Source: Fragilaria crotonensis
Taxonomy: Eukaryota; Bacillariophyta; Fragilariophyceae; Fragilariales; Fragilariaceae
Direction: 5' to 3'
Length of the DNA: 29,940 bases
Assembly: GCA_022925895.1 (NCBI GenBank)
Contig: JAKSYS010000726.1
Location: forward strand, 1 to 29,940
The notes under the pieces are model-generated. The model saw only the letters and a list, made by a program, of their open reading frames with translations. It searched no databases and was not told the origin of the DNA. Below, piece by piece: positions 1 through 29,940 of the stretch (positions within the stretch are counted from its first letter, which is position 1; each line of letters starts with the position of its first letter). The position numbers and the translations under genes were made by a program.

Positions 1-1430
1 ACACGTGCACCTGGTATTGTAGTAGTGCAGTAGTGATATACTCCAGTACTCGAGTACTACAGTAGTAAAGGGGTCTTAAAAAAAGCAGCCAGTGGAACAG
101 CACCATGATTCACTTCATTTTGCCATTTGCCGCCCATTGAAAGATGTTGCAATGCGAACGCATTTGTACTTGGGTATTTGTGATGCTTTGGAAGAGACAT
201 TCATTGGTACTGCATTTCTGAAATGTATCACCAGTGTGTCCGCATTCTAACACACATTCCATGCAATTTCTAATCTGAGAGAAGCGGCTAAAAGTTGATT
301 AATCTTTGTTCCACCTACAATAGCAGCATGGCTATGGTGTCACCATGTACTATTGTCTGTTCAAACAGTTATTCTGGAGCTTAAATGCCCAGTTCCAACC
401 ACAGGAACAATGGCATTACTTCAACACAGCAATAGGAAGTTGATCCAGGGTACAGAAGAATGGATCTGCCCAAAATCTGGGTGTGCCTTGAGGGGCACAG
501 CAGACAGGCAACTTGACAGTTCTATACAAACTTCTTTTATCTCCAACACTAGTTAACCCAAGTTACACACAGAACATTCACAATCCAATGACTTTGTATC
601 CAGATCATAAGTATGATTCTACTAGTATCTATAGCCCTAGCACATCATTTGAAGCCACCAGCATCTGAAGGAAACATGATTGTCTGGGTATGCAATCATT
701 GCAAGGCTGGGGCACATGCTGATGACATCCACATCATCCTACTGGTAACTGGTGTAGTAATTGTGTTGGCGTGGTGTTGGTGTGAGTGACATTGTAGGTA
801 GTTGTAATCTCTCTTTATGAAGATGCAGCACAAGCAAACCATCAATGCACGACATACACATTGGACATCTGGTGACAGTCAGCAATTACATGTGGGGGCG
901 GTGACGCATCCCAACAAGTTGTATTAAGTTGTAATTGGAGTCATTCAGCATGCCCTCCACCAGATTAGTACGTCTTTCCACATTCTTGATACTATGTATA
1001 AATGTCTCAAAATGACCAAATGTGCAATGATGAAATTTCCATCCTGGGGCAGATCCATGATTGCTCATTGTTCTTTGCAAGTGGCTGCTGATGTCAGAAA
1101 AGTGTGACATCAACTAGGACTGCTCCCGTTTTTGCTACTCTTTTGTGCAATGCTGTTGCTGATTATTCATGTTAAGTGGGTCCTGTGTCCTCATGTTCCA
1201 TGTGTTGCAGGCCATGATTGTTATTGTTTGAGTCCTAGGGTTCCACCAAAGTACTGCTTGGATACTATCTGCTAGTGATGCATAGTTGAACTTGTTCTCA
1301 CCGTAAACATCAATGGGAACACTTGAGCACCATTCAGAACTCTTGAATAAGCAGATAGTCAGATGGATGTGCATTTTTTGAATAGCAGACATCGGCAACT
1401 TCAGAGTTCAGAGTATCGAACCTTGATTTA
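1..1430. other. Gene-poor stretch, no confident gene
   Basis: I see no intact gene here. The first 70 bases are GTAC/AGTACT-rich short palindromes of the kind that recur between genes across the window. Between about 886 and 1398 the minus strand has two adjacent open stretches of 75 and 87 codons with fairly protein-like composition (aromatic, His and Trp residues), separated by stop codons, so a decayed transposon ORF is possible, but I cannot name the family. Bases 84-158 repeat near 11.8 kb. Confidence 0.5.
84..158 (+). repeat. Dispersed repeat, copy 1 of 2
   Basis: This segment, beginning cagccagtggaacagcacca, recurs in the same orientation at 11806-11890 with scattered substitutions and an extra run of cactcgc units in the second copy. 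The match is seen directly. It probably marks one interspersed repeat family present twice in the window; neither end could be defined. Confidence 0.65.
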
Positions 1431-1471
1431 GTTGCCTTCGCCCTCGAAAACTTGGATCAAATCATTTCTCG

Positions 1472-1721
1472 ATGGAAGAGAAAGGCAAGCCTCAAATCGA
1501 TGTGAGGTGCACTACTGTGCCATGCGCGGATGCAGGATAACAAGGGACTGCGACATCCACAATGACTATGGGCGAAGTAATGACTGCGAATTTCGTACAC
1601 GTAAAAACGTACGAAGGAGACGTTGAATTCTCCGCTCTCATATTGTCATACGGAAGCGATTAGAATGCAAGGAAATGACGTCAACATTTTTGTCACAGAA
1701 CTTGAGTTTTTGGAATCTTGA
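1472..1721 (+). pseudogene. Broken small ORF, unknown product
   Basis: Reading from the ATG at 1472, one frame stays open except for a TAA at 1538-1540 and ends at a TAG at 1661-1663. Shifting one base there opens a second stretch (start RMQGNDVNIF) that runs to TGA at 1719-1721. The middle part (VKTYEGDVEFSALILSYG) looks like real protein. With one stop and one frameshift it is either a gene fragment or a gene damaged by sequence error; I recognise no family. Its final segment is copied in inverted orientation at 3442-3483. The upstream boundary is uncertain, because a different frame is open before 1472 and may be an earlier exon. Confidence 0.3.
1657..1698 (+). repeat. 42-bp inverted repeat, left copy
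   Basis: This segment (core gaatgcaaggaaatgacgtc) reappears reverse-complemented at 3442-3483 with two mismatches. The two copies enclose the hairpin array and about 1.7 kb of non-coding DNA. Similarity stops abruptly at both ends and no target-site duplication is evident. Both copies read as the same peptide (RMQGNDVNI followed by F or Y, then VT), so this may be a duplicated coding fragment and not a transposon terminus. Confidence 0.7.
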
Positions 1722-2407
1722 TTTTCTCACTTCACCTGGAGCAATTTTTCAAGAAGCACGTATTCAAAACTTCATCATAGATACAGAACATAAATCTACC
1801 CGACATTTGTTTGAACAGACATAAAAATCTTCCTGCATTGATGTGATAATAACATTGAAAATCTCAACTTCTTCCGTCCCAAAACACCACAATTTTACCA
1901 CTTTGTGGTCAACGCCATGGTTTGTTTTGTTTTCATTGCTATAATCCCTGATGATGCTTGCTTTGTGCTCCTTTTATCTGCATTCACTGACTCATTCCAT
2001 CTCTTCATTGTTGTGTAGGAGCCAGAAGTGGTGTTCTTATCAGAAGTTTCCGAGCCAAAGCCTGTGATGGATGTTTTTTGTGATGACGTTACAACTTACT
2101 CTTTTCTGCCCTTGGACTTCAGCCATTGTTTGCCCATCCTCTACAGCATGAAGCAGCAATGTAACTTGTTTGTTATTCTTGAGATGCTGTGTTAACTTGT
2201 TGATTGTTTTGTTTCTTGATCAGCATTATGCAATAGAATATAGTAGGTCTACTTCTACTCGAGAAAAACAACACACAAAGTGAACACCCTGCCTGGTTAT
2301 GAGCGACAAAACAACCAGCATGACGTTCTCTATGATCTTTTTTATTGCGTTTCATTGCTTGCTTGTTTGCCTTCCTTCGTTGTCATTTGTCTGCAATGAC
2401 AAATTAG

Positions 2408-3115
2408 GATGGTGACATTAGTGGTTGAAAATTGTACATTATGCATAATGCCGCTCTTCTAAGTGACGGCGGCATTAGTGGTAGAAAATAACCCACTAAC
2501 GCTGCTCTAGTAGCATTCATACCAGGTACCTGGTACCTGGCATGCATACCCCCGCTCTTGTACGGGACGGCGACATTAGTGGTAGAAAATTATCCACTAA
2601 TGTCGAACTTGTACGGGACATCGACATTAGTGGTAGAAAATTATCCACTAATGTCGAACTTGACAGACATCGACATTAGTGGTAGAAAATTATCCACTAA
2701 TGTCGAACTTTAGGGACATCGACATTAGTGGTAGAAAATTATCCACTAATGTCGAACTTGTAATGACAGCAACATAGTGGTAGAAAATTATCCACTAATG
2801 TCGAACTTGTACGGGACAGCGACATAGTGGTAGAAAATTATCCACTAATGTCGAACTAGTACGGGACATCGACATTAGTGGTAGAAAATTATCCACTAAT
2901 GTCGAACTTGTACGGGACATCGACATTAGTGGTAGAAAATTATCCACTAATGTCGAACTTGTACGGGACAGCGACATAGTGGTAGAAAATTATCCACTAT
3001 GACATAATGTCGATCTTGTACGGGACAGCGACATTAGTGGTAGAAAATTATCCACTTATGTCGAACTTGTATGATATGACATACGGGACAGCGACATTAG
3101 TGGTAGAAAAACTTG
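2408..3115. repeat. Tandem array of about eleven hairpin-forming 51-bp units
   Basis: The core unit is 51 bp and carries two complementary arms, cgacattagtgg and ccactaatgtcg, separated by an A/T-rich loop (tagaaaattat). Each unit can therefore fold into its own hairpin with about 12-bp arms. Units are nearly identical from about 2560 to 2995 and degrade at both ends; several lack one T in the left arm (gacatagtgg). Units are joined by cttgtacgggac. Open frames crossing this region simply follow the repeat and are not genes. Confidence 0.9.
2508..2553 (+). repeat. Flanking repeat of hairpin array, left
   Basis: A block starting tagtagcattc and followed by the nested palindrome accaggtacctggtacctgg lies at the left edge of the near-identical hairpin units. 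Almost the same block occurs at 3119-3164 at the right edge, in direct orientation. Array and flanks may have moved or amplified together. Confidence 0.75.
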
Positions 3116-3118
3116 CGG

Positions 3119-3164
3119 TAGTAGCATTCGTACCAGGTACCTGGTACCTGGTGTGCATACTCCC
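3119..3164 (+). repeat. Flanking repeat of hairpin array, right
   Basis: Direct-orientation partner of 2508-2553, again containing accaggtacctggtacctgg followed by a tgcatac segment. A few substitutions separate the two copies. The array is cleanly bracketed by this pair. Confidence 0.75.
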
Positions 3165-3441
3165 ACACTCCCACAGATCGCAGTATCGTATACATGTATG
3201 CACAAATTGGATGCAAATTGAATTTCAAACAAACATTTAAAACCACCCACATGAACTGTCATAAACGATCTCTACTATCGGTAGTAGTATAGGTCTACGT
3301 TTGAATTGCTGCTGTCCTGACAACAGGCTGGGCCGGCGCATTGGGAAACCCATGAAAGAAATGAGAAACAAAGATTCCGTGCTTTCTGCGGCCTACACGT
3401 GTCACGGGTGCTCTACATGATTGTCCCACGCAGCTTTATTA

Positions 3442-3483
3442 CTGTGACGTAAATGTTGACGTCATTTCCTTGCATTCTAATCG
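3442..3483 (-). repeat. 42-bp inverted repeat, right copy
   Basis: Reverse-complement partner of 1657-1698. On the minus strand it lies in an open frame reading RMQGNDVNIYVT that ends at a stop near 3413. The two changes relative to the left copy alter the Phe codon to Tyr and one neighbouring codon, keeping a similar peptide. Confidence 0.7.
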
Positions 3484-3930
3484 GATCCCGCCAATGTGGT
3501 CCAGAGTCCAGAGTATAATACTGCAGAATAAGAGTGTAACTATCGTGAATTGTGATACTATACACGTATACACGCCAGCACTTTCCACGACCAAAGGATA
3601 CACGTGTGCATACGTGCATGTCCGATATCACGTGAAACTTGAGACGTCTTCGATTGTTCCCGTAACACCGGTCCGTCACTCTCGTGAATGACAAATCCAT
3701 GATACACGTGAGACATGAGCCCAGCCAGTATGATAATGTCATACCCTGCTTCTCATCCTACTCTTCCTGGTCATCATACTAATTGCACGGCAGGTACTGG
3801 AAGAACTTTGTACAAGCCCATACACATAGTAGAGCTTCAAATAGCGTTGGGTGCTTTCTTGCAGTGAAGTCTGGGGTGTCTCATTTCGCATCGAAACGAT
3901 CGACAGCTGTGCGACGCTGCCACTCTTACC

Positions 3931-4727
3931 ATGAGACGAGTCACTGCACAGCAACCGACAAACTTGCAAGACTTTGGTAGCTATGGGGATGAAATTAATT
4001 TGAAGGCTTGGGTTGATCCTAGCGAGAAAGGGGCAAGTACCAAACAAAGTAACGCAGGTACGTCATGTCCATTCCCGAGTATACTCGTGGTTCGAGTACT
4101 GTGATATGTTTTGCACGAATCGGCGTTGAGCTAACGGACATTATTTCACATTGATGCATCAGCTGTCGCAAAGCCGAAACGGGGCTCCTTCTTTGCCCTT
4201 GCATTGGATTTCGGGGCCGAAATCGAGTCGACTCAAGACGAGATCAAAGCGAAGGAGGAGGCTCTGCACGCGCCAACAGTTCGCGCTGAAACTGTCCGAA
4301 AACAACAACTGACGGTTGCCGAACATGTTGTCAACGACGACGAACAATGGAAGAAATTCAAAAAACAATTGCAATCTGGAGGTAGTAAGACTGGAATGCA
4401 ATTGAGACATAATTTAGATGGATTGCTGCAAAGCAGGGCTCAGGAACTGGAAGCTTCAGGTGCTGTCCCATCCTCCAAAGTCGATGATCACCGACGAGCA
4501 AGTCTGAGCGACTTTGCGTCTTCTTTGATTCGAGGCGATGGACGTCCTACCAATCGCCGCGCCTCCGCCTTTACTACCACCGTTCCGGTCATTAGAAAGC
4601 ATGATTCCAACCAACACAAAAGAAGGCGCCACACCGTGGGAGCAGTTCAGAAGGTATTTCATCTGACAGTAACAGTCTCTTCATGGCGACGAAACGAATT
4701 GCAGACTATCTTGTCGAGGGCGACTAG
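3931..4727 (+). CDS. Unknown basic, Ser-rich protein with RRxS/T sites; one frameshift
   Basis: Function unknown. Two exons are supported: 3931-4057 (from ATG, starting MRRVTAQQPTN) and 4163 onward, with a 105-bp intron between CAG|GTACGT and CATCAG|CT that keeps the frame. The protein is hydrophilic, with a short helical, charged stretch (KAKEEALHAPTVRAETVRKQ). Its second half carries three basophilic-kinase (PKA-like) motifs: HRRASLS, NRRASAF and RRRHTVG. As written, the frame after RRRHTVG runs to 4884 through an unconvincing tail (282 aa in all). Adding one G to the GGG near 4638 gives a natural ending, SDSNSLFMATKRIADYLV and on to TAG at 4725-4727 (about 230 aa). I prefer the latter, inferring a homopolymer error. 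The 3' end converges on the methyltransferase gene at 4913. Confidence 0.6.
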
Positions 4728-4912
4728 AAGGGGATGTTTACTCAGTTTCACGCCTCAACTACCAAGTGTGCTATTTGCTGTGAAATGGAAGGAATGTGTA
4801 CACAGGTGTGACTTCCCAAATGGAATTGCCGATTGTTTCCGTGCAATGACTCCGACAATGGAAATAGTTCATTTTTATACATAACCAGCAATTTCTTTTC
4901 GTTCCACGGAAT

Positions 4913-5725
4913 CTAGGTTATCACAACTAGTAGGCGAACAGTGAAGATGTACACACATTTGCCAATATGCTCGCAATCAAAGCCTGCGTCATTCATTCTG
5001 TCAAAGAATTCCGAGGACTCCTTCATCCTTCGATTCCAGGACATGACGAGTTTGCACTGTGGACCCATGAGCTCCAAAAGGGTTTCGACGAGTGCCGCGT
5101 ACGCACTGACATAAAGCAATATATCACTCGCGACAATCGTATCGAACCTTGCTTCGCCCATTCCCTTTTTCGTCGCACACTCTTTCCACCCAGTCCCCCA
5201 AGTATGCGGCACATGAATGTGGTTCAATGCCACGCCGTTTTTCTCAAAATTGTATCGCACGCGATCTTCCACTTGGTCGTCATCCAGGTCGCTCGTAACG
5301 ACGGAAGTACAAATAGAACGACATCGACATGCGTCAAGGTCGCTTTCACCCCCCTTCAAAGTGACGTTGTCACCCATGATGAGTGATGGTTGTCGTGTTG
5401 ATGCCGACATGGATAATCGAATAGCCAAAAGACCAGTCGCTGTACCCAATTCGAGAATTGAGCCCCACTGATGGAGATACATGCCCTCGGAATCTTCCTC
5501 AAAGAGATAATCGGTCAGGTTAAATGTTCCAGGCCACACGCGATTGGCATTATGGGAATGGTAGGCATATTGTCGAATGTGTAATGTTCTGTCAGCCAGG
5601 ATTACATCTTGGGTTTCGAAGCACTGATCCAATTCCGTCTCGTCCTCTACATCCTCATCGTCACTGTCGACCGGGAAGAATGTGCCAAGAGAAATCGGGG
5701 CATCGATTTGTGGGGCTGTTGGCAT
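4913..5725 (-). CDS. METTL21-type (Methyltransf_16) protein lysine methyltransferase
   Basis: A single-exon 270-residue protein. Family members transfer methyl groups from S-adenosylmethionine to lysines of translation factors and chaperones. Seen in the sequence: an acidic N-terminal segment (SDDEDVEDETELD, about residues 21-33); the family's entry motif VWPGTFNLTDYL (63-74); SAM-binding motif I ELGTATG (92-98); the acidic loop VVTSDLD (142-148); HTWG (174-177) where the family usually has an LxWG-type motif; and the post-II motif VASDILLY (198-205) with the usual D...Y spacing. Length fits the family. The start is the only ATG upstream of the conserved region in a clean frame. The substrate cannot be told from sequence. 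It converges with the gene at 3931. Confidence 0.85.
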   Translation of the reverse strand: MPTAPQIDAPISLGTFFPVDSDDEDVEDETELDQCFETQDVILADRTLHIRQYAYHSHNANRVWPGTFNLTDYLFEEDSEGMYLHQWGSILELGTATGLLAIRLSMSASTRQPSLIMGDNVTLKGGESDLDACRCRSICTSVVTSDLDDDQVEDRVRYNFEKNGVALNHIHVPHTWGTGWKECATKKGMGEARFDTIVASDILLYVSAYAALVETLLELMGPQCKLVMSWNRRMKESSEFFDRMNDAGFDCEHIGKCVYIFTVRLLVVIT

Positions 5726-6554
5726 GATATGTACTGAGCACTACTACTTTGCAAAACTATTAGGGTGTGGTTCTAATTCTTCCACCTTCTGAATGCAGCA
5801 AACTGTAAAGTGTGGAGAGTAGACTATGATTGCTATGCATATTTCGCTTTTGAATGGTCATGAAAAAGTCGGCAAGCGTGCGACTCCACTTCTTCATATA
5901 AAAGAATGACAGCTGTTTTTGTCTCGAGTCTCGACACCGACCTCACTGTATGTATGACTTATACATACATGAATATGCATATGTGCTCTCGGGCAGTAGA
6001 GAGTACTGTGCTGATGGAATGTACTGTCTGAAGACCGTGACTCCGTTCTGGAGCCTGGAGTTCGTGTCAAGTACAAGTACCAAGTACCCTGTAGCGGTAC
6101 TCGAGTACAAGTACTACAGTACACTTGCTCCCGGTTGTTACGAACACTTGCTAGCCGTAACAACACCCAAGTTCATGACAGAGGGGGGAATCCTGAACCA
6201 TGAGTGCATAAGTCTGCAGAAACACTCAAGGGATAAGGAAAGCTTTATTGACATACTACTGCAAAGCAAGGGGAGTCACCGTTAGACACCACCTTGCAGA
6301 CAACCACATGGAAGATTCGTCGACAACGTCCCTTGTCAATCAAGTGCAATTGCAGTACGTCTTGTCTTGAGCGCAACATTGACCTGCGACGAAGTCCGAC
6401 GAAGGATCGCACTATCCAGATGCGAAAGTGACCACCAGACCTTCTGCGCGACATCTCTTCAAAAAGAATCGAAAAAGGTACAATAGTTCCATGTACTACT
6501 ACCGGTAGTGTTTCCGATCCACGGTTGCAGACACAAAGGCCACGCGGAAGTACA
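5726..6554. other. Intergenic, no gene seen
   Basis: Between two minus-strand genes. It holds a GTAC-rich palindromic block at about 6060-6125 (gtacaagtaccaagtaccct and similar) and runs of TATGCATA-type sequence near 5950-5990. Open frames up to 111 codons have unlikely composition and overlap on opposite strands, so I treat them as chance. Confidence 0.6.
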
Positions 6555-7004
6555 TCATTCCTCACCTTCCAAAGGCTCGAGCCATATGAATCCCCCGTGG
6601 ACGGCTATGCTCCATCCGCCCGCATCGTGTGGTATCCAATCATCGATGCGGGGTCCGGTAGCTGTGATGATATCACCCTCTTCGAGCTGACCCACAATGT
6701 TGTGAACAGCATACGGACCATCCTCGTAAGAAGAATGGACGTTGAGAAATCCCTTTTGAGTGCGAACGCGGTAACGCTTGCCAACTCCCTGTCGGAGCTC
6801 CTCTTGACGGGCCTTGAGAGATGCGAACAAATCTTGTTGATCCAAAGATGACGAGATTGCTTCATCTCCAAATACTGTGTCGTTCTCGGCGAGTCGGCAT
6901 CTACTAGAAATCAGATTGGAACCATGTGGAAGAATGTGAAAGGCATTAATTCCTGTGATTACCGCCAACAACAGCAAACGCCGTGCCATATTCCTTGGAT
7001 GCAT
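6555..7004 (-). CDS. Plastid-targeted small SH3-like domain protein
   Basis: A 149-residue single-exon protein. Residues 1-21 (core MARRLLLLAVITGINA, starting at Met6) form a hydrophobic signal peptide ending in A|F, followed by HILPHG. This matches the signal-plus-transit presequence with Phe at +1 used by algae with secondary red plastids, so delivery to the plastid is inferred. A helical, charged linker (LDQQDLFASLKARQEELR) precedes a compact C-terminal domain (about 75-149) of alternating short beta-type segments such as RVRTQKGFLNV, EEGDIITATG and GGFIWLEP, which resembles a bacterial SH3 fold. No catalytic residues are recognised. Either Met1 or Met6 could be the start. It is divergent from the gene at 7329. 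Confidence 0.7.
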   Translation of the reverse strand: MHPRNMARRLLLLAVITGINAFHILPHGSNLISSRCRLAENDTVFGDEAISSSLDQQDLFASLKARQEELRQGVGKRYRVRTQKGFLNVHSSYEDGPYAVHNIVGQLEEGDIITATGPRIDDWIPHDAGGWSIAVHGGFIWLEPLEGEE

Positions 7005-7328
7005 AACTGGAATGCAGAGATCCGACGTGTGATCCCGGTTCCCGGTATGCCAATTGTGTAGACCTACATACTGTCAAAGATACATACATTCGACGGTATT
7101 TTTTTATCCATACGTAGAGTAAAAGACTCCAGTATGCATACTAACGGTAGGAACCTGTTGTCGGAGTAGTCGAGAACACATTGGAAATCGCGAAGTCGCA
7201 CAGCACCAGATCGAAGCGACCAGCACCCAGAACAGACCGCCACGAACAGCCTTTGGTCGTCCAAGAGAATCTGGTTGTTGTCACCATAACACGTTGTTGC
7301 AATTCTCAAGAAACGACGCTGGATAAAC
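7005..7328. promoter_or_regulatory. Shared intergenic region of divergent genes
   Basis: 324 bp separate the start codons of two divergent genes, both for organelle-directed proteins by inference, so it must contain both promoters. No convincing TATA box or bZIP palindrome is visible. A near-palindrome, gatcccggttcccgg, lies at about 7031-7045. Confidence 0.4.
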
Positions 7329-7946
7329 ATGAACGCAACGCGACTCATTGCTTCGAAGGGGTTGCTGTTGCAGCAGTATGGTCGGCAGGTGACTCGTCAG
7401 GTCTATCCTGTCAGAGGATGGGATCCGCGTCAACATACAACAAAGCAGTCTGTTCGTTTTTATACGTTTCCGTCTCCAACCCCTCCCATGACCACGGAGG
7501 AGGAGCAAGCCGAAAAGAGTCGCGTTGCTACCCTTTCTGCCAATCAGAAGAATGAAGAACTAAAGATTATTGATCAGAAGTTGGCCTTGCTGCACATGCA
7601 ACGGGGAATCAATACAGGTGAACTGTACACCTTTCGTGGAAAAATGAAGGCGCTGACCAGGGATTATGGACTCGCGTTCATGGCTTGGTACTGGACGGTA
7701 TGGACGACAACGGCGGGTATGGTCTGGGTAGGCATCGAAGTGGGAGGTTTCGATGCAATTGAATTACTTGTTAGAGTCGATGGCTACATGGGATGGACGA
7801 TGAGCCAACACGTGGATCCTACCATTGGGACGATTGGGCTTGTTTTGGCGGTCAATGAGTTGTTGGAACCGTTGCGACTCCCTCTGGTGGTTATGACAAC
7901 CAAACCTGTTGTTAACCTTTTGTCCTCTGCATCGTTCCATAAATAA
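7329..7946 (+). CDS. DUF1279 (FAM210-like) mitochondrial membrane protein
   Basis: A 205-residue protein. Residues 1-50 are basic, rich in Arg, Ser, Thr and Gln with almost no acids, like a mitochondrial presequence. A charged helical linker (55-95) leads into the DUF1279 domain (about 106-192): RDYGLAFMAWYWTVWTTTAG begins the first membrane segment (113-137), followed by GGFDAIELL. A second hydrophobic segment lies at 166-189 (IGTIGLVLAVNELLEPLRLP), matching the paired-helix pattern of the family. FAM210 proteins sit in the mitochondrial inner membrane and affect mitochondrial function; the biochemical role is not settled. The ATG at 7329 is the first in frame and gives the expected presequence. 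Single exon, stop TAA at 7944-7946. Confidence 0.8.
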   Translation: MNATRLIASKGLLLQQYGRQVTRQVYPVRGWDPRQHTTKQSVRFYTFPSPTPPMTTEEEQAEKSRVATLSANQKNEELKIIDQKLALLHMQRGINTGELYTFRGKMKALTRDYGLAFMAWYWTVWTTTAGMVWVGIEVGGFDAIELLVRVDGYMGWTMSQHVDPTIGTIGLVLAVNELLEPLRLPLVVMTTKPVVNLLSSASFHK

Positions 7947-8029
7947 GTTGTACTATTACACTCAATTGATAAGCTGAATAGGCTGTGACGCTGAAAAATA
8001 AATCACCCTTCAAAACCAGTTGGTGAAGA

Positions 8030-9746
8030 CTAAGATTGTGTAACGAAGATGTTTACAACCTGCCTAAATGTCATTCGATTCAAGGACTCTTGCAAAAGAC
8101 AACTGGAAGACTTGAAGAGGGAGCCTTGATGCGAGACGTATCGCGCAGTATTGCTGCCTAGACAGGTCGAATGGGCGCGCATATCACATGACGGATTCCC
8201 ACACTGGCAACTCTTCATGAGGCCAGATGCAACCTTAAGGCAAACACAGCATTGCCGTGACTTGGAAATGGACGGGGATTTCGTTAGAGCAAGTGAAGGG
8301 ACATTGAATTCAAAAGTCCGAGTACTCCTTTCTGTCGATGGCTCTCCACCAATGGTCCTGGTAGCCGGCGGAGACGACAAGAACGCCGAAGTGTCCTTCA
8401 GTCGAGCTTCTAGCTTGGTGATCCGGGCTTTGAGCTGATGGATTTGCTTCTCGCACCCTGCCTTTTCCGATAGGAGCTGATTCAACTGCTCATCGTGAGA
8501 CGCGGCTTCGATGCGAAGCGATTGCGCGGTGTTTTCACTTTTGACCAACGAGTCCTGCAAGCGCTCTTCGCTTCTACGAGATCGTCGCTGAAATTCTTCC
8601 ATCTTCGCGTGGAGAGACTGATTCTCCTGCAAGATCGTTTCGATGGTCTGCTTCAACGCTGAAGTCGTTGTCTCCGTTTCAGCGGCATTCGAAGAAGCGA
8701 CTACCAACAGAGAGCGGGCATCTCGTAGCTCTTTTTCAATCGTGGCCGACCGATCCTTGCGCGATTCTTCAAGAGCATCGCGATCGTCTATTTCACGGCC
8801 GAGGGTTTTGATGCGTTCCGACAAACACCCGAGCTCACAGAGCAACTTATTCTTTTCTTGCGTCATTTCCTTTTTATTTGCCTGAGTTGATCCTGGTCTG
8901 ATAAGATGGTCTTGCGATCCTTCTGTAAATGAAACAGCTCCGTTTCTCTCTTCAAAAGCTTGGATTCGACGCTTCTTGTAGCCGCCGCCACCTGTTCGTG
9001 CTCGTCCTGCAACATCTTTGTAGCGCGCTTCGTTTCGTGCACCACGTGGCGGAGTGACTCCAGTTGAGATGCCAAGGACGCCGCGTAGGCTTCGGCTGCA
9101 TCGGCGTCGGCTCGTGCGTTCGCCGCGTTGGCACCCGCGAGTCGAAGGGCTTCGACGGTACGTTCCAGACGCTCGTTCGAGGCGTTTGCCGACTCCCTGA
9201 GGGACGTATTGGCAGCCATCATAGCTGCATGGTGGACTTCCGTTTCTTTTAGTTTCTAAACAAGAGTATGGGCGTAAAGTGAGGAACAATTCACCAACAT
9301 GGAAGGAGTGGTAGGCGACAGCTACCGTTTTTACACGTAAATCGTACCCGTTCGAGGATCATACATTCCGCGGTTTTTTCATAGGCCAACTTCGCCGTAT
9401 TTGCATCGGTTGTATACGTAGGATGCCTTGCGTCCCCCGTGGAATCCACAACCTCCCCTTCCCTGCAACTTGTCTTTCCAGAGAGATTATCGTCATTCGC
9501 GCGCGCGGCTTCGAAAATGGACGCCGCCAAAGTCTTGAGTCTGGCACCCGCCTGAACGAATCCATCCCAATCATTCCTGCTACGCCTCGATGTTTCATCA
9601 TCATTCCGCTCATCGGAACGAGGTCGTTTGGGAGGGGAATCTAAAGAGGCGTCATCGCTGTCGTTCTCTGACGAGTCAGATGGATCTGGAAGTTGAACAC
9701 CGTTGTCTTCCATAACTATGCGATGGCATTGTTCTGTGACACTCAT
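8030..9746 (-). CDS. Coiled-coil protein with C-terminal Cys/His zinc-binding motif; one frameshift
   Basis: Built from two exons. Exon 1 (9746-9348, 133 codons) encodes an acidic, Ser-rich, disordered N-terminus (PDPSDSSENDSDDASLD) with a basic PPKRPRS patch. A 92-bp intron (9347-9256, GTACGA...TTTAG) joins in phase 0 to exon 2 (9255-8030), continuing ILER|KLKETEVHH. Exon 2 is a long Ala/Glu/Leu-rich coiled coil, then a Cys-rich end: CCVC, CQC, then CDMRAHSTC, a treble-clef arrangement reminiscent of RING or PHD fingers but incomplete. Exon 2 breaks at about 8870, where one frame ends KRK-stop and the next continues EMTQEKNKLL; adding one A to the AAAAA run restores a single frame of about 541 aa in total. 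I infer a sequence error. A scaffold or ubiquitin-related role is only a guess. Confidence 0.65.
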
Positions 9747-10264
9747 TGGACCTGTATACGCTGAGCTGGTGAAATTATATAGGAACGTGAGTCGACGGTG
9801 ATGCGCTCAGTGATATTCCAGCACGGTGGGCTTTGCAAGATGTGGAATAGGTCACAATATGAAGTGATCAAAGTCAACGCGATTGGGAAGGACGTAGAAT
9901 CGACGAGATGGGACTGTGTTTACATGTTCTGCAATCGGAGGGGAAATGGGACCCAGAAGGATCTGGGATTGGTACATGTACCAGTTACCAGTTGGTAGTT
10001 GGTACATGTACTGGTACAAGTACCAGTAGCTTCGGAAACAAAACAGATCTCATACAGTACTGCAGTCTTCCGTACTGGTACTCCAGTACTTCACTGACGT
10101 TGTAGTACACGTCAATACCATGTACTCAGAGTATCGTAGAGTTATGTGATTCCCGACTCCCGACTCCCGCCGACTCCCGACTCCCGAGTCTCCGAGTACC
10201 AGTACTCTGGGTAGTACGAGGGAACATGGGATTAGGCGCATGTGTATGAATGTCTGAAGTCTGA
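9747..10264. other. Intergenic with simple repeats
   Basis: No gene seen. It holds a GTAC/CCAGTAC palindromic cluster at about 9970-10135, then a short tandem run of gactcccgactcccg units at 10152-10193. A tandem of the 8-bp unit tctgaatg starts at the right end, about 10252-10287. Just downstream of the 9746 start codon, bases 9747-9800 should hold that gene's promoter; no distinct element is visible. Confidence 0.6.
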
Positions 10265-10576
10265 ATGTCTGAATGTCTGAATGTCTTAGTGCAAGAATGG
10301 TACAATTGTACTACTAGTAGTAGGCTTGAAGAGACCCGTCGCACCGTTCAGAATAGAGGGCGGCCCAATGAATTGTGCTTCATGCTTGATTATGTGTCTT
10401 ACCCAGAATTATATCAAGGCAGCTTTTCTCGATATGCAGATGCATAATTTTATCATGAACTTGATGCTGCATGGGGTTCCAATTTCAGAATACTTCCAAC
10501 CATGCACCAGCTTATTGCCAAATCACATAATGATGGAGATTTCAATCCAGTTACAGCAGTATCAGACAGCCACTAG
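10265..10576 (+). pseudogene. ORF remnant with in-frame stop, unknown
   Basis: One plus-strand frame reads protein-like sequence (RPNELCFMLDYVSYPELYQG, then SFSRYADA), meets a TAA at 10445-10447, and continues in the same frame with HELDAAWGSNFRILPTMHQL and further to a TAG at 10574-10576. Composition either side of the stop is consistent with one original protein. I do not recognise the family; the context (microsatellite and dispersed repeats) suggests a decayed mobile element. The first 25 or so codons cross simple repeats and are probably not part of it. Confidence 0.35.
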
Positions 10577-10957
10577 ATTTCTTAGTTCTAATTACGACTG
10601 GCTGACCGTGCTCATCATAGTCAGCAAGCTAGTGCTACTAGCTGCCCCACAGAAAGGAGACAGTAATGATGTTTAGTTGGCAATAAGATGGCCAATCCTT
10701 GTGCAAATCAATCAAAAGTGATTTGGCTGGTGCTCATGACACGGTCTGGTGGTACCAGGATAACTGTGTGAGAACAAAATAAGACATTAATGAGCCACTT
10801 TTGATGTAAGGTTGGAGATTTGTGATGCAATAAAATAAGTTGCGACTTAGTTGATGACAGAGGAAGCAGCAGTGCAGAGCTGCAAATCTCATGACTTGAG
10901 AACTTTCAGTTGTTGTGAGAGTACTAAAAGTCTTCATGATGCTTGTATTTATAGCAT

Positions 10958-11520
<563 letters not shown>

Positions 11521-11805
11521 AGAAGGAACTAGCCACTACTACTACTTATTTCTTGTTCCTACTAGTATGCATAAATAATGCTAGTTGATAGCAGGAATGT
11601 TTGCTTTTCTATGGCGTTGATCAGGTGAGACCAATAGAAGCAAAAAATGATCGATTGCGTTGTGGTGCAATTCCACCATTTTCACTTATGTACAATTGTT
11701 GCTGTCTGTTGTTGCACTCGTTTAAACCAATGTAATCAATATGGTGACCACCATCAAGCAATTGGTGACAAGTTACATCATCGTTTGACTCCTCTTAATG
11801 CAGTC

Positions 11806-11890
11806 CAGCCAGTGGAACAGCACCAGGATTCACTTCATTTTGCCACTCGCCACTCGCCACTCGCCACCCATTGGAAGACGTTGCAGCGCA
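11806..11890 (+). repeat. Dispersed repeat, copy 2 of 2
   Basis: Partner of 84-158. This copy contains three consecutive cactcgc units where the first has a single diverged one, then resumes the match through ccattg-aag and gttgca. It runs directly into GTAC-rich palindromic sequence. Confidence 0.65.
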
Positions 11891-12073
11891 GTACTGGAGT
11901 ACTGTAGTACTTGTAGTTCTGTACTATGAGTTCAGTCAGCACTTGTACTACGGAATCAAGTATGCATACATACGACGTATGAATATACAACCTGGGATTC
12001 GGAGCGTACTCGTTCGATGACAAAAAAGTTATCATTCTCATTTGTTAGTGACACACTTCTTCGTCCTCCCTCA

Positions 12074-12559
12074 ATGATGGTATTGTCAAACGAGGACCGT
12101 CGCGATATTGAACAATCCTTCCATGTCTTGGATGATGATAGAGTGGGAACGATTTCTATGGACCACTTTTACACGCTATGGCTGGGGTTGGGGTTCGATG
12201 ATACCATTTCTCGCGCAGATCTCGCCGCACACGTCCCACAGGATCGACACAAGACCATCACGTTGGAAGATGTGCTTCGAATCGCGTCTTGTGTAAGTGA
12301 AACTCATTTAGAAGAGAAATCACACAATGGTTTCTCACCACACCTAGTGCCTCTGTAGTATTCAAGAAATCGAGAGTCGGAGCTGGCAACACTGTTTCAA
12401 TTGCTGTCGGGACATGGCAAGCAATCTATCACGGCATCCGATCTGATAGTGTTGGCCAATGAAGTTGGGGATACGTTATCCGAAGATGGGGCTCAAGCCA
12501 TGATGGGTGAGAAGGAGTGCTGGACGATGGATGACTTGCGATCTGCACTCTTCCGCTAA
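12074..12559 (+). CDS. Small EF-hand (centrin/calmodulin-like) protein
   Basis: Two exons, 12074-12292 and 12359-12559, around a 66-bp intron (GTAAGT...CTGTAG) in phase 0, give about 139 residues. Exon 1 has an EF-hand-like helix-loop-helix: EDRRDIEQSFHVL, loop DDDRVGTISMDH, then FYTLWLGLGF. The Gly at loop position 6 and Ile at 8 fit the EF-hand pattern, but position 12 is His and not Glu, so calcium binding by this loop is doubtful. Later segments (RHKTITLEDVLRIAS, KQSITASDLIVLANEVG, ECWTMDDLRSALF) repeat the centrin-like spacing with degenerate loops. I start at the ATG pair at 12074/12077, since the helix begins right after; an in-frame ATG exists at 12017. Likely a Ca-sensor relative or cytoskeletal/dynein-type EF-hand; partner unknown. 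Convergent with the aureochrome. Confidence 0.7.
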
Positions 12560-12875
12560 CTGGAGTGACAGAACGGGCATTCATATCGCATCCTCTCCAC
12601 AGGAGTCTGCAGATCGGGTAGAAACGATTGTTGCCACCTCAATACAAGAGACGTGTCATCTACATCCGCTTTAATTGATCATATTAATGGTAGCGCTGTC
12701 ATGCAATGTAGTGGTGTTATTGCCACAGAGATTTCGTTCGATGTGGTCTCCTATGAACAAGTGCCCAAGGCAAGCGCGGCGGAATTTTTGTTGTTGTGGC
12801 TCACACTTGCGGGGTGAATTTGGTCGTAAGAATGTGAGGCGAAAGTTCCAGTTACATTTCATCTCAGCTGTTTGG
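12560..12875. other. 3' intergenic between convergent genes
   Basis: 316 bp between the stop of the EF-hand gene and the stop of the aureochrome. Nothing recognisable apart from ordinary A/T-rich sequence; open frames here are antisense or run-on. Confidence 0.6.
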
Positions 12876-12895
12876 TCAACAGAACATTTGCGCTG

Positions 12896-12926
<31 letters not shown>

Positions 12927-14408
12927 CCCCATGTCCGCATCGCCATTGACAGATGACGATTGCTGCCCGGGCAATAACTTTCCGGCCTCAGGATCATCAG
13001 GTTCAGGCGCAGCGACTTTGACAATCACACCAATGAAGTTCACAATATTATTGTTTGAATCACGAAGAGCAGCAATGAACAGCTTGTTCCAGAAGGCATT
13101 TCCATCAGCAGTATAGTTGATCATGGTCACTGAAACATCTTCACCGAGCGCAACAGCCTTGCGAACTTGCTCCACCTTTTGCGCGCTCGTTTCTGTGCCC
13201 TGTAAGAATCGGCAATTTCTCCCCAATACTTCTTCGCGGTCGTAGCCAGTCAGATTCAAGAAATCGTCTGAGGCGTACACAATAGGGTTGTCTTGAAGAC
13301 TTGGGTCGGTGATGATGAAACATTGCTGCGATCGTTGAATGCTTCGAACTAGGTTGAAGTCCTGCCCATCTAGATCAGAATTTTCGAAAACGGCATCGTG
13401 GACAGCCTTTGGAAGTGACTCCATGGCATTGCACTCCGACAGGAGCTGTTCCGCTGCCTCCGGACTGAACTTCTTTTTCACAAGATCCTTCAAAATTGTA
13501 TTCTCTCTTTGGAGATCATTTACGTCCTTTTGGAGACCTTCAAAGAAGAACTTCTTTCGAAGTCTAGTTCTTCGTGCCAAGATACGATTGCGCTCTCTCC
13601 TTCGATCAATCTGAGCTTGACTCTTTTGTCGCCCACGGCCAGGCATTGTGTTGTGACCCAGCATCTGAGCATTTCCAAACATCGGTTGTGTCGTGCCTAT
13701 GGAACCGGCATACACTTGCGATGGAACGTCGACGCGGCGACGCTTAGCATCTGACAGATCCATATTAAAAGAGGGAGCAGGAGCTGCGTGGTTGTGAACG
13801 ATCATGACTGGAACTGGTGGCATAGGAGCTGGGACGTGAGCTGGCAAAGTCGGAAACGATGACGGAGCCGACACGTTTGTCATTCCGTGATGCATCTGCG
13901 GGGACGTCATTCCTTGATAAGATACAGAAGTCTGAGCTGAAACAATCATCGGTTGGTGTGGATTGAAAGTAGGCGCAGCTACAGGCGCTGCAGAAGGCGT
14001 TTCTTGAAGAGGCTGTATACCGTCCTCCGACTGCTCCGGCGAAACGAAACCCGAGCCAGACGTCGCCTCACTAGGACATCATATCAGACGAAATTCAATA
14101 TTGAGATAGTTCAAAACGTGACAGACTTACCTGAAATCAAACTGGGGCATCCCAGATGTGTGTGTACCGACGGCGGTCGTTTCATCTAGGAGATACTCTG
14201 CCAAGAGGTCGAAGTCGAGATCACCAGGAACCTGACTGTCACCGTTTGCATCCGCCCATTGTGCCGCCTGACTGGAGGATTGGGGAGCTGAATTTTGAAT
14301 CTGTGAGCTACTGGAAGCAAATCGAGGAAGGGTCACTGGAAGCATAGCAGAGATGGTTGTCATGGCGTTTGAGCTTTGAGCTGAAGAGTTGACGTGACAT
14401 GAGGACAT
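12876..14408 (-). CDS. AUREO: Aureochrome: bZIP-LOV blue-light transcription factor
   Basis: Aureochromes bind TGACGT-type sites through bZIP and sense blue light through a C-terminal LOV domain; they act in the nucleus. Exon 1 (14408-14131) and exon 2 (14070-12876) flank a 60-bp intron (GTAAGT...CCTAG); the join is in frame and gives 490 residues. Order: Ser/Gln-rich N-terminus with DLDFDLLAEYLLDE near residue 65; Pro/Ala-rich region; basic region RRRERNRILARRTRLRKK (about 249-266) with leucine zipper to about 300; LOV domain about 335-446. The flavin-adduct motif GRNCRFLQG is intact (Cys379), as are NYTADG and FWN. The usual Gln in the last LOV strand is Ile (GVIV, residue 442). The C-terminus ends in a run of ten Asp (about 341-351 of the exon-2 Met numbering, 475-484 overall). 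Subtype not settled; the Gln loss may point to an AUREO2-like or otherwise altered photoreceptor. Confidence 0.95.
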
Positions 14409-14662
14409 GATAGGTTAGTAGCGTTCAGTCGATGACACGATCGAAGAATAATGCAGGAAGAACAACGAGCACGTTAAATACAACAAGTGTTCTAATTGCC
14501 CCGAAGAAACGACTTGAGCTAAAAAAAACGAAGGTAGGAGGGGAAATGTTCTGCTGATCGTGACCATGAGGCAACATAGCAACATTCATCCCTTTCCCGT
14601 CATGACAAGCTCCTTTCTAAAATAATCAAGGCTCAGCATCCATCAACAGAGTTGAGACAAGG

Positions 14663-14911
14663 ATGCGCCGAAGCAATTTCAATGGATCGCCGAAGGATCC
14701 AGCTCCAGAATCTCTTGACGGCCTAACGGGGGTTGTCGGTCATCTCGAGAGTCGTCGCTTAGAAGGGATCCGAACCAAAGCGCATTGCGCATCGTCAAAG
14801 CCTGGAAAGTTGACTTTCCGACTTCACCGCAGTGTTGCGAGCATCGGAGAGAAAACTTATTCTGGATGTGTTGCGAAACTTTATAGCAGGAAAAAACCAG
14901 CGTCTACGTGA
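14663..14911 (+). CDS. Possible small basic protein, 82 aa, unknown
   Basis: An ATG-initiated frame of 82 codons, divergent from the aureochrome with 254 bp between starts. The product is basic (many Arg, Lys) with a Ser/Pro-rich start (SNFNGSPKDPAPESLDGL) and no recognised domain. Codon use is not clearly better than chance, so this could equally be non-coding. Confidence 0.25.
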   Translation: MRRSNFNGSPKDPAPESLDGLTGVVGHLESRRLEGIRTKAHCASSKPGKLTFRLHRSVASIGEKTYSGCVAKLYSRKKPAST

Positions 14912-15664
14912 TGTAGAGTACTAGTTTCTACTGACACATATTCATCGTCGAAGTCGCGATCTCTTCTAACGAACCATGAATCATTTCAACTGTGGCTCGC
15001 GAACAATCATCAAAGAGGCTAACTTCACATTTGACGTTTCATTCCAGCCCAGCAGCTTGACTCACCTCGATTGAATGGACGGTCTGACTTGCGATGCCGA
15101 CAAGGTGATGCCAAGAAAGGGACTGTAAAAAATCTGAAATGTGTACATGCTGTGTGCGATTTGGATGTCTTGACGCACTGGAGGCCCTGTTTAAGCCAAT
15201 CATATTGACGAATGCATCTAACGAACCCGGATCGTGTATGTCTTACCTCCAACCTCAAGCAGGCCATCAACCAAGTTTTATAAGACTTGTGGGGTTTTAA
15301 TGAACGTTTCTCCCTCAACCAGAGGTCCGAGTTCCGAACATCGAAAAAAATCAGCTTCTGTAAGTGGTGCCTACTAGTATAGTACTCCAGTACTCAAGTA
15401 GTACTTTGGACTGTACAAAGTGTGTACCAGGTCCTACGGTACCTGGTACTGAAGTACTGATATCCACATTACGCCATACAGTACTCTGAGAACGGCATAC
15501 ACACTCTTGAGCACTTAGCACTACCGGCACGCGTAGGACATTCAGTACGGTGTTACCAGGGATTGCCCTACTGTATACATACCGGTACATTACACGGTAC
15601 TGTAGTACCGCCACAGTTTCTTTTCTCCAAAATGCACTATCTCACATTTCGCACCCTATTGCTA
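14912..15664. other. Intergenic, GTAC-rich, no gene
   Basis: No supported gene. About 15370-15610 is a dense cluster of GTAC-containing palindromes (for example tacggtacctggtactgaag). The MITE at 15665 adjoins its right end. Confidence 0.6.
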
Positions 15665-15957
15665 CACCGAGTACAGTATTTAGTCTGGTCCAGACTATTG
15701 TGCAACATGCCATTTTTTGACCCCAAACATAAATTAGTCTGGATAGGCCAATTTGCAAATATTGGCGCACGAATACCAGAGGGATCAGGAAACACATCTA
15801 CGATTCGTCTTATCAGCGATGCAGAAGCCACATGAAAGAATCCGAATTTTCCTGATGCCCTTTTGGCAAAAATAAGTTTCAAACATATATTAGTCTGGAC
15901 CACAGTATTTTGGAATCCAGACTATTTGCCCATCCAGACTATATACTGTACTCGGTG
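15665..15957. mobile_element. 293-bp MITE with TA target duplication
   Basis: Terminal inverted repeats of about 24 bp, caccgagtacagtat(t/a)tagtctgg, match with one mismatch, and both ends are flanked by TA, the target duplication of Tc1/mariner-type elements. No transposase is encoded; the interior is A/T-rich and repeats the terminal motif tagtctgg/ccagacta several times (near 15686, 15737, 15892, 15916 and 15935), so it may form complex foldbacks. The superfamily assignment rests only on TA and the TIR shape. Confidence 0.8.
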
Positions 15958-15959
15958 TA

Positions 15960-16529
15960 CTGATGTATCCTCCATCACTACCTTGTCCTCAGTGTTTGCA
16001 ACATTCCCAATCTCACCAATATCGTCGTCATTCTCATCTATTCAATGCAAGGCAATAGGTTAGAAAAGTGAGCATGCATGTGCGAAATAAGGTTCGGAGA
16101 CTTACATGTGCCAACCAAGATGCACCTGTAATGCCATTGACTGGATGCCCTTACATCACGATTTTCAACAAGCTCACTAAAACTAAATTGGTCAATTTGA
16201 AGTTTGACAGCATGCTTACTCTATCTTCTCTTCTATCTCTCCCTCTATGACTATTAAAACCACGAGGTACGAGTACCGTACGGTTGTACATGAAGACAGG
16301 CTGCTTTTAAGTTCAGAAGAGCGGAGAGCATCATACTACTTGGAGTACACTGTTGCTGCAGGAAAGGTTCGATGTGATGAGTCAGTCTTCTATCTAGGAG
16401 CACCTCACGTTTCCACATGTGTTAATTTCCCGATGATGAGACGAGGCAGTAATAAACATGCGACACATAGATGCGTGCTCTATTCAATTAACGACATTTC
16501 TCTCCCGCACCACATTGGTGTATCATGTA
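15960..16529. other. Intergenic, no gene seen
   Basis: Lies between the MITE and the stop codon of ClpS. A short GTAC-rich palindrome occurs near 16265-16290. The longest plus frame here runs antisense into the ClpS gene and is judged a shadow. Confidence 0.6.
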
Positions 16530-17042
16530 TCATGCATTCTCATCCTCCAAGTCGGCATAAATCGTTGGATCCGACCGTAGCAACTGCTCCTTGTACACTT
16601 CCGCATGTTCCTGTGGATATTTGCCACACATGGCTTTCCCGGCACTCTGTGCCGCCTTGTAGATGGTAAGGGCCGCATCCTCGTCCAAGTCCTCCATTAC
16701 TGCACAAAGTCGTTCAATGACGTGCGACATGTCGTAGGCGTCGTCGCCCAACAGCATCACTTTGTAGAGAGGAGCGTCCATGAATTCTTCCTCCCTCCTC
16801 GTGACGGGCTCGCCAGGCTGATTTTTCTTTCTAATCTCCACTTTCTTGACTGTCTCCGTCACGACGGCAGTCTTTTGGCCAATCTTCACCGATGGTTTTG
16901 CAATGGCAGCACCACCTTCTTTGTCGGAACCCGCCATTGCAAGGTGAGAAACGAAACTTCGTCTCTGGGGAGAAACGAATGCATTGGTCCCCGAGGTCAA
17001 AACAAAGAGGACAGTGGCAACAAGAGCCAGCTGACGGAACAT
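16530..17042 (-). CDS. clpS: Plastid-targeted ClpS-like Clp protease adaptor
   Basis: ClpS delivers N-degron substrates to the ClpC/ClpA chaperone of the Clp protease; here action in the plastid stroma is inferred. I start at the ATG at 17042-17040, because this Met opens a signal peptide (MFRQLALVATVLFVLTSGTN) cleaved at A|FVSPQ, the diatom-type plastid presequence; a longer in-frame start at 17111 would bury it. The product is 170 aa. A linker rich in Lys and Val (50-75) precedes the ClpS core (90-168): PLYKVMLLGDDAYDM, helix HVIERLCAVMEDLDEDAALT, then GKAMCG and YPQEHAEVYKEQL, matching ClpS strand and helix order. Pocket residues differ from E. coli ClpS: Asn34 is Gly99 and His66 aligns with Gln132, while the Asp pair (100-101) and Met105 remain. 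It may be a divergent adaptor with altered substrate choice. Confidence 0.85.
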   Translation of the reverse strand: MFRQLALVATVLFVLTSGTNAFVSPQRRSFVSHLAMAGSDKEGGAAIAKPSVKIGQKTAVVTETVKKVEIRKKNQPGEPVTRREEEFMDAPLYKVMLLGDDAYDMSHVIERLCAVMEDLDEDAALTIYKAAQSAGKAMCGKYPQEHAEVYKEQLLRSDPTIYADLEDENA

Positions 17043-17734
17043 GGTAGTGAGAAGCTGTGAGACTGCTTTTTCAACAAAATGTTGCGCGATTCTATGAGAT
17101 CGTCTTGACAAGTAACTGGCATCTCCGAGGGCATCACCAAACGATCCACGCGTAGCGTTGTGGGCATGCGAGAATTCCGAGTCTGATGGATTTCGGGGTC
17201 AATCGCGGGGGCACTGGTCACTGGTCACCGTTCGACTGTTCGCTCGCGTTCGCCCGCGACATCGTCGTATCGTCGTAGTTGGACTGTACTCCAGTAGTAG
17301 TATGGTACTCGGTGAACATGTACTGGAGTTCTTTAGTCGTAGAACAACAAAATACTGTATCATAGTATTGTTTTGGCTCTGCGGACTAATGAGTACTATG
17401 AAATACTGTCCTACTACAAGAGTACATGTACTCAAGCCATGGTACTGTACTAGACACTGGAGCACATCGTACTGGAGAAACACTGTACTGTAACACATAT
17501 GATACCTTGTATGATACCTGGCAAAAAATAACGGGAACACTCGCACTGCCAGTAAAACATCGTCCGAGGCTGATCCACTCGTCACATTCAACGATGACGT
17601 GTACATGATCGCATCCGCAGTCTACCATCCCTCATTTGTAGTTTGTAGTGGCGTTGCCGTTTAGACTTCGAAGGAGCTGAAAATAGAGTTGACGAAGCCT
17701 CAGTTTGGCTAGCTACGACGGTCGAAGTCTGAGG
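17043..17734. promoter_or_regulatory. Shared upstream region of divergent genes
   Basis: 692 bp between the ClpS start (minus) and the methyltransferase-like start (plus). Bases 17275-17530 form another GTAC/AGTACT palindrome cluster. Both promoters should lie here, but no distinct element can be named. Confidence 0.4.
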
Positions 17735-19112
17735 ATGGTGTTGTTGTCATCGTTTTCGAGAATTAGCAAGGTCGTTGCTCCGTTTTGGCTGGAGCATGGT
17801 CTGTCCTTGCGATACAAATTGAGTGGAGGCGTGATTCGTGACAACCCAACGTTGGATTCTGTCCTTTTACTTCCTCTCTTTCAGAAACTCCTATCCCAGG
17901 AAGTGCAACTCGAAGCGTCGGCGAAGCCGTCAGAACTCGACAAGTTTGCCAATCGAACGTTCGATCGAATCTTTGGTGCGGACAAAAACCAAAAAGGACG
18001 GAACGGAACACGATAATCCACAAGTGGCTGTTTTGGAGCGCTACCTCCGACCTGTCCTGGTACCGAATGAGAAATGGTCGGACGTCCAACGGTGGATGTT
18101 TCACACGCGCTTTCTAAAGTTTGCTCGTACCGAATATCTTCGTGCGCGATACGGGTCGGACCTGCGAATAGCCTTGGCAAAGTACCCCAAACTGCGGAGA
18201 GGTCCGCAGATCCAACTCGGTGGTTCCTTGCGTAGACTGTTGTCGGGAGGATCTGACTCGGCAGAGTTCCAATCAGTCATGTTGCCGTCGTCGACAACAC
18301 TCATCAAAGCATTGAACCTGACAACCTGGAAGCGAACCAAGGACGCCGACGCCATTTGGAATCGCATGACCGATCTGACGACTCAATTAAATGGGCATAT
18401 CGTTAGCGTTCCAGGAACGAGCATACGGTATCCAGTGCTTCACATGGATACAGACCTCTCAAATCTGTCCCTGGAAGATATCTTGGAGCTTGCTGGTGGG
18501 CACGTCGCATCCTGTGGACCCTTTAATGTCTTGTGTGATGAATGCAACATCTTCCAATTTTGGTCTCAGGAATACATAAATGGACTAGCCGACTATCTGC
18601 ACAAGAGATCTAACTCTAGAACAGTTGTCCTGGATGTCGGAGCAGGCGATGGACTCTTGGCTCAACTACTCCGAGAACAACTCCAAGTCGGCCATCGTCG
18701 GGAGTTACCGAAGGTGATTGCAATTGACGACGGAAGTTGGAATATCCGGAGAAAGGCTGACGTTGAGAAGCTATCCGTGGCTAATGCCGTCAAAAAGTAC
18801 GCTTCCTCCCATCACGTGATTGTCCTCTGTAGTTGGATGCCGATGGGAATAGATTGGACTGCATCGTTTCGCAGGGAACGCATCGATGAATACATCCTCA
18901 TAGGTGAAAGCCACGATGGTAACTGCGGTGACAATTGGGAAACTTGGGGCAATCCCGAATTTCGACACTGTGACGATGCAATTCAACTGCCGCCTTTCGA
19001 AGCTGATGGTTACAAGGCCTCTACTCTGGACAGTCTCGCCCCACATTCTTTTTCGATTTTTGATTCGCAAGACTCAGCAAATAGCACCACTGTGAGTTTT
19101 CGGAGAGTTTAG
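17735..19112 (+). CDS. SAM-methyltransferase-like protein, one frameshift
   Basis: Specific function unknown. The C-terminal half has a Rossmann-type SAM site: VVLDVGAGDGLLAQLLREQL (about 18623-18682), an acidic second strand VIAIDDGSW, and later VIVLCSWMPMGIDW and RIDEYILIGESHDG in the places of motifs IV-V. The N-terminal half (LERYLRPVLVPNEKWSDVQ and after) is helical and unrecognised. As written, the frame from ATG 17735 (MVLLSSFSRISKVV) ends at 18016, while the rest is open only from 17838 in another frame. Removing one A from the AAAAA run near 17993 joins them as NQK|DGTEHDN, about 458 aa. I infer a homopolymer error; an alternative is a shorter protein started at the 17838 ATG, whose first 50 residues look out-of-frame. 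Stop TAG at 19110-19112. Divergent from ClpS. Confidence 0.65.
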
Positions 19113-19671
19113 CATCATTTATGGCCCATGCACCGCAGGTATGTATAGGCATGCCCTCAAGATGCAGATATGGAATTAGCATTTCGTGACCTTCACATTC
19201 TTTTGACAGCTGGAGTGCAACTATGCCACCGGCAACATCACAACGACTTTCCTAACGAATCCTTACAGTGTACTGGTAGGTAAACTCCGATTACATCATT
19301 ACATCCCATGAGATCCTCGGCACGAACTCATACCAGGAAGGTTGTATGCAGAAGTTAGGGGAGGAAATCTAAGTTAGGAGAATTACAGCACTTGCAGGTT
19401 GCGGGCAAGATAGTACTGGAGGTTCCGGAATTTCGGCTCTTTTACCTATAAGTGTATACTACTGGCTACGGATACTAATTCTACAACTTCGTTCACGCCG
19501 GACAAATATTCCACGTTCCATCACTTCAAATGTCCGGATCATTAGGTACATCAATCTCATGACATGACAAATTTTGAGCTTCAACTAAAGAACTTGAGAT
19601 TAGACTATGCGACAACCGAATCGACGTTTTATGAAAATCCTACTTAAGGATATTCGACATTTGAAGTGTCA

Positions 19672-19746
19672 GCAGCCGTTGTCTCAAGAGCCGCTGGCTC
19701 AAGAGCCATTGGCTCAATAGCCGTTGTCTCAAGAGCCAACGGCTGA
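19672..19746. repeat. ggctcaagagcc tandem array, left
   Basis: About five degenerate copies of a 15-bp unit built on ggctcaagagcc plus a variable triplet. The 15-bp period keeps frame, so the minus strand reads a pentapeptide repeat of the type ALEPM/ALETT inside a 60-codon open frame (19826-19644). The same unit recurs at 20141-20242. Confidence 0.8.
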
Positions 19747-19856
19747 ACAACAGCCCCCGGCGAAGTCAAACTCAAGAACACACGTTTTGTGTGTGTCATA
19801 GAGCTCGTCCTCAAAAGTGCTCGCACTTTATGTCATACCACTCCTTGTCATTTTCT

Positions 19857-20014
19857 GAATGTATTCTCCTCATACCTGAATATTGCTTTTCCAATGCTTA
19901 CAGAAAATTTTCTATGTGCCAAAATATATATGTATGAATGTATTCTCTTCATACCTGAATATTGTTTCGACGATGCTTACAGAAAATGTAGTATGTGCCA
20001 AAATGCATATGTAT
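19857..20014 (+). repeat. 79-bp tandem duplication
   Basis: Two adjacent 79-bp copies (19857-19935 and 19936-20014), each starting gaatgtattctc and ending ccaaaat..atatgtat, differ at about ten positions. They lie between the two 15-bp arrays. The open frame crossing them is a by-product of the repeat. Confidence 0.85.
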
Positions 20015-20140
20015 CAATGGAGACGTAATGCATACGCATACCATCGACCTTAGATGAACTGTCATTTTTTTCCGTTCCCCGTGTGGCGAGTTCTCATTTG
20101 AAGAAAACACGTTCCTCGACTAGTTGGACGAGGTAAATTG

Positions 20141-20242
20141 GCTCTTGAGCCAGTGGCTCAAGAGCCAGTGACTTAAGAGCCAATGGCTCAAGAGCCAGTG
20201 GCTTAAGAGCCAGTGGCTCAAGAGCCAATGGCTCAAGAGCCA
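20141..20242. repeat. ggctcaagagcc tandem array, right
   Basis: About seven copies of the 15-bp unit (ggctcaagagcc followed by agt or aat), the leftmost being inverted at its core (ggctcttgagcc). On the minus strand they read as LALEP pentapeptides without a stop. Same family as 19672-19746. Confidence 0.85.
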
Positions 20243-20688
20243 ACATCTTTTTTAAATATCCCTACATAGTACTAGTTCATCCAAGACATTGAATCGATGT
20301 CGTACTTGTCATAACAAACGATGTTAACAACAGTTCCAAAATAAAGCACGGTTTTAATTATAGTGTATCAACAGAAGATATTCTATCATTTTGGAAACGT
20401 GGAATTATTTAGATGTTTGTCGAACAAATTTCTGGTAGATAATCTGCGTAAAAGGTACGAGACACATAAAAGAGCCGAAATTCCGGAACCTCCTGTACTA
20501 TGTACTAGGAGATGTACCACCGAATACGAGTTTGGAAAAGGATAGTCTCCATCGATATTTACTATGCTACCAGGTACTTGTAGCTTGTACTGTGTATCTG
20601 TGTATTCTGGGCTACAACTACCAGGTACTCGTACAAGTGCATGTAGCTACCGGTAGAGCAGTGCGCGACCTTGAAGGCGAAAATCATT

Positions 20689-21083
20689 GGCCGTGGCCGT
20701 CAGGACGTACATAGCTAAGTGTGGCCGGCCGTTGCTACACTACCGTTGGCCGAAACCGCCCTAGCCTAGTACTCCAGTACCGGTATCTGGTAGCAACAAA
20801 TCTCGAAAACCTGCTTGACAATGATGATAGGTTGCAGGCTACATACTGTACCTGGTACACTGTGGTCTGTGGTTCGAATAATCGATGTCTTAGTAGATTC
20901 TACGTGGGAGTTGTTGCATGAAAAGGCTTGCCGCAGCCGCCCGGCCGACCTCAATGAACACTGCCGCCCGGTACAGGTACTTGTAACTTGTAACCAGCCG
21001 GTCGCCTTAAAATCCTGGCCGTGGCCGCAATGGCCGCAATCGGCCGGGTGGCCACGGCCACGGTCGGCCAGCGGCCAGCCGAT
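20689..21083. repeat. GGCCGTGGCC-rich inverted segments
   Basis: The motif ggccgtggcc occurs at about 20690 and 21018, and its reverse complement ggccacggcc at about 21050, with further ggccgc and cggcca motifs between 21016 and 21083. This is a local GC-rich patch within otherwise balanced DNA, able to form strong secondary structure. No gene is evident. Confidence 0.6.
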
Positions 21084-21338
21084 GTCGCACACTGCGGTTG
21101 AGTGTAGTAGTCATGTAGTAGTAGTCATTACTTTACGGATGTCATTCCAAGGTTCTGTACGCAGTATGTACAGTACCAGCTAGCACTGTAATTGAGAACT
21201 CTGAGTCTCTGAGTATGTGCCGCACAGTCTCCTCTGTCCATCATGGATCATGGAGAAGCCATTCGAAATTCGAACCTCAAAAAAGGACGAATTTTTTCGA
21301 TATTCCGTTCGTGCTTGCAAAATTGAGTACTACCTGGT

Positions 21339-21581
21339 GAATCCACTGGATTCCCAGATGTCGCCTCGGCTTTTCACAGCTTCCGGCGATACGGCTAGTG
21401 TGCGTTGTGAATGTCGTAGTAACTGCGATTACTGATTTGCACGCTACTTGTCTGTAGGTTGACTCTAGTATGGCTAGGTCTCTACAGGCGTTGTAGTGGG
21501 CTAAAAACGCAGTGGTTATGACGTTAGTGTAATCCTAGGAGTCAAACGGCTCCTGGATGGCTTTCACTAGCACATGCCTGT
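21339..21581 (-). repeat. Terminal repeat B2 (243 bp)
   Basis: Identical over all 243 bases to 21840-22082 when compared base by base. Identity breaks exactly at both ends (21338/21339 and 21581/21582). In element orientation this is the outermost 3' repeat, so the element/host junction is at 21338/21339. Confidence 0.95.
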
Positions 21582-21839
21582 GGGATGGCGGGTGGGGTAG
21601 CGAAAAAATGGTTAGGCAGATGTAACATCACCATTGCCATCGATTCGATCACTCATGAGAAAAGTGAGTGATCGATTCTCCATCCAGGTATTAGTAATTT
21701 CCCGCCAGTAGTATGGTACTACTGGCTGTCCTTGGTCCATCATACTCCGACTACGTAGCAACTAAGGCTGTAGGCTATGGTGTAGTGTACTATGTGCGCT
21801 AGTACGCCTACTGCAGTTTGGCCTACGTCTTATCTGTAA
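21582..21839 (-). repeat. Presumed A2 segment (258 bp) with stem-loop
   Basis: Spacer between the two 243-bp copies. In the split-direct-repeat model it is A2 and should be identical to A1 at the element's 5' end. It holds a perfect 11-bp-arm hairpin at 21645-21675 (tcgatcactca / tgagtgatcga, 9-nt loop). Confidence 0.7.
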
Positions 21840-22082
21840 GAATCCACTGGATTCCCAGATGTCGCCTCGGCTTTTCACAGCTTCCGGCGATACGGCTAGT
21901 GTGCGTTGTGAATGTCGTAGTAACTGCGATTACTGATTTGCACGCTACTTGTCTGTAGGTTGACTCTAGTATGGCTAGGTCTCTACAGGCGTTGTAGTGG
22001 GCTAAAAACGCAGTGGTTATGACGTTAGTGTAATCCTAGGAGTCAAACGGCTCCTGGATGGCTTTCACTAGCACATGCCTGT
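21840..22082 (-). repeat. Terminal repeat B1 (243 bp)
   Basis: First of the two identical repeats in element orientation, lying 525 bp downstream of the recombinase stop. Its minus-strand 3' end (21840) abuts the presumed A2. Confidence 0.95.
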
Positions 22083-22607
22083 CCCGTGTCGTCTGCTGAC
22101 GCTGTCACCTCGCAGAGGTGGCAGTGGTGGGTGCCGTATCGATCGGATGCAGACGTTAAAGCCGGTGCACTCGAAAAAAAGAAAAAGAAAAAAACATTTA
22201 ATGGAATGTGTTTTTGGGGTGGCTGCGTAGGTGTCACTATGACTTTTCTCGTACATTAGACTGATGCAGTGTGGGCATATGTCATAGTGTCGATACTGCG
22301 TTGCGAGCAAAATTTTAAATTCGCTTACTTCGTTGCGCTTGCGTTTGTGAGTAATGGGCTTACGCGTTACTACGCTGAGTACCGTGAGGTAGCATGTACG
22401 AATATGTGGTACCTTGAAGAGAGGTTCGGTGTTGCGAGCGTAGCGAGGCGAGCCTTTTTGGTGTCGTTTGGTTTTAGTTGTTGCATTGGGATTGTTGCCA
22501 TACTTGACTACTTTAGTGTTGGTAGTATTGCGTTTTAGTATGGATTGTTGCGTTTGCATTTATATGATACCTCGGGGTTATTGGTTGGGAGAAGGGTGCT
22601 ATTTTTA
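22083..22607 (-). other. 3' untranslated part of retroelement
   Basis: Between the recombinase stop and B1. It includes a polypurine run on the plus strand, gaaaaaaagaaaaagaaaaa (about 22170-22195), and no gene. The minus frames here are short and low in complexity. Confidence 0.6.
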
Positions 22608-23744
22608 TTATAGGAAGTTTGGGATGCAGCTAGCATCGTTGAGGGCTTCGTTATGTCGGCGAGATGTGACTGCGAGATTACGAAGGTAAGTCATGAATGC
22701 GTTTGACTTCCATCGCAGTAAATGTTTTATTTCCATTTCATGGAAGCCCATTGCATATAGTGTGGTACATGCGCCAACGCGCAATGAATGACTTGACCAC
22801 ATTTGCAGTTCTGCTCGGTTGGCGATGGGGTCAAGGTTGAAAAGTTTGGATGCGGCGTTGCGTATACCAGTTTCGACGTCTGCAGACGTTATGTTGTAGA
22901 TACTGCCATTACCGTGGCGATATATACTCAATGGCAGGGTTGGGTGTTTATTGGTGAGTTCTGCATGGCGCTTCAGGATTTGCATGAAGTTGGTTACGAA
23001 GCAGATTGCAGGATTTTTAGTGTTGCGGACAAAAAGTTTTTTCTCTCCATTCTCACCGTTTTTTTGCTCTTCAAATCGCAGGCGGATACATCCGACGTCG
23101 TTTGGGTTTTTCAAAGCGTCGTGTATGGTCAGTAGTTGGTTGGATGCTGTTGTACATTGGACGTCGCGCAGGGTGAATGCGTACGCGTTCCCGAACCGGT
23201 TGAGGTGGTGCGAATGGATTGGTTGGTTTGTTGAGTTTGTTTGCATCCATTCGATGCCTCTGCATCCGGCGTATAGATTGCACAGGGTCCAGTTTGCGAG
23301 GGCAGCTTCGATACAACAATCATCCGCTTGGGTTGCTGCGGATTGTGCGATATACTTGTGCATTTCGAGGGTAAATGGCTCGCGTCTGTTAGGGACTGAC
23401 TCCCATCGTTTTTGTTCGTCGAGGACTTTTGCTATGGCAGGTGCCAATCTCGTATCAGCTGTTGATCGAAATCTGGGGTCAACGTCTCGGTATCGTCCGA
23501 GAAATTTTGCAACGTCGAGTAAGTAACTTGCGATTGTGCTTGCTTTTAGCGACTTACAATGGAGCGATGAGCCTGTTGCGAGGTGTGTAGCGTACAAAGC
23601 GAGTTGGTAGTTGGCGCGCTCTTGTGGTTGATTCGCAAGGGTCCAGTCGTCATCTAAGTTCAAAGTGTGACAAAAGATGAAGTAATGGATGCGGCGACTT
23701 CGAATTGTCCGAGCTGTCTTGGCAGAGTTGTGGTTACGTTCCAT
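22608..23744 (-). CDS. Tyrosine recombinase of YR retrotransposon
   Basis: A 378-residue enzyme that would insert the circular cDNA by strand exchange through a covalent Tyr-DNA intermediate. Catalytic landmarks are visible: box I Arg in LYAGCRGIEW (R162); HSLR in box II (H319, R322) followed by VGACTTLYAMG; then IKHLLRWKSNAFMTYLRN, giving W345 in the second-His position (His or Trp is allowed) and nucleophile Y353. The N-terminal 130 residues form a helical core-binding-like region (TIASYLLDVAKFLGRY). The frame is intact, and its first 85 bases overlap the end of the RNase H frame, so the 'start' at 23744 may instead be entered by frameshift from the RT-RNase H polyprotein. Confidence 0.9.
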   Translation of the reverse strand: MERNHNSAKTARTIRSRRIHYFIFCHTLNLDDDWTLANQPQERANYQLALYATHLATGSSLHCKSLKASTIASYLLDVAKFLGRYRDVDPRFRSTADTRLAPAIAKVLDEQKRWESVPNRREPFTLEMHKYIAQSAATQADDCCIEAALANWTLCNLYAGCRGIEWMQTNSTNQPIHSHHLNRFGNAYAFTLRDVQCTTASNQLLTIHDALKNPNDVGCIRLRFEEQKNGENGEKKLFVRNTKNPAICFVTNFMQILKRHAELTNKHPTLPLSIYRHGNGSIYNITSADVETGIRNAASKLFNLDPIANRAELQMWSSHSLRVGACTTLYAMGFHEMEIKHLLRWKSNAFMTYLRNLAVTSRRHNEALNDASCIPNFL

Positions 23745-24346
23745 TGCTCGCTGAACAGCCTGGACTCCAGGTTGGATAAAAGTTCTGGATGAGGGCGGAA
23801 ATAGCGATAGGATGCGAGTTTCGGCGCCTTCGCGAATATCTGTTGGTGGCGCCAGGCCAAAGACGGTATGTGAGTTGGTGGGCGTGAAATAAAATCTGCC
23901 AGGGAATTGTTTTCCCCTTTGATGTGGTTACAAGCGACTGCGATTGAGGTGCGTTCTAAGAGGGCTGCGTACAAATGGACCAGTTGTTGGCCTTTTTCCG
24001 AACGCGATGAGACTTTGTGGGCCCAATTTTGAGAAGGGCTGTTGTCTGTGCGGATAAGCAGTTTTGCTAACGCTGGGATTCCGCAAGGGAATTTTTTTGC
24101 GAGTGAAGGTTGGAGTTGGTTTTCTTCCAGGATGGTAACGACTGCTGCGAGTTGGAGGATGACGATTGTAAACTCCATGACATTGATATGGAGGGTTTTT
24201 GCTGCGATGGCTTGTTTGGTTGTTGTGGACCAGTGCACTTCGAACCAAAATTCAAGTTCGTCACAAAATGCTCCGCCGGCCGTCAGACATGCGTCTCCGA
24301 AACTCGTGAATTGAGGGTCTCTCGGTATGACATGTCCAATTTGCAT
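23660..24346 (-). CDS. RNase H domain of YR retrotransposon
   Basis: Degrades the RNA strand of the RNA-DNA hybrid during cDNA synthesis. The domain shows D18 in SFGDACLTAGGAF, E58 in HINVMEFTIVILQL, D101 in LLIRTDNSPSQNWAHKVSSR and H141/D151 in ACNHIKGENNSLADFISR, the RNase H order used in DIRS-class elements. The tail (155-228) has no recognised domain. The frame is open over 228 codons but is most likely the C-terminal part of the RT polyprotein; the Met at 24346 is probably not a real start. Confidence 0.85.
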   Translation of the reverse strand: MQIGHVIPRDPQFTSFGDACLTAGGAFCDELEFWFEVHWSTTTKQAIAAKTLHINVMEFTIVILQLAAVVTILEENQLQPSLAKKFPCGIPALAKLLIRTDNSPSQNWAHKVSSRSEKGQQLVHLYAALLERTSIAVACNHIKGENNSLADFISRPPTHIPSLAWRHQQIFAKAPKLASYRYFRPHPELLSNLESRLFSEQWNVTTTLPRQLGQFEVAASITSSFVTL

Positions 24347-24377
24347 TTCCCATTTGTAGGTTGGGTTCGCAATGAGA

Positions 24378-26199
24378 CTATGGATATGAGTGAGTTCGCA
24401 TAGTACGGATTGCGTGAGTGGGATTTTGACTTTGCGACCAGAGTAGAGCTGCCATATCTCTTGCGATCATGGCGTCGATACGATGGTGCAAGTGTTTGGG
24501 CAGTTCAGATTTGTATTTTTGGTTTTCCTTGACGACTGATATAGCCTCGGACTTGATGGAATCGGGTTTGATGGCTCGTCTCAGGGCGTTTTGGAATCCG
24601 AAGAAAAGGGTTCGACCTTGGCGGTCTCGCTCGCGATGCGTCTGCGAGGGTTCCATGTAAAGTTGCTGCTTCAATAATGGTGCATGTGTCTTTGGTTATC
24701 CATGATGCGAGCATTTCTGTGAGTGAGTTTCTGTCCTCTGGTAATGTGTATGTGAGTGTTCTCGTGTTGAACTCCCATCCAACGACCCGGCGTGTGTGAC
24801 CATATGCTGATCCAAATTTTTCCCAAGAAATTGGGTCGGAAATCTGCCGTCAGGGTACCCCAGGATTTCATACAGGCTAATGATGCTTGCTGCTGCTGCT
24901 CTGGGCATGAGTTCCGATATATCTCCATACATGTTATCATCGACGTGATGATTATATCGGGGTGCTTGCCTGTTTCCGTATTTGTCGAAAACTCCTCGAT
25001 TTTTTGAGTCGGGTATTGCGATTGCGAAAGTTGTTCTTTCTGCTTCTGTCGCTGGTTGCGCAAATGAAATTGGTGGCATGTATTTGGCTGCGCGGTTGAC
25101 AATGTCGGGGTCGTGCACAGTTTTTGTGCAAGTTGTTGTCGGGCGCGTGCGATTGGTTCCCAGTTGGATGGGCTTGTGTTGTCGCCAAACGTTAATCCTG
25201 TGTGCATGATGAGTGTGTCATGCGAGATTGCACTGTGCATTGCGACTAAATTCGGGTTGTATTTGATCCGAGGGAATGCGCATTGAACATCGTCGTCGCC
25301 TGTGTGTCGATCGTTCTTTGGGTATGAGATCGCTAGGTTCCAGTGCCAAATGCAGAATTGTTGGAACGAATCGGCGAAATGAAGCGGTGGTTCGTTTACT
25401 TTGCTGGTCCAGTCGTTTATTGAGTGTGCCTGCCCAAGGCCTGAAACTGCTATCCGATACTGGTCGTGGCTTTCGTCTGTGGTGCAGTATGTCGACGAGG
25501 CCTTGCGGTGTCAGGTGGGTATTGAGCGTGAAATGGACGAGCGCCGGGTCCATAATTAAGGTAAGGCCTCGTTTGCTTTGCTTCACGATGGTGCTTCTGA
25601 ATGCGTCTGGGTTTTCCTTGCTGACTTGTGGTTCCCATAATTCAGATATGCATTGAAGTTTTCATTTGTCGCTTCCGCGTTGCAGTATGCTGGCGCCCCT
25701 GTTGTTAGGATCCTGTCAACGTCATCGTACACATCTTTCGTGAGTACTGGTTTGAGTTTCGCGAGTACTTCTGGGGTGTTGATGTGTTGGTGCACGTGGT
25801 CCGCCAATGAAACGAACGACTGTTGCTATGTCTCCATTAAAATGGAGGGCACATGCTGATGTCATCGCTTTCCAGTCGTCTCTTATTGTTGCCGTCTCCT
25901 CCCAGCCTTGTTGGTAACCTTGCAGGCTTCGAAAATCCAGTGGGACATACTTTTTCGAAGTTGCTGAAGTTGTCGTACCCGATACGATGCTTTTCGAGGG
26001 CTTTGGTTGCCCGACATGACAAGAAGCCGCTTTTCAGGAGCGGCAATAAAATGTGACACAATGATTTGGCAGAGTAAAACGATTGTTGTAATGAGTCCTT
26101 ACCGAATGGTTGGTCGAGTTGAACTTGGACACTTGTTGGCAAATTGTCGCAACGAAATGCTCGAGCCGTTGCGTTGTAAGTTTGCCTGGTGCGAGCCAT
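24378..26199 (-). pseudogene. Reverse transcriptase of YR retrotransposon, several frameshifts
   Basis: Pieces of one RT are spread over changing minus frames. From 5' to 3': TPQGLVDILHHRRKPRPVSD near 25500; motif A TGDDDVQCAF then RIKYNPNLV (about 25300-25250); FGDNTSPSNWEPIARARQQL (about 25180-25120); the catalytic box HHVDDNMYGD (about 24947-24918; HVDD where YVDD is usual); thumb-type LTEMLASWITKDTCTIIEAA; and RTLFFGFQNALRRAI near 24590. All key Asp codons survive. At least five one-base frame changes are needed between 25800 and 24380. Upstream of 25837 another open piece (26199-25837) may be the RT N-terminus. The breaks may be decay or sequence error. Confidence 0.8.
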
Positions 26200-26589
26200 G
26201 TTGCCTGCTGTTTTTGCTTGAGGATGCTTTCATTGCTGGTATTGCCTTTGGACTCGCTTTGTTCGTTCCATTATTGCTTGGAACTTTCGTACATTCTGAC
26301 ATCACAGGCGGTAAGTCTGAGTTTTCGTTGTGTGATTTTGTGATGACTTGTTTTCTGTGCCGTGCGGTACTGCTCTTTGTCTTGTTCTTGTCTTGTCGGC
26401 TGTGGGTTTTTGTCACTTTGTGCTATCTTGTGATAATACTTTGGCTTGGTGGACATTGCTGTGAGTGGCATTCGGATGTGTGTAGTGACCGGCGTTGCTA
26501 ATTGGAAACTAGGCAGCAGGAGTGGTTCTACAGTGCGATAAATGAATTGACTTCGTGAGTGATTTTGAATGGATTTTATTTATGGCACT
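26200..26589 (-). other. Gag-RT junction region
   Basis: Inside the retroelement, between the Gag stop and the first RT piece. A minus frame at 26416-26099 is Ser/Lys/Asn-rich and overlaps the RT frame; it may be a linker of the polyprotein. Nothing else can be named. Confidence 0.4.
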
Positions 26590-29093
26590 TTATGCGGTTG
26601 AGTTTGTTGTGGACGATTGGTTTGACGAGGAGTTACCTGCTGGTGTTGCCCATGCTGCGGCTTCGGGCGTCCATTCAACTGCTGCTTGGGATTGAACCCA
26701 CGTAACCATCTTTGCTTTGATGTCGTTGCTGACTGAATTGTTGAGATTGTTCGGGAAATGGAAGAAGTTGCACGTTGGGTACGTGCATGTTTTACCTTCG
26801 TATGCGCTGCGACAGCACATTAAAGTGAACTTGTTTGGTCTCGATGGATGAGGGAATATTGGCCCAGGATGGAGTAGCTTTGCAGAGGAATCGGTGGCCA
26901 GCTGTTTAAGGATTGTTTTCCCTTGCGCTGCGGTTGGCTGTGCAATGTTGTCCAGCAAGTTGCTAGCGTTTGGGGTGTTTCCTGTTGTGGGGTTGCGGGG
27001 GATACGATTGGTGTTGGTAGGCGTGGTTCCGGTAGTTCTCGTTCGGTTCGTTGATTCGCCTGCTGCTTCTCCTTGGGCTTGGCGTTTCTTTGCTGCTTCT
27101 GGTGGTTGAAATTGCTTGAAAACAAAAGATGCTTCTTTGTATGGTCCTGCCGTCATCGTCAAGATTGTGCTTTGGAGATTTTGGCGGAGTTGGGTTCCTT
27201 GCATTTGTGGGTGCTTGAAGATTTCTGGCGAAATTGTTCCCGTTGATACGGCGTTTCGGTATCCTTGGCGGCGAGCGACTGCGACGAAACCTGCAATTGT
27301 TGATGTGATTTCTTGGAACACATTAAACATGAGCTCTTTTGCGTTGCGGTGAAGTTCGAACCAGCGACGTCCTTCGGTTGTTCGCATGACTTTATCAAAC
27401 TCAACAATTTCGGTCCATACCGTTGGTGGATGGGCTGCGTCCATGACGATGATGGTATTCATGAGGCAATAGAAGTTGCCGATACTTGTGTTGATGTCGT
27501 TGATGCCTCCCATCTTGCCGAAGTGGTACAGTTCGGTTGACTTGGCGTTAGTTCGGGAGCTTGCTTCTTCGACTTGCTCTTGTTGGATGACTTTGATGGC
27601 TCCTTCCATTCGCGTCTTGTATTCTGCAGTCCATGTTCTTGCTGGTGCGAGATGATGAAATGCGAAATGTGTTTTGATACCTTCGGGATGGAGAACTGTG
27701 TGCTGATGCGCCCATGTTGCTGTCCTGATTGCGGCTGTGAGTGGTTGGTCGAACAGTTCTGCTTTCAAGTCGCTTGCTGAAGCGAAGCGGTTGTCTTTGA
27801 AGTTCATTTCGGATGCGACTGCTTCAATTGCTGTTTGGAGAAGTTTGGTTGCCTTGCTGTTTTTATTTGCCTTCAGAACTTGAATGAAGACGCTGTCGAG
27901 GGCGGCTTTTTGAACGTTTTCGTTGTTGTTCCATCATCGTTTGTTGTTTCGATAATACTCGCGAAGAGGATCTCGAGAAAGCTTGATTTTCCTTTGCTTC
28001 GCTCGTGCTCACGTTCTGTGCTCGTCATTGCTTTGGACGAATTATCGGTGATTGCCGATGTGAGGTTGAGCAGGATTGCTTCGACATTATCGGTTGGAGT
28101 GATGTGTGTTGCACTTGCGTTGATTCGTTCTGGTGCTTTTGGCGGGGTTGTGAATGCAATTCGACGAGTGAGTTTGCTTCCGTACGTGACGTATGCGTTT
28201 TCTTTGGTTGCGAGGACGGCGCTTGTGACTTTGCGATACAATGGGTCGTTTGAGTCAAGAAGTTGACTACGACTGTAAAGCGGCTGACGAGGTTGGTTTC
28301 CGTGTGAAGGGAGTTGCGTCGAGTTGGGTGTACGTGAAGAGTGTATCTCGTGCTTGGATGGAGTAGTTTTTGAGGTTCACTACTCCGTACCTCATAGATT
28401 CATACCAAAGATGGAATTCGTCGAGGTTTGGCGAGCCTGGGAGGTTTCGGATTGTATCGGTGGTTGTAACATCGATGATGTTAGCTGTTGGAATGCTGTA
28501 TCCTCCTGTGAGTGGGAAGATTTTGGGGATCAGGGTGATGCATGGAGTGTCAGTTGGGTCACTGATTTCGATGCCAAGGCGGTCTGGTCCTGGAGGATCT
28601 GCGACGGTTCCTTCCTCGGGATCGGGACCTTCTTCGTTCAATGGGTCGGATGCAGAGATTGCCATGCTGAGGAGGGTTGGAAGGCTCGTCATAGGTGCGA
28701 TGGTGATACACTGGCCTTTGACGTCTCGCATGCGGATGGTGACAGGGCAGATTACATCCATGGCGTCGCCAAGAGAGCCGGCGAAGACGGCTTCGGTTCC
28801 TTTTGCGGTTGGGAAAGGACAGGAGAGAATAGCTAGCGTAGCTGGTCCGTTTGGGACGTCCATGAGGAAGGCCATTTGGTTGACTAGTCCGCTGTCGCAG
28901 AGGTTAGCGAGACGGGTATCCGCTGGGAAGTCTTTGGAAAGAGTTGTTGCAACGCGGAGAGCCTTGGATGGATCGGGTTCGTAAGCATGAGCGAAACTGT
29001 TGAGCTTCGCATCGCTGGCGGCTTGGTGAGCTAGATCACGGAGGGTGGGTCTGCGGCTGCAGGGTTAGGAACGTTGGTTTCGACTGTCAACAT
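26590..29093 (-). pseudogene. Gag-like protein with CCCH zinc knuckle, three frameshifts
   Basis: Capsid-type protein that would package the element RNA. The last piece (27807-26590, 405 codons) is helical (ELMFNVFQEITSTIAGFVAV), then has a Gln/Pro/Thr/Asn-rich linker and a zinc knuckle in its last quarter: C332-x8-C341-x4-C346-x3-H350, in CCRSAYEGKTCTYPTCNFFH. Upstream pieces continue it: 28241-27873, 28875-28267 (extending upstream in frame to about 29040) and an N-terminal MLTVETNVPNPAAADPP from ATG 29093. Joining them needs two one-base gains and one loss (near 29035, 28270 and 27890), and the total then divides by three, giving about 834 aa. Family membership rests on position and the knuckle. 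Confidence 0.65.
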
Positions 29094-29940
29094 GGTTGAA
29101 AGAGGTTTGTTGCACTTTGGAGTTTAGACGGGAGGTTGTTGAGATTGCTTTTTTGTGTGCATAAATTCACTTTATACATGGGTGTGTGAATGGCTTTGCT
29201 TTCTAGTATTACTTTGGTGTATAAAGCAGGGTAGAATGTTTGCTGTATCGTTGGGACTGGATTCGAAGTGGGTTTGGGGTTGTTTGGAAATGGGGCAGGT
29301 ATTATAGGTGTGCATGTATATTTAGTCACACAGACGATAAATCTCTTGATTTTGAATGTTTTGTTTTGCGGTCATTGTGGTCTTAGTTTTCCATTGTATT
29401 TCGGGTACTACTTCGTTTGTGTTTGTAGGTGTAGGTACGCTATTTAAGTAGTGTACTTAAGTTGTATATGGTAGTACGTTGTACTATTTTTGTTGGGTAG
29501 GATATATTGGTCTCCTGTATGTATAAATTACACGTTGGCTATTTAGTGTTCTTGGATGTCTGCGTGTTTGGATTGCTCGTATTTAGTACAGTTGGTGTGT
29601 GTTTGAAATGTCTTTTACAGATAGAGATCTTTTTGAGTACATGACTCGGTTTGTTCGAGTTTTATGATTGGTGCCATCATTGTGAATTCAATGATGTTTA
29701 TTTGTTGTTGCACTACTACTCGGACTAATGTATTCGTTTACAAAAGTTGTAGATTGGGTTGTTTGGTTGATAGCTTGATCGCTAGTTTTGTTAGCATCGC
29801 TTGATGCGTTTGTAATGTGTGATTTTATCGTGATGATTTTTGGCGGCGGCGCCGATTGCAGGATCGCAGGATCGCGTTTGTTGCTGTAATAGTTGTACAA
29901 TTGTTGTATTGACACATACATTGCTATAATGTAGTGTCGT
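29094..29940 (-). other. 5' leader of retroelement, no gene
   Basis: Upstream of the Gag start on the minus strand and running off the window. It keeps the T/G-rich plus strand of the element, and no frame of note is seen. I found no match here to the presumed A2 segment (21582-21839), so A1 and the true 5' end lie beyond the window. Confidence 0.55.

Follow-up and report, generated by a model that had tools for sequence, protein, structure and literature searches.

Organization of the locus

The window analyzed here, a stretch of 29,940 nt, is an entire contig from the 62 Mb genome of the diatom Fragilaria crotonensis. The sequence-only reading of this DNA had placed it in a photosynthetic stramenopile with a diatom-type genome, and a diatom host is very likely from the bZIP plus PAS/LOV gene of the window (12876-13949) and from 18 silicon-transporter matches above the cut-off. 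The element studied here sits on the minus strand, and its features are listed in Table 1. Its left end is truncated by 270 nt: in an alignment, its first position corresponds to position 271 of the L009 element, whose A1 repeat spans positions 1-242. The contig therefore breaks off before A1 is reached, and the window lacks this repeat. The full layout, obtained from other genomic copies and seen again in many of them, is A1-gag-RT/RNase H-YR-B1-A2-B2, over about 8.3-9.3 kb. The long Gag of about 830 aa that had been described was recovered in two open-frame relatives, L015 and L020, whose Gag proteins, counted from their first Met, are 822 and 828 aa long; the gag of the window itself is fragmented.

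Table 1. Features of the element in the window, from its right end to its truncated left end
Feature	Position	Strand	Evidence or remark
B2, right terminal repeat, 243 nt	21339..21581	-	100% identical to B1; right flanks vary between insertions
Spacer of 15 nt separating the A-like part of A2 from B2	21582..21596	-	C-rich in element sense
A2, internal copy of left terminal repeat A1	21597..21839	-	matched by A1 of other copies
B1-A2 junction	21839..21840	-	sequence expected at a closed circle joint, B2 joined to A1
B1, internal copy of right terminal repeat	21840..22082	-	100% identical to B2
Tyrosine recombinase (YR), 378 aa from Met, open frame	22608..23744	-	R162, H319, R322, Y353
pol (RT and RNase H), broken over three frames	23663..26338	-	motifs; open-frame relatives aligned
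RNase H motifs	within 23882-24346	-	pol
RT motif E	24760-24792	-	pol
RT HVDD box (motif C)	24936-24947	-	pol
RT motif B	25160-25177	-	pol
RT motif A	25274-25297	-	pol
RT fingers motif	25443-25466	-	pol
gag, in pieces in the window copy	26590..28875	-	ORFs
gag C-terminal CCCH finger, C-x8-C-x4-C-x3-H	26752-26814	-	sequence motif
5' leader of the element	28876..29940	-	L009 alignment; A1 absent because the contig ends

Terminal repeats and insertion sites

DIRS-class elements use a tyrosine recombinase, and PAT/Ngaro types carry A1-genes-B1-A2-B2 repeats. The split direct repeats of such a YR retrotransposon, proposed from the window, are borne out by repeat comparisons across copies, and the internal repeats lie downstream of the YR. 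The perfect 243-nt repeat is as described, its two copies flanking the 258 nt at 21582-21839. A second copy of these 258 nt had been predicted upstream of gag. It was found in 11 of the 12 same-family copies that we fetched (L009-L020), the exception, L013, ending at a contig edge, but only the first ~243 nt recur as A1. The 15-nt spacer is absent after A1 and belongs to the A2-B2 border, which is C-rich in all four families aligned. At its other end, B2 closes with a hyphenated palindrome, GAATCCAGTGGATTC, that directly abuts the host DNA (21338/21339). A possible YR-binding dyad around the B/A joint was inspected by eye only, and we make no claim about it.

The repeats are alike within an element: no substitution separates B1 from B2 in any of the nine elements compared, against 16-34 between families. 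A1 and A2 differ by 0-5 substitutions in six of seven elements and by 18 in the seventh (L019). Across the genome, 12 B1-A2 junctions were found when up to 1 mismatch was allowed, and none in the reversed control. The inverted terminal repeats and internal complementary region of DIRS1-like elements are absent, with no inverted pair of 25 nt or longer in the L015 and L009 elements.

Empty counterparts join exactly at the element ends for two of the four insertions tested, with neither a target-site duplication nor a deletion of host bases; for the L015 and L011 insertions, no empty site was found. Two copies at different sites are only 3 substitutions apart across the element and have therefore moved recently. 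The family is recently active, and its copying is very recent.

These data also bear on whether the locus is an LTR retrotransposon with damaged ends lying beside an unrelated recombinase gene. The gag-pol order would fit, and Gypsy-type elements do occur in this host. However, A1 and B2 differ, the same layout is repeated in many copies, the two empty sites lack a duplication, and the Pfam integrase models match none of nine related pol proteins. The differing ends, the repeat comparison and the sites without duplication contradict the LTR reading, whose probability we consider negligible.

Putative reverse transcriptase and RNase H

The RT motifs with intact Asp residues and the RNase H set recognized earlier are present in the window, but they are spread over three frames of a broken pol. 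In one frame lie the fingers motif and the HVDD box, interrupted by a stop. A second carries motifs A and B and, beyond further stops, the RNase H motifs; motif E is in the third. Nine relatives have an open RT/RNase H frame, in which motifs A, B, C and E come in order and are followed by the RNase H motif set. The catalytic Asp is invariant in all nine, as is the HVDD box that had been singled out against an expected YVDD. Motifs A and B are 40 apart, as in Gypsy. Between B and C lie 77-79 residues where a Gypsy element from this genome has 22, an excess of 55-57 residues. It is on motifs that the assignment as a putative RT rests.

Profile searches did not recognize this enzyme. No RT or RNase H model of Pfam matched any of the nine pol proteins at an E limit of 10, a setting at which the HMMER filters discard most matches above 0.1. 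RVT_1 did match three RTs of this genome that served as positive controls, a Gypsy, a LINE-like and a group II intron RT (8.7e-28 to 3.6e-31). A profile comparison of the RT with the Gypsy RT gave a probability of 0.2%, and when three HMMs were run against 8 RTs of the genome and 160 shuffled sequences, the best eight rows listed for each model were all shuffled. By the profiles used, the RT falls with neither the LTR nor the LINE RTs found in this genome, a result to be read knowing that the same profiles fail to recognize it as an RT. The RVT_1 scan of the genome returned 111 places, and pol occupies at least 63, a lower bound given that 48 of 239 candidates were scored; compared by eye, the two sets show no overlap and share a single contig (C493), at different coordinates. 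With pol as query, the PDB sequence search returned nothing and NCBIfam no credible match, and the structure model (pLDDT 38) was too poor to use.

The failure of profiles to detect either RT or RNase H is what a Crypton-like DNA transposon, carrying a gag-like and a non-RT gene, would lead one to expect, and Cryptons are known from diatoms according to the available part of PMC4157794. Against this stand the ordered motifs with their Gypsy-like A-B spacing, the invariant Asp and the RNase H set that follows, as well as the likeness of repeats within an element, which is expected from reverse transcription and not from cut-and-paste. We regard a Crypton as very improbable.

Tyrosine recombinase

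The YR is the only gene of the three that is open in the window, and its stop-to-stop frame (22608-23927) extends into the 3' end of pol. The four residues on which its recognition had been based (Table 1) are unchanged in all seven aligned YR proteins. PF00589 matched seven of seven YR family members, and the match to the window YR is weak (8.8e-4) and under the cut-off. In PHROGs, four of the seven were assigned to an integrase family (best E 1.3e-4), and a PDB sequence search returned 17 sequences, which are Cre and Cre-derived proteins (E 0.078-0.44). The predicted structure also matches Cre in a low-confidence model (mean 57.6), whose score falls below 50 from residue 315 onward, the region containing H319-Y353. 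A putative Cre-like recombinase thus appears to stand in for a DDE integrase and to do the pasting-in. Purifying selection acts on both RT and YR.

Relation to known groups

The PAT/Ngaro-like branch suggested from the window holds for the Ngaro/VIPER layout and not for PAT. In the available part of a published feature key, split direct repeats without a methyltransferase are the Ngaro/VIPER arrangement and not that of PAT (PMC4157794). We found no credible methyltransferase with Pfam in the nine pol proteins, the L015 and L020 gags, or the YRs. The only candidate, an N6_Mtase match in one of seven YR proteins (E 0.0038), falls inside the YR domain and was taken as chance. The silence of Pfam is a weak argument, since the RT escapes it too; a better one is the shortage of space, as only 76 residues separate the last invariant RNase H residue from the end of pol in L015. 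A PAT-like element, i.e., a member of the DIRS group with a methyltransferase and split direct repeats, would share its repeats and YR with the diatom element, as Pat1, TOC3 and Kangaroo do (PMC4157794 and PMC6681497, as far as available). Such a group is reported from the brown alga Ectocarpus in the accessible part of PMC12477816, and a divergent methyltransferase could evade Pfam as the RT does. Given the missing domain and the little space left for it, we consider PAT unlikely. DIRS1-like elements share the YR, a YR frame overlapping pol and, judged by motifs, RT and RNase H, but the diatom element has direct and not inverted repeats and no methyltransferase was found in it.

The closest resemblance in layout is to Ngaro elements of other stramenopiles, Cafeteria burkhardae (types 1-4, PMC8547959) and Ectocarpus (PMC12477816). 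As far as the available parts of these papers describe them, they share the A1-ORFs-B1-A2-B2 repeats, the order gag, RT/RNase H, YR, and the lack of a detected methyltransferase. The diatom element is larger than the Cafeteria Ngaro (about 6-7 kb), and while Ngaro RTs are reported there as PF00078 matches (PMC8547959, same part), its RT is missed by PF00078 and its RNase H by every Pfam model. Further differences are the HVDD box, the CCCH finger of gag and the B-C insert of the RT. VIPER/TATE elements of kinetoplastids, which we liken to it from the available part of their published description (PMC6681497), share A1 / B1-A2-B2, YR, the absence of a methyltransferase and, judged by motifs, RT and RNase H; the host here is a diatom.

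Hence, we are confident that the locus carries a YR retrotransposon with split direct repeats and a Ngaro/VIPER-like layout in a diatom host, the window copy being broken and open-frame relatives existing. Elements of this kind are already known, but here the copying enzyme has diverged beyond what the standard domain database can recognize. The same divergence may point further, to a deep, separate branch among the YR retrotransposons that belongs with none of DIRS, PAT, Ngaro and VIPER. The RT is missed by the domain library, with its B-C insert and HVDD box, although Ngaro RTs of another stramenopile are reported to match it, and the gag has a CCCH finger; such a family would have gone unannotated in diatoms, and similar ones may hide elsewhere. 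However, the element matches Ngaro/VIPER in layout and repeats, divergence by itself is no proof of a separate origin, and the sampling is of one genome. We see a separate lineage as a tentative possibility, the less probable outcome. If it is one, it adds to the question of single versus multiple origins of YR retrotransposons.

Proposed copying cycle and occurrence

YR retrotransposons are reported to be rare, and accounts of how they copy themselves are for the most part models. The present family appears to copy itself by way of RNA. In the scheme published for Ngaro/PAT elements, which we follow here, gag would package a transcript that is short of the extreme ends, and RT/RNase H would copy it. 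The internal block B1-A2, which spans the point where the two ends meet, would serve as template to restore the lost ends and allow the cDNA to close into a circle. Recombination by the YR between the B/A joint of this circle and host DNA would then leave A1 as left end and B2 as right end, with no host bases duplicated. Near-identical copies, exact empty sites and within-element repeat likeness make this model testable by sequence. For diatom genome annotation, the family is an example of how a sizeable group of retrotransposons can slip past the standard RT profile.

No relatives were confirmed in IMG/VR (queried with pol, RT, YR and RNase H), in phages (one RT/RNase H query) or in GTDB genomes (pol alignment as query), which says little because these collections hold viruses and prokaryotes. 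Our search of the open literature, to which subscription papers and Repbase are external, found no description of a diatom element of such a type in the available parts of the papers, including PMC2806351, PMC3145265, PMC3266345, PMC3783388, PMC3155517, PMC8613185 and PMC5859163. From diatoms, the accessible text gives a 'DIRS' count of 14 copies in P. tricornutum and reports a class named 'Gypsy/DIRS1' in Chaetoceros.

Split direct repeats and element ends

The retrotransposon occupies the minus strand of the window from 21339 to the contig end, in a genome of 62.1 Mb and 881 contigs of which the window is one entire contig (C698). Repeat comparison bore out the arrangement described in the sequence-only reading, two 243-nt repeats with a 258-nt stretch between them. 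That reading also called for a second copy of this stretch upstream of gag, and we found one (A1) at the left end of 11 of the 12 same-family copies compared in this one genome (L009-L020); the sole copy without a visible A1, L013, is truncated by a contig edge. A1 starts at the host flank with TTACAGATAAGAC in 10 copies and corresponds to roughly 243 nt at the beginning of the stretch (A2). The remaining 15 nt, rich in C when read in the sense of the element, occur solely at the A2-B2 border. The contig of the window is missing the leftmost 270 nt of the element, which comprise A1 and a further 28 nt.

Since several copies share flanks (left flanks are common to L010/L011 and to L014/L019, right flanks to L009, L012, and L013), the 11 copies with A1 represent about nine left flanks, and several are likely alleles or duplicates of a single insertion, judging from these flanks. 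The contig of L012 (C736) has the right flank of C33 (L009) and C591 (L013), a left flank unlike that of C33, and a slightly altered A1 start, a pattern suggesting either a rearrangement or an assembly chimera.

Coordinates of features in the window and in other contigs of the genome
Feature	Location	Basis
B2 (right terminal repeat)	window 21339-21581	repeat comparison
Spacer, 15 nt	window 21582-21596	repeat comparison
A2 (internal copy of A1)	window 21597-21839	repeat comparison
B1 (internal copy of B2)	window 21840-22082	repeat comparison
Tyrosine recombinase (YR) frame	window 22608-23744	open frame
Aureochrome-like gene (bZIP_2 + PAS_9)	window 12876-13949	domain matches
PF00589-like, below cut-off	C40:88599-89024	profile match
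PF00589-like, below cut-off	C22:13660-14085	profile match
PF00589-like, below cut-off	C722:70792-71214	profile match
Three silicon-transporter domains in tandem, 1456-aa open frame	C97:29749-33762	domain matches
Two silicon-transporter domains in tandem, 1008-aa open frame	C771:21664-24330	domain matches
51-nt tandem repeat, ~10 copies	window 2557-3071	
TCA trinucleotide array, 560 nt	window 10959-11518	
Arrays of a 15-nt unit	window 19674-19737; 20139-20242	

A repeat search of two complete elements, L015 and L009, recovered both expected direct repeat pairs in each, with an additional 30-nt pair (73%) in L009, and found no inverted repeats in either. No substitution separates B1 from B2 in 9/9 elements; the L010 and L012 comparisons each contain two gap columns. 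For A1 against A2, the difference is 0 to 5 substitutions, with up to 12 gap columns, in 6 of 7 elements and reaches 18 substitutions in L019. Corresponding repeats of different families are 16 to 34 substitutions apart. Likeness within an element together with difference between families is the pattern expected if the repeats are regenerated whenever an element is copied. Across the genome we counted 12 B|A junctions, allowing up to 1 mismatch, and 37 exact B ends, against 0 of either in reversed controls. Two copies, L016 (C429) and L018 (C412), have A1 and end on the right in a single B, with no A2-B2; a B1xB2 deletion, the insertion of a one-joint circle, or an assembly collapse would each give this. 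In an alignment of window 21339-22100 with its relatives, all four families keep CGTCAGCAGACGACAyGGG before B1, TTTCGCTA..CCCACCCGCCATCCC before B2, and GAATCCwGTGGATTC at the B end, blocks that are likely functional sites.

Insertion sites and recent movement

We searched the genome with both flanks joined for four insertions. For L016, further copies of a host repeat carry the joined flanks without interruption (best 300/300 nt, 100%), as do four places (99%) for L020, an element without B1 and part of A2; compared with these empty sites, both junctions have neither duplication nor loss. This search found no empty site in the genome for L015 and L011. L015 and L018 lie at different sites and are nearly identical (3 mismatches and 20 indels over 8767 aligned columns, of which ~500 recount L018 repeats), so the family has moved very recently. 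Comparison of copies shows that the repeats of one element resemble each other, that insertion is exact, that selection has acted (see below), and that copying is recent. In the likely mechanism, which follows the model published for Ngaro/PAT elements, lost ends would be restored over B1-A2, the intermediate would be a circular cDNA, and the YR would insert it at the B|A joint.

Coding capacity

The RT and RNase H motifs reported in the window are present but spread over three frames, and gag is fragmented; the window copy is therefore not intact. Among the closest relatives of one another, indels outnumber substitutions and are mostly single bases adjoining the same base: L009 and L013 differ by 13 mismatches as against 42 indels; of the indels, 30 are single bases, and 23 of these adjoin an identical base. 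Because of this excess, part of the broken frames may reflect sequencing error rather than real decay. The window copy differs from L009 by 65 mismatches and 42 indels.

In nine pol ORFs of the family the frame runs uninterrupted through RT and RNase H; they have 57-66% identity to the first, and all have HVDD and the catalytic Asp of motif A. Two of them (L016, L040) diverge from the shared sequence beyond RNase H. In 12 of the 36 RT pairs, pS is close to saturation (0.76-0.91) and pN is low (0.13-0.21), so the RT has long been maintained by selection. None of the nine proteins matches a Pfam RT at a limit of E 10, while one Gypsy, one LINE-like, and one group II intron RT of the same genome match at 8.7e-28 to 3.6e-31. 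The motif order is correct and the A-B spacing is 40 residues, as in a Gypsy element of the same genome, whereas B-C takes 77-79 residues (22 in Gypsy) and C-E 52 (45 in Gypsy). We thus base the RT call for this pol on its motifs, their order, and their context; no profile recognises it. Its fingers motif (RPLSDSSF...AIND) presumably resembles that of DIRS-type RTs. Gag ends in C-x8-C-x4-C-x3-H in 4/4 sequences checked. Of 111 RVT_1 places in the genome, 14 fall on the single contig C880, perhaps an intron-rich organelle genome; the one examined there (L029) is a group II intron maturase.

The assignment of the YR frame, with R162, H319, R322, and Y353, was upheld. PF00589 gives weak matches to all seven aligned YR proteins (best E 8.8e-4, below the curated cut-off). 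With a low-confidence structure model (57.6; <50 from residue 315 on), the best 27 Foldseek matches are all tyrosine recombinases, Cre first (E 1.7e-5), and VIA was named besides Cre. In L015, L038, L039, and L041, the four loci with both frames seen together, the 3' end of pol is overlapped by the YR frame; the YR frame of L015 is broken further on. Three other PF00589-like matches, at 24.5-25.5 bits compared with 19.5 for the window YR, possibly represent Cryptons or another YR family.

Host and classification

The host, described earlier as diatom-type, is very likely a diatom: we counted 19 silicon-transporter matches in its genome, of which 18 lie above the cut-off, and 1 of 14 control genomes matched, below it. 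Some of these domains occur in tandem. The window also has an aureochrome-like gene, of a kind not known outside photosynthetic stramenopiles.

The sequence-only reading had proposed a PAT/Ngaro-like element. The lack of a methyltransferase match speaks against PAT, though Pfam misses this RT too, and the lack of inverted repeats against DIRS1. The feature key of PMC4157794 assigns elements that have no methyltransferase and carry their split direct repeats downstream of the YR to the Ngaro or VIPER arrangement. By this key the layout is that arrangement, and the element may be either a divergent Ngaro or a separate lineage. Elements of this kind are already known in stramenopiles, since Ngaro and PAT-like elements are among those reported in Ectocarpus (PMC12477816) and Ngaro among those in Cafeteria (PMC8547959). 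For P. tricornutum, a listing in PMC5859163 gives 14 copies of a 'DIRS' class.

The window holds other repeats: besides a 51-nt tandem repeat, the TCA array gives Ser, His, or Ile runs when translated, and two arrays have a partly palindromic unit like TGGCTCAAGAGCCAG.
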